Below are positions 1-64,000 of a stretch of 64,000 bases of DNA, piece by piece. Below the pieces are notes generated by a model. It had not been told where the DNA came from. It did no database searches and was given only the letters and a program-made list of their open reading frames with translations. The number at the start of each line of letters is the position of its first letter. Positions within the stretch are counted from its first letter, which is position 1. Origin of the DNA: Cuniculiplasma divulgatum (GTDB lineage: Archaea; Thermoplasmatota; Thermoplasmata; Thermoplasmatales; Thermoplasmataceae). Made by a program: the position numbers and the translations under genes. The stretch covers positions 1,512,877 through 1,576,876 of the forward strand of contig CP133595.1 in assembly GCA_031200235.1 (NCBI GenBank). The letters are read 5' to 3'.

Positions 1-239
1 CAGGATTCTCAGACATAAAGCAGCCCCTCGAGGCTCTTCTACAAAGGTTTGGCCAGACTATTGAAACCATACTTCCAGTAAATACAGAAGAATTCATTAA
101 GGGAAGATCCGGAACAATAGTAATTAATGGAAAAAAAGCAGGGGTAATTGGCGAAATAGATCCGGCAAGCCTGCTGAAATTTGACCTGGCAAATCCAGTA
201 TCCGTCTTTGAAATAGATACCACTGCCTTCACTGGGTAG
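1..239 (+). CDS. pheT: Phenylalanyl-tRNA synthetase beta subunit, C-terminal fragment
   Basis: Only the last 78 codons or so lie in the window, read in the third frame and ending in TAG at 237-239. The tail has the pattern typical of archaeal PheT ends: a glycine-rich strand followed by IGEIDP, then a stretch ending PVSVFEID. PheT pairs with PheS in the cytoplasm to charge tRNA-Phe. The 5' part lies outside the window, so domain content cannot be checked. The 3' end overlaps the convergent regulator gene by 11 bases. Confidence 0.8.
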   Translation, partial: GFSDIKQPLEALLQRFGQTIETILPVNTEEFIKGRSGTIVINGKKAGVIGEIDPASLLKFDLANPVSVFEIDTTAFTG

Positions 240-1383
240 TTTCAGAGTATCCAGAAAATTTGTAAAATACCTTATCCGCTTGGGAAGAAGATATCCTTAT
301 CCCAAGCTTTCGGACTTCATCGGGATCGATGGTTGTACTCCTGAAGTTATAGCTTGCAAGGGATTCTTCAATGAGTCCACTACTGCACCCGGTGGCTCTG
401 GCAATGTATCCAACTGACCTTAACCAGTCATCAGTGTTCCTCAGGGATAATGGAGCTGACATGTATTCTGTGAGGATATGACGAAGCATTGCGCCTTCCC
501 TTTTAGCGAACTCCATATTTGACGAAAGGGCACAGCACGGGAAACCATCCAGAACCTCATGGTAGGTATGGGTCAACTTGTACTCTCCAGCAGAAACAAG
601 CTCACTCAGGAAAGGCTCCCAGATGGCAATACTACAGCATTTTCCATTGACAAAATCTTCAATTCCCATTCGTGGATCTAAAAAACCCTGTGTTTGTGGG
701 TAATCTTTCATGAATTCCATCACAAGAGATATCATTGTAGAAGATTCTGAGGTGAGGATGCAATCTTTGCAGTTATGATCCGATTTGATTATGCCTGATC
801 CCCCCGAGGAAACGCCCATGAGGATGAGCGTATTCCCGTTGATAAGAGAAAAATCCACAGAGGGAAGAGTTGGAACAAGTGATAGCTCTAGCGTACCGTA
901 ATTAAGGTCCTCGAGCGCTCTTATTGCTGAATCGTACTCAATTGGAATGATTTCCATTTCCCTTACTCTGGCCTCTCTTATTATGTGGGAGAGAACTGGG
1001 ACATATTCAGATGATCTTAAGAAACCGACTCTGACAAGACCTGGTACTGGACCCGGGTAAAATTTCCTGTCATATATCCTCCACGTGTTTGCATTTTTAA
1101 TCCTTATTATGGTTAACTGGGTTTCCAGAGATTTTATAAGTTCGGAGCAGTAACTTCTGGAGATGGAAAGTTTCCTTTCAAGTTCGGACTGCGTTACTCC
1201 GGACGACCCACCCCTGACAATTGCCCTGGATATTCTTGCAATGGTTTTCGCCCGGGCAGTTTTACGACCCTCATTTTTCAAATGTATCTGAATACCCATG
1301 TAAGGGATATAGAAAATTGTTATTCTGTCCTTAAGAAAATCAGGGAACGATCTTCCGATCAGTTTTTTATATATTGTTTCCAT
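229..1383 (-). CDS. Winged-helix regulator fused to a periplasmic-binding-protein-like domain
   Basis: The 384-residue protein has a DNA-binding region at about residues 45-100, seen as a helix-turn-helix pattern (VTQSELERKLSISRSYCSELIKS begins at about 63). From about 112 to 370 it resembles the two-lobed small-molecule binding fold of the NMT1/SsuA kind: VRVGFLRSS, a LVPTLP strand, and IAIWEPFLS. No signal peptide or membrane segment is visible, so the binding domain is probably a cytoplasmic ligand sensor. Two cysteine pairs (CKDC and CC) lie in the sensor half. The ligand is unknown. The domain call rests on motif feel, not on a database search. It is convergent with pheT and divergent from aglB, with only 24 bases between the two start codons. 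Confidence 0.55.
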   Translation of the reverse strand: METIYKKLIGRSFPDFLKDRITIFYIPYMGIQIHLKNEGRKTARAKTIARISRAIVRGGSSGVTQSELERKLSISRSYCSELIKSLETQLTIIRIKNANTWRIYDRKFYPGPVPGLVRVGFLRSSEYVPVLSHIIREARVREMEIIPIEYDSAIRALEDLNYGTLELSLVPTLPSVDFSLINGNTLILMGVSSGGSGIIKSDHNCKDCILTSESSTMISLVMEFMKDYPQTQGFLDPRMGIEDFVNGKCCSIAIWEPFLSELVSAGEYKLTHTYHEVLDGFPCCALSSNMEFAKREGAMLRHILTEYMSAPLSLRNTDDWLRSVGYIARATGCSSGLIEESLASYNFRSTTIDPDEVRKLGIRISSSQADKVFYKFSGYSETTQ

Positions 1384-1407
1384 TAGTGCTCTTCAGGTAC
1401 GACTCCA

Positions 1408-4400
1408 ATGGAAACTCAGCTGGATCAGAATATCACTTTAAGGGCAAGGGTGGCAAAGCACACCGACTTTTTGGTTGTTGGAATACTGTTTGTATTCTAT
1501 CTCTTCTTTGCCAACTACTTTGCCTGGGGACTAACATTTGTCAATGGCGGCGGGATCAGTACCCTTCCAACATCAGGAGGAAGCGATCCCTACTATAACT
1601 TCTACTTAATACTCCATTTTCTTTCCACCGGACACTGGCTGGTTCATGACCCTGCGCTGAACTTTCCATTCGGTTCAACCAACCCAAGGAATCCATTCTT
1701 CCACGTGATGTTGGTCTTCGTAGCTGAGGTGCTCTCCCCCATATTTGGGGCGAAAATGGCTGCTTTCTACGCTTTTGAGGAATTCGATGCCGTATTCGGT
1801 GCACTTCTCATAATCCCCGTGTACCTTGTTACCAAAGAACTTTTCGGTAAGAGGGCGGGTTACATATCCGCGTTCCTGTACACACTCATGCCAAGCAACC
1901 TTTCAGCTGGAATACTCTCTGGCGGCAGGATGCATACTCCGGAGCTCATCTTTGCGTTCTTCACCATATACTTCTTTGCCATGGCCATAAAATATTCTGG
2001 AAAGGGAAGAATACTGGAAAATCTGAAAGATTTCAGAACACTTCCATCCCGGCTCATGAATTTTTACCATGAAAACAGAAAATCGACCACATACGCCTTG
2101 CTGGCAGGCGCTTCACTTGGGGGACTCATGCTTGCGTGGCAGGGTTATGCCTATATTGAGGCCATCATACTGATATACATAGTAATCCAGCTCATAGCCA
2201 ACCTTATTCTTAAGAGACCAACCGGGTACATAACATTCTATTTTGCTCTTTTTATCATACTTGGTTTTGCAATGGGAGCCTATTATTATCAGGCTATCGG
2301 AGAAGGCCCAGGATGGTACAATGCTGAATTGCTGATCGGGATACTCATAATACTTTTCTCAGCAGTTATAAACATAATTGGGAGAAGACCGTGGATACTC
2401 ATTATTCCCATATTGATAGTAGTTGCAGCAGTGGGGATAGTAGGAATGGACTTTTTTGCTCCTTCTCTGTTCCACACACTCATAAGCGGTGACGGGTATT
2501 TCATCAAGACAAGAGTCTACTCTACCATAGCAGAGGCCCAGGCACCGGCATTGGGCTCGTATATCTCGGGATTTGGGGTTGCCCAGTTCATCTTTGGAAT
2601 TGCAGGTATGATTTATGTGGTTTACCTCTATCTGAAGGAGCGTAAAGAAGAAGTGCTCTTCATAATGGTATTTTCACTTGTTTCAATTTACATGAGCTTT
2701 GCTGCCGCGCGTTTCAACATAACTGCGGCCCCTGCTTACGCCATTCTGGGTGGAGCCATCATAATGTACTTTGCAAAGATGGCCAGGGTAGACGACCTCA
2801 AGAACAGAAAGAATGTAGGATACGGGTCTGTGCGGAAATCAATCAAGGGAAATATAAAATGGGTGCAGGCCGCATTCGTAGTTATCATTGCACTGGTGCT
2901 TCTTGTCCCCTCAGGCCTTTCTATGGTTTCTGCGTCAGTTCCTGCCAACTCGGCTGCACAGGTCAACACACAGCTGGGCAGCGCAATTCCAGCCTTCTTG
3001 AAGGGAACCAATAACACAACTGTCTCCTTTGCTGGCGCACTTGGGGTGCCAATAGACAATGCAACTCAACCACTTGCTCTCTCTCTGGCATGGCTATCAA
3101 GCCAGGACACCAATCTTCCATTAACGGAAAAACCTGCCTACGTAAGTTGGTGGGATTATGGTTTCCAGGAACTTTATCAGGGACAGCATCCCACCGTAGC
3201 AGATGACTTCCAGCAGGGAATACCTCAAGCTGGCGAATTGCTAATGGCACAGAACCAGAGCCAGGATATTGCCCTTTTCATAGCCATTGATCTACAGGCT
3301 AACTTCCAGCAGAACGGTGACCATTTCAGCAGCAACATCACTAACACCCTGATTTCAACACTTGGAGTAAATGAGTACAGGATTATCCTCAATGCATCCA
3401 GGAATCCCGGAGCGTTCACTCAGACCGTTCTCTCCAGCCCTGCAGTTTATGGACAGTACATAAGCTCCATAACTTCTGCCAATGTTTATTACGCCTTTAT
3501 GAAGGGCAACCTGTCGTACAATTTTCCAACAACCACCCTTGTTAACCTGTATCAGAGTGTAGAACAGGAAACAGGCTACAAAATTGGGTACATTCAGATC
3601 GATCATAATCTGTTCCCAAGCTCGGCAACAAATCCCGGAATATTTTACGCGCCAGCTTACCTCACATACACCCCGTCTTACACATCTACTGGCGGTGAGG
3701 TTATTCCCACAGAATACTACAATGTATACGCGACCACAACAAACGGGACTTTCCCGCTGAATCAGCTGTCCTCAACAGCAGTCCCGATTTCCTATAACAT
3801 CCAATACACGCCGCAGTTTTACAACACTTCCATTTACAGATTCACAATAGGATATCCGCCGTCCGCCGTTAGCCAGACAAATGGAATTCCTGGTGTTGAT
3901 TACGGGCAGTCTACCGATACTGTTATGCCGGCGTGGAATATGAGCAACTTCGAGATAGTATACGAGAACAGCCTTTACAACCCATACAAGAACTATCAGG
4001 CACATCCCAATGATTTCAAGGAAATACCCCTTCAGGAGGCATACAAGCTACAGAAGGAAAATAATGGCACTGTAATCATGTTCTCATCAGCATCGCAGAT
4101 GCTCTCATACAGTGATCCAATAGTTGAATATTTCCCTGGTGCCATAGTACAGGGCAAGGTAACCACTCCTGATGGTGCTCCCGTTCCGGACGTAAGGGTG
4201 ACAATTTTCGATCAGTATGGCATACCCCATCAAACAGTTCTGACAAACAGCAAGGGCGATTATTCATTAATGGCCGTTCCAGGCAACGATACACTTATTT
4301 ATTCCACTGGCACCTTGAACCAGCAATATCTCATAGGCTCTAACAGCGTGGGAGATCGGACAATAACCGTATCCAACAGCCAGGCGGAAAGAACCACCAC

Positions 4401-7400
4401 AGGCTACAATTCTACAACGGGTCTTCCGGATTACTATTTCACAGAAAACTTCAACGTCTCATCAAGCACCGTTTCGGGATCTGCCCATTATTCTTACCAG
4501 CAGGTAACAAATGTCACAAGTGGTGGCAGCAACGCCATAACATCAACTCCCATAAACACTGGTAATGTAATTCTTCGTAACTCCACATACAACCTGACCT
4601 ACAATCTTACTATGAAGGATGGAAGTTGGTCCCTGAAAGATGTGCCTCCACTATCGTATGAAGCAAGTCTCTACACTGGTGGAAATTATTTTGCAAACGT
4701 GGAAATGGTTAATGTTACGCTGGGAAGCAATGTTGTATATAACATTCAGGTACCATTTGACGTGGCCTTTGTCAACACAACGGTTGCTGGAAAGCCTGTT
4801 ACCGGAATGTCAGTGACGGCTACCACAAACAATGGTATGGTCTGGTCTTCAGAGGCATCCAACTCAACCGGCGTGGCAAAGCTGTTCGTCACTCCGGGAA
4901 CTTACGATGTAAGGGTATATGGTAATTCCACAGGCTCGTATCCCGTGAAGGTAACGTTCAACAACTGGAATGAAAATACATCTGTTAATCTAACCCCTGA
5001 ACCTGCGGCACTGGTGTCAGTGAACGTTGCTGATTCAACAGGAGATACGTCTGTGGTTTTATACCATGATGGCCAGCTTGCAAGTCCTTTAATAATGTCA
5101 AACTCAGGAAAGGAAACTTTCAGATCCATTGTACCGTATGGCACATACACCCTTTATGCGGTATCCGGAAACCTGTCATACCTGCGTACACTTCAGATTA
5201 CTTCAAACACAACGATTACAGTTTCGTTGGTCCCATCAGGGAATCTTACCATAACATCACATATACATGGCGTATCTGCATATTCTGGATACTATGAGAT
5301 TCTTTCAAGCTCAGTTCTCCTGGAGGACCAATTCCTCACCAATCACACATTTACCATGCTGGTACCACAGGGCTACTACACAGTATCCGGCCTTGGCACA
5401 TACACCGGAAATACATTGTCAGGAATGGATCAGCTTAACACTGGACGGAGCACGTACGTGAATCTGTCGTTGCAGTACAATCTGTCAGTGACGGCTCTTC
5501 CTTTTATAAATTCCAACACTGCTACAGGATATTCAACATCATCATCAGCATTCAGCGGACTGGCAGTGCTGCAGTACGATAATGTGCCAATATCATTCCA
5601 GCCCATTAACTTGAAAGGCTATGCTCAACTCTTCTACCCTTCATATGCATCCGGAATGACAAATCTGAACTATTCCGGGGCATTCTTTGACAATTTCAGC
5701 GCTAAAGCTTCTTCGGGAACCGTCAACCTTCCGCTTACGCCGAGGACCATAGGATTCAGCGTCCAGGTTACGGGTAATAATTACCTGCCGTCCGACATAA
5801 CCGCGTCGTTCGTTGGGAATAACGGCGTTTTCAACTACACTTCATCCACGGGATTCATGAATGTCAAGCTGCAGCCTTCCGTATATGTACTGAATATTTC
5901 CCAGAAGAATTATGAGATAGTTTCCGCGCCAGCATTCATGAGTGTGGTTACAGGCATGCCGTCTGCTGTATCAATTAATTCCTCAGCATATTCAGACATT
6001 GCAGTGCAGAATTCCACGGAAGTCTTCCTCTTCAATGCAAGCGGAGTCCCTGCAGACAATGTACAACATTTACTGGATGCCACCTACACTTTATACGCAT
6101 TTAACTCAACGAGGGGCGTTTATTTATCGACGCTAAAGGTGAACGGGAACGCCCGGATTGAACCTGCTTTTACCAATTATTATACAGTTTCTCTAGCAAA
6201 CTCCCTGGGAGCGACATCAGGGACTTACTACATCAGCGCAGATAATCTAAATATGTCGTTCCCGGCAGGAAACGTATCTCTTCCGGTAGGGACTTATTCT
6301 GTAAGCTATATACAGCGGGCATCAAATGATACAGGGTCATATCTAATAAATGGAACGTCATCTTTTGATCTTACAGGAAATATGATATTGAATCTTAAGG
6401 TAAGTCAGTCTGAGGTTTATTCCACACTTCGTGGGTACCTTACGTATGATGGGTCTTCTGCCCCATATGCTACTGTGATGATATTGAACTCCACAGGGAG
6501 TACCGTCGCTGAGGTTAACTCCAACTACCAGGGTTACTACAGCATGAGTGTTCCCAGTGGAAACTATACTGCTTACATACTTGACAATGCTACAGGATCC
6601 GGCTACTTCGGATCAGTTACTGTGCCTGGATTTGCTGATGTAGTTTACCAGAATGAAACTCTGGTGCCGGCTTTCAGGGAATATGTTACCGTGAACCTTG
6701 GTACATCCATAATAAACCACCTGGTCACGGCTTCAATCGGCACAGATGTGTATGCATTCAATTCAAGTGTTGGTAGCCTTATCCTTCCCCGTGGCAATTA
6801 TACATTTTCCTCCACGCTTTCCAGCACTACCAATGCCTCCAACGGGACAGTAATCAGTGTAAGTTATTCTCAGTCTGAGACAATATACGTCAACTCTCCC
6901 GGATCATTGCAGATAAGCCTTCAGTTAGTAGTGTACCACGCCTTCAACCTGAAGCTTACTTCACCAACCCAGACCATAAGCCCTGGAGGAACAATGAATG
7001 GAAATGTAACGCTGACAAATCAGGGAAACTCGCTTGAAAATATCACGCTTAGTTCAGGAAGTTCCTCGTGGATAGTCAAATTCAACAAGAGTGGTGTGGA
7101 TCTCAAGCCCGGCCAATCTGCGAATCTAAGCATGAATGCAACGCTTACGGGAAACATACCATACGGTAAAGAAAGTATACCTGTACTTCTCAAATATTCC
7201 GGAGGGAATACTACTGTGACGGTTCCTGTAAACATAGCGAAGGTATCTAACTACACTGTTGTACAGAATATATCATCAATGACAAACGGAACTGAGTTGT
7301 ACCTTCCAATAACCATCAAAAATACCGGGAATTCCCCAATTGCGGTTAACCTGAGTATCAGCACAAACTCATCGGTCAGTAGCTCTCCAGCTGACTATGG

Positions 7401-7773
7401 TTGGTCTTCAGCCTTTGTCTATAACGGCACTTACATATCAAGAAATCTGTCAAGCACGGTCTACGCAAACATAACGGTGCCGTTTGGTCAGTCCAAGGTC
7501 ATATACATAGTGCTTACACCGTCTTCAACATCAAACGTAATCAAAAGTTTCAGTTTCACGCTATCAACCAGAGGAGCAGATCACTATGAAAATATAACAG
7601 TCTCAGCAGCTACTCCGCCTCTATCGTCGGTTTCCCCATATCCTGTTGGACCCGGAGTCATAGGGAATTACACTGGCGATCCATATGAGAGTCTCATCAT
7701 AGGTCTCGTTGTTATCGCAGTGGCCGTAGTTGCGGGAGTATTCGTGGCTGGATACAGGGGGCGCAAGAAATGA
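1408..7773 (+). CDS. aglB: Giant oligosaccharyltransferase AglB/STT3 with very long beta-rich extension
   Basis: AglB transfers the lipid-linked glycan to Asn-X-Ser/Thr in secreted proteins. The N-terminal half has the multi-span membrane core, an acidic motif in the first outer loop (SDPYYN, Asp60) and the diagnostic WWDYG at residues 581-585. From about residue 910 to 2090 there is an extra region of about 1200 residues rich in Ser, Thr, Asn and N-glycosylation sequons. It contains carboxypeptidase-regulatory-like beta domains near 912-960 and 1670-1720 and a NEW3-like domain near 1850-1950. One membrane segment (about 2093-2114) and a basic tail RGRKK close the protein. Family members usually have about 600-1000 residues, so this is more than double. 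The reading frame is open throughout. The stop overlaps the next start as ATGA, so the pair is co-translated. Confidence 0.93.
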   Translation: METQLDQNITLRARVAKHTDFLVVGILFVFYLFFANYFAWGLTFVNGGGISTLPTSGGSDPYYNFYLILHFLSTGHWLVHDPALNFPFGSTNPRNPFFHVMLVFVAEVLSPIFGAKMAAFYAFEEFDAVFGALLIIPVYLVTKELFGKRAGYISAFLYTLMPSNLSAGILSGGRMHTPELIFAFFTIYFFAMAIKYSGKGRILENLKDFRTLPSRLMNFYHENRKSTTYALLAGASLGGLMLAWQGYAYIEAIILIYIVIQLIANLILKRPTGYITFYFALFIILGFAMGAYYYQAIGEGPGWYNAELLIGILIILFSAVINIIGRRPWILIIPILIVVAAVGIVGMDFFAPSLFHTLISGDGYFIKTRVYSTIAEAQAPALGSYISGFGVAQFIFGIAGMIYVVYLYLKERKEEVLFIMVFSLVSIYMSFAAARFNITAAPAYAILGGAIIMYFAKMARVDDLKNRKNVGYGSVRKSIKGNIKWVQAAFVVIIALVLLVPSGLSMVSASVPANSAAQVNTQLGSAIPAFLKGTNNTTVSFAGALGVPIDNATQPLALSLAWLSSQDTNLPLTEKPAYVSWWDYGFQELYQGQHPTVADDFQQGIPQAGELLMAQNQSQDIALFIAIDLQANFQQNGDHFSSNITNTLISTLGVNEYRIILNASRNPGAFTQTVLSSPAVYGQYISSITSANVYYAFMKGNLSYNFPTTTLVNLYQSVEQETGYKIGYIQIDHNLFPSSATNPGIFYAPAYLTYTPSYTSTGGEVIPTEYYNVYATTTNGTFPLNQLSSTAVPISYNIQYTPQFYNTSIYRFTIGYPPSAVSQTNGIPGVDYGQSTDTVMPAWNMSNFEIVYENSLYNPYKNYQAHPNDFKEIPLQEAYKLQKENNGTVIMFSSASQMLSYSDPIVEYFPGAIVQGKVTTPDGAPVPDVRVTIFDQYGIPHQTVLTNSKGDYSLMAVPGNDTLIYSTGTLNQQYLIGSNSVGDRTITVSNSQAERTTTGYNSTTGLPDYYFTENFNVSSSTVSGSAHYSYQQVTNVTSGGSNAITSTPINTGNVILRNSTYNLTYNLTMKDGSWSLKDVPPLSYEASLYTGGNYFANVEMVNVTLGSNVVYNIQVPFDVAFVNTTVAGKPVTGMSVTATTNNGMVWSSEASNSTGVAKLFVTPGTYDVRVYGNSTGSYPVKVTFNNWNENTSVNLTPEPAALVSVNVADSTGDTSVVLYHDGQLASPLIMSNSGKETFRSIVPYGTYTLYAVSGNLSYLRTLQITSNTTITVSLVPSGNLTITSHIHGVSAYSGYYEILSSSVLLEDQFLTNHTFTMLVPQGYYTVSGLGTYTGNTLSGMDQLNTGRSTYVNLSLQYNLSVTALPFINSNTATGYSTSSSAFSGLAVLQYDNVPISFQPINLKGYAQLFYPSYASGMTNLNYSGAFFDNFSAKASSGTVNLPLTPRTIGFSVQVTGNNYLPSDITASFVGNNGVFNYTSSTGFMNVKLQPSVYVLNISQKNYEIVSAPAFMSVVTGMPSAVSINSSAYSDIAVQNSTEVFLFNASGVPADNVQHLLDATYTLYAFNSTRGVYLSTLKVNGNARIEPAFTNYYTVSLANSLGATSGTYYISADNLNMSFPAGNVSLPVGTYSVSYIQRASNDTGSYLINGTSSFDLTGNMILNLKVSQSEVYSTLRGYLTYDGSSAPYATVMILNSTGSTVAEVNSNYQGYYSMSVPSGNYTAYILDNATGSGYFGSVTVPGFADVVYQNETLVPAFREYVTVNLGTSIINHLVTASIGTDVYAFNSSVGSLILPRGNYTFSSTLSSTTNASNGTVISVSYSQSETIYVNSPGSLQISLQLVVYHAFNLKLTSPTQTISPGGTMNGNVTLTNQGNSLENITLSSGSSSWIVKFNKSGVDLKPGQSANLSMNATLTGNIPYGKESIPVLLKYSGGNTTVTVPVNIAKVSNYTVVQNISSMTNGTELYLPITIKNTGNSPIAVNLSISTNSSVSSSPADYGWSSAFVYNGTYISRNLSSTVYANITVPFGQSKVIYIVLTPSSTSNVIKSFSFTLSTRGADHYENITVSAATPPLSSVSPYPVGPGVIGNYTGDPYESLIIGLVVIAVAVVAGVFVAGYRGRKK

Positions 7774-8546
7774 AGAAATATTTCTCACTCTTTGCCATTG
7801 TGTTGATGGCGCTTCTTGCATTTTCAGTGGTGGGAGTGTCGCATGCATCATATGTCCCGCCAATGACGCCATCAGTGACCATTCCAACATATGTGACAAC
7901 AAACCAGAATTTCACCGTCTATGTCAACGACACAAACGGTTTTTCCAATTATACAGTTACTGTGTATCTCTCCGGCGAGAATCTTACTGGTGCAAGTCCA
8001 AGTTTCTCCTATCACAATTTCCAGGCATCAAATCCGGATTTCAGGGTTTCACTCAAAGCCCCTAGTGTGACACAGATACTGTATATCAACATAATATCCG
8101 GAGCAAACTTTGGGTCCAAATATGTCACCAGCCAGCAGAGTTTCAACGTTCACGTCATTGAACCCATTCACTTCTATGCAGTGGTGAGAAATACGGGCTT
8201 ATCCGGCATACATAATCTGACCGTTGATTTCTCCGTAGACAACCAGTTCGTGGGAAGTACAGTGGCCACATTCGTTCCGGCCGGAGCTTCAGTGACAGTT
8301 AATTTCACCTACGTGAATCCGTACCTGACAAATGGAGAACATACGTTGACAGTGTCTGTGAACAACAAAGCAATAAGCGTGGATGGCTCTGCTGCCGTTT
8401 ACACAACACATTTCTACTATGGAAAACCACCAAACTATAACTGGATCTATTACGTGGCCGCCATTGTTATTGCATTCATGATATTTCTGGCAATGACAGC
8501 AGGAAGGAGATCATCGGTACCGAACAGGCCAAAATGGAAAAAGTGA
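7770..8546 (+). CDS. Secreted, membrane-anchored CARDB-like protein coupled to AglB
   Basis: This 258-residue protein has an N-terminal signal sequence (MKKYF followed by a hydrophobic run to about residue 24), an outer beta-sandwich region with several N-X-S/T sequons, and one C-terminal membrane helix at about 228-247 with a basic tail. Residues 128-210 look like a CARDB (cell-adhesion-related) domain: a strand with VVRNTGLSGIHNLTVDFSV, then NGEHTLTVSV. The start overlaps the aglB stop by four bases (ATGA), so the two are translated together. I do not recognise a named family. Its topology resembles the C-terminal anchor of AglB, and an accessory role in glycosylation or surface-layer assembly is inference from coupling only. 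Confidence 0.8.
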   Translation: MKKYFSLFAIVLMALLAFSVVGVSHASYVPPMTPSVTIPTYVTTNQNFTVYVNDTNGFSNYTVTVYLSGENLTGASPSFSYHNFQASNPDFRVSLKAPSVTQILYINIISGANFGSKYVTSQQSFNVHVIEPIHFYAVVRNTGLSGIHNLTVDFSVDNQFVGSTVATFVPAGASVTVNFTYVNPYLTNGEHTLTVSVNNKAISVDGSAAVYTTHFYYGKPPNYNWIYYVAAIVIAFMIFLAMTAGRRSSVPNRPKWKK

Positions 8547-8574
8547 GTTCACAGATATGTTTTCATCAATAATC

Positions 8575-9231
8575 TTAAAGTGAGGTTCTGATCTGGTTTC
8601 TCAGGGTTTTGAACTCCTTTTCAAACATATTTTTTCTGCTAACATTGGTCCACTGGTGAGATAGCTCGTACCTGATGTCCACATTTGCAATTCTGGCAGC
8701 AGAAAGCGCATTATCATGAACCTTATGTGGAAAACTGGTATTCTTCTCGTCAACTATTGTAATTCTGAGGTTCAGGCTTTTCAGGCGGTCTATGATGTAA
8801 TCACGATTCGGAGCATCCCCATTTCCAACTTTAATCTGAAGTTGACTAAAACAGTATGTGCTTACAATGGACCGGACTTCATCAGACAAATTTTCACGAA
8901 CTGGGCATTCATAGGCCTCCATCATGACTCCATCAGCAAATACCGCAAGGCCCGGATACGGGCCAGGATCGATGCCTATTACAAGATTGTCAAATCTTTC
9001 CTTCATTAGAAGTTTAGCAAGGGAGGCTCTAAGGGCCTGAAGCGGGCTATCCCCCTTGAACTGGTTTGGCATGGAAAATTCATCCCTGGATGAACTTAAC
9101 AGCACGCCAACATCTGACGGTACTTCATCATGCGCATTCAGGCTTACAAAAGGAAGCTGCCAGATCTTAAGCAACTCAATTACATCGTGGTAGAACTTGA
9201 AATCTGATGTAAGGACTCCTATTCGAGCCAT
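8575..9231 (-). CDS. RuvC-like RNase H-fold protein
   Basis: The 218-residue protein carries the RuvC/YqgF-type signature: GIDPGPYPGLAVF with Asp88, an acidic residue in VDEKNTS (Glu162), and HDNALSAARIA with Asp173. These match the acidic positions of a metal-dependent nuclease of the RNase H fold. The first 75 residues form an additional alpha/beta region starting MARIGVLTSD that RuvC lacks. Holliday junction cleavage or structured nucleic acid processing is plausible but not shown. A TATA-like box on the same strand at 9252-9261 sits about 25 bases before the ATG, indicating a leaderless transcript. It is convergent with the aglB pair. Confidence 0.6.
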   Translation of the reverse strand: MARIGVLTSDFKFYHDVIELLKIWQLPFVSLNAHDEVPSDVGVLLSSSRDEFSMPNQFKGDSPLQALRASLAKLLMKERFDNLVIGIDPGPYPGLAVFADGVMMEAYECPVRENLSDEVRSIVSTYCFSQLQIKVGNGDAPNRDYIIDRLKSLNLRITIVDEKNTSFPHKVHDNALSAARIANVDIRYELSHQWTNVSRKNMFEKEFKTLRNQIRTSL

Positions 9232-9251
9232 TCACTTCATAATTCCTCATT

Positions 9252-9261
9252 CATTTAAATC
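9252..9261 (-). promoter_or_regulatory. TATA-like box for the RuvC-like gene
   Basis: Reads GATTTAAATG on the minus strand; its centre is about 25 bases before the ATG at 9231, the distance expected for transcription starting at the start codon. Confidence 0.5.
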
Positions 9262-9413
9262 TTTTGCATTCAGAATGCATGGATGCCATTAATATGGAAG
9301 TTGCAGATGATAAGGCGGGCGATTTTTGAAGTTGAAGCTTCTGGCAGCTGTCCATCTTTCAGAGCACATGACTTTCGGTAACTTTCGAATGTCCGGCTGA
9401 GACCGGCAATATG

Positions 9414-9421
9414 GATATATA
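9414..9421 (+). promoter_or_regulatory. TATA-like box for the rhodanese gene
   Basis: Reads GATATATA, centred about 26 bases before the ATG at 9443. No ribosome binding site lies between, so a leaderless transcript is likely. Confidence 0.5.
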
Positions 9422-9442
9422 TTCTACCAGTATGGGATCATT

Positions 9443-9787
9443 ATGGGTATAATGGATTATTTCAGAACACCAGACGGCTTGAAAGAATACGATCCCGAAG
9501 AATTTGAAAAAATGATGAGAGAGGGAAATCACAGAGTTATCGATGTGAGAACACCACCTGAATTTAGCAGGGGGCATATTCAGGGGTCTGAATTGAAACC
9601 TCTTGGCACCCTGAAGCAAAATCTGGCCAGTTTGGACAGGGATTCTTCCTATCTCCTGGTCTGTGCCACCGGGCACAGGAGCCGTGCTGCAGCGGCTGCT
9701 CTTCTCAGGAATGGAATTTCGAACGTTGGCCACCTTAAGGGAGGCATGAGGGCGTGGCATGGTTCTGGCAAGGCCACTGAAAAGTAA
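9443..9787 (+). CDS. Single-domain rhodanese-like sulfurtransferase
   Basis: A 114-residue cytoplasmic rhodanese. Visible motifs are the first signature VIDVRTPPEFSRGHI (Asp34) and the active-site loop around Cys74 in VCATGHRSRAAAAAL, followed by the closing GGMRAWHGSG. The loop has the six residues typical of sulfur-handling members. It would carry sulfane sulfur on Cys74; the acceptor is unknown. The start is supported by a TATA-like box about 26 bases upstream. It is convergent with the methyltransferase gene, whose end lies 3 bases away. Confidence 0.88.
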   Translation: MGIMDYFRTPDGLKEYDPEEFEKMMREGNHRVIDVRTPPEFSRGHIQGSELKPLGTLKQNLASLDRDSSYLLVCATGHRSRAAAAALLRNGISNVGHLKGGMRAWHGSGKATEK

Positions 9788-9790
9788 TGA

Positions 9791-10405
9791 CTAGTCTCTG
9801 CTGAAAGCTGCCATTATGTAGCCTCCGGATTCTACCAATTCAGGCTTCATGTTCAAGGTCTTTCCAATCTCAGTAAAATCACTTCTCTCCATGAGGTGCG
9901 ACCTGACAAATCTTCTGTTGAAACTGCCATCATCCGTAATCTCAAAGATCAGAAACTTCCCGCCCTTGTTTACACGTTGCAGAATTTGTTCAACGCTTTC
10001 GGCCCTGTGTTTCCAGTGATGGAAGGAAATGCTGGTGTAGATAATGTCAAAATTCCGGTTTCCAGGTATATTACGGCTGCTGCCAGGGAGAAATGAAACA
10101 CGATCGCACATGCCCATGCGCATACACTTCTTCATTGATATCCTCACCATTCCTGGTGATGGGTCTATGCCCATTCCTTTGGCGGTCATGTTATCCTTCA
10201 TGATTCTAAGGAGAACGGTCCCCTGTCCGGACCCTATATCCAGTATGGAATCAAATTTCATTGATGCAACCTGTGACTCCACGAAATTGTAGAATCTACG
10301 GAGGGTCGGTACCGTGTTTACGATCCCGTAAAAGGCAGACGAGAAGAGACCAAACTTCTCTTCCCCTGGCAAATACAGGTTACCTTCATTTCTTTCTTCA
10401 CCCAT
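9791..10405 (-). CDS. Class I SAM-dependent methyltransferase
   Basis: The 204-residue protein has the Rossmann methyltransferase motif I (ILDIGSGQGT, about residues 54-63), the acidic loop GIDPSPGM, and a motif IV-like FDIIYTSISFHHW. It belongs to the UbiE/Methyltransf_11 kind, which act on small molecules or proteins; the substrate cannot be told from sequence. The N-terminal 50 residues (EEKFGLFSSAFYGIVNTVPTL) look like a substrate cap. No membrane segments. It stands alone between the rhodanese and the DHH nuclease. Confidence 0.75.
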   Translation of the reverse strand: MGEERNEGNLYLPGEEKFGLFSSAFYGIVNTVPTLRRFYNFVESQVASMKFDSILDIGSGQGTVLLRIMKDNMTAKGMGIDPSPGMVRISMKKCMRMGMCDRVSFLPGSSRNIPGNRNFDIIYTSISFHHWKHRAESVEQILQRVNKGGKFLIFEITDDGSFNRRFVRSHLMERSDFTEIGKTLNMKPELVESGGYIMAAFSRD

Positions 10406-10474
10406 TGAATTCTTCCTGTTGCTTCAGTTTAACCTGAATAAAAAACCTATTGTTATTGACCGGAATTCGTCGTT

Positions 10475-11827
10475 CTAATTTTGATCTTTGAAGAGATGAT
10501 TGAGCTGATCTCCAACTATCCTGTTGGCTACTTCCACAAACTGCTTTTCTTTCCCTCTGGGGATCACGGCACCAGCAGCAATGTCATGCCCACCTCCGGA
10601 CCCACCAACTGCTTCAGCACTCTCCTTCATCACAAGTGAAAGATTAAGCCCCCGTTCCACCTGTCTTCTTGATCCTCTTGATGAAACCTTGGTATCGCCC
10701 GTCCCAACGTTGAATCCTATGAGGGGTTTGTCCTGCTTCAGCATGTAAAGCATGAGAATCCCACTTATGGCCCCGGCCATCTCAGACTCAGGAGCATAGA
10801 AGTATCGAACGTTTGTATCTTCGAATATTTCCTTGTATGCCCTGTAGGCGTACTCTATGAGTTTTGTCTTGAAAATCTTCCAGTTATCTATCATATCGTT
10901 GCGGAAGCTATCGTCACCAAGAAAATACACAACCGGGACAGAATTCATTCCAACCTTGGCGTTACCGTCCACAATTGAACTGATTTCCTTGGAGCTGAAA
11001 TCGCTGCCGGGAAATTTCAGGATGTCGCTTTCAACATACTTAATTGCTTCCGGGCCGGCGTTCTGGGAAAGCAGTTTCCACGACAGGTACTCTGCCAGTA
11101 ATCTTTTCTCATCGTCAGTAAGATCAAATATATTCCTGCTGCCGTCTATGGAAAGTTTCTGCAGTTCGGATTTCACATTTTCAGGCTTTCCTGAAAGATC
11201 AAAGAAGAATGGATCTGTGGAATAAGTAATACCCTCCTGCAGGGTCTGCCCTTCAAGATTCAATGTGTGTTCAGGTTTCAGGCCTTTGCCGTAATGTTCC
11301 ATTATTGTTCTGTTCAGCCCGCGAAAACCGCCGATATCCTGTTTGTCCGCTATGGCTCCTGATACCATGAAAGGCAGGAGATCAGCATTTGCCTCTTCAA
11401 TGGCAAGTGCCATCAGGAAAGCCATTGTGGCACCACACGCCTCTCTGGTCCCATCTACGCCATAATTTCGTGCGTTGATATTGAGGCCCTTAAACTGGCT
11501 TTCCCGGAAGAAATGGTGGTCAAGAATAACCACGTTCTCATATTCACTAATTGATCCTGCCTGATCAGAACCGGCATCGGTGATCACAGTAAAGATATCC
11601 TTAGCTTCCTCAAACCTTTCCCTGAATTTGGTCCCATCAAGGCTTTTTATAAACCCAATATGGAATTTTATGTTCTTTCGGCGCAGTGCTTTAGCAAGAA
11701 TTATGGCAGCACTGCCTCCATCCCCATCGTAATGGGCAAGAAGTCGTACATAATCGTTTTTGAGTATCCTGCCAGCACCCTCCTGAAGGATGCTGTAGAA
11801 TTTTTCATCCACTATATCCTTAAGCAT
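10475..11827 (-). CDS. RecJ-like DHH/DHHA1 phosphoesterase (GAN-like nuclease)
   Basis: The 450-residue protein shows the DHH family layout: motif I around HYDGDGG (residues 32-38), motif III DHH at 103-105, and the C-terminal DHHA1 signature with GGSGGGHDIAAG. Archaeal relatives include single-strand-specific exonucleases and the GINS-associated nuclease that binds the replicative helicase complex, so a role in DNA replication or repair is likely. RNA substrates are possible for some relatives. It follows rps15 by 4 bases on the same strand, an arrangement conserved in many archaea, which supports co-transcription. Confidence 0.85.
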   Translation of the reverse strand: MLKDIVDEKFYSILQEGAGRILKNDYVRLLAHYDGDGGSAAIILAKALRRKNIKFHIGFIKSLDGTKFRERFEEAKDIFTVITDAGSDQAGSISEYENVVILDHHFFRESQFKGLNINARNYGVDGTREACGATMAFLMALAIEEANADLLPFMVSGAIADKQDIGGFRGLNRTIMEHYGKGLKPEHTLNLEGQTLQEGITYSTDPFFFDLSGKPENVKSELQKLSIDGSRNIFDLTDDEKRLLAEYLSWKLLSQNAGPEAIKYVESDILKFPGSDFSSKEISSIVDGNAKVGMNSVPVVYFLGDDSFRNDMIDNWKIFKTKLIEYAYRAYKEIFEDTNVRYFYAPESEMAGAISGILMLYMLKQDKPLIGFNVGTGDTKVSSRGSRRQVERGLNLSLVMKESAEAVGGSGGGHDIAAGAVIPRGKEKQFVEVANRIVGDQLNHLFKDQN

Positions 11828-11831
11828 TTAT

Positions 11832-12269
11832 TCATAGTACCTTTGCCAGGTTCCATTCCGGTGCCAGTTTGCCCTCTCTCTTGTAGTACTTTACCATCCT
11901 GAGTATCTTGGACATTATGAGCATCTGGCCTCTCTTGTTACTGAAATCCTTGGAATTGAGCTCCATATGCTTTGAGACATTCTGATATCTCCTTATGAGA
12001 TTCATCAGGTCTTCGGGAACAGGATCAGTTAGACCTGCCTCACCGAGCACCTGGCCAAGCTTCCTGCCAAGGACGGCCTTTGCCCCAGGAATACCATATT
12101 CGTCTCTTAGCCTTATTCCTATCATCGAGGGAGAAGTGCCTGACTTTTTCATGTCTACTATCATTTTCGTTATTTCATCGTTCGAAAACTGAATCCAGTT
12201 GGGTTTCTGGTTGCTGTATATCTTTCTGGACTTTGATTTTCCTCTTTTTCTGGTATGCATTCGTGCCAT
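11832..12269 (-). CDS. rps15: 30S ribosomal protein S15 (S13e type)
   Basis: A 145-residue basic protein that matches archaeal S15: N-terminal [12 protein letters not shown], the eukaryote-like N-terminal domain with [15 protein letters not shown], and the helical S15 core that includes [13 protein letters not shown]. It binds 16S rRNA in the platform of the small subunit. First gene of the unit with the RecJ-like nuclease. The length is normal for archaea. Confidence 0.96.
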
Positions 12270-12379
12270 TTTGATCCTAACCTTTGAGTCTTCCTTTATC
12301 TTTACCGTATTAATTTATTTTTTTGTTGTTCTGCTCCTTTAAAAAAACTTTGAAGCAATAAAGTGGTAAGCTTTATTGT

Positions 12380-13066
12380 TCAGACGAAACCATAGTTTCT
12401 CTCGTACTGGCATATGCATTCCATGGCCACAGACCAGATGCTGAGCTCACCAGGATATATGGAAATCCCTGATCCAAGGGAATAGACGTCAGAAATGAAG
12501 TCCCCCTGAGAAAAACCTCCAATAATTACAGACTGGTCTCCGGCGCCATGAAAAACGTCAGCAATTTTCCCAGGAATTCCTCTCGGAGAAAGCAGGATCT
12601 GATTTCCTTCTGTCATATTGAGGGCATCTTTCCAGTTCCCGTCTGTAACCTTCATAAGAGTTTCAGACTGAGGTCCGATTGCCCGTTTGTCAAACAGATC
12701 TTCCATAAGGCCCACAAATCTGTTATATGATTTGGGAAGCCTGATGGAAGGGTTAATTTCTATAATCTGGTTGTTCCTGGTGTGTATTATGACCCTGAGC
12801 CCTGACTTCTTGTTCAGTATTGATTCGAGCGAGGTCATCAGCAGGTGAAAGATTATGTCTGGCCTGCCTCTTCGGTTTGATTCACCAGGAAAATAACGTT
12901 CAATAGCTGAATGCATGAAATTGCTATCCAGAAGCATTTTGGAAGCAAGTTTTCCTCTCTTCTTGGCCTGGATTCTAATTGAATAGTCATCCTTCATAAT
13001 ATCCGGTACGGTTTCCAGTTCAGCATCTATGACCACCAGTGAAAGCATTGACCATAATCTGAACAT
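12380..13066 (-). CDS. nep1: Nep1/Emg1 rRNA pseudouridine N1-methyltransferase
   Basis: The 228-residue SPOUT-fold enzyme methylates a conserved pseudouridine of 16S rRNA during small-subunit assembly. Recognisable segments are RRGRPDIIFHLLMTSLES, the RLPKSYNRFVGLMEDLF block, and the C-terminal knot with VIIGGFSQGDF and SIYPGELSIWSVAMECICQYE. The length suits archaeal Nep1. The start may be the Met at codon 7 (13048), which would give the more typical MLSLVV beginning. It is divergent from cobO with only about 10 bases between the annotated starts, so promoters overlap coding sequence. Confidence 0.92.
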   Translation of the reverse strand: MFRLWSMLSLVVIDAELETVPDIMKDDYSIRIQAKKRGKLASKMLLDSNFMHSAIERYFPGESNRRGRPDIIFHLLMTSLESILNKKSGLRVIIHTRNNQIIEINPSIRLPKSYNRFVGLMEDLFDKRAIGPQSETLMKVTDGNWKDALNMTEGNQILLSPRGIPGKIADVFHGAGDQSVIIGGFSQGDFISDVYSLGSGISIYPGELSIWSVAMECICQYERNYGFV

Positions 13067-13075
13067 GATTAATAT

Positions 13076-13702
13076 GTGCTTGCTGCATCAAGTCGAAAGG
13101 TGAAGAAAGTGGCAGTCAAGCTGAATAAAGGGCTCGTGGAGGTATATACAGGAAATGGAAAGGGGAAAACAACTGCTGCATTTGGACTTGCCTTCAGGGC
13201 ACTTGGATGGGGCTTGAGAGTTTACGTAATCCAGTTCATGAAGCTTGGCACATATGGCGAGAACAGACTGGCAACCAAAATTGATGACAACCTTGTGGTG
13301 GAATATGTGGGAATGCCGTATTTCATAGCATGGGAGGAAGATATTCCTGCTGAGGACAGGAAGAGGATCAGGAATGTAGTCATCAGGCCACGGGGCAACC
13401 CTCCCGAGGAATATGTGGAAAAAACCATGAAAGCTTTCAGAACAATGAAGGATCAGGTCTATGGCGGAAACTGGGATGTTGTAATAATGGACGAGATCAA
13501 TGTTGCAGTTTATTATAATCTGCTACCTCTGCAGGAGGTCCTTGACTTTATAGATAACAGACCAATCCACACTGAAATAGTCCTGACTGGAAGGAAAATG
13601 CCTGATCAGATAATTGAAAGAGCGGACCTCATAACAGATATGAGGGAAGTAAAACATCCCTATGCTGCAGGCGTTCCTGCCAGAAAGGGCATAGATTACT
13701 GA
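13076..13702 (+). CDS. cobO: Cob(I)yrinic acid a,c-diamide adenosyltransferase (CobO/BtuR type)
   Basis: The enzyme moves the adenosyl group of ATP to cobalt in corrinoids. The P-loop GNGKGKTT lies at residues 26-33 and is followed by FGLAFRALGWGLRV and QFMKLGTYGE; WDVVIMDEINVAVYYNLL and the TGRKMP segment are also typical. The 208-residue length counts from a GTG at 13076. Other GTG codons at 13100 and 13109 could be the true start; the latter follows an AAAGGTG-like stretch. The start is therefore uncertain, the function is not. Confidence 0.88.
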   Translation: MLAASSRKVKKVAVKLNKGLVEVYTGNGKGKTTAAFGLAFRALGWGLRVYVIQFMKLGTYGENRLATKIDDNLVVEYVGMPYFIAWEEDIPAEDRKRIRNVVIRPRGNPPEEYVEKTMKAFRTMKDQVYGGNWDVVIMDEINVAVYYNLLPLQEVLDFIDNRPIHTEIVLTGRKMPDQIIERADLITDMREVKHPYAAGVPARKGIDY

Positions 13703-13806
13703 CGGATCTGGGAGGCAATCAGTGGAAGCGGAAAAGCCACAGGATTCTTAGCAGCATTGCCATATGCCGCAGGTTAATTATTTAAGGTCCGGCATTATGT
13801 ATTTCA

Positions 13807-16497
13807 ATGCTTCTTCCACCGGACACTGATGTACTGGTCGTTGCAAACCCCGGAACAGGAAAGACATGGGAAATTGCAGACACTGTTATTGGCCTGCTGA
13901 AGAACGGTGTGCCGGGCCAGAGGATCGCCTGCCTTACATTCACAAACAGGGCAGCCAGAGAGATGTTTGATAGGATAATGCAGATGGCTGCTGGTGATAC
14001 CTCACTTCTACAATCCATCTATTCAATGGATATAGGCACCATGCACAGCCTGGCATTCAGAATGGATGAGGAGAGCACTCCTGACGATCTTGTTTCAAAT
14101 TCACTTCTCCGTTTCTTAATTTTCAGGAAACTCAGGGAGCTGAAGACATTCAACTATTCAGATGATTATGTGAAATCAGATATTGTGCCACGGTTCGAAA
14201 ACATGATCAGGTACATCAAGAGCTTCGGGATTTATCCACAGGACATAAACTCGGAGAAGGTTCTTGAAATTATAAGGGACAAGCTGGTGGACCAGGAAGA
14301 TGATCAGATCGGGGTGGATGGCTATGAACGCCTTCTGCATGATTTCACCGAAATTTACGCATTCTATGAAGATTACAAGAAAGGACACAGAATGGTTGAT
14401 TACAATGACATCCTGCACAATTACCTGATCCAGATAGATGCTCCGGTGAAGGATTATGTTCTTGTGGACGAGTTTCAGGACTTAAGCAGGGAACAGGTTT
14501 CGCTTGCAGAGAGAATCGCAACAAGGAGATTCTTTGTGGGGGACAGGAAGCAGTCCATATTCGGATTCCAGGGGGGAAGTTTGTCCCAGTTCAACGAATT
14601 CATTTCCCGGCAGGGCTACAGCAAAGTGACGAAGAAAATCAACAGGAGAAGCACCAACAATATTCTGAACTATTCATCAAGGCTACTGGAATCAAGGATT
14701 TCAGATGGCTCAATTTCCAGCGAACTTCAGGGTTTCCATAATCCAGAGAAGGGAGACGGCGAGAAGGTTACGGTAATTACTGCCGATGAGCCAGAAAGCG
14801 CTGCAGTTAATGCACTTACCGATATGCTTAACAGAGGAATTACAGGAGATTACGCAATTATTGTCAGGACAAACACACAGCTTGCAAGGATCCACAAACT
14901 TCTTTCCAGCACTGGACTGCAGTTCTCCTCAACACTAACCAAGGGTCGGCCATCGGACCAATTGAATGAGGTAATGTCCTTCTTAAGGGGTATTCTCCTG
15001 CCCGGCAGAGATTATCTTAAGAGGGCCCTTTTCACACCATTTTCAGGACTTTCATTTCACGAGGCTGTGGAAATCTCAGAGAAACTTCATAACAGTCAGG
15101 ACGAAGCCATCATTCCGTCCCGCATCTCAGACCTGCGTGGAATGAATACTGGCATAGAGGTTGTGCGTACAGCACTGGATCAGGTCATAATCCCCATATC
15201 GGTTTCACTGGGACAGGAGTACTTCTCTGCTGCCTCTTCCATTTATTCTGCTTCCGCTGACTATCTGAACAACGTCACCGAATTCCAGCCGGAGGATTAT
15301 CTGGATTTCCTGGACATGTCTGTTCTCGATCAGGAGGAAGACCTGAAGAAATCTCAAATCAATATACTGACTGTGCACAAGGCCAAAGGACAGGAGTTCC
15401 ATAATGTAATTTACATTCCTTCACACACAAACGGGAGGTTGAAGTTCCTGGATCTGCTGTCATATGCCATTGTATCAAGCATTACCGGGATAGATGTGGA
15501 ATCTGACCTTCGTGACGAACCCTACAGGATTGACTACGTCGCAATGACGCGGGCAAGGGAGAGGCTCATTGTTGTTACAGATCGCAGAACATGGAAGGAA
15601 TTTTACCTGGATGATAAAATATGCCAGATTGTGGAGAATCATACGCAATCAGATTTTAGTCTTGTTAGAAAATATGATGCGGCATATTCCATGTTCGTCA
15701 ATGGAAGGACAGAGGACGCAGCTAAAATAATAAGAGAAGACAGGGACTGGATCAGGAGGAGAATCTCACAGTATTTTTCAAATCTTACTGAACTTTCACC
15801 CTCACTGGTAAAGCTGGCAGCATCGCCGTGGGACTTCCTGCATGAAAACATTCTGGGAATAAGGGAGCAGAGGCAGAGTGCTGCCACCGGCATCGAATTT
15901 CATCGCCTTGCTGAACAATACACAACTGGCAGGGTCAATGCCAGCGAAATTCCGGATGCATTATCCGGAATGATAGGAGCAATTGATCAGATCATCGCCA
16001 GTATGCCGGGTAAATATGCCAGAAAGCCGTGGAAAACAGAGACAAGATTTTCAATTCCGCTCAGGGAGTTTCTTGTCATGGATCATATACCGCCTGACAT
16101 GATCATGAAGGGAACTATCGATGCGATTTTTTCTGCTCAGGACGGGAGTTCCCACCTTATCCTGGATTACAAGACGAGTAGGGATATAAAGAGCGAATAC
16201 TGGCAGCAGATATGGTCATACTGCAGGCTTTTTTCAGCTTCAACGGGCACAGATCCTGCCAGCATCCAGGGAGCCATAGCCTATGTGAATCTCAGGGGAC
16301 CGGTTAATTCCGGGACGCCTGAATCCGAACTTATCATTAGGGAATTCAGTGATCTGAACAGGCAGTCCAGGACAGTGACGGAAGGAATACTGAAGGTGTT
16401 GCAGTTCCGGGAAGATCCGGAAATGTTCATTCAGTTACTTCTTTCCAGGAAGCCCCAGCGTGACCTTGACATGCGCCTTGCCGGTTTACTGGACTGA
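13807..16497 (+). CDS. SF1 UvrD/AddA-type helicase with C-terminal PD-(D/E)XK nuclease
   Basis: An 896-residue helicase-nuclease. Visible helicase motifs: Walker A NPGTGKTW (about 15-22), TFTNRAAREM (Ia), LVDEFQDLS with Walker B at about 218-226, GDRKQSIFGFQGG (III), TVHKAKGQEF (V), and DYVAMTRARERLIVV (VI). The C-terminal nuclease shows FHRLAEQY, GTIDAIF and LDYKTS (about 786-791). Relatives are AddA and RecB, which resect DNA ends, but no AddB or RecC partner lies nearby. The protein begins almost at Walker A and lacks the usual N-terminal Q motif. A TATA-like AATTATTTAAGG at 13777-13788 about 25 bases before the ATG supports this short start. Confidence 0.85.
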   Translation: MLLPPDTDVLVVANPGTGKTWEIADTVIGLLKNGVPGQRIACLTFTNRAAREMFDRIMQMAAGDTSLLQSIYSMDIGTMHSLAFRMDEESTPDDLVSNSLLRFLIFRKLRELKTFNYSDDYVKSDIVPRFENMIRYIKSFGIYPQDINSEKVLEIIRDKLVDQEDDQIGVDGYERLLHDFTEIYAFYEDYKKGHRMVDYNDILHNYLIQIDAPVKDYVLVDEFQDLSREQVSLAERIATRRFFVGDRKQSIFGFQGGSLSQFNEFISRQGYSKVTKKINRRSTNNILNYSSRLLESRISDGSISSELQGFHNPEKGDGEKVTVITADEPESAAVNALTDMLNRGITGDYAIIVRTNTQLARIHKLLSSTGLQFSSTLTKGRPSDQLNEVMSFLRGILLPGRDYLKRALFTPFSGLSFHEAVEISEKLHNSQDEAIIPSRISDLRGMNTGIEVVRTALDQVIIPISVSLGQEYFSAASSIYSASADYLNNVTEFQPEDYLDFLDMSVLDQEEDLKKSQINILTVHKAKGQEFHNVIYIPSHTNGRLKFLDLLSYAIVSSITGIDVESDLRDEPYRIDYVAMTRARERLIVVTDRRTWKEFYLDDKICQIVENHTQSDFSLVRKYDAAYSMFVNGRTEDAAKIIREDRDWIRRRISQYFSNLTELSPSLVKLAASPWDFLHENILGIREQRQSAATGIEFHRLAEQYTTGRVNASEIPDALSGMIGAIDQIIASMPGKYARKPWKTETRFSIPLREFLVMDHIPPDMIMKGTIDAIFSAQDGSSHLILDYKTSRDIKSEYWQQIWSYCRLFSASTGTDPASIQGAIAYVNLRGPVNSGTPESELIIREFSDLNRQSRTVTEGILKVLQFREDPEMFIQLLLSRKPQRDLDMRLAGLLD

Positions 16498-17703
16498 CGA
16501 TTCCTTTTCTGGCAACCGCAGGTTTTCCATCTGAATGGTGACAGATCTCCGAAGTGCCGTTCCTGCAAGGACTGCAATCAGAACTATTGATCCCGTAATT
16601 ATCATGAGCATCCGGACGCCAATCAGTTCAATGGTCAATATGTAGAGAACCAGTAAAGATATTCTGGCTGCGACCGTCAGAATGTACACATTTCCATTGA
16701 AGCGCCCGATCTCCTCCGCAGGAACATTCCTCATTACAAGTGTATTTCTTGATATCCTATTGCCAGCATTTCCTGTGCCATGGCTGGCCTGAAAGAGGAA
16801 GAATATTGCAATAATTGGAAACATGGGCATAAGGAGGCTTCCTGCTACATAGATCAGCGAAAACATCATGGCGGACCTGAATTCTCCCATTTTCTTAATT
16901 GACAAAGGAGCCAAAATGCCTGCTGTAACTGCGGACAGAGCATAAATTATTTCGGATTCAGCAAGAGTCCCTGGCGTACCATTGAGTAGTTGAGCTATGA
17001 AGATTGGTTTAAGATAATTGCCTGAGACTACAGCAACATAGGGCATGTTAAAAAGGAATATGAACAGGGCCGCGCTCCATCTCATTTTCCGGCTTGTTGA
17101 AATACCGGCACTGGGTGAACTTCGGGCAGGAAACTGTAAGCACACATTACGGACATATGCAAGCGGAAGCAATAACAGCACCCCGGCTGCACCGCTGGCC
17201 AGAAGAATGTATGGAAATGGCACAACGTTCCAGAGTATTGTGGAAAGTAACGCTCCCATGATGACGGGCGTCTGCCCCAGTACCTCTGAAAGCCCATTGT
17301 AATTTCCGGCATCCCTGCTCCTTATCATGGACTGCGCCATTGAAGCATAGACCTGGTATGAAACTGTATAATAAATTTCAATGATGAGGAGCATCACTAG
17401 AAGTATTACTTCATAGTGCCCCATCAGGAAAATCTCAAATCCGGCTGCCAGAGTGGAGATGGAGAATACCGCCTGATTGATCGTCTGTATTTTTTTTCGG
17501 TTAAACCGGTCAATGGCCCTGGACAGGTACGGCTGTATTAAGAGTTCGGCAACAAGCGACAGGATCATTGCAGAACCGAAAGCCGCCAGGAACGATCTGT
17601 TGTCGGCGAGCCTGAAAATTACATCGATATCCGCAGGCACAGGTGCGATGATGCTTGCAAACCTTGCCATGGATAGGTTTCGAAATTGACTGCCATCATT
17701 CAT
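16486..17703 (-). CDS. Major facilitator superfamily transporter
   Basis: A 405-residue protein with about 12 hydrophobic segments and the loop motif RAIDRFNRKKIQ between helices 2 and 3, as in MFS drug or small-solute exporters. The substrate is not predictable. Its 3' end overlaps the convergent helicase by 12 bases. It is divergent from a SufR-like regulator 88 bases away, and the AT-rich inverted repeat between them suggests that the regulator may control both. Confidence 0.75.
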   Translation of the reverse strand: MNDGSQFRNLSMARFASIIAPVPADIDVIFRLADNRSFLAAFGSAMILSLVAELLIQPYLSRAIDRFNRKKIQTINQAVFSISTLAAGFEIFLMGHYEVILLVMLLIIEIYYTVSYQVYASMAQSMIRSRDAGNYNGLSEVLGQTPVIMGALLSTILWNVVPFPYILLASGAAGVLLLLPLAYVRNVCLQFPARSSPSAGISTSRKMRWSAALFIFLFNMPYVAVVSGNYLKPIFIAQLLNGTPGTLAESEIIYALSAVTAGILAPLSIKKMGEFRSAMMFSLIYVAGSLLMPMFPIIAIFFLFQASHGTGNAGNRISRNTLVMRNVPAEEIGRFNGNVYILTVAARISLLVLYILTIELIGVRMLMIITGSIVLIAVLAGTALRRSVTIQMENLRLPEKESSVQ

Positions 17704-17761
17704 TGTGAACGTCGGATCAGTCTGGAGGCAATAATAAAGAAAACAATTTGTAAAGTTTATA

Positions 17762-17785
17762 AATTAAATATGATAAAATTTAATT
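17762..17785. promoter_or_regulatory. AT-rich inverted repeat, candidate operator
   Basis: AATTAAAT at 17762-17769 is the exact reverse complement of ATTTAATT at 17778-17785, with eight bases between. It lies within the promoter region of the SufR-like gene, 6 bases before its ATG, and between that gene and the divergent transporter. Binding by the adjacent regulator is inferred. Confidence 0.35.
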
Positions 17786-17791
17786 GCCTGA

Positions 17792-18439
17792 ATGCACTGG
17801 CAGATTATGCAGGAATATCCCACCGAAACGAGGTTGATCCTTGTTCTGAAGGAAAAAGGGCAGAGAAGCCTCCAGGATCTATCCCACGACCTTGGAATCT
17901 CAAAAATGGGAGTGCTGAATCACATAAAACACCTTGAATCCAGGGGGCTTGTGAGAAGAATCCAGAAGAAAGGACGCGTGGGAAGGCCGTACTATCTATT
18001 CGCTGTTACGGAGGATTCCAAAGAGAATCTGGCAAATTCAAACGCCTGGATGCTGCAGAATCTGGTCAGCTACCTGAAAGAAACCGGGCATTCAGACCTT
18101 ATGGAGCAGTTTCTCAGGGACAGGTATGAACAGATAAGAATTGATTATGAGAAGAGGCTGAGTCATCTTGGTAAAGACCAGAAAATCCAGGAACTGGTAA
18201 GGATGAGGGAAGACGAGAGTTATTTTCCTGTCCTCAGGGATATGGGCCACGACTCATTTGATCTGCAGGAATTCAACTGCCCCATATATCAGATCTCCAG
18301 ATATTTTGGAATTGCCTGCAATCTGGAAACCAGCTTGTTTTCATCTGTTCTGGACATGGACGTGGAATCGACTCACAGACAGGTTGATGGCCATGGCGTC
18401 TGCAGATTCCTCATACGGCCACATGCTCATAGGGAATGA
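17792..18439 (+). CDS. SufR-like (COG2345) winged-helix regulator with a cysteine motif
   Basis: A 215-residue transcription factor. Residues 10-75 form an ArsR/MarR-like winged helix (SLQDLSHDLGISKMGVLNHI, then a wing with GRVGRPYYLF). The C-terminal domain carries Cys163, Cys176 and Cys204 in an arrangement close to SufR-type proteins, where such cysteines bind an iron-sulfur cluster that senses iron or redox state. A fourth ligand is not obvious (His151-155 or His199-201 are candidates). Cluster binding is inference. A second in-frame ATG at 17807 could also start translation. Confidence 0.65.
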   Translation: MHWQIMQEYPTETRLILVLKEKGQRSLQDLSHDLGISKMGVLNHIKHLESRGLVRRIQKKGRVGRPYYLFAVTEDSKENLANSNAWMLQNLVSYLKETGHSDLMEQFLRDRYEQIRIDYEKRLSHLGKDQKIQELVRMREDESYFPVLRDMGHDSFDLQEFNCPIYQISRYFGIACNLETSLFSSVLDMDVESTHRQVDGHGVCRFLIRPHAHRE

Positions 18440-18500
18440 TACTAAAATTGTAATAAACCAGAAGCTGAAAATGGCAAAAAATATAATGAATCTTCAGTAA

Positions 18501-18974
18501 TCAGTTCAGCTTTTCAACTTCCTTCTTTATTGCTTCGAAGTCCGGAAGGTTGCCGGCATTTTCAGTTACCCATTTATATTTCACGACTCCATCCTTGCCT
18601 ATGAGAAATACCGCCCTCTTTGACGCGTGAAATCCCGGTATGTTAAGGAAACTGTCGTAAAGTACGCCGTACTTCTTGCTAACTTCCGTTGTGATGTCAC
18701 TGAGAAGCTCAAAGTTCAGTTTATTGGCCTTTGCAAATTCCGATTGGGCAAATGGGGTGTCTGTGCTGACTCCTATGACCTTTGCCTTGAGGTTGTTGAA
18801 GCTTGCCATGGAATCACGGAAGGTGCACATTTCCTGGGTGCAGACAGAAGTGAATGCTCCAGGGAAGAACGCAAGCACCACGTTCTGCCCTTTGTAATCT
18901 GACAGCTTCTTTTCCTTCAGCGACGCATCAAGCAGTTTGAATTCCGGTGCCTTTTCTCCGACATTTACTGACAT
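18501..18974 (-). CDS. Peroxiredoxin (AhpC/TSA or Prx5-like)
   Basis: From the ATG at 18974 the protein has 157 residues starting MSVNVGEKAPEFKLLD, the usual peroxiredoxin beginning; an upstream ATG at 19016 would add 14 untypical residues. The peroxidatic Cys45 lies in FFPGAFTSVC and a second Cys50 follows in TQEMC. Such enzymes reduce hydrogen peroxide and organic peroxides in the cytoplasm. KKYGVLYDSF and RAVFLIGKDGVV are typical of the family. The gene is monocistronic with a long AT-containing upstream region. Confidence 0.92.
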   Translation of the reverse strand: MSVNVGEKAPEFKLLDASLKEKKLSDYKGQNVVLAFFPGAFTSVCTQEMCTFRDSMASFNNLKAKVIGVSTDTPFAQSEFAKANKLNFELLSDITTEVSKKYGVLYDSFLNIPGFHASKRAVFLIGKDGVVKYKWVTENAGNLPDFEAIKKEVEKLN

Positions 18975-19345
18975 ATAACTTCTACCTCTCAATACATACC
19001 ATGCACATTGCATCACTTTTGATAATGCAATTCATACGCCCTTTCAGGGCACACATGGTGTTCAAATCATTGCACCAAGACATATAAAGACTTCTAAATT
19101 TTGAGCAGGACAAAGGACTTTGTGCAACCCCCTGATTATGCACCTTAAGAAATGCCATTTCCAATCATTTGCTGATTCATGATACGGAACGATCCCTGTG
19201 ATCCCCGGATAATGTCACAACGCAAAATTGTGTCTTATTCCCGGGAATCTCAGTTCATCTGTATGATAAATGGAGCCAGTGGTGAATTGACCACCTGGAG
19301 AGGGAGTGTGTCGCAATAGCATAAATACCATTTTACGATTCACCC
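18975..19345. other. Intergenic stretch, no gene seen
   Basis: About 370 bases between the divergent peroxiredoxin and dph6 genes. On the minus strand a TTTATATGTC stretch near 19080-19089 could be a TATA box giving the peroxiredoxin a leader of about 85 bases. On the plus strand GCATAAATACC near 19319-19329 could serve dph6. No open frame or RNA fold stood out. Confidence 0.4.
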
Positions 19346-20005
19346 GTGTTGAAATCAGTATGGCTTCTTTCCGGAGGAAAGGACTCTTTTCTTGCTGCCG
19401 AGACTGCACGGGATCAGGGACATGAGATAGGCTTAGCCTTAACTGTAATACCAGAGGAATTCTCATTGATGTATCATTACCCGAACGCATCAAAAGCTGA
19501 ACTTGTGGCCGGAATGCGTGGAACTCCATGGATGAGTGTTTCCGAAGACAGGTTAGCTTCCACTCTAACCGATCTCAGGAAGCAAGGTTATGATGAACTG
19601 ATCTCTGGGGCCATTGCCTCGGAGTACCAGAAGACACGTCTGGAAAAATTATGCACTGAAATAGGAATGGTATCATTCACGCCGCTCTGGCACAAAGATC
19701 AGTCAGACATAATCAGGGAGCTTATACTGAGGGGAATAGGCGCAATTATTGTTTCCGTGTCAGCAGAGGGCTTCACTGAAAAAGATATAGGAAGATCCAT
19801 AGATGATGATTTCCTCAGGGATCTGGAGAGCAGGAACAAGCGCTATGGGATTAACATAGCCGGGGAAGGTGGGGAATATGAAAGCTTTGTGCATTCTGCA
19901 TATGGATGCAGCATAAGCATCAGCCGGTCCCACAAGATATGGGAAGGTTCCCATGGATACCTTATCATAGACGACACTGAGCTTGTTCAGTCAAGGGTGG
20001 TCTGA
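19346..20005 (+). CDS. dph6: Diphthine--ammonia ligase Dph6 (PP-loop ATPase)
   Basis: The 219-residue protein starts at GTG (19346) just before the PP-loop SGGKDS (residues 9-14) that binds ATP. Other family marks are SGAIASEYQKTRLE, the PLWHKDQ segment and GEGGEYESFV. It performs the last amidation in making diphthamide on elongation factor 2. A TTG directly after the GTG is an alternative start. The 3' end overlaps the convergent purB-linked regulator by 19 bases. Confidence 0.87.
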   Translation: MLKSVWLLSGGKDSFLAAETARDQGHEIGLALTVIPEEFSLMYHYPNASKAELVAGMRGTPWMSVSEDRLASTLTDLRKQGYDELISGAIASEYQKTRLEKLCTEIGMVSFTPLWHKDQSDIIRELILRGIGAIIVSVSAEGFTEKDIGRSIDDDFLRDLESRNKRYGINIAGEGGEYESFVHSAYGCSISISRSHKIWEGSHGYLIIDDTELVQSRVV

Positions 20006-20574
20006 ATCCTGTCCTGATCAGCAGGCGAGAAACGTTTCAGATCCATTGAGATATAGATGATCTCCCTGAGTATTCTCATTAATCTGGACAGGTCCCTGGT
20101 CTCTGGCTCCATCATTGTGTTGGACTGCGGTATCTTTATTCCCTGGTCGCCCAGTTTCTCGATCATTTCCATTTTTTTTGGAGACATTACCTTCCTGTAA
20201 TCCCTTGCTGGATCCACGTTGCAACGCTCCAGCTCCCTGGCAAATATGGGTCTGTTGAACAGGTAGTTAAGCACGAGGAGTGCGTCACCCCCCGAATCTT
20301 CACTCCCTGTTCTTGTTACTGCCAGGCCAACAAGATCATAGATATCGCGGCTTCCGTTCTGGTTGATTGAATAAATCCTTGAAGGTTTTATCTCCTTCTC
20401 ACGCAGGAAACCGGAATCCACCATTGCCTTGAGATACCCCGTAAGGACCAGGCGATGTAGAGATCTCCCCTTTTCCTCAAGAGATTTCTGGAGCCCTGAT
20501 ATTGACTTTTCCTCGGTGGTGAGGTCGGAGATAATATCGTCCTTCAGCAGCCTTTCAGTATGAAGAGAGTTCAT
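19987..20574 (-). CDS. Winged-helix-like protein coupled to purB
   Basis: A 195-residue soluble protein from the ATG at 20574, which overlaps the purB stop as ATGA; a longer start at 20634 would lie inside purB. The N-terminal 80 residues look like a winged helix: LQKSLEEKGRSLHRLVLTGYL, then VDSGFLREKEIKPSRIYSIN. The rest is alpha-rich with no motif I know. A regulatory role is likely from the fold impression, but the target is unknown. Confidence 0.6.
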   Translation of the reverse strand: MNSLHTERLLKDDIISDLTTEEKSISGLQKSLEEKGRSLHRLVLTGYLKAMVDSGFLREKEIKPSRIYSINQNGSRDIYDLVGLAVTRTGSEDSGGDALLVLNYLFNRPIFARELERCNVDPARDYRKVMSPKKMEMIEKLGDQGIKIPQSNTMMEPETRDLSRLMRILREIIYISMDLKRFSPADQDRIQTTLD

Positions 20575-21935
20575 GTGTTTCCACCATCCTTTCCAGCACT
20601 GATAATGAGGGTTTCCTCGAGTACCCTTTCGCATATCCTGGAGGCACTTCCAGTGAATGTTCTGGGGTCGGCAAGTCCCTTCTCAACACCCCGGGGAAGC
20701 CTTTTAAGGTAGCCCCCATCCTTGAGTGTCTTCAATAGCGACGAATGTGTTGCGTGTGCCCTCATGGCAGCCTCCCTCACCAGTTCATGCGCCTCCTGGC
20801 GTGGAACCCCTGCCCTGGTCATTTCCGAAACCAGCCTTTCGGAAAGGACAAAATCATCATCCATGAGATTCTGCAGCATCCTCTCAGGAAAGACAAGCAG
20901 AGTTTCAAGAATCTCGGCCATCTTAACCATTGCATGGTCCGAAAGGATGCATACGTATGGAATTATGAACCTTTCTGCAGCACTGTTTGTAAGGTCACGT
21001 TCATGCCAGGTGACAGCCCCCTCGTATTCAGGTATTATGAAACTCCGGACAAGACGCGAGATACTGCAAACGTTCTCGGAATTGATTGGGTTGACCTTGC
21101 TGGGCATTGAGCTCGATCCAACCTGCTTTTCCATATCAAAAAATTCAGAAACCTCACCAATCTCTGGTCTCTGCAGGTTCCTGATCTCTGTGGCAACCTT
21201 CTCAAGCGAAGTCACTATGCCATTGATGACAGACAAGAACTCGATGTACCTGTCTCTATTGACAACCTGAGATGATGCGCTTTCCGGAGCAAGCCCAAGC
21301 AACTCCATAACCCGGTCCTGAATTTCAAGTGCTGCGTCTCCAAGGGCTGCGCCTGTTCCAACTGGTCCCATTATCTTACCGGCAAGTATCCTCTTTCTTG
21401 TTTCTTTCACTCTTATAACGTGCCGGTTCATCTCTGAGAGATAAACAGCCATCTTCAGTCCGAATGTGATTGGACTGGCGTGTTGCCCGTGGGTTCTTCC
21501 AAGCATTACTGAATCCTTGTGCTTCCTTACAAGTGAGGACATAGCATTCTGAATCCTTGAAAGATCATCCTGGAGGTAAGCATAGAACTCCTGTATCTGC
21601 AGGGCTGTTGCTGTATCTATTATATCGTTGGAAGTGACTCCAAAATGGACATAGCTTGCACCTTCATGGCATTTCTCGGTGAGTGCCTTCACCATTGCCA
21701 TAATATCATGCTTTATTTCAGCCTCTATTTCCCTGACTCTCTGCACTTTAACAGCGTTGGAATCCACAACATTCACTATGTCAATGTAAGCTTCTCTGGG
21801 AATCAGGTTATGCTCTGATTCTGCCTGGGCCAGGAATTTTTCAACTTTCAGCATATGGCGAAGCTTTGACTCCTCAGAAAATATGGATTTTACGGCATCT
21901 CTGCCATATCTGTATTCTATGGGTGATATCGACAC
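20571..21935 (-). CDS. purB: Adenylosuccinate lyase
   Basis: A 454-residue fumarase/aspartase-superfamily enzyme that splits SAICAR and adenylosuccinate in purine synthesis. Signature SSSMPSKVNPINSEN (catalytic Ser loop) is present, along with HFGVTSNDI and GRTHGQHASPITFG. The length is normal. It is translationally coupled to the downstream regulator-like gene. purC, another step of the same pathway, lies separately at 36-37 kb. Confidence 0.96.
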   Translation of the reverse strand: MSISPIEYRYGRDAVKSIFSEESKLRHMLKVEKFLAQAESEHNLIPREAYIDIVNVVDSNAVKVQRVREIEAEIKHDIMAMVKALTEKCHEGASYVHFGVTSNDIIDTATALQIQEFYAYLQDDLSRIQNAMSSLVRKHKDSVMLGRTHGQHASPITFGLKMAVYLSEMNRHVIRVKETRKRILAGKIMGPVGTGAALGDAALEIQDRVMELLGLAPESASSQVVNRDRYIEFLSVINGIVTSLEKVATEIRNLQRPEIGEVSEFFDMEKQVGSSSMPSKVNPINSENVCSISRLVRSFIIPEYEGAVTWHERDLTNSAAERFIIPYVCILSDHAMVKMAEILETLLVFPERMLQNLMDDDFVLSERLVSEMTRAGVPRQEAHELVREAAMRAHATHSSLLKTLKDGGYLKRLPRGVEKGLADPRTFTGSASRICERVLEETLIISAGKDGGNT

Positions 21936-22072
21936 ATGGGTTTATTGGCATGATGTCCTAAAAACTTTCCAGAGGAGTGATCTGGTGGCTGATAAATCCA
22001 AACGTATTGGCATGAAACTTTTCCGTACAGATTGACTCTGCAGATAATTAATTAAGGCACAAGTACAATCAC

Positions 22073-23050
22073 ATGGTGTTGAAAGTTCCCAGATTTGCCA
22101 GAATAAAGCCTGATGGTCAGGATAATGCAGTTGCTGAGATCATAGGGACGATCCTTCTCATAGCAGTTGTTATAGTTGCATTTACTGGATTTCTTGCATG
22201 GTATATCCCAACCACAACAGCATCCAATGAAAGCAGTTTCCAGATCAGTGAAAGAACCGCGTTTTCTGACCTGGTTTCCCAGATGCACTCTCCGCAGTCA
22301 GGAAACGGATCAACCATAACAGAGACAATTCCAATGGGAATAGGCGGAGCTCCTCCATTTGAGCCTGCAACAGACACTTCCTTGTCCATATATTCATCCG
22401 GGGCATCATACTATTCTCAGCTTTCAGTGAATTTCTCATATACGGTCACGAATTCATCGGCTTCCAGGACTGTATATGTGCAGCAAAATATCACAACAGC
22501 AGGGGAGGTTCAATCCGGAAGCCAGATGCAGTACATAACTGCGATAAATTATATAATAGAAGATGGAGCACTCCTGGAATCCTATGGATCATCACAACCA
22601 GCCTCGTTCCTTGGACCGCTGCCAATTACTGTGACACCATCGACCCTTGGAATGGATATTTTCGGCATATCCGGGCACAACGAAACATTTTCCGGCACCA
22701 GTCCGGCAACTCTCTCCTTCATGATCTCCAATGGGCCGCAGATTTCACTTTCCAACAATAGCCTTTCAGTTTATTCCGGGCAGATTGTCGCAGTGTCAAA
22801 CATAACGCTGCATTCCATGTCTTACAGTATAAACAGTACTTTCTATGAAGCATGGAACCATGCTCTGTACGTGCAGTTCAACAATTCACTTGCCAGTTAT
22901 GCCTTCACCAGCAGTCTCTCTTCATGGAATTTTACCGGAGTGAATATGGCTGCGGGCGTTGCCAGCGGGGCTGTCCATATTTATCTGGTCAAGTCTGTGC
23001 ATCTACAGTCATTGAATATCAGGGAAATTGGGCTTATACAGACAATATGA
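22073..23050 (+). CDS. Archaeal type IV pilin-like secreted protein
   Basis: A 325-residue protein with the archaeal pilin N-terminus: a short basic leader ending near KPDGQ, then DNAVAEIIGTILLIAVVIVA as the hydrophobic core that forms the filament. A prepilin peptidase would cut shortly before that core. The remaining 280 residues are Ser/Thr/Asn-rich beta material with many N-glycosylation sequons, fitting an AglB substrate. It may be assembled by the two-ATPase machine at 43-48 kb, but the genes are 20 kb apart, so this is inference. It is larger than a simple major pilin. Confidence 0.72.
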   Translation: MVLKVPRFARIKPDGQDNAVAEIIGTILLIAVVIVAFTGFLAWYIPTTTASNESSFQISERTAFSDLVSQMHSPQSGNGSTITETIPMGIGGAPPFEPATDTSLSIYSSGASYYSQLSVNFSYTVTNSSASRTVYVQQNITTAGEVQSGSQMQYITAINYIIEDGALLESYGSSQPASFLGPLPITVTPSTLGMDIFGISGHNETFSGTSPATLSFMISNGPQISLSNNSLSVYSGQIVAVSNITLHSMSYSINSTFYEAWNHALYVQFNNSLASYAFTSSLSSWNFTGVNMAAGVASGAVHIYLVKSVHLQSLNIREIGLIQTI

Positions 23051-23136
23051 TTGTTATACCTGATAAATTGTCATCTGTCTAAAATATTACCTGATAAAAA
23101 ACCTTAAAAATAGCAGAAAGCTACCAATTGGATTGA

Positions 23137-24735
23137 ATGTATCAGGAAAAGTATGAACTTACAATAGGAAAGATATTTGCGGCCGCAGTCAGGAACAACC
23201 CTGAACAGATAATTTCCTACAAGGGAGAGGAAAGGGTAACCTACAGGGAATTCATGGAACGGGTTGAGAAGATTGCCCGCGGGCTGGTAAAGCTTGGCCT
23301 GAAGAAGGGTGACAGGGTTGCAGTGCTGGACTGGGACACCATCAGGTATCTGGAAGCATATTACGCAGTTCCAATGGCAGGCGGTGTCCTTCATACGGTC
23401 AACATAAGGTACCCTCCTGAACTGATTTTCTATACCATGCAGCATGCTGAGGACCGGTTTGTCATAATAAGGGATGAGTTCATACCGCTCATAGAAAAGA
23501 GCGTTCAGCTCTTTGACTTTGTAAATAAATGGATAGTTTCATCTGACGGTCCAAAGCCTGCAATGATGCTTCCCGAAGCACTTGTATACCAGGATCTCCT
23601 CAGCGGAGTTGAAGGCGTTGCACTGCCTGAGGTCAGCGAGGACGATGTGGCCACAACATTCTACACATCGGGCACAACCGGTCTGCCAAAGGGTGTTCTT
23701 TTCACGCACAGGCAGATCGTGCTTCATACAATGGCAATGATCTCAGGGCTCTCTGACGAACCCATAAACCTCAAGAGTACAAGCCCAATAATGCCAATTG
23801 TTCCAATGTTTCACGTTCACTCATGGGGCGTTCCATACATGGCAATAATGAAGGGACAGAAGTATGTGCTTGCAGGCAGGTACGACTTTGACAGGATGCC
23901 TGAGATAATGGAGAAGGAAGGTGTCAAGGTGAGCCTCATGGTGCCATCCATCCTATACATGCTCATGTCCAGCAAGAACAGCCAGAAACTGAAGAATCTT
24001 GATCTGAGAGTGGTTGTTGGGGGAGGGGCCCTCTCGTCCGGGCTTGCACAGATGGCAGATTCATTCGGGATCAAGGTGATTTCAGGATATGGCATGTCTG
24101 AAACAGCGCCTGTTCTCACCCTTGCAACTTACAACCAGAAACTCGATTCCATGGACGAAAAAAAGAAGATAGAATACCGCACCAAGACAGGCATACCCAT
24201 ACCGCTTGTGGAAATCAGAGTTGTGGACTCAGATGGGAAAGAAGTAAAGCATGATTCGAAGTCCATAGGCGAGATAATAGTCCGTTCTCCCTGGCTCACG
24301 AGGGAGTATGTTAAGGACGAGGATAATACCAGAAAGCTGTGGAAAGATGACTGGATGCATACAGGTGATCTGGCGGTTGTGGACGATCTTGGATATCTCT
24401 CCATTGTTGACAGGGAAAAGGATGCGGTCAAGTCAGGAGGGGAATTCATTCCCACTATAATACTTGAAGATGTGATCAGCACCTATCCGGGCATAGCTGA
24501 GGCTGCAGTTGTGGCCAAGCCAGACAAGAAATGGGGTGAAAGGCCGGTGGCATTCGTATCGGGGCTGAAAAAAGTGGAACCACAGAAGATTGTAGACCAC
24601 ATGATGAAATATGTGGAATCAGGGAGGATAGCAAAATTCTGGATTCCAGATGAGTTCATTCCGGTTGATTCATTCCAGAAGACAAGCACCGGCAAAATTG
24701 ATAAAAAGCCCCTCAGGGCGCGTTTTTCGCCGTAA
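23137..24735 (+). CDS. Fatty-acid--CoA ligase (AMP-forming)
   Basis: A 532-residue enzyme of the acyl-adenylate family that activates carboxylic acids with ATP and joins them to CoA. The ATP-binding signature YTSGTTGLPKG lies at about 177-187; GYGMSETAP, WMHTGDLA and the C-terminal lysine motif STGKIDKKPLR are all present. The acid is not predictable, but FACL-type medium-chain acids are likely. A TATA-like CCTTAAAAATAG about 30 bases before the ATG supports a leaderless start. The end overlaps the convergent SDR by 23 bases. Confidence 0.9.
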   Translation: MYQEKYELTIGKIFAAAVRNNPEQIISYKGEERVTYREFMERVEKIARGLVKLGLKKGDRVAVLDWDTIRYLEAYYAVPMAGGVLHTVNIRYPPELIFYTMQHAEDRFVIIRDEFIPLIEKSVQLFDFVNKWIVSSDGPKPAMMLPEALVYQDLLSGVEGVALPEVSEDDVATTFYTSGTTGLPKGVLFTHRQIVLHTMAMISGLSDEPINLKSTSPIMPIVPMFHVHSWGVPYMAIMKGQKYVLAGRYDFDRMPEIMEKEGVKVSLMVPSILYMLMSSKNSQKLKNLDLRVVVGGGALSSGLAQMADSFGIKVISGYGMSETAPVLTLATYNQKLDSMDEKKKIEYRTKTGIPIPLVEIRVVDSDGKEVKHDSKSIGEIIVRSPWLTREYVKDEDNTRKLWKDDWMHTGDLAVVDDLGYLSIVDREKDAVKSGGEFIPTIILEDVISTYPGIAEAAVVAKPDKKWGERPVAFVSGLKKVEPQKIVDHMMKYVESGRIAKFWIPDEFIPVDSFQKTSTGKIDKKPLRARFSP

Positions 24736-25501
24736 ACTCCTTCCTGAGGGCCTCAACTACCTCTTCGATGCCCTTCCTGAGGGGCGTCGGGTCCTTTATG
24801 AGGGGATTGGCTGCAACAAGCTCGGACGCCTCCGGAAGCACGTAGTCTTCATGGTGGGTCTTTATTTTTCTTCCGGTCACATCTTCCACAAGCTTCAGGA
24901 GACTGTTCACGGAAGTTCCAATGCCACTTCCAATCTCATGATACCCCTCCTGCACTTCACCGTCTATTATCATTTTGATTGCCCTGACAACATCTCTGAC
25001 ATGGATGAAATCCCTTACATTGTTGCCATCACCGTAGATAACCGCCTCTTCGCCCTTCAGTGCAGCCTTTGCGAACAGAAATACAGCACCTTTCCTGCTG
25101 GTTGGGCCATAGATGTTAAAGAATTTCATTACATGCCTCTTTGTTCCATACATGGTGTGATAAAGCTCTATCCACTCAACTGTCTGCTTCTTTGAAAGAG
25201 AATACGGATTTGTGGCCTCCATGACTGATCCTGATGTGGGGAATATGAATGTTGCCCCATTTTTCCTGCAGTATTCAAGCATCCTGAGTGAGAATACCAT
25301 GTTGTCATCAAAATACTCAAATGGTTTCTCTTTGGACATCCTGATAAGAGTCCTGGCTCCCATGTGCACTATATAATCATATTTCCTGTCAACAAACTGG
25401 TCACCAATATCAATACCGCTGACATCATAACCCTGAGCCTGTAATGTACTGAATACCTGGCTTCCAATGAATCCTCTGTGGCCTGTAACAAGTATCTTCA
25501 T
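24713..25501 (-). CDS. NAD-dependent sugar epimerase/dehydratase (extended SDR)
   Basis: From the ATG at 25501 the 262-residue protein starts MKILVTGHRGFIGSQV, the expected beginning with the NAD-binding GxxGxxG; upstream ATGs would add 31 untypical residues. The catalytic YxxxK is in NPYSLSKKQ, and HVRDVVRAI is typical of UDP-glucose 4-epimerase relatives. It is short for the family (often 300-330). It probably makes a nucleotide sugar for surface glycans, in keeping with the divergent glycosyltransferase and with AglB. Confidence 0.82.
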   Translation of the reverse strand: MKILVTGHRGFIGSQVFSTLQAQGYDVSGIDIGDQFVDRKYDYIVHMGARTLIRMSKEKPFEYFDDNMVFSLRMLEYCRKNGATFIFPTSGSVMEATNPYSLSKKQTVEWIELYHTMYGTKRHVMKFFNIYGPTSRKGAVFLFAKAALKGEEAVIYGDGNNVRDFIHVRDVVRAIKMIIDGEVQEGYHEIGSGIGTSVNSLLKLVEDVTGRKIKTHHEDYVLPEASELVAANPLIKDPTPLRKGIEEVVEALRKEFTAKNAP

Positions 25502-25603
25502 GGTCATAAATATCAATGTTGCTGTTATTTTTTTGTGTGTTTTCTCCCTAAATGATGCAGGACTGTACCTATAAGGTTTAATATTGCCCATCAATCGATT
25601 GTC

Positions 25604-26824
25604 GTGTTATATAGTCTTATCCTCATTGTAATTTCCGCCCTAACGGGCATTTCTGTCATATATTACGTTCTGAACTCGTACAGTTCATTGAAGTATTCTG
25701 GCGTAACACATCCGGAGAATGTGGATCTGAGCAAGGTTACCATCGCAATGCCTGTGTACAACGAGGATGTGGATGTTTTCAGGGAATCAATAGAGTCAGT
25801 GGCAATGCAGGGATGTAAGTTTGTTGTGGTTGGGGACTCAAGTGATGAACCTTACCGTTCAATTGTGGAAAAGGCTGGAGGGAAATTCATCCTTCAGGAA
25901 ATTAGGGTAGGCCAGAAAAAAGCAATTTCCAGGGCATTTGATTTTGTTCATACAGAATTTGTCCTTCTTGTGGACAGCGACACTATTCTTCCACCCAATG
26001 CGGTGGCCAGCATGCAGAGCTATTTCGACAGCACAGTTGGCGGTGTTGGCGCCAACATAGGCATAAAGAAGACCGGATCAGCAGTGGCATATGCATCTGA
26101 ATTCATAGAAAGATCAAGGGAGGTGGTGTTCAGAGCCATGTCTGCACACGGTAATGTGATGAATCTGGATGGTGCGTGTGTGATGTTAAGAACTGAACTT
26201 GTCAGGCCTTTCATTAAATCCGATGAGTTCCTGGAATTCAAGTTATTTGGCAGACCAAGCGTACTTGGAGAAGACTGGCTCATCACCGGATATATAATCA
26301 ATAAAGGATATCGGGCTGTCAAGGATTACAGCACGAGAGTGGAAAGCTATCCGCAGAAAGATGCCAGAAAGTTCCTTAAGCAGAATGTAAGATGGGCAAG
26401 ATCAGGATGGATACGTTTTGGTCGCGAACTCATGGATGGAACCGCCACAAGGGCCGGGAAATTCTACACATTCGAACTCATATACACTTATCTGCTTCCA
26501 GTAATTGTTCTGGGATTTGGGATTTTCAGGTTCTTTGCCTTTTTCCAGGCCAATCCGGGTGCACTCCATTTCATGAATATAGTTGACGACATACTGCTCA
26601 TAAGGCCGTCAGATGTCGGATATCTCATCTACACCAAGCTCACAATAACTTTTGCTAACATTTCAGGTTCAATGATATTTCTGGGTGCAGTAATAACCCG
26701 CATGAAAGGGGAAAAGCTCAAAACAATTGCATTCGGCGCACTGGGGCTCCTGGTGCTGTTTGTAACAAACATTTACGGCATATTTACTTTCTGGAAGAGC
26801 GGAAATCACTGGCTCACCAGATAA
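25604..26824 (+). CDS. Membrane glycosyltransferase, family 2
   Basis: A 406-residue processive-type glycosyltransferase starting at GTG. One N-terminal membrane helix (1-25) is followed by a GT-A domain with IAMPVYNED, the DSD metal-binding motif (about 124-126), GEDW (about 225) and QNVRW (about 259), then about four membrane helices from 290. These are hallmarks of cellulose and hyaluronan synthase-like enzymes. It likely adds sugars to a membrane lipid or extrudes a polysaccharide. The divergent nucleotide-sugar SDR 102 bases away may supply the donor. Confidence 0.85.
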   Translation: MLYSLILIVISALTGISVIYYVLNSYSSLKYSGVTHPENVDLSKVTIAMPVYNEDVDVFRESIESVAMQGCKFVVVGDSSDEPYRSIVEKAGGKFILQEIRVGQKKAISRAFDFVHTEFVLLVDSDTILPPNAVASMQSYFDSTVGGVGANIGIKKTGSAVAYASEFIERSREVVFRAMSAHGNVMNLDGACVMLRTELVRPFIKSDEFLEFKLFGRPSVLGEDWLITGYIINKGYRAVKDYSTRVESYPQKDARKFLKQNVRWARSGWIRFGRELMDGTATRAGKFYTFELIYTYLLPVIVLGFGIFRFFAFFQANPGALHFMNIVDDILLIRPSDVGYLIYTKLTITFANISGSMIFLGAVITRMKGEKLKTIAFGALGLLVLFVTNIYGIFTFWKSGNHWLTR

Positions 26825-26939
26825 CCCTACTACCCGAATGGTTCGGCTGAAAAGAGCAAGTATATCCCCGATATTCTTTATTTCCAATCAGGGGGGCTTT
26901 GCAAATCTTAATAGGATTAATAGTATTTATTTGGCATAA

Positions 26940-28013
26940 ATGATGCCTTCAGGTGGTTATGGTTTGGAAGACAACGATGAGGATTTTACAACATCAGACG
27001 CTGAACTTCAGGAGTACCTTGAAAAACTGAGGGTAAAAATCAAGATATTTGGAGCCGGAGGCGGCGGTTCCAATACCATTAACAGGCTGATGAGGGAAGG
27101 TATTAAAGGTGCCACTCTCATAGCATGCAACACAGATGCGCCACATCTGCTGAAGACCAGGGCAAATCACAAGATACTCATGGGGAAGAACCTGACCAGG
27201 GGCCTGGGTTCCGGTGCAGATCCCCGCATAGGTGAACAGGCGGCAAGGGAATCTGACCAGGACATAATGAAATATGTCACCGGAACGGACATCGCATTTA
27301 TTACTGCAGGCCTGGGTGGAGGAACAGGCACAGGATCTGCCCATTACATAGCAGGGAGGGCGAAGGACAGTGGCGCTCTCACAATATCGGTGGTCACTCT
27401 CCCATTCACGTCAGAGGGGAAAATCAGGATGGAGAACGCAATGTGGGGACTCAGGAAGCTCCTCAAATCTTCGGATACTGTAATAATCATACCCAACGAT
27501 AAGCTGAAGGAACTTGTTCCTGATCTTCCACTTGAAAAGGCATTCAGGGTTGCTGATGAAATAATAGTGAGAGCCATAACAGGAATATCAGATCTTGTGA
27601 CGAAACCCGGCCTCATAAACCTGGATTTCAACGATCTCAAGACGGTCATGAAGGATTCTGGCCTTGCCATGATTGGGATGGGTATGTCAGAAGGCGAACC
27701 AGGGCCCAGGGTTGATGAGGCAGTTCAGAAGGCAATGAATTCGCCATTTCTCCAGTTTGATCTTTCCAGCGCAAGTGGCGTGATCATAAACGTGACCGGA
27801 GGCCGGGACATGCAACTTGAGGAGGCCAGCAATGCTGCAGAATTCATCAGGAAGAAGGTGAGCCGGAGCACCAGAATCATCTGGGGCGCCACCGTTGATC
27901 AGGCTTATGACAACAGAGTGGAAGTCTTAATAGTGGCAACTGGAGTCAGCGCCGCTGAGATCCAGGGCACTGAAAAGAAGGACTCCGGAAGCGACATCGA
28001 CATGGTGTCATGA
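26940..28013 (+). CDS. ftsZ: Cell division protein FtsZ
   Basis: A 357-residue tubulin-like GTPase that forms the division ring. Visible are the nucleotide-binding GAGGGGSNTINRL (about 38-50), the tubulin signature GGGTGTGS (about 126-133) and the catalytic synergy loop NLDFNDLKTVM (about 225-235). The short C-terminal tail is acidic. The ATG follows ATAA directly with an AT-rich TATA-like box about 30 bases upstream, so the mRNA may be leaderless. No other division gene is adjacent. Confidence 0.95.
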   Translation: MMPSGGYGLEDNDEDFTTSDAELQEYLEKLRVKIKIFGAGGGGSNTINRLMREGIKGATLIACNTDAPHLLKTRANHKILMGKNLTRGLGSGADPRIGEQAARESDQDIMKYVTGTDIAFITAGLGGGTGTGSAHYIAGRAKDSGALTISVVTLPFTSEGKIRMENAMWGLRKLLKSSDTVIIIPNDKLKELVPDLPLEKAFRVADEIIVRAITGISDLVTKPGLINLDFNDLKTVMKDSGLAMIGMGMSEGEPGPRVDEAVQKAMNSPFLQFDLSSASGVIINVTGGRDMQLEEASNAAEFIRKKVSRSTRIIWGATVDQAYDNRVEVLIVATGVSAAEIQGTEKKDSGSDIDMVS

Positions 28014-28180
28014 GTCAGCAGAAACGCTGCAAGCTTGTACTGCCCGTGGAAATCCGGATTAGCATCCTTGTTGCAGCATGGGTTAAAGAACATTTTTAAT
28101 ATTGGTGAAAATACGGCATGGTTACTTGCCGGCAGATGGCAGTATGACACTACCGAAGCCGGGATTGCGGTGAAAAATTC

Positions 28181-29005
28181 ATGGAACAATATAATGTGAT
28201 GGATCTGAAAATCATTGCCAGAAACATTAGACGAAAAATCATAGAGATGGTTTACGAGGCAAAGAGCGGGCATCCTGGAGGATCTCTAAGTATTGCTGAT
28301 ATTCTTGCCGTACTCTATTTCAAGGAGATGAACATTGATCCGCTTGAGCCGGATGACCCCGACAGGGACAGGCTCATCATGAGCAAGGGGCACGCATCGC
28401 CCGGCCTCTATGCAACTCTGGCTCTTAGGGGTTACTTTCCTGAATCTCTTCTGGGCGGCTTCAGGAAGCTGAATTCTAAGCTCGAAGGACATGTCCACAG
28501 GGGCGTACCAGGAGTGGAGGCCTCTACAGGCTCCCTTGGGCAGGGACTGGGAATCGGCGTGGGGATCGCACTTGCCGCAAAACTTGATCACAGGGATTAC
28601 CGTACGTATGTCATTCTCGGGGATGGCGAGATAGAGGAGGGCAGCGTGTGGGAATCATTAATGGCTGGATCAAAATACCGTCTCAACAATCTTATTGCCA
28701 TCCTGGATCGGAATGGCGTCCAGCTTGATGGTTATACCAGTGATATAATGCCGCTTGGCGATATCGGCAGGATGGTGGAAAGCTTCGGGTGGGAAGTGCT
28801 GGAGATAGACGGCCATGATTTCAACCAGATCATATCTGCGGTTGAAAAGGCTAAGAAAGCTACAGACAGGCCCGTATTAATTCTTGCGCATACAGTAAAG
28901 GGCAAGGGCGTAAGCTACATGGAAAACAACCCGAAATATCATGGCTCCCCTCCTGCAAACGATGAGGAATACAGGCAGGCGCTGGAAGAGATTGGAGGCG
29001 AGTGA
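28181..29005 (+). CDS. Transketolase, N-terminal (thiamine diphosphate-binding) subunit
   Basis: A 274-residue half-transketolase. Marks are GHPGGSLS, MSKGHASPGLYATLALRG, and the thiamine diphosphate motif starting ILGDGEIEEGSVWE and ending RLNNL. With the next gene it forms a complete transketolase moving two-carbon units in the non-oxidative pentose phosphate pathway. Start codon ATG at 28181; the in-frame ATG at 28199 is an alternative. First gene of a tight three-gene unit. Confidence 0.93.
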   Translation: MEQYNVMDLKIIARNIRRKIIEMVYEAKSGHPGGSLSIADILAVLYFKEMNIDPLEPDDPDRDRLIMSKGHASPGLYATLALRGYFPESLLGGFRKLNSKLEGHVHRGVPGVEASTGSLGQGLGIGVGIALAAKLDHRDYRTYVILGDGEIEEGSVWESLMAGSKYRLNNLIAILDRNGVQLDGYTSDIMPLGDIGRMVESFGWEVLEIDGHDFNQIISAVEKAKKATDRPVLILAHTVKGKGVSYMENNPKYHGSPPANDEEYRQALEEIGGE

Positions 29006-29006
29006 A

Positions 29007-29963
29007 ATGAAAGCTGAAAGCCTTCGGGAAACTTATGGCGAAGAGCTCCGGAATCTGGGTCGCACACACGGCAACATTGTTGTTCTGGATGCTGATCTTT
29101 CCAGTTCAACAAAAACTGCTGTATTCGGCAAGGAGTTTCCTGACAGGTTCTTCAACATGGGCATAGCCGAGCAGTCCATGGTGGAAACTGCCGCTGGTCT
29201 GGCACTTTCAGGGAAAAAAGTTTTTGCATCCACATTTGCGGTTTTCCTGACAAGAACCTATGAACAGTTGAGACAGTCTGTTTGCTACAACAATCTTGAC
29301 GTTAATTTTGTTGTGACCCATGCTGGAATAACGGTGGGTGAAGATGGGGCAACACATCAGATAGTGGAGGACCTGGGCATAATGAGTGGCCTTCCGAACA
29401 TGAAGGTGGCTGTTCCGGTAGATTCCGTGGAAACAAGGAGCGTCATTGACTATCTTGCAAATCAGGGAAGGGGACCTTACTATGTCCGGTTGACAAGGGA
29501 GAAGTTTCCGGTACTGAATGATCCGTCCTATGAGTTCAGGCCTGGAAAGTCAACTGTCCTGAAGGATGGGGACGACATCACCATTATGGGAATAGGCGTA
29601 ATGGTCTCATTTGCCCTTCAGGCAGCCGATGCGCTGAAATCCAAGGGCATAGATGCAAGGGTTGTAAACATGTCCTCTATCAAGCCGATGGACAGGAAAG
29701 CAGTGATTGACGCAGCACGGGACACCGGCAAGATTGTCACTGTAGAAGAACACTCCATCTACAATGGCCTTGGAAGCAGGGTTGCCGAGATTGCCTCGGA
29801 AGAGTATCCTGTACCGGTGTGGAGGATGGGAATGAAGGACACATTCGGAAAGTCCGGAAAATCATGGGAACTCTTCGATTATTTTCATATGGGAGTTAAT
29901 GATATGGTAAAGTTTGCTGAAGCTTGCTTCAGGGAGGAACCTAGATATGAAAATATTTCTTGA
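29007..29963 (+). CDS. Transketolase, C-terminal subunit
   Basis: A 318-residue second half of transketolase, starting at the ATG at 29007, one base after the stop of the first subunit and preceded by GGAGGCGAG as a ribosome binding site; an upstream ATG at 28941 lies inside the first gene and is unlikely. The pyrimidine-binding domain has the catalytic glutamate in [17 protein letters not shown] and [14 protein letters not shown]. It overlaps the transaldolase by 17 bases. Confidence 0.93.
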
Positions 29964-30618
29964 TACTTCAAATGTTGAAGAGATTAAACAGGGTGTAGAT
30001 CTTGGGCTGGTTGATGGCGTAACAACAAATCCCAGTCTCGCTGCAAGGGAGGCGGGCAAGGGAAAGAGCTTCCAGGATATAATCAAGGAAATACTCAATA
30101 TAACTCCTGGCCCGGTGAGCGTGGAGGTTGTTGCAACAGATTATGACAACATGATGAAACAGGCACTGAAGATCTCCCAGCTGGGTGCAAATGCCGTCAT
30201 AAAGATTCCCATGACCCTTGACGGCCTGAAGGCCATAAAGAGCCTCAAGGAAAAGAGGATACCGGTGAACTGCACGCTGATATTCAATCCAATCCAGGCT
30301 CTGCTGGCCGCAAAGAGCGGTGCAGAATATGTGTCACCTTTCGTGGGAAGGCTTGACGACATAGGTGAGGATGGAATGCAGATCATTGATGAAATCAAGA
30401 CCATATTTGTGAACTACGGCATTTCCACCAAGATCCTTGTGGCCTCAGTCAGAAACCCCATACATTTCCTCAGATCGGCAATCATTGGGGCTGATGTAAT
30501 AACTCTCCCATTCGACGTCCTGAAGAAGCTGCCATCCCATCCTAAGACAGACGAGGGGCTGGCAAGATTTCTGGACGACTGGAAGAAAGTCTCCCCTGAT
30601 GGAAGTTTCCCGCTCTAG
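29947..30618 (+). CDS. tal: Transaldolase (short, TalC/FSA type)
   Basis: A 223-residue member of the small transaldolase/fructose-6-phosphate aldolase group. It starts [16 protein letters not shown] at 29947, with the Schiff-base Lys86 in VIKIPMT and [12 protein letters not shown] further on. The start lies 17 bases inside the transketolase gene, showing translational coupling. Together the three genes allow interconversion of C3 to C7 sugars and production of ribose phosphate and erythrose phosphate. Confidence 0.94.
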
Positions 30619-30626
30619 GATCCCCA

Positions 30627-31529
30627 TCATAACTTCACTTTTCTGTCCAGTATTGCCTTTGCCAGCATAACTTCAGTGCCAGATAGCCCAACAGAAAGGA
30701 ACATTGTTACGTCTTCTGGGGAAATGCGGCCAGGGCGTTTCCCGCATATTATTTCACTGAGATCCGTAATCTTTTTCCCAGCCATTATGTGCGGCGGATC
30801 GTAATCCTCAAGCTGTGCAGGAGAGTCTGTGGCAAGTACTGTACAGAGTTCTGCCACAGCAGGATCTATTTCACTGTTTCCTACAGACTTCCGTCCAACT
30901 GCAACTAAGTGGGTGCCTTTTCTGATTTTCTCAGGAGAGAATAGGGGAGAACCGCTCCTTGTGGCTGTGATTATTACATCAGATATTGCTGCAACTTCTT
31001 CTGCGCTTTCCATTTCATATACTGGCACATGGGCGTAACTTCTTAATTTATCTGCGAAGGTATGCAGGTGATTTTGATTTCTTGAATGAGAATATATAGC
31101 TGAGAAGTTTCTGACATTGAGGGCAGCCATAACCTGATGAAAAGCCTGCACACCTGATCCAATTATTCCAAGGGATTCTGCATTGCTGTTGGACATGTAT
31201 TTAATTGATAGCGCTCCAATAGAGGCTGTTCTGTAAGCGCCAAGAAGAGATCCTTCAACAACTCCATCGAGATGTCCAGAAGCAGAATCGTATACAGCAG
31301 TCATCTGCTGGTCATGGGGAAATGTTGTGTAGACCCTGAAGCCTGCAACATGCTGCATAATGCTGCCTCCAACGGTGAATACAATCTGTCCATCGGTCAA
31401 TCCAGCGTGCAGTCTGGGCGGGCTTTCCAGTGTTCCGTGACAACGCTCAATGAAGCACTGCTCCATGACGGAAATGCTTCTCCCTATTCCAAATTCCGCT
31501 ACGTCATTGTCATCTGCCATTGAAATCAT
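30627..31529 (-). CDS. Ornithine cyclodeaminase/mu-crystallin family protein
   Basis: About 300 residues starting from the ATG at 31529; a TTG at 31550 or ATG at 31520 are alternatives. The Rossmann motif LGIIGSGVQAFHQVMAA and the family blocks VVEGSLLGAYRTASIGALS and LVAVGRKSVGNSEID are present. Members deaminate ornithine to proline or reduce cyclic or keto amino acids (alanine dehydrogenase, ketimine reductase), so the substrate is open. A TATA-like TTTTATAAAC on the minus strand near 31566-31575 lies upstream. Confidence 0.82.
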   Translation of the reverse strand: MISMADDNDVAEFGIGRSISVMEQCFIERCHGTLESPPRLHAGLTDGQIVFTVGGSIMQHVAGFRVYTTFPHDQQMTAVYDSASGHLDGVVEGSLLGAYRTASIGALSIKYMSNSNAESLGIIGSGVQAFHQVMAALNVRNFSAIYSHSRNQNHLHTFADKLRSYAHVPVYEMESAEEVAAISDVIITATRSGSPLFSPEKIRKGTHLVAVGRKSVGNSEIDPAVAELCTVLATDSPAQLEDYDPPHIMAGKKITDLSEIICGKRPGRISPEDVTMFLSVGLSGTEVMLAKAILDRKVKL

Positions 31530-31732
31530 TGTTGTCCAAAACCCCAGCAAATTATTAAAGCCATCAGTTTATAAAATTTAAAAAAGATAAATTCTCAGGC
31601 AAATTAGAATACAAAGGGACGAAAATAAAAGAAAAGCAATGCCGGACATCCAGGCATACCGGTCAGGATAATGGTGATCTGCCATGGCACGTAATCTGAG
31701 CCAGTTCTATAATTGCCGGAAAAGATGAGGGT

Positions 31733-33655
31733 TCAATACAGCCTCAATGTCTCAAGATTCTTCAGAGAGACTGCCTCGATCCCGAACCTGGAGCGTATGA
31801 GCCGCGCAAATTCAACTGCGTTTTCGCCATCCCCATGGTTGACAAGTATCCTGTGGGGCTTAGGCTGCATTGTGGCTATATACGCAAGTAGCTGTCTCTT
31901 GTCAGAATGTCCTGAAAATCCTTCAGCATTCTCGACTGCCATCTTGATCTCATATTTCGCCTGTCTGCCGTTCTCCGACAGGGTTACATCCGGAGATCCG
32001 CGCTGGATGCGGCGTCCCAGTGTTCCATCCGCCTGGTAACCCACAAACACAAGGGAATTCTTTGGCGAAGGGGCCCAGCTTTTGAAGTACTCCATCACAG
32101 GGCCGCCGTTCATCATTCCTGACGTTGCAAGTACGATCTGGTTCTCAGTTGAATCGCATATATCTTCACGCTGCTTCTTTGATTCAACTCTCCTGAATAT
32201 GGGGCTGAGGAACGGGTTCTCTCTCTTGACCATTATGGCTTCCCTGAGATTCTTGTTCAGATACTCAGGATAAGCTGCATGAATGGCTGTTGCCTCCATT
32301 ATCATGCCATCAAGGTAAACAGGCACATCGCGCAGTTTCCCTGTTCTGACGGCCTCTTCCAGAACAAGCATGACCTCCTGGCTTCTTCCCACTGCAAAAA
32401 CAGGTATGAGAACTGATCCGGATCTTTCGAAAGTTCTGTTGATTATATCAACAAGATTGTTTGAGGCCTCCGCACGCGGGTGGTGATAGTCATTCCTTCC
32501 GGCGTATGTTGATTCAGTCATGAACGTCTCTGCCCGTGGGAATTTGTTGTTTGCAGGGTTGAAGAGCCATGTCTTCTCGAATTTCACATCACCGCTGAGC
32601 ACCACGTTGTAGAGGCCCTCTCCAATGTGGAGATGAACGGATGCCGATCCAAGAATGTGCCCGGCGTTGTAGAATGTCAGCCTAACATCCCTTGTTATGT
32701 CCGTTGTTTCATTGTACCTGAGGACTATTGATCTTTTGAGGGCTTCTCTGATATGCTTTGATTCGTATGGCCCCTTATGGCCCTCAGCATGAGCAACCTT
32801 TATGTAATCATTCTGGAGCAGTGCTGCAAGGTCCCTGGTGGGTGGTGTCATGTAAACCGGTCCTTCATAGCCGTATTTATACAGAATAGGCAGGAGTCCG
32901 GAATGGTCAAGGTGAGCATGGGTCAGCACAACAGCATCTATTGCACTGAATGGCTGCATTTCTGGAATATACAGGTATGGTGCGCTGGCCCATGGGGAAT
33001 CCTCATCTCCGCTGACGTTCATCATGCCGCAGTCAACAAGGATGCGTGAGTTGTTGGTCGAAACAAGGGTGGCACTGCGCCCAACTTCCCTGTGCCCGCC
33101 CACTGCCGTTATGCGAATCCAGGTTTCTCCGGGCATGGGCGGGATGTTCAGTTTTTCCCCGAGATTGTGCAGGAAAACCTTGCGTTCCTGCTTGACTTCC
33201 CTCATGAACTCCCTCATTTCCTTGACCGTTCTGGAATGCATGGGTGGGGCCCTGACGAACCTGGGAGACCATTTGGTTTTCTCCTTTATGGTGGATACAT
33301 ATTCGGCATCCCTGGCAGTTATAATGGATGGTTCTTCCACTTCTATTACTGCCTCTCCGGTGTCGGATTCAAAATAGACGTCCCTGAATCCGGCCTCATC
33401 AGGAATTATCTCATGTATGATCAGTGTTGCCTCCTCCTCAGGCAGTAAAATACTTGGGTCCGGCCTTATGGCAATCCTCCTTCTGAGTTCCTGTGCGATC
33501 TGCTTTGCCAGATCATCCCTGTGTGAGAACAGATCAAGGTTCTTGGTGTAGACTACAATGGTTGGTCCCTCATAGTCCACCTCCGTGATCTGGTTGTCGG
33601 GATAGAGCTTGTCGAATATACTTCTTGCTTCCGATAGATAATCTCTAAAAGACAT
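31733..33655 (-). CDS. aCPSF1/FttA beta-CASP ribonuclease and transcription termination factor
   Basis: A 640-residue archaeal CPSF73 homologue. The N-terminal 150 residues are KH-type RNA-binding domains. The metallo-beta-lactamase core has the zinc motif HAHLDHSG near residue 245, and the beta-CASP region includes ATSGMMNGGPVMEY and the terminal histidine motifs FSGHSD and VNHGDGENA. In archaea this protein cleaves RNA at U-rich sites to end transcription. It is 45 bases downstream of psmB on the same strand, a neighbour pair seen in other archaea. Confidence 0.95.
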   Translation of the reverse strand: MSFRDYLSEARSIFDKLYPDNQITEVDYEGPTIVVYTKNLDLFSHRDDLAKQIAQELRRRIAIRPDPSILLPEEEATLIIHEIIPDEAGFRDVYFESDTGEAVIEVEEPSIITARDAEYVSTIKEKTKWSPRFVRAPPMHSRTVKEMREFMREVKQERKVFLHNLGEKLNIPPMPGETWIRITAVGGHREVGRSATLVSTNNSRILVDCGMMNVSGDEDSPWASAPYLYIPEMQPFSAIDAVVLTHAHLDHSGLLPILYKYGYEGPVYMTPPTRDLAALLQNDYIKVAHAEGHKGPYESKHIREALKRSIVLRYNETTDITRDVRLTFYNAGHILGSASVHLHIGEGLYNVVLSGDVKFEKTWLFNPANNKFPRAETFMTESTYAGRNDYHHPRAEASNNLVDIINRTFERSGSVLIPVFAVGRSQEVMLVLEEAVRTGKLRDVPVYLDGMIMEATAIHAAYPEYLNKNLREAIMVKRENPFLSPIFRRVESKKQREDICDSTENQIVLATSGMMNGGPVMEYFKSWAPSPKNSLVFVGYQADGTLGRRIQRGSPDVTLSENGRQAKYEIKMAVENAEGFSGHSDKRQLLAYIATMQPKPHRILVNHGDGENAVEFARLIRSRFGIEAVSLKNLETLRLY

Positions 33656-33700
33656 TTCTGGGTACGCCCCAATTTAACTTGATAAATGTTTAATGGAAAT

Positions 33701-34333
33701 TTAAAGCAGTAACTTGAATTTTTTTATTCTGTCTGCCACTTCTTCTTCAGGAATCTGACGGAAACCGTTCTTGTCAATAACGGCCACATCTATCATTCCG
33801 CCTGAAGCTGAATCTCTCTGCTTTGCCGCCGATATTGCACGTATGACAAGCTCCACGCCTTCATCCACAGACATATCCTTCCTGAAGCCGTTTTCCAGGA
33901 CTCCATAGACCATGGGGGATCCTGATCCTGTGCTGGCATAGATGTCTTCAACTGATCCACCAGCTGCGTCAACAGAGAATATGTGTGGCGCCCTGTCATA
34001 ACCTCCAATGAGTATCTGCACCATATAAGGGTAGAATTTACTCTGGTTAAGTATGTTAGACAGGAGGGTGGCTGCTGCCTCGATGGGCATGTTCACACGT
34101 CTCTGAAGCCTGTATATCTCAAGCTCGGCAGACATGTATCTTACAAGTACCTGGGCGTCTCCCACAAGCCCTGCAATTGTCATTGCTGCATGAGTATCAA
34201 TCTGGTGAAGCTTCTTTCCATTCTTGTGCATGATGAAGTGATCCATGGTCACTCTCCTTTCAGTGGCCATGACAACCGCATCCTTCACTGTAATTGCAAC
34301 AGTGGTTGTTCCGGTATGTAACGTCTGTTCCAT
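33701..34333 (-). CDS. psmB: Proteasome beta subunit
   Basis: From the ATG at 34333 the 210-residue protein starts [12 protein letters not shown], almost as in the known Thermoplasma acidophilum subunit; autocleavage before Thr9 frees the catalytic threonine. An upstream ATG at 34441 would add 36 untypical residues. The catalytic Lys (ATERRVTMD region), GSGSP and the [12 protein letters not shown] block are present. It forms the inner rings of the 20S proteasome; the alpha subunit is not in the window. A TATA-like ATATTTAATATG at about 34378-34389 and AGGACGTG before the start allow a short leader. Confidence 0.97.
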
Positions 34334-34568
34334 GAATTCACGTCCTAAAAACCTGTAATTGCTGTAGTTTAATGTCATATTAAATATTTTCCTGCATGAG
34401 ACAGCAACTAGCCGGCAGCCTTCAGGACATGCTGAAACCAATAGAAAACATCTTCAGTAACATGTCCTAATGAAATACGGAGAATCAGCGATTGTTCAAC
34501 ATTTGCAATAACAGGTTTTTTCCAATGTCTTTTTGAAATTTAAGCCTTCGGAAAGCAGGTGGGCTTTG

Positions 34569-34578
34569 CTTAAATATA
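34569..34578 (+). promoter_or_regulatory. TATA-like box that decides the CBS protein start
   Basis: CTTAAATATA is centred about 24 bases before the ATG at 34597 but only 8 before the ATG at 34582. Archaeal transcription starts about 25 bases after the box, so the 34582 codon would probably not be transcribed. Confidence 0.55.
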
Positions 34579-34596
34579 CTCATGTTATACTCAAGC

Positions 34597-35019
34597 ATGG
34601 TTCTTTACGCCAGAGACATAATGAAGGAATACACGTCCATGATGAAAGAAGAAACAACAGCCAGTCAGGCGGCAAAGATAATGAGCAATGATCATGTGGG
34701 ATTCGCAATTATCGAACGTGATGGCAAACCCATTGGAATGGTCACGGAATGGGACTTCGTGAACAAAATAGTCTCAAAGGATCTGAATCCCAAGGAGGTT
34801 CTGCTGAAGGATATCATGAATACGCCACTCATGTCTGTTGATCCAAAGACGCCTACGGATCAGGTCACAGTGCTCATGAGCAAGAAAGGTGTCAGGAGGC
34901 TACCCGTTATTGAAAACGGCAAGCTCATTGGCGTCATAACGAGCCGTGATGTGCTCAGGATTTTCAAGGACTACATGGATAACCTCTCTGACGTCATTGC
35001 CAGATTCGGAAGCTTCTGA
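34597..35019 (+). CDS. Tandem CBS-domain protein
   Basis: A 140-residue protein made of two CBS repeats. The first runs from YARDIMKEYTSMMKEE to GMVTEWDFVNKIV; the second from LLKDIMNTPLMSVDPKT to GVITSRDVLRIFKDYM. Such pairs bind adenosine nucleotides or SAM and usually act as energy or metabolite sensors. The partner is unknown. The start at 34597 is chosen over 34582 because of the TATA box position. A T-rich tract follows the stop. Confidence 0.85.
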   Translation: MVLYARDIMKEYTSMMKEETTASQAAKIMSNDHVGFAIIERDGKPIGMVTEWDFVNKIVSKDLNPKEVLLKDIMNTPLMSVDPKTPTDQVTVLMSKKGVRRLPVIENGKLIGVITSRDVLRIFKDYMDNLSDVIARFGSF

Positions 35020-35028
35020 TCACAATAA

Positions 35029-35041
35029 TTTCTTTTTTTTG
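35029..35041 (+). terminator. T-rich transcription terminator after the CBS gene
   Basis: A run reading TTTCTTTTTTTT lies about 10 bases after the stop at 35019. T-rich tracts of this kind end archaeal transcription, often with help from aCPSF1. Confidence 0.5.
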
Positions 35042-35127
35042 ACATTTATGAGCGAGAAATCCCATACCCTTCAGGGTTGAGACGATATCACCTATCTGGG
35101 CGCTGTAGTGCAGGTTTTTCATTCCAG

Positions 35128-35775
35128 TCAGTCAACCCGGAAAATATAATTGAAAATCGAAAGGACGTCACGGGTGTCGCCCCTGCAGTATTCAAGAAAT
35201 TCAGAAGACTTTGATTTCCACATTTCGTGTATGGCTTCCCCTATGTTCATGTCTTTCCTGACCACCAGGTGTTTTTTCCTGTCAAGAGGAAGATCAGCAA
35301 ACGCCTCATGGCTTACCACCTCGGACAGTTTTCTGAAGCGGTAATCACCATCGTATTTTCCAAGGAATTCCGCAATTACCTGCATCATGTCCAGTGTGTA
35401 TGAAACGGACAGGAAATGCTTGAGGTTCCAGAGTTGCTTTCCATATGGAAGCTTTGCCATCTTCATCCTGAGCAGCGGAATATCATAGCCTGTCTGGTTG
35501 TATCCTATTATCACTGATGGAGAGAAGTCCCTTATGAAAGTATCCAGTTTTGACAGTATCTCAAATTCAGAATCAGCGCTGTCATCTTCTGCCACATAGA
35601 GCTGGGTTTTCATGTCACCATCCATATAGGACAGGGAGACAGCTATGATTTTCTCATAGGTGAGGAACTGCTCCTTCTTCAGTATGAGTGTTTCGAGATC
35701 AATTGATAAAACGCAGTTCTTTCCGTCTGATTTGATTATTGCAGGTATTATGGTTTCATAGGGGGATCTCGTCAT
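35128..35775 (-). CDS. DEDDy-type 3'-5' exonuclease related to PolB proofreading domain
   Basis: From the ATG at 35775 the protein has 215 residues. The exonuclease motifs are SIDLETL (Asp26, Glu28), IGYNQTGYDIPLL (second motif) and EYCRGDTRDV, where Tyr and Asp spaced by three mark the DEDDy class. It resembles the stand-alone exonucleases akin to the proofreading domain of family B polymerases. A role in trimming DNA 3' ends is likely. The start is chosen because an AT-rich TATTAAAC box lies about 28 bases upstream; codons from 35826 would precede it. Confidence 0.75.
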   Translation of the reverse strand: MTRSPYETIIPAIIKSDGKNCVLSIDLETLILKKEQFLTYEKIIAVSLSYMDGDMKTQLYVAEDDSADSEFEILSKLDTFIRDFSPSVIIGYNQTGYDIPLLRMKMAKLPYGKQLWNLKHFLSVSYTLDMMQVIAEFLGKYDGDYRFRKLSEVVSHEAFADLPLDRKKHLVVRKDMNIGEAIHEMWKSKSSEFLEYCRGDTRDVLSIFNYIFRVD

Positions 35776-35826
35776 AAATGGAATATTGCAATAAGCGTTT
35801 AATAATATTCCAGACTTACGGAACAT

Positions 35827-36222
35827 ATGAAATTTGCACAGAGAGACTATTTAGGAAAAAGGGTCAACCTTGACCAGTTACAGGATCTGATTGAAAATTT
35901 CTTTAGAGAAGAAGGCTTCAGGACACAGTCATCAAAGCATCCACAGGGCTACATAGTCCAGGCGAAAAAGGGCGGAATTTTCAGGACCATTTTGGCAGCC
36001 AACAGGGCATACACAATAATGATTGACGGTACTCCATCAAACTTCAAGATCAGGATTGGGGTTGCAGACTGGCTGAAGGACCTCAAAAATGAAGTTACAG
36101 AACCATTCTTTACAAATCCAATGATGGCCTATCTGGAGGTTCCGGAAGCATTATGGTCCTATGAACTGGAACACCAGATGTGGCATTACATAGAGACGCA
36201 GGTTGATCTTGGGATCCAGTGA
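35827..36222 (+). CDS. Conserved-looking hypothetical protein
   Basis: A 131-residue soluble protein of unknown function. The middle (YIVQAKKGGIFRTILAANR, then IDGTPSNFKIRIGVADWL) reads as a beta-sheet domain, and a C-terminal helix (WSYELEHQMWHYIETQ) follows. I recall a broadly similar layout in small archaeal and bacterial proteins of unknown role, but cannot name a family. It is divergent from the exonuclease, sharing an AT-rich promoter region (about 35795-35812). It ends one base before the convergent purC. Confidence 0.7.
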   Translation: MKFAQRDYLGKRVNLDQLQDLIENFFREEGFRTQSSKHPQGYIVQAKKGGIFRTILAANRAYTIMIDGTPSNFKIRIGVADWLKDLKNEVTEPFFTNPMMAYLEVPEALWSYELEHQMWHYIETQVDLGIQ

Positions 36223-37113
36223 TTACCAGGTCTGACCTGTAATCCGCTGGAACATGTCCACATAAAGCTGCGAGGTTTTCTGGATCATTTCCGGTGGCAG
36301 CGGAGGGATTTCCGGCTCCTTTTCACCCTTCTTTCTGGCGTCGTAAAGCTGTTTATGATAACCTATGCTTCTGTAGTACTGTCTCACGGATTCCTTGCTC
36401 AATTCAATGACCTCTCCGGAATTGTACTTTTCGAGGTCCCAGAATCTGTCCTCATCTGCAGTTCCAAAGGTGTCGATTATGACCGGCTGCCTTCCAGGGC
36501 CGAAGGCAAACTCCTTCTTTCCGTCGGCGTGTATGAGACCCCTGCTGAGAACCTGTTTGTTGAGGCGCCTGTCTATCTTAAGGATGGTCTCCCTGATGTT
36601 GTTGATCTCTGTTCCGGTCATGCCTCCAATTTCTATGGCCTCACCCCTTGTCAGGACGCGATCAAATTTCTCATATTTTGTGGTAACCTCAAAGAATGGG
36701 TCATCCAGCTCCTCGCCGTATTTTGGCATGTGGTTAAGGCCCACATCGTCAGGTTTCAGCGTGCCCTCATTAAGGCGATCGAACAGGGAACCGGCCACAT
36801 AATAGCGCATTATGAATTCAAGAGGAATGACATACTCAATTTCGTACGGGCTTCCTTTACCTTCGGGAACAAAGAATTTCTTGACTCTCATCTCGTTCGG
36901 TGCCGGAGTATCAATGAAGTGCGTCTCAACTCTTGCAGATTCCTTTGCCATCTTGAACCAGTAAGCAGAGGTCCTGCACAGTGATTCTCCCTTATGGGGA
37001 ATCAGGCTTGGAATCATCTTGTCAAAAACGGATATCTTATCCGTGAATCTGAAGAGCAGGGTTTCTCCCTCATCATACACTTCCTTGACCTTACCGGTCC
37101 GTATCAACTGCAT
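36223..37113 (-). CDS. purC: SAICAR synthase (phosphoribosylaminoimidazole-succinocarboxamide synthase)
   Basis: A 296-residue enzyme that joins aspartate to CAIR with ATP in purine synthesis. It shows the start GKVKEVYDEGETLLFRFTDKIS, PNEMRVKKF, IPLEFIMRYYVAGS, LIHADGKKEFAFG and VIIDTFGTADEDRFW, all standard for the family. The longer length (about 300) is the archaeal/yeast-like form. Its product is the substrate of purB at 20.6-21.9 kb. Confidence 0.95.
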   Translation of the reverse strand: MQLIRTGKVKEVYDEGETLLFRFTDKISVFDKMIPSLIPHKGESLCRTSAYWFKMAKESARVETHFIDTPAPNEMRVKKFFVPEGKGSPYEIEYVIPLEFIMRYYVAGSLFDRLNEGTLKPDDVGLNHMPKYGEELDDPFFEVTTKYEKFDRVLTRGEAIEIGGMTGTEINNIRETILKIDRRLNKQVLSRGLIHADGKKEFAFGPGRQPVIIDTFGTADEDRFWDLEKYNSGEVIELSKESVRQYYRSIGYHKQLYDARKKGEKEPEIPPLPPEMIQKTSQLYVDMFQRITGQTW

Positions 37114-37263
37114 GAGTGTCGTTAGCTTACAATAATATTAATGCTTTTTTCATTATTTATTGGGCAGGCACGTTGCAAATTCCAGGAGCATTCCCGAGAT
37201 GAAATATTATGCTTCTGCCAACAGTCTGCTAAATATACGCGCTGTAAATCATGGTAAGAAACA

Positions 37264-38469
37264 ATGAGAAGCAGGATGACAGTTTTCCTTGACCATGTCA
37301 GGCACGACGCTGCATTCAGGGAAAAAATGAATCAGAGGATATCCATTGTTATGGATCTCATCAGGGAAGGGAGAGACAGGACATCCATTGGAAGGATACT
37401 GAAGATACCGCAGGGCGATCTTGAAATCATCTTTGAGATTGCAAAGGCAAGGATCAAGGTTTCTCACAAATTTTCGCTCTATGAAAAGGTGTGGCTGGAC
37501 CAGTACCTGTCAAGTTTCTCAACTCCGGAGGTGGTCTGCAATTACAGGGCAGGCAGAATATCCGGCATGAACCTCATGGACATAGGGTCGGGCAGCGGCA
37601 TACAGACTGCCATAATGTCGCGGTCCAACCTGTCCACAGTGGGCATTGAGTCTGACGCTGACCGCTATATGATGTCCCTGCTGAATGGTGATGTCTACAG
37701 TGGCAGAAATTTAAGATTCATTCATGGAGACGGTATCAGGGCACTTGAAGCTGGTAAAATCACTGATGATACTGTGGTTTTCAGCGATCCGGCCAGACCA
37801 TCAGGTGCGTCAGAGCGCAGGCTGGGCGATCTCACTCCACCTCCAGATGCCGTCATTTCAGCGGTTAGAGGGAGGACAGCAAATTTTATTTTTGATCTTC
37901 CTCCACAGATGAAATGGAACAACATTACAATACCGGGTGAAAAGGAATACATTTCTGTGGAAGGATCTCTGAACCGCCTGACCCTGTATACGGGGGAGAT
38001 TTCAAACTCCCAGGTTTCTGCCGTGGTTCTTCCCCGGGGTATAAGGATCAGCGGAACTCCCGAGGACAATCCCCCAGTGTCCGGGTCATGCGAGGATGAT
38101 TATCTGTACTCATTTGATCCTGCCGTCATAAGAGCAAAACTGGTGCGAAAGGTTATTGCAGAGACCGGAATAAGCCCGGTGGCATCCGATAAGAGGAGAT
38201 ATCTGGCATGCGCTTCAAGAATAATTGACAGGTTTCCGGGAGAGATATACGAGGTTCTCTTCACTTCAAACTCTCAGGACATAGGGTCAGATTTACGTGC
38301 AGTGGATGCAGGCAGGGTTTTTCTGAGATATGGCGTACAGGATGGAAGTTATTATGAGGCAAGAGACTCATTATCGGCCGGGCTTAGTGGCGGCAGGGAC
38401 ATATATCTCTTCAGGATCGGAGAAAAAACCGTTGGAGCCGTAAAAATAGCTGTAAGAGATGTTTCTTAA
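37264..38469 (+). CDS. SAM-dependent methyltransferase with C-terminal THUMP-like domain
   Basis: A 401-residue protein. Residues 1-85 are helical. Motif I MDIGSGSGIQTAIM lies at about 104-117, an acidic GIES loop follows, and VFSDPARPSGASERR contains the motif IV-like DPAR that suits base methylation. From about 300 on (RRYLACASRIIDRFPG and beyond) it resembles the THUMP-like domain found behind such methyltransferases. RNA is the likely substrate, but target and position are unknown. Confidence 0.68.
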   Translation: MRSRMTVFLDHVRHDAAFREKMNQRISIVMDLIREGRDRTSIGRILKIPQGDLEIIFEIAKARIKVSHKFSLYEKVWLDQYLSSFSTPEVVCNYRAGRISGMNLMDIGSGSGIQTAIMSRSNLSTVGIESDADRYMMSLLNGDVYSGRNLRFIHGDGIRALEAGKITDDTVVFSDPARPSGASERRLGDLTPPPDAVISAVRGRTANFIFDLPPQMKWNNITIPGEKEYISVEGSLNRLTLYTGEISNSQVSAVVLPRGIRISGTPEDNPPVSGSCEDDYLYSFDPAVIRAKLVRKVIAETGISPVASDKRRYLACASRIIDRFPGEIYEVLFTSNSQDIGSDLRAVDAGRVFLRYGVQDGSYYEARDSLSAGLSGGRDIYLFRIGEKTVGAVKIAVRDVS

Positions 38470-38536
38470 GACCGGGAATACCTTGGGGAACCCTGAGGCT
38501 GAGGCAGACAAAATATTCTCAAAATTTTTATCAATA

Positions 38537-38545
38537 TTTTTATAA
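38537..38545 (+). promoter_or_regulatory. TATA-like box for ribA
   Basis: TTTTATAAG lies 4 bases before the ATG at 38549 but about 30 before the ATG at 38573, which argues for the downstream start. Confidence 0.45.
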
Positions 38546-38572
38546 GTTATGGGGCTCTTAAGAGTGAATTCG

Positions 38573-39151
38573 ATGATAGAACTAAATGCAAAGGCTAAAC
38601 TGCCAACCATGGCAGGTATGTTTGACATCTACACATTCAGCTCAGATGACAGGAAGGATCACGCGGTCCTGGTGAGAGGTGACGTGATGAACCGCCAGGA
38701 CATACCGGTGAGAATACATTCGGAATGCCTCACTGGCGATGTTCTGGGTTCCAAAAGGTGTGACTGCAGGGATCAGCTTATCCGTTCCCTTGTCTACCTT
38801 GGAAGAGTTGAGGCTGGCATGCTCATATATCTCAGACAGGAAGGGCGCGGCATCGGTCTCCTGAACAAAATCAAGGCCTATAGCCTTCAGGATGAGGGTT
38901 ATGACACTGTGGAGGCTAATCTTATGCTTGGGCTCCCGGTGGACAAGAGAGATTACTCTTTTGCAGTGGACGTACTGAAATATTTCCATATCAACACAAT
39001 AAAACTCATGACCAACAATCCTGCCAAGATGGATTTCCTGACACACAACGGAATAACAATATCTGAGAGGATCCCCATAAAGAGCGAGCCGACGCCCTAT
39101 GATGAATTCTATCTTACCACCAAGAAGGTCAGGATGGGTCACCAGCTCTGA
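38573..39151 (+). CDS. ribA: GTP cyclohydrolase II
   Basis: The enzyme opens GTP in the first step of riboflavin synthesis. The zinc motif [14 protein letters not shown] and the catalytic block [16 protein letters not shown] are intact, followed by MTNNPAK near the end. From the ATG at 38573 it has 192 residues, near the usual 195-200 for a single-domain RibA; no DHBP synthase domain is fused. The upstream ATG at 38549 is disfavoured by the position of the TATA box; GTG at 38564 remains possible. RibA of this bacterial type is not universal in archaea, many of which use GTP cyclohydrolase III. Confidence 0.9.
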
Positions 39152-39234
39152 AATCCAGATTCTGGCACTTCTTGCAGTAAGGATCCGTCTCTATTATGGG
39201 GGTTTGTCCTCTACAGGTAAAACTTTTGATTCAC
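39129..39234 (-). other. Possible tiny zinc-finger-like reading frame, antisense to the ribA end
   Basis: On the minus strand, a frame without a normal start reads FTCRGQTPIIETDPY, then CKKCQN, then a stop at 39129-39131. A GTG at 39234 lies in another frame; removal of one T in a TTTT run would join them into about 34 residues. It has three cysteines, one short of a zinc site. It could be a decayed or frameshifted small protein, or chance. Confidence 0.2.
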
Positions 39235-39369
39235 AATCTTTTAAGCAAGAAAGCTCCTCCGTTCTTCAGAGAGGAGAGGATGTCAGCAGGTGGAATCAAC
39301 TGCTTCATGAACATCATCACTGGAATGGCTCCCGGTCTTGTTTAAATACATTTCAGGGATAACTTTATC

Positions 39370-40455
39370 ATGATAATCAGATCCATCGTTACCGACGCTC
39401 CGCAGGGCGGAGTGCAGATAGAATCCCGGGATGTGGATTACAGCGACTTTCCAGTAATTCTCAAGCCCATATTGACAGGGATATGTGGCACAGACAGGGG
39501 CATTGTGAACGGGGCACTGCCATTCGCATATAACCCGCATGGCGAAAACAGGCTCATACTTGGTCATGAAAGCCTGAGCATGGTGATATCCGCAGAACCA
39601 AATCAGTACAATATAAAGGCCGGCGACATCGTTGTACCAATGGTAAGAAGGCCAGGGAAATGTCTGAACTGCCTTGTTGGAAGATCCGACAACTGCTCTG
39701 ATGGCCAGAAACATGAGGCTGGCGTCACGGGGCTTCACGGTTTCATGCGCGATGAGTTCGGGGATTTTCCGGAATATCTCGTCAGGGTTCCAGGCAACAG
39801 GAAGGATGATCTTGCAGTCCTGACTGAACCGGTAAAGAACGTTGAGAAGGTTTTCGAAGTACTTGACATCATATCCCGCAGATCCATATTCACAGATTCA
39901 TCAGGAGCATACGATGGAAAGAGGGCAGTTGTAATAGGGACAGGCAGTGAGGGTTTCCTCTTCGCGCTTAAGTCAATGGACTATGGTTTCAGCACAGGCA
40001 TAACAAACAGGCATTCGCTTGACAATACAAAAGCAAAGCTTGTTGAAGACACAGGAATGAGTTTCTACGATTACGCCCGAACAGGTATCAGGGAGGAGAA
40101 TGGCATTGATCTGCTAATTGACACAAGTGGTGATCCCGGAACAGTTTTTCGTTTTCTGAGAAAGATGAACAACAATGGCATCGTGGTGCTGTTTGGCACC
40201 AATGGGAAAGCAGGACCAGCACCGGTGGATGGAGAAATTCTTGGAAGCATCGTTGAAAAGAACCTCAATATCGTAGGTTCAGTGGACGGGGCGAGGATTC
40301 ACTATGAGAGGGCTCTTCAGGACATATACCAGTGGAAGGCACACTATGGCAAAGCCATGGAAACCATGATAACTGCAAGAGTCAGCCCCGATGACACGGG
40401 AATATTCTTGAAGAAACCGGCTGACGAGATCAAGACTGTAATTTCATGGGAGTGA
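39370..40455 (+). CDS. gdh: Glucose 1-dehydrogenase (zinc-dependent MDR type)
   Basis: A 361-residue enzyme very close in layout to the well-known Thermoplasma acidophilum glucose dehydrogenase. It oxidises glucose to gluconolactone with NAD(P), opening the non-phosphorylative Entner-Doudoroff route. Catalytic zinc ligands Cys39 and His66 with Glu67 are visible (GICGTDRG, LGHESL). The lobe has RRPGKCLNCLVGRSDNC, and the nucleotide domain has VIGTGSEGFLFALK. The start is well supported by the usual N-terminus. It is followed 4 bases later by folD. Confidence 0.95.
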   Translation: MIIRSIVTDAPQGGVQIESRDVDYSDFPVILKPILTGICGTDRGIVNGALPFAYNPHGENRLILGHESLSMVISAEPNQYNIKAGDIVVPMVRRPGKCLNCLVGRSDNCSDGQKHEAGVTGLHGFMRDEFGDFPEYLVRVPGNRKDDLAVLTEPVKNVEKVFEVLDIISRRSIFTDSSGAYDGKRAVVIGTGSEGFLFALKSMDYGFSTGITNRHSLDNTKAKLVEDTGMSFYDYARTGIREENGIDLLIDTSGDPGTVFRFLRKMNNNGIVVLFGTNGKAGPAPVDGEILGSIVEKNLNIVGSVDGARIHYERALQDIYQWKAHYGKAMETMITARVSPDDTGIFLKKPADEIKTVISWE

Positions 40456-40459
40456 TAAT

Positions 40460-41299
40460 GTGGCTGCAATTGTATACGAGGGCAGAACCATCTCAGACAG
40501 CATAGCCGAAAGGATCAGGAATGAGATAGGAAATCAGGGCAATCCTCCTAAACTGTCGGTGATACGAATTGGAAAAGATGCTGCATCTGCTTCATATTTC
40601 AGGGCAAAGATAAGGAAGGGGCATGATCTGGGAATAGAGGTTGATGCGCACTCTCTTCCTCCGGAGACATCGGCAAAGGAAGCTGCAGATCTCATGGATT
40701 CCCTTGCGGCTGATCCTGAGGTGGATGGAATCATACTTGAAAATGAGGTTCCGGAACATCTCAGTTACGTGGAACTGGCCAACAGGATACCCTTCTGGAA
40801 GGATGTTGACGGAGCCACATATGCAAGCCTTGGCAGGCTTATGTCCGGAGCACCGTGCCTGGCACCGGCAACTCCACTTGCTGTGATGGAATTCATGAGG
40901 GCCATGCAGGTTCCGCAGGGTTCATCCGTAGCCATAATAAACAGGACAATAACCGTGGGAAAACCGCTTTCAATGCTCATGCTATCATCAAATTACACTC
41001 CATTCATCCTGCACAGCCGATCCCTGAAAATCCATGAAATCACACGATCGTGCAACGTTATAGTTGTGGCTGCAGGACATCCCGGATTTCTGACTCCAGA
41101 ATACGTCACGGAAAGCACATCAGTCATAGACGTTGGAATAAACTCCAAGGGCGGGCAGATCTCCGGAGATGCGGATTTCGAAAAGCTTTCGCCAATTGTA
41201 AGAGCCATAACGCCCGTTCCAGGAGGTGTGGGTGCGGTTACTTCCACCATGGTATTCTCCAATCTCATGGCTGCCAGAAAATTGAAACCCGGGAAATGA
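40460..41299 (+). CDS. folD: Methylenetetrahydrofolate dehydrogenase/cyclohydrolase
   Basis: A 279-residue bifunctional one-carbon enzyme starting at GTG, 4 bases after the glucose dehydrogenase stop. Marks are the catalytic YFRAKIRKGHDLGIE region (the Lys of the YxxxK pattern), PxTPLAVMEF, the nucleotide site IINRTITVGKPLSMLM, and the ending ITPVPGGVGAVTSTMVFSN. It interconverts methylene-, methenyl- and formyl-tetrahydrofolate, which purine synthesis needs. FolD is patchy in archaea and probably came from bacteria. Confidence 0.93.
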   Translation: MAAIVYEGRTISDSIAERIRNEIGNQGNPPKLSVIRIGKDAASASYFRAKIRKGHDLGIEVDAHSLPPETSAKEAADLMDSLAADPEVDGIILENEVPEHLSYVELANRIPFWKDVDGATYASLGRLMSGAPCLAPATPLAVMEFMRAMQVPQGSSVAIINRTITVGKPLSMLMLSSNYTPFILHSRSLKIHEITRSCNVIVVAAGHPGFLTPEYVTESTSVIDVGINSKGGQISGDADFEKLSPIVRAITPVPGGVGAVTSTMVFSNLMAARKLKPGK

Positions 41300-41365
41300 A
41301 GGCGAACTCTTCGATTTCGCCAGACACTGTAAATATTTATTTATGCACCGCTGATAAAGATCAGA

Positions 41366-42097
41366 ATGTACAGTTTTAAGCCTCAGGAACAGTCAGCGTT
41401 AATCACTGGTTTTCTCCGGGATCAGCTTTCAGGCCATAAGGCTATCATTGGCGTGAGCGGGGGCGTGGACAGTGCGCTTGTGCTCGCACTCCTTTCAAGA
41501 GCCATACCTGCAGAGAGGATTGTGGCAGTTCATCTCCCGGAAACAGGAAAGCAGAGTGCTGATTACAATGATGTCATGGAGCTATCAAGGGCAACAGGTG
41601 TCCCTGTGGAGATGAAACCAATATCCGGAATTGCAGAATCATTCTTTAAAAGTCTGAGTGTCACAGACACCAGGGCTGCAGGGAATATCAAGTCCCGGAT
41701 TCGCATGGTCATACTCTATTACCTTGCAAACATCAATGACGGCCTGGTCATAGGAACAACAAACAGGACCGAGTACATAACGGGGTACTACACAAAATAC
41801 GGAGACGGTGCCTGTGATGTCGAACCAATCATGCACCTGCTGAAATTCCAGGTCAGGGAGATGGCAAAATTCCTGTGTGTACCAGAAAGCATAATAATGA
41901 AAAAACCAAGTGCTGGACTATGGGAGAACCAGACTGACGAGGATGAGATGGGAATGAGTTATGACGAAATGGATGAAGCCATAATTCGCCTATTTGACAG
42001 GAAGGAACCTCCGTCCGGAGAAAATGACAGGAAGATAATGGATATGTACGGCAGGAGCCAGCACAAGAGGAGGATGCCAGCATCGTTGCTGAGCTGA
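41366..42097 (+). CDS. nadE: NAD+ synthetase (ammonia-dependent)
   Basis: A 243-residue PP-loop enzyme that amidates nicotinic acid adenine dinucleotide. The ATP loop GVSGGVDSALVLAL lies at about residues 29-42, and IGTTNRTEYITGYYTKYGDGACDVEP and KKPSAGLWENQTDE are diagnostic. There is no glutaminase domain, so ammonia is the nitrogen source. The antiporter gene begins 10 bases later on the same strand. Confidence 0.95.
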   Translation: MYSFKPQEQSALITGFLRDQLSGHKAIIGVSGGVDSALVLALLSRAIPAERIVAVHLPETGKQSADYNDVMELSRATGVPVEMKPISGIAESFFKSLSVTDTRAAGNIKSRIRMVILYYLANINDGLVIGTTNRTEYITGYYTKYGDGACDVEPIMHLLKFQVREMAKFLCVPESIIMKKPSAGLWENQTDEDEMGMSYDEMDEAIIRLFDRKEPPSGENDRKIMDMYGRSQHKRRMPASLLS

Positions 42098-42106
42098 GAG
42101 GCACCA

Positions 42107-43396
42107 ATGATATCGGCGTTCGAGGCACAGTATTATCAGATAAGTCTTATCCTTATACTTGCAGCCTTCGCCATACCAATATCAAGGAAAGCAGCAATTG
42201 CTGATATACCAATACTCATAATTCTTGGGATAATATTCGGGCCTGTTCTTGAGATCATAAACCACACCTTTGCCTCAAACTTCCTCACCCAGTTCGGGGA
42301 GATAGGAATTGGTCTTCTCGGCATAATGATCATCCTGTATTACGAAAGCCATCACATGAATTTCAGGGTCATACGGAGGCACTTTTTCAAGATAGCATCG
42401 CTGGATACCATTGGGGTCATCATCACCGCTCTGGTGGCCGGGTCAATCTTCTCCCTTATCTTCAGGGCACCGTTTTCAATAGGTTTCCTGTTCGGAGCAA
42501 TAATATCTCCTACAGATCCTGCAACGCTGATTCCACTGTTCAAGAGAATAAACATCAAGGACGATGTCTCCGGGACTCTTGTCGGCGAGAGCCTTTTCAA
42601 TGATCCCATCGGTATAATCCTGGTTTCTGTCGCAATACTTCTCATTGCTCCAAACTCAACCTACATATCTTCCTTCTCCGGCATAGTGACAAGACTTGGC
42701 TTTGCCTTTGGTTCCGTGGTATATTTCATCATACAGATCGCAATACCGTCGCTTATAGGCATATTCGTAGGTTTCACAGTCATCATCCTGAATCGGTTCC
42801 TGAATTTTGAAAACCTCATAGTTGGACTCCTGCTGGGCATAGTGATCCTGGAATTCACAATAATGGAGGCTGTGGGAATCACGCCCTTCCCTGCAATTAT
42901 CGCAACCGGAGCAATAGTGGGCAACTTTTCTGACAAGAGCATATTCTGGAGCAGGGAAGAGAGTTTCCAGGAAAACCTGTCATTCCTGGCACAGGCAGTG
43001 ATATTCCTGAGCCTCGGGAGCATGCTCACACGGCTGGAGATAGAACAGTATGCCCTGATCGGAATTGCCATGTCACTTCTGGTTATATTTGTGGCACGGC
43101 CCCTCGCTGTGTTCGGGTCCCTCTCATTCTTTCCAAAGAAGCGCAGCCGATCCGCTGTGGACAGAAGAACCATGGGTTTCTACTCCCTTGTGGGCCCAAG
43201 GGGAGTGGTATCAGTGGTAATGTCAACTGTCCCCTATACAATTGGGGTTACAACAGGCAACCCACTCCTCCTTCACTATGGTACAATAATAGCGGTGGTT
43301 GTGTCGTTTGTGGTGCTCTTCTCCATAATAATACAGACAGTTTATATTCCCATTGTGGCAAAAAAGCTTCTCAAGCCACCTCAGAATGGCTCCTAA
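42107..43396 (+). CDS. Cation:proton antiporter (CPA1/NhaP-like)
   Basis: A 429-residue protein with about 12 membrane segments. The ion-binding region ISPTDPATLIPLF and ESLFNDPIGIILVSVAIL match CPA1 antiporters, which exchange Na+ or K+ for protons and matter for pH homeostasis in acid. No cytoplasmic regulatory domain. It follows nadE by 10 bases and its end overlaps the convergent ATPase gene by 4 bases. Confidence 0.88.
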   Translation: MISAFEAQYYQISLILILAAFAIPISRKAAIADIPILIILGIIFGPVLEIINHTFASNFLTQFGEIGIGLLGIMIILYYESHHMNFRVIRRHFFKIASLDTIGVIITALVAGSIFSLIFRAPFSIGFLFGAIISPTDPATLIPLFKRINIKDDVSGTLVGESLFNDPIGIILVSVAILLIAPNSTYISSFSGIVTRLGFAFGSVVYFIIQIAIPSLIGIFVGFTVIILNRFLNFENLIVGLLLGIVILEFTIMEAVGITPFPAIIATGAIVGNFSDKSIFWSREESFQENLSFLAQAVIFLSLGSMLTRLEIEQYALIGIAMSLLVIFVARPLAVFGSLSFFPKKRSRSAVDRRTMGFYSLVGPRGVVSVVMSTVPYTIGVTTGNPLLLHYGTIIAVVVSFVVLFSIIIQTVYIPIVAKKLLKPPQNGS

Positions 43397-44814
43397 AGCC
43401 CGAGTATCTTCAGTGCCCTTGTCGGATCCCTGGAATACAGGGAGAAGAACTCGAAAACCTGATGGAATCCTGAAATGCCCATCTCCGACATCTTCTGCAG
43501 AACAGCCTTTCTAAGCATCATATTCTGCATAAGAGACTTCTCTTCAGTGCCTTCCCTGGCGGAAATACGCCTGAACACGTAGCTGTAACCCGAGTATGTG
43601 TATCTGCCCTTCTCGAACCTGAATATTGAGTTGGTCACTATATCGCCGCTTCCGGAATCTATCCCGACAATCTCTGCGACCTCCCCCACGTATCTCTTGA
43701 GCCTGCCATTTTCAATTCCGGTCTTCAGAACTATGATGGTATCCAGTGACGCGGTGAGGTTTCGTGGAATGCTTATTGGTTTTGATTCCAGCCTGTGGAT
43801 GAATGTGGAAACATCATCAGCATGGAATGTTCCCATTCCGAAGCGCCCTGCAGACATTGCCTGGAAAACCGTGAAGGTTTCATGTCCCCTCACCTCACCC
43901 AGAATTATATAATTGGGCCTGTGCCTGAGAGATGATTCAAGCAGGTCGAACATGCTTATCTCACTGGATTTCCCGCTCTGGTTTTCATCTGTTCCGGGAG
44001 TAACACGGGTCACGGCAGCTATCCAGTTCTGATGCGCAAGGTTGATCTCCCTGGTATCCTCAATGGTCACTATCTTTCTGTCCGGAGGTATGAAGGAGAG
44101 AACCGCGTTGAGGAAAGTGGTTTTGCCGCTTGCTGTGCCTCCCACTATCATTATGTTTGCACCACTTTCGATGATTGTCCACAGGTATGCCATTACGGCG
44201 TTGTCAGCAGTGCCGGTATCCATGAGATCAACAGGGCTCATGGGTGTTTCCCTGAATCTCCTTATGGAAAATGTTGGGCCCCTGGATGTGATATACCTTC
44301 CAATGGAAGCCTGAAGTCTTGATCCGTCGGGCAGTGTAGCCTCCATTATTGGCGAAGATGCGGAAATCTGCTTGCCCCCGAACTGGGAGAGTCTTCTCAC
44401 ATAGGAGTTCAGCTCCTCCTCGTTGCTGAACACTATGCTGGTGGGGATGTAACCGTACTCCCTGATGAAAACATATACCGGAATGCCAGGACCATCGCAT
44501 GAAATATCCTCAATTCTCGGGTCATGCATCAGCGGTTCAACTATCTGTAAACCTATGGCATATCTGCTCACATAGTAAAGCAGTGCGCGCAGGGGCCGGT
44601 TTCCATGGTTATGTGCCTCAATATACTGTTCAACAGTCTCTGTACCGGGATTGTCCAGGTACGCTGATCGGATCCTGTCGACCTCCTTCATTATATCATC
44701 ACTGGGAGTTCTTTCAATGATCCTGTAGCTCACCTTTCCATCATTATCTCTGGCTATACGGACCTCAGCAACTCCCCCTTCAATGTCGTATTTTTCCAGC
44801 ACTTCATGATCCAT
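43393..44814 (-). CDS. Type II/IV secretion ATPase, second copy (TadA/PilB family)
   Basis: A 473-residue hexameric secretion ATPase. Walker A is GGTASGKTTF (about 218-227), the Asp box is VTIEDTREINL, and Walker B is YIILGEVRGHE, followed by GTFHADD. The N-terminal 50 residues (EKYDIEGGVAEVRIARD) match the start of the first ATPase of the operon, so the two arose by duplication. It is the last gene of the unit, one base after the second platform protein. Archaeal pilus systems often have one ATPase, so a second suggests separate extension and retraction or two substrates; that is inference. Confidence 0.88.
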   Translation of the reverse strand: MDHEVLEKYDIEGGVAEVRIARDNDGKVSYRIIERTPSDDIMKEVDRIRSAYLDNPGTETVEQYIEAHNHGNRPLRALLYYVSRYAIGLQIVEPLMHDPRIEDISCDGPGIPVYVFIREYGYIPTSIVFSNEEELNSYVRRLSQFGGKQISASSPIMEATLPDGSRLQASIGRYITSRGPTFSIRRFRETPMSPVDLMDTGTADNAVMAYLWTIIESGANIMIVGGTASGKTTFLNAVLSFIPPDRKIVTIEDTREINLAHQNWIAAVTRVTPGTDENQSGKSSEISMFDLLESSLRHRPNYIILGEVRGHETFTVFQAMSAGRFGMGTFHADDVSTFIHRLESKPISIPRNLTASLDTIIVLKTGIENGRLKRYVGEVAEIVGIDSGSGDIVTNSIFRFEKGRYTYSGYSYVFRRISAREGTEEKSLMQNMMLRKAVLQKMSEMGISGFHQVFEFFSLYSRDPTRALKILGL

Positions 44815-44815
44815 T

Positions 44816-45640
44816 TCAGATCACTCCGGCTACTGCAAGCACAAGTGATGAAATGAGCAGCATTGATCCCATTTCAAGAAATCCGGATGACGGGTTCCTG
44901 TTCTTCACCATTCCGATGATTGCTCCGATGCCGGCGGCTTCCACATAAATGCCTATATCAAATATTCTTTCCAGAACCGTTGCCCCGGTAGAATGAAAAG
45001 CAAATGCTCCGGTGCTGCTGAGCTTTATGGCATGGAAAAACTGAAGATCAATGATAAGAATGACTATGAAGAACACAGCGAAGGAGACCATGAGGATCAG
45101 GTTATAGTTCCTCATCTCAGCAACGCGCTCCTCCCTCAGAAGCTGAAGCTGGGATGTGAAATTTGAAATGAGGCTTATGACGTCCGCAGTGTTGCTTCCG
45201 GATTCGCCGGCCTTACGCAGTATCACACCAATCCTCTGCAGGTCCATGATTCCTATTGACTGGCCGAAGTTCTCCATGGCTTCTTCCACAGGTTCTCCTC
45301 CTTTCACCTTTCTTGCCAGATCCTTAATCTCGGGACTGAGGGATCCATAATCGTTTGCTGAAACCCTGACAACTGCGTCCGAAAGGGGAACCCCGTACAT
45401 GGTGTAGTCAGACAGGTCCCTGAGGAATTCAGGCAGGTTCTTCCTGGCGCTATCTATCTGCGAGAGCCTCATTTTCCTCAGAACTCCTGCAGGGATGAGC
45501 ACAATCGATGCTGCAAATGGTATGGAGAAGATCAGGATGCTGTCATTTCTTCCCATGCGTAGGGAGATCACAGTGACCAATGCAGCTATCAGGAACGCAA
45601 CTGATATTGACACCACTGATATGGCAGTTTCTCTTCTCAT
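44816..45640 (-). CDS. Type II secretion F-like membrane platform protein (TadC-like)
   Basis: A 274-residue protein with two membrane helices at the N-terminus (about 8-55) and more near 175-200, 225-240 and 250-273. The cytoplasmic T2SSF domain is marked by LPEFLRDLSDYTMYGVPLS and LRKAGESGSNTADVISLISN. It would form the inner-membrane base on which the ATPase works. Its ATG overlaps the stop of the upstream platform gene by four bases. Confidence 0.82.
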   Translation of the reverse strand: MRRETAISVVSISVAFLIAALVTVISLRMGRNDSILIFSIPFAASIVLIPAGVLRKMRLSQIDSARKNLPEFLRDLSDYTMYGVPLSDAVVRVSANDYGSLSPEIKDLARKVKGGEPVEEAMENFGQSIGIMDLQRIGVILRKAGESGSNTADVISLISNFTSQLQLLREERVAEMRNYNLILMVSFAVFFIVILIIDLQFFHAIKLSSTGAFAFHSTGATVLERIFDIGIYVEAAGIGAIIGMVKNRNPSSGFLEMGSMLLISSLVLAVAGVI

Positions 45641-46548
45641 AGTTCTATCTCACCCTCCGTGCTTCCAAAGAAGTATGCGAATATGCCCAGCAGTGCCGGT
45701 ATGATCACTGCCACGGTGAATATGAGAATCACTATGTAACCGGCAGGAGGAACTGGAGAAAGAAAAGCCACGACACCCACTATAATCATGAGTATGAGGG
45801 GAAATGCAACCCCTACAGTTACAAAACTCTCCGCAAGTATCCCCATGGAATCGGAATTCTGCCTTATTCTTGACCTTAACTCCTCCTGGAACTGCTGCGC
45901 CTTTGACGTGAAGTAGGACTTGAGATCACCACCGGAATTGACGCTTGTGATTATTCCCTGAAGAAAATCTGCAAACCTCTGGCTCGGTGAATTCTTGGCA
46001 GCTTCCCTTATGGAACTCATTATATCCTGCCCGAAGACCGACGTCCTGAGCCAGATGCTTCTTGCCTCCCTGCTGACCTCGCCGTACTGTCTGCTCTCGC
46101 CCAGATCTCTGAATATTATGTCAACAGGTATGTCTGCTGATGCCATCGTGGCAAAATAGCCGATGGTAACTGTCAGGATGGAATCTATCTTTCTTCTTCT
46201 TACTCTTAACACATTTACGGGCAGTTCAAGGAAGAGCGCAACAAATACAACAATGGCCAGAAAGCTCACCGAGGCAATAATTATACTGAGATCCGGAAAT
46301 AGATGAAGAAAAATCGCGTCCATTGCCACCAGAATCACTCCAAATATTATTGAATAAAGAGTGGCCTCAGAATAAAATTCAACTCCACTCATTCCCATTT
46401 TGGCTCTTCTCAGGTTTCTTTCCATGGATTCCTGGTTAATGTGGTTGGAAAGGAACTTCCCGAAAAACCTGACGGCATAGCGCCTCATGGCTGGAACACG
46501 GAATTCGCTGTCATTCTTATTCCCTGCACGCAGTGCGCCTGGAAACAT
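45637..46548 (-). CDS. Type II secretion F-like membrane platform protein (TadB-like)
   Basis: A 303-residue protein with membrane helices at about 55-105 and 245-300 and a central T2SSF domain (SILTVTIGYFATMASADIPV, then FADFLQGIITSVNSGGDLKSYF). It pairs with the TadC-like protein to build the platform. The start codon shares a base with the stop of the first ATPase gene, so the operon is translated as a chain. Confidence 0.83.
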   Translation of the reverse strand: MFPGALRAGNKNDSEFRVPAMRRYAVRFFGKFLSNHINQESMERNLRRAKMGMSGVEFYSEATLYSIIFGVILVAMDAIFLHLFPDLSIIIASVSFLAIVVFVALFLELPVNVLRVRRRKIDSILTVTIGYFATMASADIPVDIIFRDLGESRQYGEVSREARSIWLRTSVFGQDIMSSIREAAKNSPSQRFADFLQGIITSVNSGGDLKSYFTSKAQQFQEELRSRIRQNSDSMGILAESFVTVGVAFPLILMIIVGVVAFLSPVPPAGYIVILIFTVAVIIPALLGIFAYFFGSTEGEIEL

Positions 46549-48038
46549 CAGCTGCCTCCCATATATGATCTTTGTATTGTTTCAGCAAGATCGGAATGTT
46601 TCATTTTAGAATCTGCTGACTCCTTGAGGATACTTGCTCTGGTCTGCAATATTCTCGAGACTTCTTCTACTGGAATGGATCTCTGTTCAGCAATTTTTTT
46701 CAAAAGCATGCTGTTTCCAGAGAACCAGAAAGTATCACCTGCCGGATCGTGGGTGAATACACGGTTGTAGGTTATGTCCCCAGTCCTTGAATCAATTCCT
46801 GCAATTTCGTCTATCTCGGTTATCCTCCTTACTTTCTTCTCACCTTTCCTTACAAAATTGATGAATATCACTATGTTGAGGTATGAAATCATGAGTTTCG
46901 GCACGTTCATGGGTTCATTCTCCAGCCTGTTCATCAGTGATTCCATTGAATCTGCATGAACAGTGGAATACGTGGTGTGCCCAGTAGCCATGGCCTGGAA
47001 AAGTGCGTACATTTCCCTTCCTCGGACCTCACCAACAACTATGTAAGTTGGCCTCTGCCGCATAGCTACCTTGACAAGGTCAAACAGGCCGAAGGATGAT
47101 ACCCCCGTGAGGCTTTCTCGCTCAATCTCCCTGGTTTCGGCGGCGACCCAGTTCTGGTGTGACAGGTTGAGTTCCCTGGTGTCCTCGATGCTGAAAATCT
47201 TTGTATTTACAGGTGCGAACATGAGAATAGAATTCAGTGCGGAAGTCTTGCCTGATCCCGGCGCCCCCACAATAAGTGCAGAATTCAGGTTCTCCACCAT
47301 CATCCAGAGATATGCCATCATTTCAGGGCTAGCAGTTCCCAGGTGTATGAGTTCAGCGGGAGTGAACGGGCTTTCCCTGAACAGGCGTATGGTAAAGGCC
47401 GGCCCTCTTCCCGAAATTTCGCCGGAATATATGGCCTCAACCCTGTGACCGTCACGGGTTATTCCATCCAGAAGGGGCGAATTGATGGAGATTGACTTTC
47501 CACACATCTGGGAAAGCCTGACTATAAAGGAGGAAAGCTGCACTGAATCCCTGAAGGTGATATTTGTTGATATGGAGCCAAAAACACTATGGAATATGAA
47601 TACAGGAATTCCGGGGCCGTCACAGGATATATCCTCTATTTTTCCATCCCTGACAAGGGGATCTATGATCCCGTAGCCGTTGAAATCCCTGTTCAGGTAA
47701 TACATGTACCTCTCCCTTAATTCTCCCTTTATCCACGGCATTCTCTCGTGGATGAATGATTCAATGAGGGCGCTCATATTCAGCGAAAGATCCTGAGAAG
47801 CTCCGGCCATGTCTGGTATGAATGTCCAGATCATCTCCTCAAGCCGCCAAACCTCGCTCATCTCTTTTCCCGTGAGCTTCGGTTCTTCTACGTTGCAGAG
47901 AATCTCGGAGTTCTCCGGTGATCTGAAAATGTTGATCCTTGCTCTGCCTCCCTGCAGATCGTACGAATCGAGCACTTCGCCCGGCCCATCCCATTTTGCC
48001 GCTTCCTCTGGGGAATCTCTCTTAGAATCCATTACCAA
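46548..48038 (-). CDS. Type II/IV secretion ATPase, first copy (TadA/PilB family)
   Basis: A 496-residue secretion ATPase, first gene of the four-gene operon. Walker A is VGAPGSGKTSALNS (about 262-275), Asp box SIEDTRELNL, Walker B IVVGEVRGREMY, then STVHADS. The N-terminal domain starts DSYDLQGGRARINIF, like its paralogue at 43.4 kb. It should power assembly of a pilus-like filament at the inner face of the membrane. ATGs at 48038 and 48032 are both possible starts. No pilin or prepilin peptidase gene is next to it. Confidence 0.9.
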   Translation of the reverse strand: MVMDSKRDSPEEAAKWDGPGEVLDSYDLQGGRARINIFRSPENSEILCNVEEPKLTGKEMSEVWRLEEMIWTFIPDMAGASQDLSLNMSALIESFIHERMPWIKGELRERYMYYLNRDFNGYGIIDPLVRDGKIEDISCDGPGIPVFIFHSVFGSISTNITFRDSVQLSSFIVRLSQMCGKSISINSPLLDGITRDGHRVEAIYSGEISGRGPAFTIRLFRESPFTPAELIHLGTASPEMMAYLWMMVENLNSALIVGAPGSGKTSALNSILMFAPVNTKIFSIEDTRELNLSHQNWVAAETREIERESLTGVSSFGLFDLVKVAMRQRPTYIVVGEVRGREMYALFQAMATGHTTYSTVHADSMESLMNRLENEPMNVPKLMISYLNIVIFINFVRKGEKKVRRITEIDEIAGIDSRTGDITYNRVFTHDPAGDTFWFSGNSMLLKKIAEQRSIPVEEVSRILQTRASILKESADSKMKHSDLAETIQRSYMGGS

Positions 48039-48148
48039 GCTAGAGAACTAAGTGTTTCGTCTGTATAAAAATTATCAGTGTTGTGTGTTTCGCCATTGTT
48101 TCACTGGTAACATGGCAACCGTGCGGATTATAACGTTAATATGCGCAA

Positions 48149-49051
48149 ATGCATGATCACCAGATGGAAAGAATAAGATTTGCAAAGACAGATGCCCAGA
48201 TCAGCCCAATGGGAGTCGGTACATACTATGACTTCAGATGGATAGCACCAGCCAAGATTCTGCGAATAAAAGCCGGCAGACAGAGACGTGTTGAGGCAAT
48301 AAAGTCTGCAATCGCATCGGGAATAAATCTCATTGATTCTGCAGAACTATATCAGAGTGAACCACTTGTGGCGGAGGCCATAAAGGGGATGCCACGTGAA
48401 GAGATATTTCTTGCTACAAAGGTGATGCCGCTTCATTTTTCATACGACTCGTTAATTAAATCATGCGAGAGAAGCCTGAGAAATCTTGGAACGGATTACA
48501 TTGATCTTTATCAGATGCATTTTCCGTCTTCAAACAAGAACAGGATAAAGGAAGGACTCAGGGCAATGGAGCACCTTGTGGATCAGGGGAAGATAAGGTA
48601 CATCGGGATTAGCAACTTCACTCTTGCACAGACTGAAGAAGTCGTATCATGGCTTAAAAAATACCCTCTGAGTTCCACCCAGATGAATTTCAGTCTGGCA
48701 CACAGGAACATAGAGAAGGATATTCTTCCATACTGCAGGGAGAACGGTATTGCAATACTGGCATATTTCCCTCTTGGGCATGGAAAACTGACTGGCACTT
48801 CTGCAATAAATCAGGATATAATGAGGGCAATTGAAAATCAGCATGGGAATAAGACAGCAACCCAGATAGTATTGAACTGGTTCATGAGCAAATATGATTT
48901 TGTATTTCCGATTCCGCGTGCATCTAATCCAGATCATGTTAAGGAAAACGCAGGTGCCATGAGCTGGAAAATGACTCCAGAAGAGATAGAGATGCTAGAA
49001 AATTCCATTGAGAGGGTCCGGGGGCCGTACAACCCTGTGGACCATTCGTAA
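48149..49051 (+). CDS. Aldo/keto reductase
   Basis: A 300-residue NADPH-dependent TIM-barrel oxidoreductase. Catalytic tetrad segments are NLIDSAELYQSE (Asp and Tyr), EIFLATKVMPLHFS (Lys) and DLYQMHFPS (His). The NADPH loop FPIPRASNPDHVKENAGAM is present near the end. The aldehyde or ketone is unknown. The in-frame ATG at 48164 (MERIRFAKTD) may be the real start. It lies just before tRNA-Ala and is unrelated in sequence detail to the second reductase of the island. Confidence 0.87.
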   Translation: MHDHQMERIRFAKTDAQISPMGVGTYYDFRWIAPAKILRIKAGRQRRVEAIKSAIASGINLIDSAELYQSEPLVAEAIKGMPREEIFLATKVMPLHFSYDSLIKSCERSLRNLGTDYIDLYQMHFPSSNKNRIKEGLRAMEHLVDQGKIRYIGISNFTLAQTEEVVSWLKKYPLSSTQMNFSLAHRNIEKDILPYCRENGIAILAYFPLGHGKLTGTSAINQDIMRAIENQHGNKTATQIVLNWFMSKYDFVFPIPRASNPDHVKENAGAMSWKMTPEEIEMLENSIERVRGPYNPVDHS

Positions 49052-49148
49052 ATGATCACTCAATCTCCTGCATTTCATGGAAACCTTTAGGATAATATTT
49101 ATAGGCATTTTCTCAATCAGGGCTGGTCTGTCTTTTCAACAGACATCC

Positions 49149-49220
49149 GGGCCGGTAGATCAGAGGTAGATCGCTTCCTTGGCATGGAAGAGGCCAGGGG
49201 TTCAAATCCCCTCCGGTCCA
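49149..49220 (+). tRNA. tRNA-Ala (anticodon GGC)
   Basis: A 72-base cloverleaf folds by eye. The acceptor GGGCCGG (49149-49155) pairs with CCGGTCC (49213-49219) and includes G3-U70, the alanine identity pair. The anticodon stem CTTCC/GGAAG has loop TTGGCAT with GGC at 49181-49183. The T arm is AGGGG-TTCAAAT-CCCCT and the discriminator is A. CCA is not encoded and there is no intron. A TATA-like AATATTTATAGG lies about 50 bases upstream, and a small hairpin (TGTCT/AGACA) lies in the leader. Confidence 0.95.
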
Positions 49221-49794
49221 CATTTACAGAAATTCAGTATGTTTGCACACCATAACCATTTTTCTTACTTTATTTATTCATATAAAATCATGATTGTGAG
49301 ATACAATATTCAGTGAACATTAGTTAAACGGTGAGTTGTTCAATACTTATGGAAAAGTCCACCGATCTAGATACAGTGCAGTCCCCTTCTTTTTCATGAA
49401 ATCTCAAGACATGTTTCCATTAATATGGGACTTACACAAAATTCAGTATACTATCCTTCTCAAGCTGGGATGCAAGAATGGCCACAACAACTTTACTGGC
49501 ATCCTGAGGTGTCATCTCATAAAGCACGACGAGGAAGAAGAAAAAACTCTCAAAGTCTATAAATACGGCAGTCAGTTTCCTGTCTTTCATAAGCAGAACA
49601 CAAAAATATATTCGAATTTCCATAACAGAGTTTTTCCCGGATTTATATCTGTCACCACTGCTTCTAGCTAAGTTTTATTCTAGGGTCTTTTCACCTGCCT
49701 GGTCACCTGTATTTCAGAGAACAAATCTTTGATTTGCAATTGTCCGGAAATGATTGAGAAACACTCTTAAAATACCTATCGGTTAAGAATCGGG
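49221..49794. other. AT-rich stretch after tRNA-Ala, no intact gene
   Basis: About 570 bases with no full gene. The only coding-like piece is a short minus-strand frame at 49432-49623 described separately. No copy of the tRNA 3' end was seen by eye. Confidence 0.5.
49432..49623 (-). pseudogene. Possible truncated NYN-domain (PIN-like nuclease) gene
   Basis: A 63-codon frame. Its middle reads LTAVFIDFESFFFFLV, close to the opening strand of NYN/LabA-type nucleases (AVFID with acidic residues), and continues MTPQDASKVVVAILASQLEKD before a stop. Whole NYN domains need about 140 residues, so this is a fragment at best. TATA-like AGATATAAATCC lies about 25 bases before the first ATG. The assignment is weak. 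Confidence 0.3.
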
Positions 49795-51453
49795 TTATTC
49801 CATTATAGCCCCGTATGATGCGCTTCCAACCAACTTTGAGTACTGATGGAGGTATCCAGATGTGTATTTTTCTTTCTTTGGTTTCCACTGTGCAAGTCTG
49901 CGTGCAATTTCTTCATCGGACAGCTTAATTTCAAGTTTTCCAATGTTTCCATCTATAGCAATTAGATCACCATCTTTTACTATAGCTATAGGTCCACCAG
50001 CCTGCGCTTCAGGAGAAACGTGTCCGATCATTATGCCTCTTGTTGCTCCAGAAAATCTGCCATCGGTAACTAGGGCAACATCTTTATCCATTCCTCTTCC
50101 GACAACTGCTGACGTTACCGCAAGCATTTCTCGCATCCCCGGACCTCCCCTTGGGCCTTCATATCTAATGATTATAACATCTCCTTTCCGAATTTCATCA
50201 TTTTTAACTGCAGAGAATGCTTCTTCTTCTGAGTTATAGACCTTAGCCGGACCCTCATGTACACGAACTTTTGTTGCAGAGACCTTAAATACTGAGCCAT
50301 CTGGTGCAAGATTGCCCCGTAATATTTTGAGTCCGCCCGTAGAACTCAATGGCTTATCTATTTCCATTACCACATCCTGCGCGATGGTATGCACCTGAAA
50401 AGTTTGCATATTTTCTCCGAGTGTCTTCCCTGTGACTGTCAGAGAACCTTCATGAAGGAGCCCCGCCTTCAGCAGTTTTTTGATCACAAGTGGAACTCCA
50501 CCAACATCATAAAGCTCTGCCATTGTATATTTTCCACCTGGCTTCATGTTAACAATTTCTGGTGTTCTGTTACCAATTCGTTCAAAATCATCCACTGACA
50601 GCTTTATATTCGCTTCATGCGCTATTGCTAAAAGATGAAGCACGCCGTTAGTCGAACCACCTGAGGCCATTAGCACTGTGATGGCGTTTTCAAAAGCATC
50701 ATACTGAAGGATGTCTCTTGCCTTAATGCCAAGTTCAAGCAGGGATGAAATCTGCTTTCCTGTTTCAAACGCAAACTTTGCCTTGCCACCTTCTATAGCA
50801 GGAGGCGCTGCACTTCCAGGTAAAGCAATACCCAGTGCTTCTGTCAGAAACGCCATGGTGTTGGCAGTATACAAGCCACCACATGCGCCAGCAGTTGGGA
50901 TAGCAACACTTTCCATATAACTCAGTTCTTCCTTTGACATATTGCCCGCTTCGTATTTGCCCACCGCTTCGAACACCTCTCCTATGGCTATCTTCTCATT
51001 GTTGTATATTCCAGGGAGAGTTGAGCCGCCATACATTACTATTGATGGAATATTCATCCTTGCAGCAGCCATGATCATACCGGGAGTTGTCTTATCGCAA
51101 CCAGATATCCCAACGAAACCATGGTACCCATGACCCCGTATGGTCAGTTCTACTGTATTTGCCACTACTTCACGGCTTGGAAGCGAAAATTTCATGCCCT
51201 CGTTTCCCATTGCAATCCCATCTATCACAAGCGGAGTTACAAACATCCGTGGTGTGGAACCTGATGAGTTTACGCCTTCTTTTGCGCGGTATCCAAGTCC
51301 CATTGCATGTATGTTGCAGGGTCCTGTCTCACTCCAAGCAACGCCTACACCGACAAGGGGTTTTTCCAGATCAGTGTCCGAAAGACCCATAGCTTTCATG
51401 AAGGCCCTATTTGGGGCCTTTTCAGGTCCACTATAATAATCTACGAAATCCAT
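49795..51453 (-). CDS. ilvD: IlvD/EDD-family dehydratase (dihydroxy-acid or sugar-acid dehydratase)
   Basis: A 552-residue iron-sulfur dehydratase. Cluster cysteines are Cys46 (GPCN), Cys119 (GCDKTTPG) and Cys191 (GACGG). [20 protein letters not shown] and GHVSPEA are all family marks. By annotation habit this is dihydroxy-acid dehydratase of branched-chain amino acid synthesis, but family members also dehydrate gluconate, galactonate and other sugar acids. The neighbours on the same strand, an aldo/keto reductase and an ACS-type transporter, and the absence of other ilv genes favour a sugar-acid role; that is inference. Confidence 0.88.
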
Positions 51454-51566
51454 GAATATATATTAACATAAAGGTTAGTTAACTTTTGCCTAAAATGTGG
51501 CAAAATAAGTATTTTCTTAAATACCCAATAAAAAGTCTAATCCAGAAAGTGTCTGAAAATATGGAT

Positions 51567-52529
51567 TCAATAACCCGCTGTACCCATTTCTAATCTGTGA
51601 GGCAAGTAATGCTTTTCAATTCTCTTTACTTGGTCATCTGTTAGTGATATCTCTAGGGCCGTAGCAACATCATCCAAATGTTTTTTCTTGGAAACCCCAA
51701 CAACAGGAATAAACTTTTTTTGTAATACATACGCAAGCGAGATGGCATATTCTGTGGCAGACTGTTCCTTTGCTATAGCTCTTATATCATCTAGGACATC
51801 AAAATCGTTTTCCTTAAAGTATCTGTCGAGCATTACGGAGTATTCCTTTGATCGAATCGATTTTGGCGCGATCCCGCGCTCATATTTTCCAGAGAGAAAA
51901 CCCGCTGCCAGTGGACTGAAAGCGGAGAAAGATATCCCTTTATTAATACAGTAAGGAATCACTTCACGTTCATCTTCCCTATAGATTGCGTTATAATGGT
52001 TTTGCACGATTTGCGGCCTTGCCAAATCCTTGTCTTCCGCAAAACGGTCTATTTCAGCGAGTTGATATCCTTTTATATTGCTCAGACCGAAGTAACCAAT
52101 CTTATTAATTTCCACGTATCTGCTGAAAGTTTTCAGGATATCCACAGTATCCAACCCGTCAAACCAGGTGTGTGACAAATATATATCAATGTAATCTGTC
52201 CTTAATCTCTTCAAGGATAAATTCAGCTCAAATTCTACTTCTCTTCTTGCAAACCCATGGTGTTTTTCACTTATTTTCCCACCTACTTTCGTTGAAATGA
52301 TAAATTCCTCACGCTCATCTTTTATGAACTCACCGATTATCTTCTCGGATTCACCCGCGGAGTAAATATTTGCAGTATCGATATAATTTATCCCCAAGTC
52401 AGAGGCTTTCTTAAGTATGGTCTTCGCGTCCTCAGAATTAACCATCCATCCTGAAGACCCAAATGACATTCCTCCAAGGCAGACCTAGGAAACTTTTAGA
52501 TCTGTTTTGCCGAGATGCATGTACCTCAT
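51567..52529 (-). pseudogene. Aldo/keto reductase with an in-frame amber codon at codon 15
   Basis: From the ATG at 52529 the frame reads MRYMHLGKTDLKVS, then TAG at 52485-52487, then VCLGGMSFGSSGWM and on without a break for about 305 codons. This is the exact N-terminus expected of the family (LGKTDLKVS-x-VCLGGMSFG), with a stop in place of x. Downstream, the catalytic residues in NYIDTANIYS, STKVGG and IYLSHTW are intact. A TATA-like CTATATTAAG sits about 26 bases before the ATG. The frame from the ATG at 52469 would lack the first beta strand. Either a fresh nonsense mutation, an internal start, or readthrough. Confidence 0.8.
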
Positions 52530-52550
52530 TATGAATCTATCAACTGCTCT

Positions 52551-52560
52551 CTTAATATAG
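52551..52560 (-). promoter_or_regulatory. TATA-like box of the amber-interrupted reductase
   Basis: CTATATTAAG on the minus strand is centred about 26 bases before the ATG at 52529, not before the ATG at 52469, which supports 52529 as the original start. Confidence 0.5.
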
Positions 52561-52606
52561 ACTTTTGTTTTTAAAAATGCTAGCTTGGTTATTCACGCAG
52601 AATTGC

Positions 52607-52676
52607 AATCAGGATCCAAGCGAAAAATCTCTAGCCACTTCGTGGAATTGGAACTGGAAAGACAGACTATACAAGG
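52607..52676 (+). repeat. Diverged repeat, copy B
   Basis: Matches the stretch at 54505-54573 in the same direction: 35 of the first 50 aligned bases agree without gaps, and TATACAAG is shared near the end. It lies between the reductase promoter and the transporter stop. Probably a remnant of a mobile element. Confidence 0.5.
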
Positions 52677-52777
52677 TATATGAACGTCTATTCTTTGTGA
52701 TTTAAAAGCGCTATTTGTATTATTTTGAGTAAAATAAATATATTAGAAAATAAAATGGTAAATACTTTTATTGCTCC

Positions 52778-54058
52778 CTAGCGAGAATTTCTCACTATCA
52801 GTACAGCTATACCAGCTACAAGCACAAAAAATGCCATAGCATATACACCACTGACAAATGAATGTGTATAGCTTTCAAGTCCGCCAACGAGAATAGGCCC
52901 AACCACACCTCCCAGATTTCCAATTCCGTTGATAAGACCTATGGAGGCGGCAGAACTTTCTCTTTTCAAGGATTCCTGTGGAATGTTCCAGAACACTGGA
53001 AGGAAGCTGAAAATGCCAATCGCAGAGATTGTGAAAAAGATAAAGGAAACAACTACGTTTGATATGAGAAATGCGCTTAGTGCAAGCCCACCGGCAGCAA
53101 CAAAGAATACTGCAGCTGTAAGACGTTTTCTATTACCTTTTTTATCTGAATATCTTAATATAAATATTAACGCAATAGCAGCGACAACATAAGGTATATC
53201 TGAAAGAAAACTGGATGTGGCAGCGCTCACGTGCGCAAAAGAACTTATTATTGATGGTAACCAGATCGTGTATCCATAAAGCCCAGTTACACCAAGGAAG
53301 TAAACAAGCACTAGGAGAAGAACATCCCTTTCAATCAATGCCTCCTTCCATGATGACTTAATGGGCTTATCTGCTTCTTCCTTAGCCAATTCAGATTCAA
53401 GAGCTTTTTTCTGGTCATCCTTAAGCCATTTAGCATCTTCCGGAAAATCATTAATCGTAAACCACAGGATTACAACTGATACCAATGCGAGAATACCCTC
53501 GAAAATGAAAAGATATCTCCAGCCGGGATCATTCCCGTATGCTGTGAATATTCCACCGGCAATTAGACCGCCAAATATGCCAGCAACAGGGATAGCAGCA
53601 TTGAAATATCCATTAGCAAGGCCCCTCTCGCTTTTTGCAAACCAGATACCCATAAAGAACATAACACCCGAATAGAAAGGAGCCTCAGCAAGTCCGAGTA
53701 TGAACCTGAGTGCATACATCTCTGGGACATTTTGTACAAAGCCAGTTAATATAGTAATTATGCCCCAGGCCGTGAAAGCTCCAGCAAATATCTTTCGGAT
53801 ACCAACGTTGTTAATCTGCAAAGTTGTAAATACTTGCGGGATTGCATATGCTACAAAGAAGAGAGCAGATGCAATGCCTGCAATTAAAGACGCACTGCTT
53901 GCAGGTGCTCCTATATCTTTAAACATTCCGGCATCGATACCGTATGAAAGGTTCACTCGATCAAGAAAATTTACAACGTATAGAAAAAAAAGTATAGGTG
54001 CAATTCTTAAATATCTACTAGTTCTCGAGGACTTCAATACTGCTATCTGGTTTTCCAT
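52778..54058 (-). CDS. MFS transporter, anion:cation symporter (ACS) type
   Basis: A 426-residue transporter with about 12 membrane helices. The start with FLYVVNFLDRVNLSYG, the helix 4-5 motif RFILGLAEAPFYSGVMFFMG and the central loop FPEDAKWL are typical of the ACS family, which takes up sugar acids such as galactonate, glucarate or hexuronates, as well as other organic anions. It is upstream of the reductase and IlvD-like gene on the same strand. TATA-like CATATATCATT lies about 27 bases before the ATG. It is flanked by the diverged repeats A and B. Confidence 0.88.
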   Translation of the reverse strand: MENQIAVLKSSRTSRYLRIAPILFFLYVVNFLDRVNLSYGIDAGMFKDIGAPASSASLIAGIASALFFVAYAIPQVFTTLQINNVGIRKIFAGAFTAWGIITILTGFVQNVPEMYALRFILGLAEAPFYSGVMFFMGIWFAKSERGLANGYFNAAIPVAGIFGGLIAGGIFTAYGNDPGWRYLFIFEGILALVSVVILWFTINDFPEDAKWLKDDQKKALESELAKEEADKPIKSSWKEALIERDVLLLVLVYFLGVTGLYGYTIWLPSIISSFAHVSAATSSFLSDIPYVVAAIALIFILRYSDKKGNRKRLTAAVFFVAAGGLALSAFLISNVVVSFIFFTISAIGIFSFLPVFWNIPQESLKRESSAASIGLINGIGNLGGVVGPILVGGLESYTHSFVSGVYAMAFFVLVAGIAVLIVRNSR

Positions 54059-54125
54059 GCGAAAAATATAAGCTAATGATATATGAATTTTGCGACATCG
54101 TAATATTTCATGCCGATGGATACTA

Positions 54126-54521
54126 TTATTTAAGGTACAGTTCCCTGTAATCTTTTACCATCCTCGAGCCCGTATGCCCCAGGTTGTGCGTGTCGATCTC
54201 CAGTATTTCTTCTGTATTCTTTCTAAAAGGCTGCTTCTTCCTTACATTTACGGGCACCTTCTTCATCATCGGGTTCACAGATTCTAGTATTGATCGCATG
54301 TGATATTCATCCAGCCATTTCTAAGTGTCATCCGTGAAACTGTAAAGCATCTTCTTCCATGATTTTATTCCCTTAGCACGGAATATTGATTTCGTCTTTA
54401 GGAGGAAATACGGTTTTATCCCATAACTTTCAGTGATGGCGCAACATCCCATCCGGGTACGGAATGAAGGAAGGGAGACGCATGCTGAGCCACGAGGAGT
54501 TATACTCAAGATCAAAAACAC
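54126..54521 (-). pseudogene. Decayed DDE transposase, C-terminal fragment
   Basis: On the minus strand the translation runs through ESYGIKPYFLLKTKSIF, SWKKMLYSFTDDT, a TAG at 54321-54323, then KWLDEYHMRSILESVN and a tail ending in a normal stop at 54126-54128. The YHxRSxxESV pattern with the preceding helical part is typical of the last catalytic region of IS5/IS1182-like DDE transposases. The N-terminal two thirds are missing, so this is a dead remnant. Confidence 0.6.
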
Positions 54522-54573
54522 GTATCCCTGGCCAGTTCATGGAATCAGAACTGGCTAAAATGTTATACAAGAT
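54505..54573 (+). repeat. Diverged repeat, copy A
   Basis: Partner of copy B at 52607-52676, same direction. It sits at the junction of the two transposase fragments. On the plus strand it can be read as a short peptide (RIPGQFMESELAKMLYK), and copy B reads as a worn version, so it may come from a coding part of an element. Confidence 0.5.
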
Positions 54574-54934
54574 CATACTCTTCAAGTGCATTTTCCCTTA
54601 TATATTCCGTGAGTGATCTGTTCGTCCACATTTTAGATCTTTGGCTTAGATCGGAAGGTTTTATGCATGCAATCCCTATAAGGTATGACGTTGTGAGATC
54701 ACTGAGGCTTCTGGATTTTCCTAGTCTCCTGGTATCATGCATGAGAGAATCGATGCCCAGTGCAAGAGCTCTGTTCATTATCTGGCATACCTTCTGCTTG
54801 TTGATGGAAAGTGATTCGGCTATATTATCTCACTTCTCGCATTATGCATACAGGAAGAGGGCCTCTGACCTCTCAACAGTCCTTGCTTCATCGATCATTG
54901 ATGCTGAAATTCTCTTCAGCATCGCCCCCCTCAT
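54563..54934 (-). pseudogene. Decayed IS630-like transposase, N-terminal fragment
   Basis: Minus-strand frames contain ASMIDEARTVERSEALFLYA, a frame break near 54840, then AESLSINKQKVCQIMNRAL and SYLIGIACIKPSDL with MWTNRSLTEYIREN. The helix-turn-helix followed by the P-S-D-L and W-T-x-R-x-L-x-x-Y-I pattern is that of IS630-family transposases. The DDE catalytic half is absent. Frame breaks show it is inactive. Confidence 0.55.
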
Positions 54935-55045
54935 CGCTAGATAGTTTCAGTGCACCTTTTGATTTCTTAAACACAATAGTAACATATTAAGATAGAGTAT
55001 TAATAATAACATTACTATGGAAACGCTATACTAGTTTAAGTTAGG

Positions 55046-55384
55046 ATGATATTTCGCATTCTTGAACTAGAAAATTTAAATGATTTAGGACACTTGAAGA
55101 CTAACGCAATGAATGAGGGTATTTTTCTTGATCTGATGAGGCGGGTGCAAAGAGGCGATATGATCAGGATATACCCTATGCAACCAGATAACAGTCAGGG
55201 CGTAAGAACTAGGGCTTACCCCTGCAAAACAGGCTCAGGCGAAATCTACGAAGTGACTGAGCCATTTGAGGCTCGCATGGAGGCCTATAACGACGTTGCT
55301 TTGCGGGTCAGAGCAGAAAATGGACTCTGCCTCATAATAAACGTGGAAGAGATATGGAAGGTAGAGAGAATTTGGCTTGAATGA
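55046..55384 (+). CDS. Hypothetical protein at the island edge
   Basis: A 112-residue soluble frame that I do not recognise. It reads like a real protein: MNEGIFLDLMRRVQRGDMIRIYPM (the Met at codon 28 could be the start), then a beta-rich part with charged residues ending in NVEEIWKVERIWLE. No motif identifies it. It stands alone between decayed transposases and the antiporter region, so it may be an island gene. Confidence 0.45.
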   Translation: MIFRILELENLNDLGHLKTNAMNEGIFLDLMRRVQRGDMIRIYPMQPDNSQGVRTRAYPCKTGSGEIYEVTEPFEARMEAYNDVALRVRAENGLCLIINVEEIWKVERIWLE

Positions 55385-55711
55385 ATAAATCCAAGAAGAG
55401 TTTAAATTCGGGTTTGCTGCACCATACAAGAAAGTCAGGGGCAATAAAGAAATAGAAATAAGGAAGAAACTGCCCATATTGGCTAACGTCTTTCATAATT
55501 GCCGGAGATAATTTATGAGATATATGTGTCGCCCGTTCCTGTAGCTTTATGATCCATGTTGGCAGCTATCATACTATAAGGATGAAGGTAAGTAGCTCAG
55601 CCAAAAATATGGGGCTATTATTAGAACCCTTGATTTGAGCACTTTTTTAGAGATAATGGCGATCCGGCGTCATGATTATTAGTGACTTTTGAATTAACCG
55701 ACAGTTATTGT
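55385..55711. other. Gap with a short coding-like remnant
   Basis: No intact gene. At 55389-55511 on the plus strand a 40-codon stretch without a start reads FKFGFAAPYKKVRGNKEIEI, then KKLPILANVFHNCRR and a stop, which may be the worn end of a lost gene. The rest shows nothing but AT-rich spacer. Confidence 0.35.
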
Positions 55712-56089
55712 ATGGCAAGAAGGAACCTTAGGTGGATAATTTTGGCAGTGTACATAGCCATATTCATAACGCTGGATTTCCTTATTCCATACTTTCTTCC
55801 AAAGTACGCAGGCGACACTGACTTTATACCATTTTTCTTCTTCATCCCGTTCTTCTGGATAGGCGGAAGAAGATCAAGGTCAACTGGAAACAGGAATTAT
55901 GGAAATCCCCAGCCAGATGCTGATACGTATACATCAGAGAAACCTTCAGATAATAGGAACTACAGCAGTGGGTATGAATACGATGAGTTCGGTATTCCAA
56001 AGAGAAGGTACAGCACCCGGCTTTACTACATCATCGGCGCAGCAGTTATTGTTACTGCAATAGCCATATTTCTTCTGGTAGTATTGTGA
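55712..56089 (+). CDS. Small two-helix membrane protein
   Basis: From the ATG at 55712 the protein has 125 residues: a basic start MARRNLRW, a hydrophobic segment at about 8-28 and an aromatic-rich one near 38-52 (FIPFFFFIPFFWIGG), a soluble polar loop rich in Asn, Tyr and Ser, and a last helix at about 105-124. A GTG at 55682 would add 10 residues. It is unknown to me. It precedes the antiporter by about 50 bases on the same strand and may act with it. Confidence 0.65.
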   Translation: MARRNLRWIILAVYIAIFITLDFLIPYFLPKYAGDTDFIPFFFFIPFFWIGGRRSRSTGNRNYGNPQPDADTYTSEKPSDNRNYSSGYEYDEFGIPKRRYSTRLYYIIGAAVIVTAIAIFLLVVL

Positions 56090-56139
56090 ATAGCCTTCCG
56101 GAAATTTATATAAGCAGATAGGAGTTCAAGAGAAGGCTG

Positions 56140-57318
56140 ATGACTCTTATATCCTCAATTTTTGTCCTGCTATTCGTGGCACTTGTGGCCGGTGAGCTGC
56201 TGAATAGAGTGGGAATTCCTTCGGTAGTGGGTGAACTCCTAACAGGTCTAATCCTGGGTCCGGCAGTCCTTGGAATAGTGAGTCCAAATCAGGTATTTAG
56301 CGGCATATCTGAGGTCGCGCTGTTCTTCATTGTTCTTCTTATCGGTATAGAGGCAACCACAGATTCGCTTATAAAGAACTACAAACCAGCAATGGTTTTC
56401 ACAGCAACCAGCTTCATCATTCCAGTCGTGGCAATGGTAATAGTTTCAACGATGGTTTTTCACCTGGGCTATATCAGTGCCATCGTCCTATCAGTTGCAG
56501 TTGGAGTCCCATCAATCTCCATAGTGTCTGTTATATTGAGGGATTATGACATGCTCCGGGTAAGGGCAGGGCACATCATACTTGCAAGTGTTGTAATCAC
56601 TGATATAATTGCCTTTGCAGTGGCGTCAATATTTTTAAATCCCAAGGCAGTCTATTATGAAGTCCCCGGAATAGTGATCTTCATGATTCTTTTCTTCACG
56701 CTGGACATGGAAGTGAGGAAACACTCAAAACTGGTTGTTGAATTGTTTACCAGGCTCCATGCCACTGAGCGTGGTGAGAAGATCATATTTGGATCTATAA
56801 TCCTTTCCGGGCTCATAATAGCCAGTATTTTCGAGATTATAGGCATAACTTATGTTCTTGGGGCATTTTTTGCAGGAATAATCATAAGTGAAGTTGTCGT
56901 GGGTCGAGAACTTCAGGGAATTCTTACAAGGACTCTATCAAGGATAAACGACAGCTTCTTCATTCCCATCTTCTTTGCCATTGCAGGCCTGAACAGTATT
57001 TTTCCTCCCCGGGATTCAGTCTATCTGATGTTCGCTCTTGTGGCAGTTGGAATTGCCATTTCCGTACCTCTTGACTACATTTACGGTAGAACCGTGTTTG
57101 AGCACATAAGTGCAAAGACAGGCGTCGGTATCCTGGGAGGTCGTGGGGCTGTGGGCATTGTCATTGCAACAGTGGCCCTGAGTTCAGGAATAATCACGAG
57201 AGGTTTGTTTTCCGTGGCTGTATTTGCAACATTGATCATATCAACGTGCCTGCCCCCTCTGGTTACGAAGAAGGACATACATATACCGGAGGAGGCCTCA
57301 GAATTACTTTACTACTGA
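56140..57318 (+). CDS. Cation:proton antiporter (CPA2/KefB-like)
   Basis: A 392-residue membrane protein with about 12 helices. PSVVGELLTGLILGPAVLG near the N-terminus and GRGAVGIVIATVALSSGI are typical of CPA2 Na+/H+ or K+/H+ exchangers, and LASVVITDIIAFAVASIF carries the aspartate of the ion site. No C-terminal TrkA-type NAD-binding domain is attached. It is a second antiporter in the window, besides the CPA1 type at 42 kb. The end overlaps the Lrp gene by 15 bases. Confidence 0.88.
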   Translation: MTLISSIFVLLFVALVAGELLNRVGIPSVVGELLTGLILGPAVLGIVSPNQVFSGISEVALFFIVLLIGIEATTDSLIKNYKPAMVFTATSFIIPVVAMVIVSTMVFHLGYISAIVLSVAVGVPSISIVSVILRDYDMLRVRAGHIILASVVITDIIAFAVASIFLNPKAVYYEVPGIVIFMILFFTLDMEVRKHSKLVVELFTRLHATERGEKIIFGSIILSGLIIASIFEIIGITYVLGAFFAGIIISEVVVGRELQGILTRTLSRINDSFFIPIFFAIAGLNSIFPPRDSVYLMFALVAVGIAISVPLDYIYGRTVFEHISAKTGVGILGGRGAVGIVIATVALSSGIITRGLFSVAVFATLIISTCLPPLVTKKDIHIPEEASELLYY

Positions 57319-57735
57319 AAAAACTGAAACGGTCTCCGTCTTCTCTACGCCTTCGGTAGCCCTCAGCTTATCCAGCACAAAGTTTCCAACATCTTCCACT
57401 GTGGATGATCTTATCTTCACCATCATGTCCCAGGCTCCGGCTATTATGTAGACCTCTTCAACTTCCCTGAACCTGGAAATTTTCTCAGCCAGCTGTCTCT
57501 GCGTTACTCCGGCGGCAGGGCTGAATGACACAAATATGAATGAAACAACTGGCAGGCCGATGGCCTTGTAGTCCGGAACTATAGTGAATTTTTTTATTAC
57601 TCCCTCTTTCACCATCCCCTGGATTCTCTCGTAGACGGTGACACGAGGTATGTCAAGTTCTTTTGAGATATCCGATATCTTGTCTCTTCCGTGATCCACC
57701 AGGTACTGAAAGATCCTCTGATCCTTTGCGTCCAT
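57304..57735 (-). CDS. Lrp/AsnC-family regulator
   Basis: From the ATG at 57735 the protein has 143 residues. The helix-turn-helix is at about 5-55 (DQRIFQYLVDHGRDKISDIS, then PRVTVYERIQGM), and the RAM/ligand-binding domain follows with VEEVYIIAGAWDMMVKIRS. The ATG at 57750 is disfavoured because a TATA-like CTTTTAAATAC lies only about 10 bases before it and about 25 before 57735. It is divergent from an asparagine synthetase, a classic layout for AsnC-type control. Confidence 0.9.
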   Translation of the reverse strand: MDAKDQRIFQYLVDHGRDKISDISKELDIPRVTVYERIQGMVKEGVIKKFTIVPDYKAIGLPVVSFIFVSFSPAAGVTQRQLAEKISRFREVEEVYIIAGAWDMMVKIRSSTVEDVGNFVLDKLRATEGVEKTETVSVFSVVK

Positions 57736-57754
57736 GCCAGTTAATTTCATGGTA

Positions 57755-57765
57755 GTATTTAAAAG
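57755..57765 (-). promoter_or_regulatory. TATA-like box that decides the Lrp start
   Basis: CTTTTAAATAC on the minus strand is centred 25 bases before the ATG at 57735 and about 10 before the ATG at 57750. Confidence 0.5.
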
Positions 57766-57767
57766 TA

Positions 57768-57778
57768 GACATTATGTC
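57768..57778. promoter_or_regulatory. Palindrome, candidate Lrp operator 1
   Basis: GACATTATGTC has five-base arms around a central T and lies just upstream of the Lrp TATA box, where it could serve self-control. Confidence 0.35.
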
Positions 57779-57815
57779 CATGTAATTTAATTTAATACGA
57801 CGTGAGATAACGTAA

Positions 57816-57833
57816 TGTCCAAGTATGTGGACA
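57816..57833. promoter_or_regulatory. Inverted repeat, candidate Lrp operator 2
   Basis: TGTCCA and TGGACA flank six bases, and the repeat ends 6 bases before the TATA-like CTTATATGAG (57840-57849) of the asparagine synthetase gene. ATGTCCA occurs in both this and operator 1. Confidence 0.4.
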
Positions 57834-57865
57834 AGTGTTCTTATATGAGATTAAATTAACATTAT

Positions 57866-58798
57866 ATGGAAACGGAAATAGTTTCAGAACTTATGGAGCA
57901 TCTCAGCGATAAAAAACTGGAAGCAGCACTGAAGGTCAACACAACCGTCAGGGCAGCAATGGGTGAATTTCTCAGAGATAGAGGATTTATAGAGATTCCT
58001 CCTGTGATCTTCTCCACCGTAACTGATCCGCTCAACCATCCCGTGTATGATCCGTCATTCGAATATGAAGGAACGAGATATGCTCTCACCAAGAGCATGA
58101 TATTCCACAAGCAGATAATTGTGCAGAAGTTTCCAAAGATTTTCGCATTCTCACCCAACATCCGGCTGGAAATGCCTGAAAAGGCCAGGACCGGTAGGCA
58201 TCTTCTTGAGTTTACCCAGCTGGATCTGGAGGTGAAGGGAGCCACAAGGGAAGACCTCATTAAACTTGGCGAAGAGCTTTTCATTCACACCCTGGAGAAA
58301 GTCATTGAGAAACATGCTCAGGACCTGCATGATCTTGGGAGAAGCCTCAGTGTTCCCCGTGCGCCCTTCAAAAGATATAAATTTGAGGAAGCCGCAGAAA
58401 AATACGGATCTGAATTCGAAACGATCCTTTCAAAGGATGCAAAAGAGCCGTTCTGGATAGTGGACATACCGCTTAAGGAAAGGGAATTCTATGATCGGGA
58501 AAGCGATGTTTTCCCTGGTATTCTGAATGACATGGACCTCATCTATCCGGAAGGATACTGCGAGGCGCTTTCAGGAGGAGAGAGAGAATTTGATCTGGAC
58601 AGAATAATGGAAAGGATTCGCAGGAAAGGGCAGACCTATGAGCAATTCAAGTGGTTCCTGGAATTTGCCAGGGAGGGGCTGGAGCTGTCAACAGGCTTTG
58701 GAATTGGCATAGAAAGGCTGGTAAGGTATATCTGCGGATTTGAGAGAATTGAGGATGTTCACCCGTTTCCAAAGGTACCCGGAAAGGTATCTGTCTGA
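57866..58798 (+). CDS. Archaeal asparagine synthetase related to AsnRS (AS-AR type)
   Basis: A 310-residue class II synthetase-like catalytic core without an anticodon-binding domain. The class II motifs are visible: FSPNIRLEMPEKARTGRHLLEFTQLDLEV (split over motif 2) and GFGIGIERLVRYICG (motif 3). Archaeal proteins of this type make asparagine from aspartate, ATP and ammonia through an aspartyl adenylate, and are thought to descend from AsnRS. The absence of the N-terminal tRNA-binding domain and the divergent Lrp regulator support this over AsnRS. Leaderless start: a TATA-like box lies about 22 bases upstream. Confidence 0.82.
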   Translation: METEIVSELMEHLSDKKLEAALKVNTTVRAAMGEFLRDRGFIEIPPVIFSTVTDPLNHPVYDPSFEYEGTRYALTKSMIFHKQIIVQKFPKIFAFSPNIRLEMPEKARTGRHLLEFTQLDLEVKGATREDLIKLGEELFIHTLEKVIEKHAQDLHDLGRSLSVPRAPFKRYKFEEAAEKYGSEFETILSKDAKEPFWIVDIPLKEREFYDRESDVFPGILNDMDLIYPEGYCEALSGGEREFDLDRIMERIRRKGQTYEQFKWFLEFAREGLELSTGFGIGIERLVRYICGFERIEDVHPFPKVPGKVSV

Positions 58799-58910
58799 CT
58801 GCCGTAAAGCTGCAAATGGAACTTGTTTCTTCCATTATTTTCAATTTAATCGCCATTTAAAATAAAGTACACGAGAATGTGTATTAAATATGATTTATGA
58901 ATAGCCATTC

Positions 58911-59639
58911 ATGGTAGATTTAATCAGGGATTCCATGGCAGGCAAGGTTGCTGTGATAATTGGCGTGGGACCGGGCCAGGGCATATCAACCGTAAGAATG
59001 TTCATAAACTTTGGTGCCAAGGTGGCAATGGTTTCAAGAAGCGGAAATACCTACGGACTGGTGCCATCCTCCACAATAAAGGCATACAAAGCAGATGCAA
59101 CTGACGAGAAGCAACTGGTGGCGGTCCGGGACAGGATAATTGCAGACTATGGCGGAATAGATTTTGTTGTTTCCAATGTTGGTGTCTGGGAAAAACTGAA
59201 GGGAGAATTTCCGGAGGTAAATGATTTCGAAAGGATACTGCACATTAACCTGTCATCGCACCTGTCAGTGATCAGAACGTTTTCACAGCCGATGAAGCCT
59301 GCCGGTGGCTCGATTGTCCTGGTGGGGGCTTCAAGATACATATTCCAAGGTAACGATCTGGCTTACAACGTTTCCAAGTCCGCTATTGAAGAGCTTGTGA
59401 GGAAATCCGCCGAGACTCTGCGCCAGTACAATATCAGGGTCAATGCCGTAATGCCAGGTTCAGTTGGGAAGGAGGACACCTACTACAAAGTTTTTCCCTT
59501 CAATTTCACAAAGCTCTCAGAACGAAAGGAATTGGAGCCAATCGAGGTTGCAATGGTTTCAGCATTTTTGGCCAGTGAAATGTCCCTTGGAATAGACGGC
59601 CAGTGCATCAACGTTGACCGTGGACTGAACTCATTCTGA
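58911..59639 (+). CDS. Short-chain dehydrogenase/reductase
   Basis: A 242-residue Rossmann oxidoreductase. The nucleotide-binding loop is GVGPGQGIS (a variant of TGxxxGxG), the NAG-like strand is VVSNVGVWE, and the catalytic Ser and YxxxK lie in LVGASRYIF and YNVSK. The substrate is unknown. A TATA-like ATTAAATATG lies about 28 bases before the ATG at 58911, which favours this start over the Met at codon 9. Confidence 0.85.
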   Translation: MVDLIRDSMAGKVAVIIGVGPGQGISTVRMFINFGAKVAMVSRSGNTYGLVPSSTIKAYKADATDEKQLVAVRDRIIADYGGIDFVVSNVGVWEKLKGEFPEVNDFERILHINLSSHLSVIRTFSQPMKPAGGSIVLVGASRYIFQGNDLAYNVSKSAIEELVRKSAETLRQYNIRVNAVMPGSVGKEDTYYKVFPFNFTKLSERKELEPIEVAMVSAFLASEMSLGIDGQCINVDRGLNSF

Positions 59640-59658
59640 TTTTTATTACTGGCTGGAT

Positions 59659-60480
59659 TCATTTTCTTCTGGCCATCACCATCCACTGATCCACCTTCAG
59701 GCTGATAATTTCGTTATGGTCAGTTCTCACCTGGAAATAGTCAAGTGCACGTTCAGTCATGCCTTTTATAAAATTCTCAGTTTGCGCAATCTGCTCTTTG
59801 CTTTCTGCCGTTCTTGCAACCCACTCCTTGAATGAGTACATCTTTTTTTCAACTTCTTCTTTCAAGATCTCAAGATTGCTCCCTGCCAGCATGGATTTCC
59901 ATTCTTCCACTGAGGCACATTCAACGTGGCTTCTATCCCTCATCTTCTCGAAGGTGTTCATTAGCATTCCAAGCTCTGTATCGCCTGGAACCACGTTATC
60001 TATCATGATGAAGATGCCCTTGTTTTTCAGGACCCGGGAGACTTCCCTGACAAAGGCACCCTTATCAGTGAAATGATGGGGAGCGATGCGGCACGTTACA
60101 ATGTCAAAGGTTTCATCAAGGAAGGGTAAATTTTCGGCATCAGCCATCAGATAAATTACATCGTCTGCTCCAGCTTTCACATTGGCCTCTCTAGCAGCCG
60201 TGAGCATATTCCATGTCAGATCGGTGGCAATTACAAGACCAACATGAGGATGAAGAGTTCTGGCCACATGGCCCCCTCCAGTTGCAATGTCAAGTGCCTT
60301 CCAGTCCTTCTCGGGATGTATCCATTCAATTATTCTCTGGAGATCCAACCCCTGCGCATGACCACGGCTTTCCACATACTCCCTGGCCTTTTTTCCAAAC
60401 TGTTCAACAACAATGCGCTTCCGGTCATCCTCCACCACCATGACACCGCATCCCATACAGTTTCTTAAAATTCTTCTCAC
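59659..60480 (-). CDS. UbiE-like SAM-dependent methyltransferase
   Basis: A 273-residue class I methyltransferase. Motif I is LDIATGGGHVART, the acidic loop is ATDLTWNML, and FDIVTCRIAPHHF is motif IV. The N-terminus carries CMGCG, but the real start may be the Met at codon 14 (60441; MVVEDDRKRIVVEQFG), which would remove those cysteines. A role in methylating a quinone or lipid is possible for UbiE relatives; nothing here fixes the substrate. Confidence 0.8.
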   Translation of the reverse strand: MRRILRNCMGCGVMVVEDDRKRIVVEQFGKKAREYVESRGHAQGLDLQRIIEWIHPEKDWKALDIATGGGHVARTLHPHVGLVIATDLTWNMLTAAREANVKAGADDVIYLMADAENLPFLDETFDIVTCRIAPHHFTDKGAFVREVSRVLKNKGIFIMIDNVVPGDTELGMLMNTFEKMRDRSHVECASVEEWKSMLAGSNLEILKEEVEKKMYSFKEWVARTAESKEQIAQTENFIKGMTERALDYFQVRTDHNEIISLKVDQWMVMARRK

Positions 60481-60631
60481 TGGTTATCTATCCATGAAGT
60501 TCGGGTCCCCTTTTCGGGCAGAGCCTCTAGCTCACCGGTGAAAATTCCAACTAACCTTCTCTCCGTTTTGGTAATGCCTATGGGTGGCAGGTGTTAAGAA
60601 TTTTTAAAGTACGTAGAAAGTATTCTGTATC

Positions 60632-62179
60632 ATGTTCCAGAATGAGATAACCTATGTAAGGATGCAGAAGGCAGGCAAAGAGGCTGAATTCCACAGACTC
60701 TATGAAGAGGCACTCAAGGAAGCTGAAAAATATCTTCACAAGGAGTACCCCAATATCATAGGCAAGGAAATAATTGAAAAAGAGAAGATAAAAGACATAA
60801 GCCCAATAGATGGAAAAGAGATTGCGACTTTTCAGATGGCATCGCCAGAAAACATAAACAGGGCTCTGGAAATGCTTCATTCCTCATGGAAAAAATGGTA
60901 CGAGCTAGGCTATGTTGAGAGAGCCAGGATTATGCTCAAGGCTGCGGATGAGATTTCCAGGCAGAAGTACCTCATATCAGCTCTTCTTGCGTACGAAAAC
61001 GGGAAGAACAGAACAGAGGCCATGGCTGACGTGGATGAAGGTATTGATTTCCTGAGATATTACGCCATTAACATGATAGAGAACCAGGGATTTCACAAGC
61101 TGAGCGGAAAGGGATACGACAACGAGGAAAGTTTCAGCGTCATGAAACCATATGGCGTGTTTGCCGTAATTCCGCCCTTCAACTTCTATGCCATAACGGT
61201 TGGCATGACGGCCGGTCCTCTTACAGTTGGAAACGCAGTGCTGCTGAAGTCTTCAAGCGATATTCCAATATCCACTTACCTTACCGTGAAAATACTCCAT
61301 GAATCCGGTGTTCCCAAGGAAGCACTGGCTGTCATCACCGGATCCGGAAGAGTTGTGGGGAAATATGTGGTTGAAAGCGATCTCGTTTCGGGCATAGTTT
61401 TCACAGGATCACGGGAAGTAGGCATGGATATATACCACCGCGCCCAGGAAAAGAGACCCAAGCCTGTAATCACTGAAATGGGTGGGAAAGATGCGGTCAT
61501 AGTTACATCCAGGGCTGATCTTGATAAGGCGGTTGAAGGAATATTCCGTGGGGCTTTTGGATTTTCAGGGCAGAAATGCAGTGCTACATCACTTGCATAT
61601 GTCCATGAGGCTGTGTACGACAAGTTTGTAGAGAAACTGAAGGAAAGAGCCAGAAATGTGCTTCCGGAAGACCCCAGGAAAAAGGAAGCCTTTGTGACTC
61701 CAGTTGTGAACCGCGAAGCCTATGAAAAATTCAAGGCCATTGAGCCAAAGCTCAAGGAATATGGGGACGTAATTGTGGGAGGCAAGGCCCTTGATAGGCC
61801 CGGTTACTACGTGGAAGCCACAATACTCAAGGATGTGATGCGCGACTCATATCTTGCAAAAAATGAGCTCTTCCTGCCCGTACTTGGCATCATCAAGGTG
61901 AAGGACCTCAAGGATGCAGTTGATGAAATAAACAAATCAGACTATGGGTTGACAGGAGGCATATTCACGGAAGACTATGAGGAAATCCAGTATTATTTCA
62001 ACAACGTGGATGTGGGAGTAATATATGCCAACAGGGCCAGGGGCGCAAGCACGGGTGCAATGGTTGGATCTCAGCCTTTCGTTGGCTGGAAGCTCAGTGG
62101 GAGCAGTGGCAAGGGAACCGGCTCCTATTATTACCTTCCACAGTTCTTAAGGGAGCAGTCACAGACCATTGCCCATTAA
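60632..62179 (+). CDS. L-glutamate gamma-semialdehyde (1-pyrroline-5-carboxylate) dehydrogenase
   Basis: A 515-residue aldehyde dehydrogenase. Active-site Cys lies in FSGQKCSATS (about 314) and the general base Glu in VITEMGGKDAVIV (about 282). The N-terminal region and the segments VDEGIDFLRYYA and YAIN are typical of the PutA/RocA group, which oxidises the proline breakdown intermediate to glutamate. A TATA-like TTTTTAAAGT about 27 bases before the ATG indicates a leaderless mRNA. Its end overlaps lipB by 21 bases. Confidence 0.87.
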   Translation: MFQNEITYVRMQKAGKEAEFHRLYEEALKEAEKYLHKEYPNIIGKEIIEKEKIKDISPIDGKEIATFQMASPENINRALEMLHSSWKKWYELGYVERARIMLKAADEISRQKYLISALLAYENGKNRTEAMADVDEGIDFLRYYAINMIENQGFHKLSGKGYDNEESFSVMKPYGVFAVIPPFNFYAITVGMTAGPLTVGNAVLLKSSSDIPISTYLTVKILHESGVPKEALAVITGSGRVVGKYVVESDLVSGIVFTGSREVGMDIYHRAQEKRPKPVITEMGGKDAVIVTSRADLDKAVEGIFRGAFGFSGQKCSATSLAYVHEAVYDKFVEKLKERARNVLPEDPRKKEAFVTPVVNREAYEKFKAIEPKLKEYGDVIVGGKALDRPGYYVEATILKDVMRDSYLAKNELFLPVLGIIKVKDLKDAVDEINKSDYGLTGGIFTEDYEEIQYYFNNVDVGVIYANRARGASTGAMVGSQPFVGWKLSGSSGKGTGSYYYLPQFLREQSQTIAH

Positions 62180-62845
62180 TATTTCTCTTAACTCTTCAAT
62201 TTTATTCAAGGTCAGTGGTTCCTGAACTTTGAGGGATTCTGAGAGGCTCTTCAGGAGGATCATTTTCACCTCCTTTTCATCCTGAATGCTGCCAGTTTCA
62301 CGCTGGAGGCTGGTCATAATTTCTGATGTCATCCCGCATGGCATTATTACATCAAATCTTGCCATGTCAGTGTTAACGTTCAGTGCAATTCCATGCAGGG
62401 TTGAAAACCCGTTTATGGCGAGGCCAACAGAACAAATTTTCCTGTTCCCTACCCAGACTCCAGTCTCCCCATGGAGCCTGCCTTCCGAAGAGATGCCATA
62501 GTGTTTCAGTGTATGGGATATGGCCCCTTCGATGGTGATTATCAGGTCTCTTATGTTCATCTGGCGATCCCTGAGATTAATTATGAAGTAAATGACAATC
62601 TGCCCTGGTCCATGATACGTTGCTGATCCGCCCCTCTCCACCTGGAATACCTCCAGATTCGGGTCAAGTATCTCATCAGGGTTTCTGTGAATGCCCATGG
62701 TGTATACGTGCGGATGGCTAACGGCAATCAGAACATCCGGTATGGCATCCTGGTTCCTTGCTCTGTTCAGCGACCTCTGGAGTTCCAGCACTTCCTTGTA
62801 TTCTCCATACCCTATATCGGCAATAATAAGATCATTGGCTATCAT
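62159..62845 (-). CDS. lipB: Octanoyltransferase LipB
   Basis: A 228-residue enzyme that moves octanoyl from a carrier protein to lipoyl domains. Family marks are RGGSATYHGPGQIVIYFI (about 71-88), LHGIALNVNTD, and the catalytic Cys in MPCGMTSEIMTSL (about 171). Lipoyl assembly serves 2-oxoacid dehydrogenases and glycine cleavage. A bacterial-type LipB in an archaeon is noteworthy; the partner lipoyl synthase is not in the window. The in-frame start is the ATG at 62845. Confidence 0.9.
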   Translation of the reverse strand: MIANDLIIADIGYGEYKEVLELQRSLNRARNQDAIPDVLIAVSHPHVYTMGIHRNPDEILDPNLEVFQVERGGSATYHGPGQIVIYFIINLRDRQMNIRDLIITIEGAISHTLKHYGISSEGRLHGETGVWVGNRKICSVGLAINGFSTLHGIALNVNTDMARFDVIMPCGMTSEIMTSLQRETGSIQDEKEVKMILLKSLSESLKVQEPLTLNKIEELREILMGNGL

Positions 62846-62904
62846 GCATGCACCGCTTACTGATGGAAGATCAATCTAATATGTTGATGTTTCCATATCC
62901 ATAA

Positions 62905-63672
62905 ATGCTTCCGGATCAGGGAACCCTGACGCAGATCATGATATTGCTTCACATATTTGATGGTGAAAAAAAGCCTTCCGCCATAGCCAAGAACATTGGA
63001 ATAACCGTGCAGGGTGTGCAGTACCACATGAAGATTATGGCCGGGAAAGGCCTTATAGATTCCGGCGGCAACATAACCAAGGAAGGCTTCAATTTCCTTG
63101 ATACGGGCCTTTCCAGCATGAGGGACTTTGTCTCACAGAGCATTGCGCGTCTTGACGATGTGGTGACGTGGGAAGCCATTGCCTCCGGCAGAATCGCATC
63201 CGGAGACGAGGTGAGACTTGAAATGAGGGATGGATACCTTTATGCTTCTGCGTCACCGGGCAAAGGTGCTACCGGCAGGTCGAGAAACGATGCAGAAGAC
63301 GGCGATATTGTTGCAGTCACATCAATTAACGGCATAATAAATGTCAAAATTGGCACAGTTTCAGTTATCGTGCTTCCGGATGCTGAAAATTTAAGTAAAA
63401 ATCTTGATCTTAATTCCATCACCGGTGAATTGCATGAAAACGGCAAAACACTGTTGGGCAGCATAGGGGAGGAGGCATACGTGATCTGCAGGAAATCCGG
63501 CATAATACCTGACCTGGAATACGCATCCATACATTCAGCGTTTGAGGCAGGTATCAGAGGGGTAAGTTCCACTGTACTTGTGTCAAACAGGCGCTTCCAT
63601 TACTTAATTTCCGACATAAAGGACCTGCAGAACAGGTACAGGGATGTAAACGTCAGGATAAAATATTTGTGA
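62905..63672 (+). CDS. Winged-helix regulator with a C-terminal sensor-like domain
   Basis: A 255-residue protein. Residues 8-70 form a winged helix (LTQIMILLHIFDGEKKPSAI, then VQGVQYHMKIMAGKGLI). Residues 80-190 are beta-rich with repeated short strands (VVTWEAIASGRIASG, then DGDIVAVTSINGIINV), and 200-255 contains IRGVSSTVLVSNRRFHYLIS. I do not recognise a named sensor domain. Start is ATG 62905; it is divergent from lipB by 59 bases. Confidence 0.7.
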   Translation: MLPDQGTLTQIMILLHIFDGEKKPSAIAKNIGITVQGVQYHMKIMAGKGLIDSGGNITKEGFNFLDTGLSSMRDFVSQSIARLDDVVTWEAIASGRIASGDEVRLEMRDGYLYASASPGKGATGRSRNDAEDGDIVAVTSINGIINVKIGTVSVIVLPDAENLSKNLDLNSITGELHENGKTLLGSIGEEAYVICRKSGIIPDLEYASIHSAFEAGIRGVSSTVLVSNRRFHYLISDIKDLQNRYRDVNVRIKYL

Positions 63673-63848
63673 TATTACAAATATAATAGTAGATAAATTT
63701 TAGTAGCAATATTTATAACGGGCATTTGAATTGTCCTATTATATCTTCAATGTGGAATTTTATTAAAAATTCAGGATCGGATAAATATTTAAATATAACA
63801 CTTTAATACGAGGGATCGTCAACCAGTAGGTGAAAAATATGGAGGAAG
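63673..63848 (+). promoter_or_regulatory. AT-rich promoter region of speD
   Basis: Contains ATAAATATTTAAATATAAC at about 63781-63799, a strong TATA-like stretch that would start a transcript near 63815, leaving a short leader with GGAGG at 63841-63845. Confidence 0.5.
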
Positions 63849-64000
63849 ATGGTAGTGGCAGTAGGCTTTCAGATTTTAGCGGACTTGTACGGTGTGGATC
63901 CAGATGTAATATCAAAGGTCGATAGCTTATATCCAGTTATCGAAAATGCAGTAAGAGCAGGAAGTCTTACAAAGATATCCTCGGATTATTACCAGTTTCA
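63849..64000 (+). CDS. speD: S-adenosylmethionine decarboxylase, N-terminal fragment
   Basis: The first 50 codons of a protein cut by the window edge. It starts MVVAVGFQILADLYGVDPDV, matching the bacterial/archaeal SpeD beginning (HxLADLYG, with the first residues shortened here), and continues to SDYYQF, where SpeD has the S-x-x-x-x-F strand. The enzyme makes the aminopropyl donor for spermidine. GGAGG lies 3 bases before the ATG, a clear ribosome binding site in a genome with many leaderless genes. The self-cleavage site is outside the window. Confidence 0.72.
   Translation, partial: MVVAVGFQILADLYGVDPDVISKVDSLYPVIENAVRAGSLTKISSDYYQF

Follow-up and report, generated by a model that had tools for sequence, protein, structure and literature searches.

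A probable recent nonsense allele of an aldo/keto reductase gene in the archaeon Cuniculiplasma divulgatum

Recent prokaryotic pseudogenes created by a single nonsense mutation carry one premature stop, have an intact orthologue in a sister lineage and show no further damage. The recoding of interrupted genes is also documented in some archaea, as reviewed in PMC8211752, and according to PMC4153887, pyrrolysine occurs in Methanomassiliicoccales, which are related to the organism studied here. We analyzed a stretch of 64,000 nucleotides from the acidophilic archaeon Cuniculiplasma divulgatum (the window; positions 1512877-1576876 of a 2.0 Mb single-contig genome), in which a gene of the aldo/keto reductase (AKR) superfamily (Pfam PF00248) is interrupted by an in-frame TAG. 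This gene shares all three features of the recent single-nonsense pseudogenes, with no evident difference from them in its sequence. Like the pyrrolysine proteins of Methanomassiliicoccales, it has an in-frame TAG and belongs to a member of the archaeal class Thermoplasmata, but it differs from them in that PylS, PylB and a tRNA with a CUA anticodon were not found in the genome and the TAG is not conserved in its orthologues. Judged by sequence, its closest relatives of known structure within the AKR superfamily are DepB (8hwn), an aldo/keto reductase (4xk2), AKR6D1 (8hw0) and IolS (1pyf). Like members of that superfamily, it matches the family over its full length past the stop and keeps the tetrad residues; unlike them, it is interrupted at codon 15, so standard decoding is not expected to give an intact enzyme. 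We consider the gene to be a recent nonsense allele of an accessory enzyme gene, with a probability of roughly 0.73.

The interrupted frame and its orthologues

The AKR gene occupies 51567..52529 on the minus strand and comprises 320 codons followed by TGA, as delimited by translation, the PF00248 match and full-length orthologues. Its frame starts at the ATG at 52529 and reads ATG AGG TAC ATG CAT CTC GGC AAA ACA GAT CTA AAA GTT TCC TAG GTC TGC CTT GGA GGA ATG ... to the TGA at 51569-51567. The TAG is codon 15 (52485..52487, minus strand), and the 305 sense codons that follow it contain no further stop. From the next in-frame ATG, at 52469, there remains an open reading frame of 300 codons (51567..52469, minus strand), which scores 216 bits with the Aldo_ket_red profile (cut-off 24) and covers positions 7-290 of its 291. 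D51, Y56, K81 and H120, which we take to be the AKR catalytic tetrad (Asp, Tyr, Lys and His), are invariant across a six-sequence alignment. The profile match and the tetrad place the gene in the AKR family. Because the family runs on in one frame on both sides of the TAG, the stop does not belong to a chance frame. Misannotation of the start site was rejected as well: there is no in-frame ATG, GTG or TTG between the TAG and 52469, and the alignment with the orthologues begins at the ATG that precedes the TAG.

We compared the gene with its orthologues in a sister species of the same genus, the closest relative compared (G001), and in two more distant genomes (G013 and G022). When the TAG was read as X, the frame aligned across all 320 positions, with 89% identity to the sister and 55% and 53% to the two family-level orthologues, and none of the three has a stop at the TAG site or elsewhere. 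Codon 15 is a sense codon in each of them, CAG (Gln) in the sister and Arg in both distant orthologues. The sister gene also has the same neighbors. A TATA-like box, TATATTAA, lies 23-30 bases upstream of the ATG (52552..52559, minus strand) and would act as the promoter; sister and window are near-identical at this box, at the start codon and in the surrounding block, including the 5' coding region. The preliminary description had reported an in-frame amber codon in an otherwise intact reductase, a promoter, a start and flanks on both sides of the TAG that fit the family, and 305 undamaged downstream codons. These observations held up in the translation, the profile match and the alignment, in which the gene shows no indels relative to the sister, and comparison with a sister species, where it had proposed sister strains, yielded a sense codon and an intact gene.

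We infer that a Gln codon, CAG as in the sister, was changed to TAG by one transition. In most of the genes inspected the start is not preceded by a Shine-Dalgarno motif, and in several an AT-rich, TATA-like stretch lies some 25-30 bases ahead of it. This pattern suggests that such starts, that of the AKR gene included, belong to leaderless transcripts. On the probably leaderless AKR transcript, ribosomes would decode 14 codons before the ordinary release factor ends translation, with a presumed loss of AKR activity. The sister reads TCT CAG where the window reads TCC TAG; two adjacent differences are slightly unusual for one simple event, though one of them is synonymous.

The main rival to a recent nonsense mutation is a sequencing or consensus error, which would leave the organism with a sense codon and a functional AKR. 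An error would fit a gene that is otherwise undamaged and under purifying selection, and whose orthologues have a sense codon at the site. However, the change is a substitution and not an indel, the type of error typical of long reads, and the neighboring genes, compared against the 25 kb sister contig, show no frameshift, which suggests an accurate assembly. The change creates the motif CCTAGG, which occurs a single time in the window (expectation 1.4), a count that by itself is uninformative on methylation-linked miscalling. We regard an error as unlikely and the TAG base as presumably real.

The AKR gene is flanked by an MFS transporter gene and by the dihydroxy-acid dehydratase gene ilvD. 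Because ilvD is preceded by its own TATA-like stretch, the AKR stop should have no polar effect on it. Orthologues of AKR and of ilvD were each found in two of the five genomes of the genus, and neither was found in G003, which is 95% complete. This patchy distribution fits accessory, losable genes. Redundancy through a close paralogue was rejected, the other three AKRs of the genome being only about 31-34% identical. Elsewhere in the window, beside tRNA-Ala(GGC), the two species differ in content: the sister has about 2.6 kb (L038:16025-18619), including an MFS-like and a TetR-like open reading frame, and the window has less than 0.6 kb (within 49149-49793). This site is possibly an insertion hot spot.

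Decoding of TAG in the genome

In principle a suppressor, a near-cognate tRNA-Gln or some recoding system could read through the TAG, an explanation favored by the preserved downstream frame, by the archaeal recoding precedent (PMC8211752) and by the reported occurrence of pyrrolysine in the related Methanomassiliicoccales (PMC4153887). The preliminary description had listed readthrough among its options and proposed a search for a suppressor tRNA or pyl genes. We identified 46 tRNA candidates with the Rfam model and read the anticodons of all; none was CUA, though an aberrant tRNA scoring under the threshold of the search could escape. Profile searches of the genome gave at best 31 bits for PylS (cut-off 178) and 11.5 bits for PylB (cut-off 348); in the control searches, one of 14 control genomes scored above the cut-off. 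The proposed search thus came back empty, and pyrrolysine or a suppressor tRNA was rejected as the means of decoding the codon.

In both species TAG terminates ordinary genes such as those at 52778-54058 and 43393-44814, and the MFS transporter gene adjacent to the AKR gene is among the genes that end with TAG in both. Genome-wide reassignment of TAG was rejected on these grounds. Since TAG is a normal terminator here, readthrough is not supported; it is further disfavored by the CAG of the sister, which means that the TAG is not conserved, and we consider it very improbable. Of the four explanations offered in the preliminary description, recent mutation is thus the best supported, given the sister codon, and readthrough finds no support. 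In this Thermoplasmatales genome, then, TAG serves as an ordinary stop, and both a pyrrolysine system and an amber suppressor tRNA appear to be lacking.

Other interrupted genes were surveyed in the MFS, ABC and zinc-ADH families. An MFS gene at G000:C1:1909372-1910493 keeps its full frame apart from a lone in-frame TGA, so isolated nonsense lesions in this genome are not amber-specific, a further point against readthrough of the AKR codon. An ABC transporter ATPase gene at G000:C1:235814-236252 is decayed and broken at several points, with stops and a frame break. Among the tRNAs, three are unusual: an intron-bearing tRNA-Tyr (GUA), an intron-bearing tRNA-Met (CAU) and an inferred tRNA-Trp. 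The probable tRNA-Trp (G000:C1:1270200-1270380) is split by an intron that weakly matches the box C/D RNA sR3, below the gathering score.

Restart downstream of the stop

Alternatively, ribosomes might stop at the TAG and restart at the ATG at 52469, yielding a still-active AKR of 300 residues. This ATG sits 15 bases past the TAG with a GGAGG (52471-52475) ahead of it, and the 300-codon frame retains the catalytic tetrad and almost all of the Pfam profile. However, a single base separates the GGAGG from the ATG, whereas the spacing is 4-13 bases wherever such a motif precedes a window gene, and conserved Gly-Gly codons account for the GGAGG. A low-confidence structure prediction for the intact orthologue (mean pLDDT 65) assigns residues 17-19, before M21, to the first barrel strand, which would be missing from the restarted protein; the product from 52469 would therefore probably be defective. 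We judge reinitiation with an active product to be improbable. Equally improbable is that the enzyme is still made at a low level, through near-cognate decoding or reinitiation at 52469, with selection keeping the downstream frame.

Age of the lesion and selection

Between window and sister, the AKR pair has a dN/dS of 0.149 at a dS of 0.337. The median dN/dS of 18 neighboring gene pairs, picked by hand, was 0.056, and AKR ranked above 17 of them, with one pair higher. Set against its neighbors, the AKR gene thus diverged mainly under purifying selection, with a modest excess of replacements. This rank is consistent with weak constraint, a short recent unconstrained period, or both.

We polarized the changes with two outgroups. 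The window keeps the outgroup state at five sites and the sister at two; the window branch is not the faster-changing AKR lineage. By a simple Poisson bound, neutral evolution that lasted beyond about 10-30% of the window branch would exceed the replacements seen, the exact limit varying with the baseline chosen. If the gene is dead, its loss would date to roughly the final 10-30% of the time since the window and sister genes diverged. The preserved frame, the dN/dS and the polarized changes without decay in the window lineage exclude an old pseudogene, in agreement with the preliminary description, which had found such preservation odd for one. With a recent nonsense mutation, the rest of the frame would still look intact because there has been too little time for decay. 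The undamaged downstream frame is, however, equally expected of a working gene, whether through consensus error, readthrough or reinitiation.

For annotation, the gene is best marked as interrupted and probably a recent pseudogene, and not taken as evidence of recoding; its wider import is small. In contrast to the AKR frame, a stretch next door at window positions 54100-54960 has stops in all frames and no match on the sister contig; this decayed stretch retains protein-like fragments on the minus strand.
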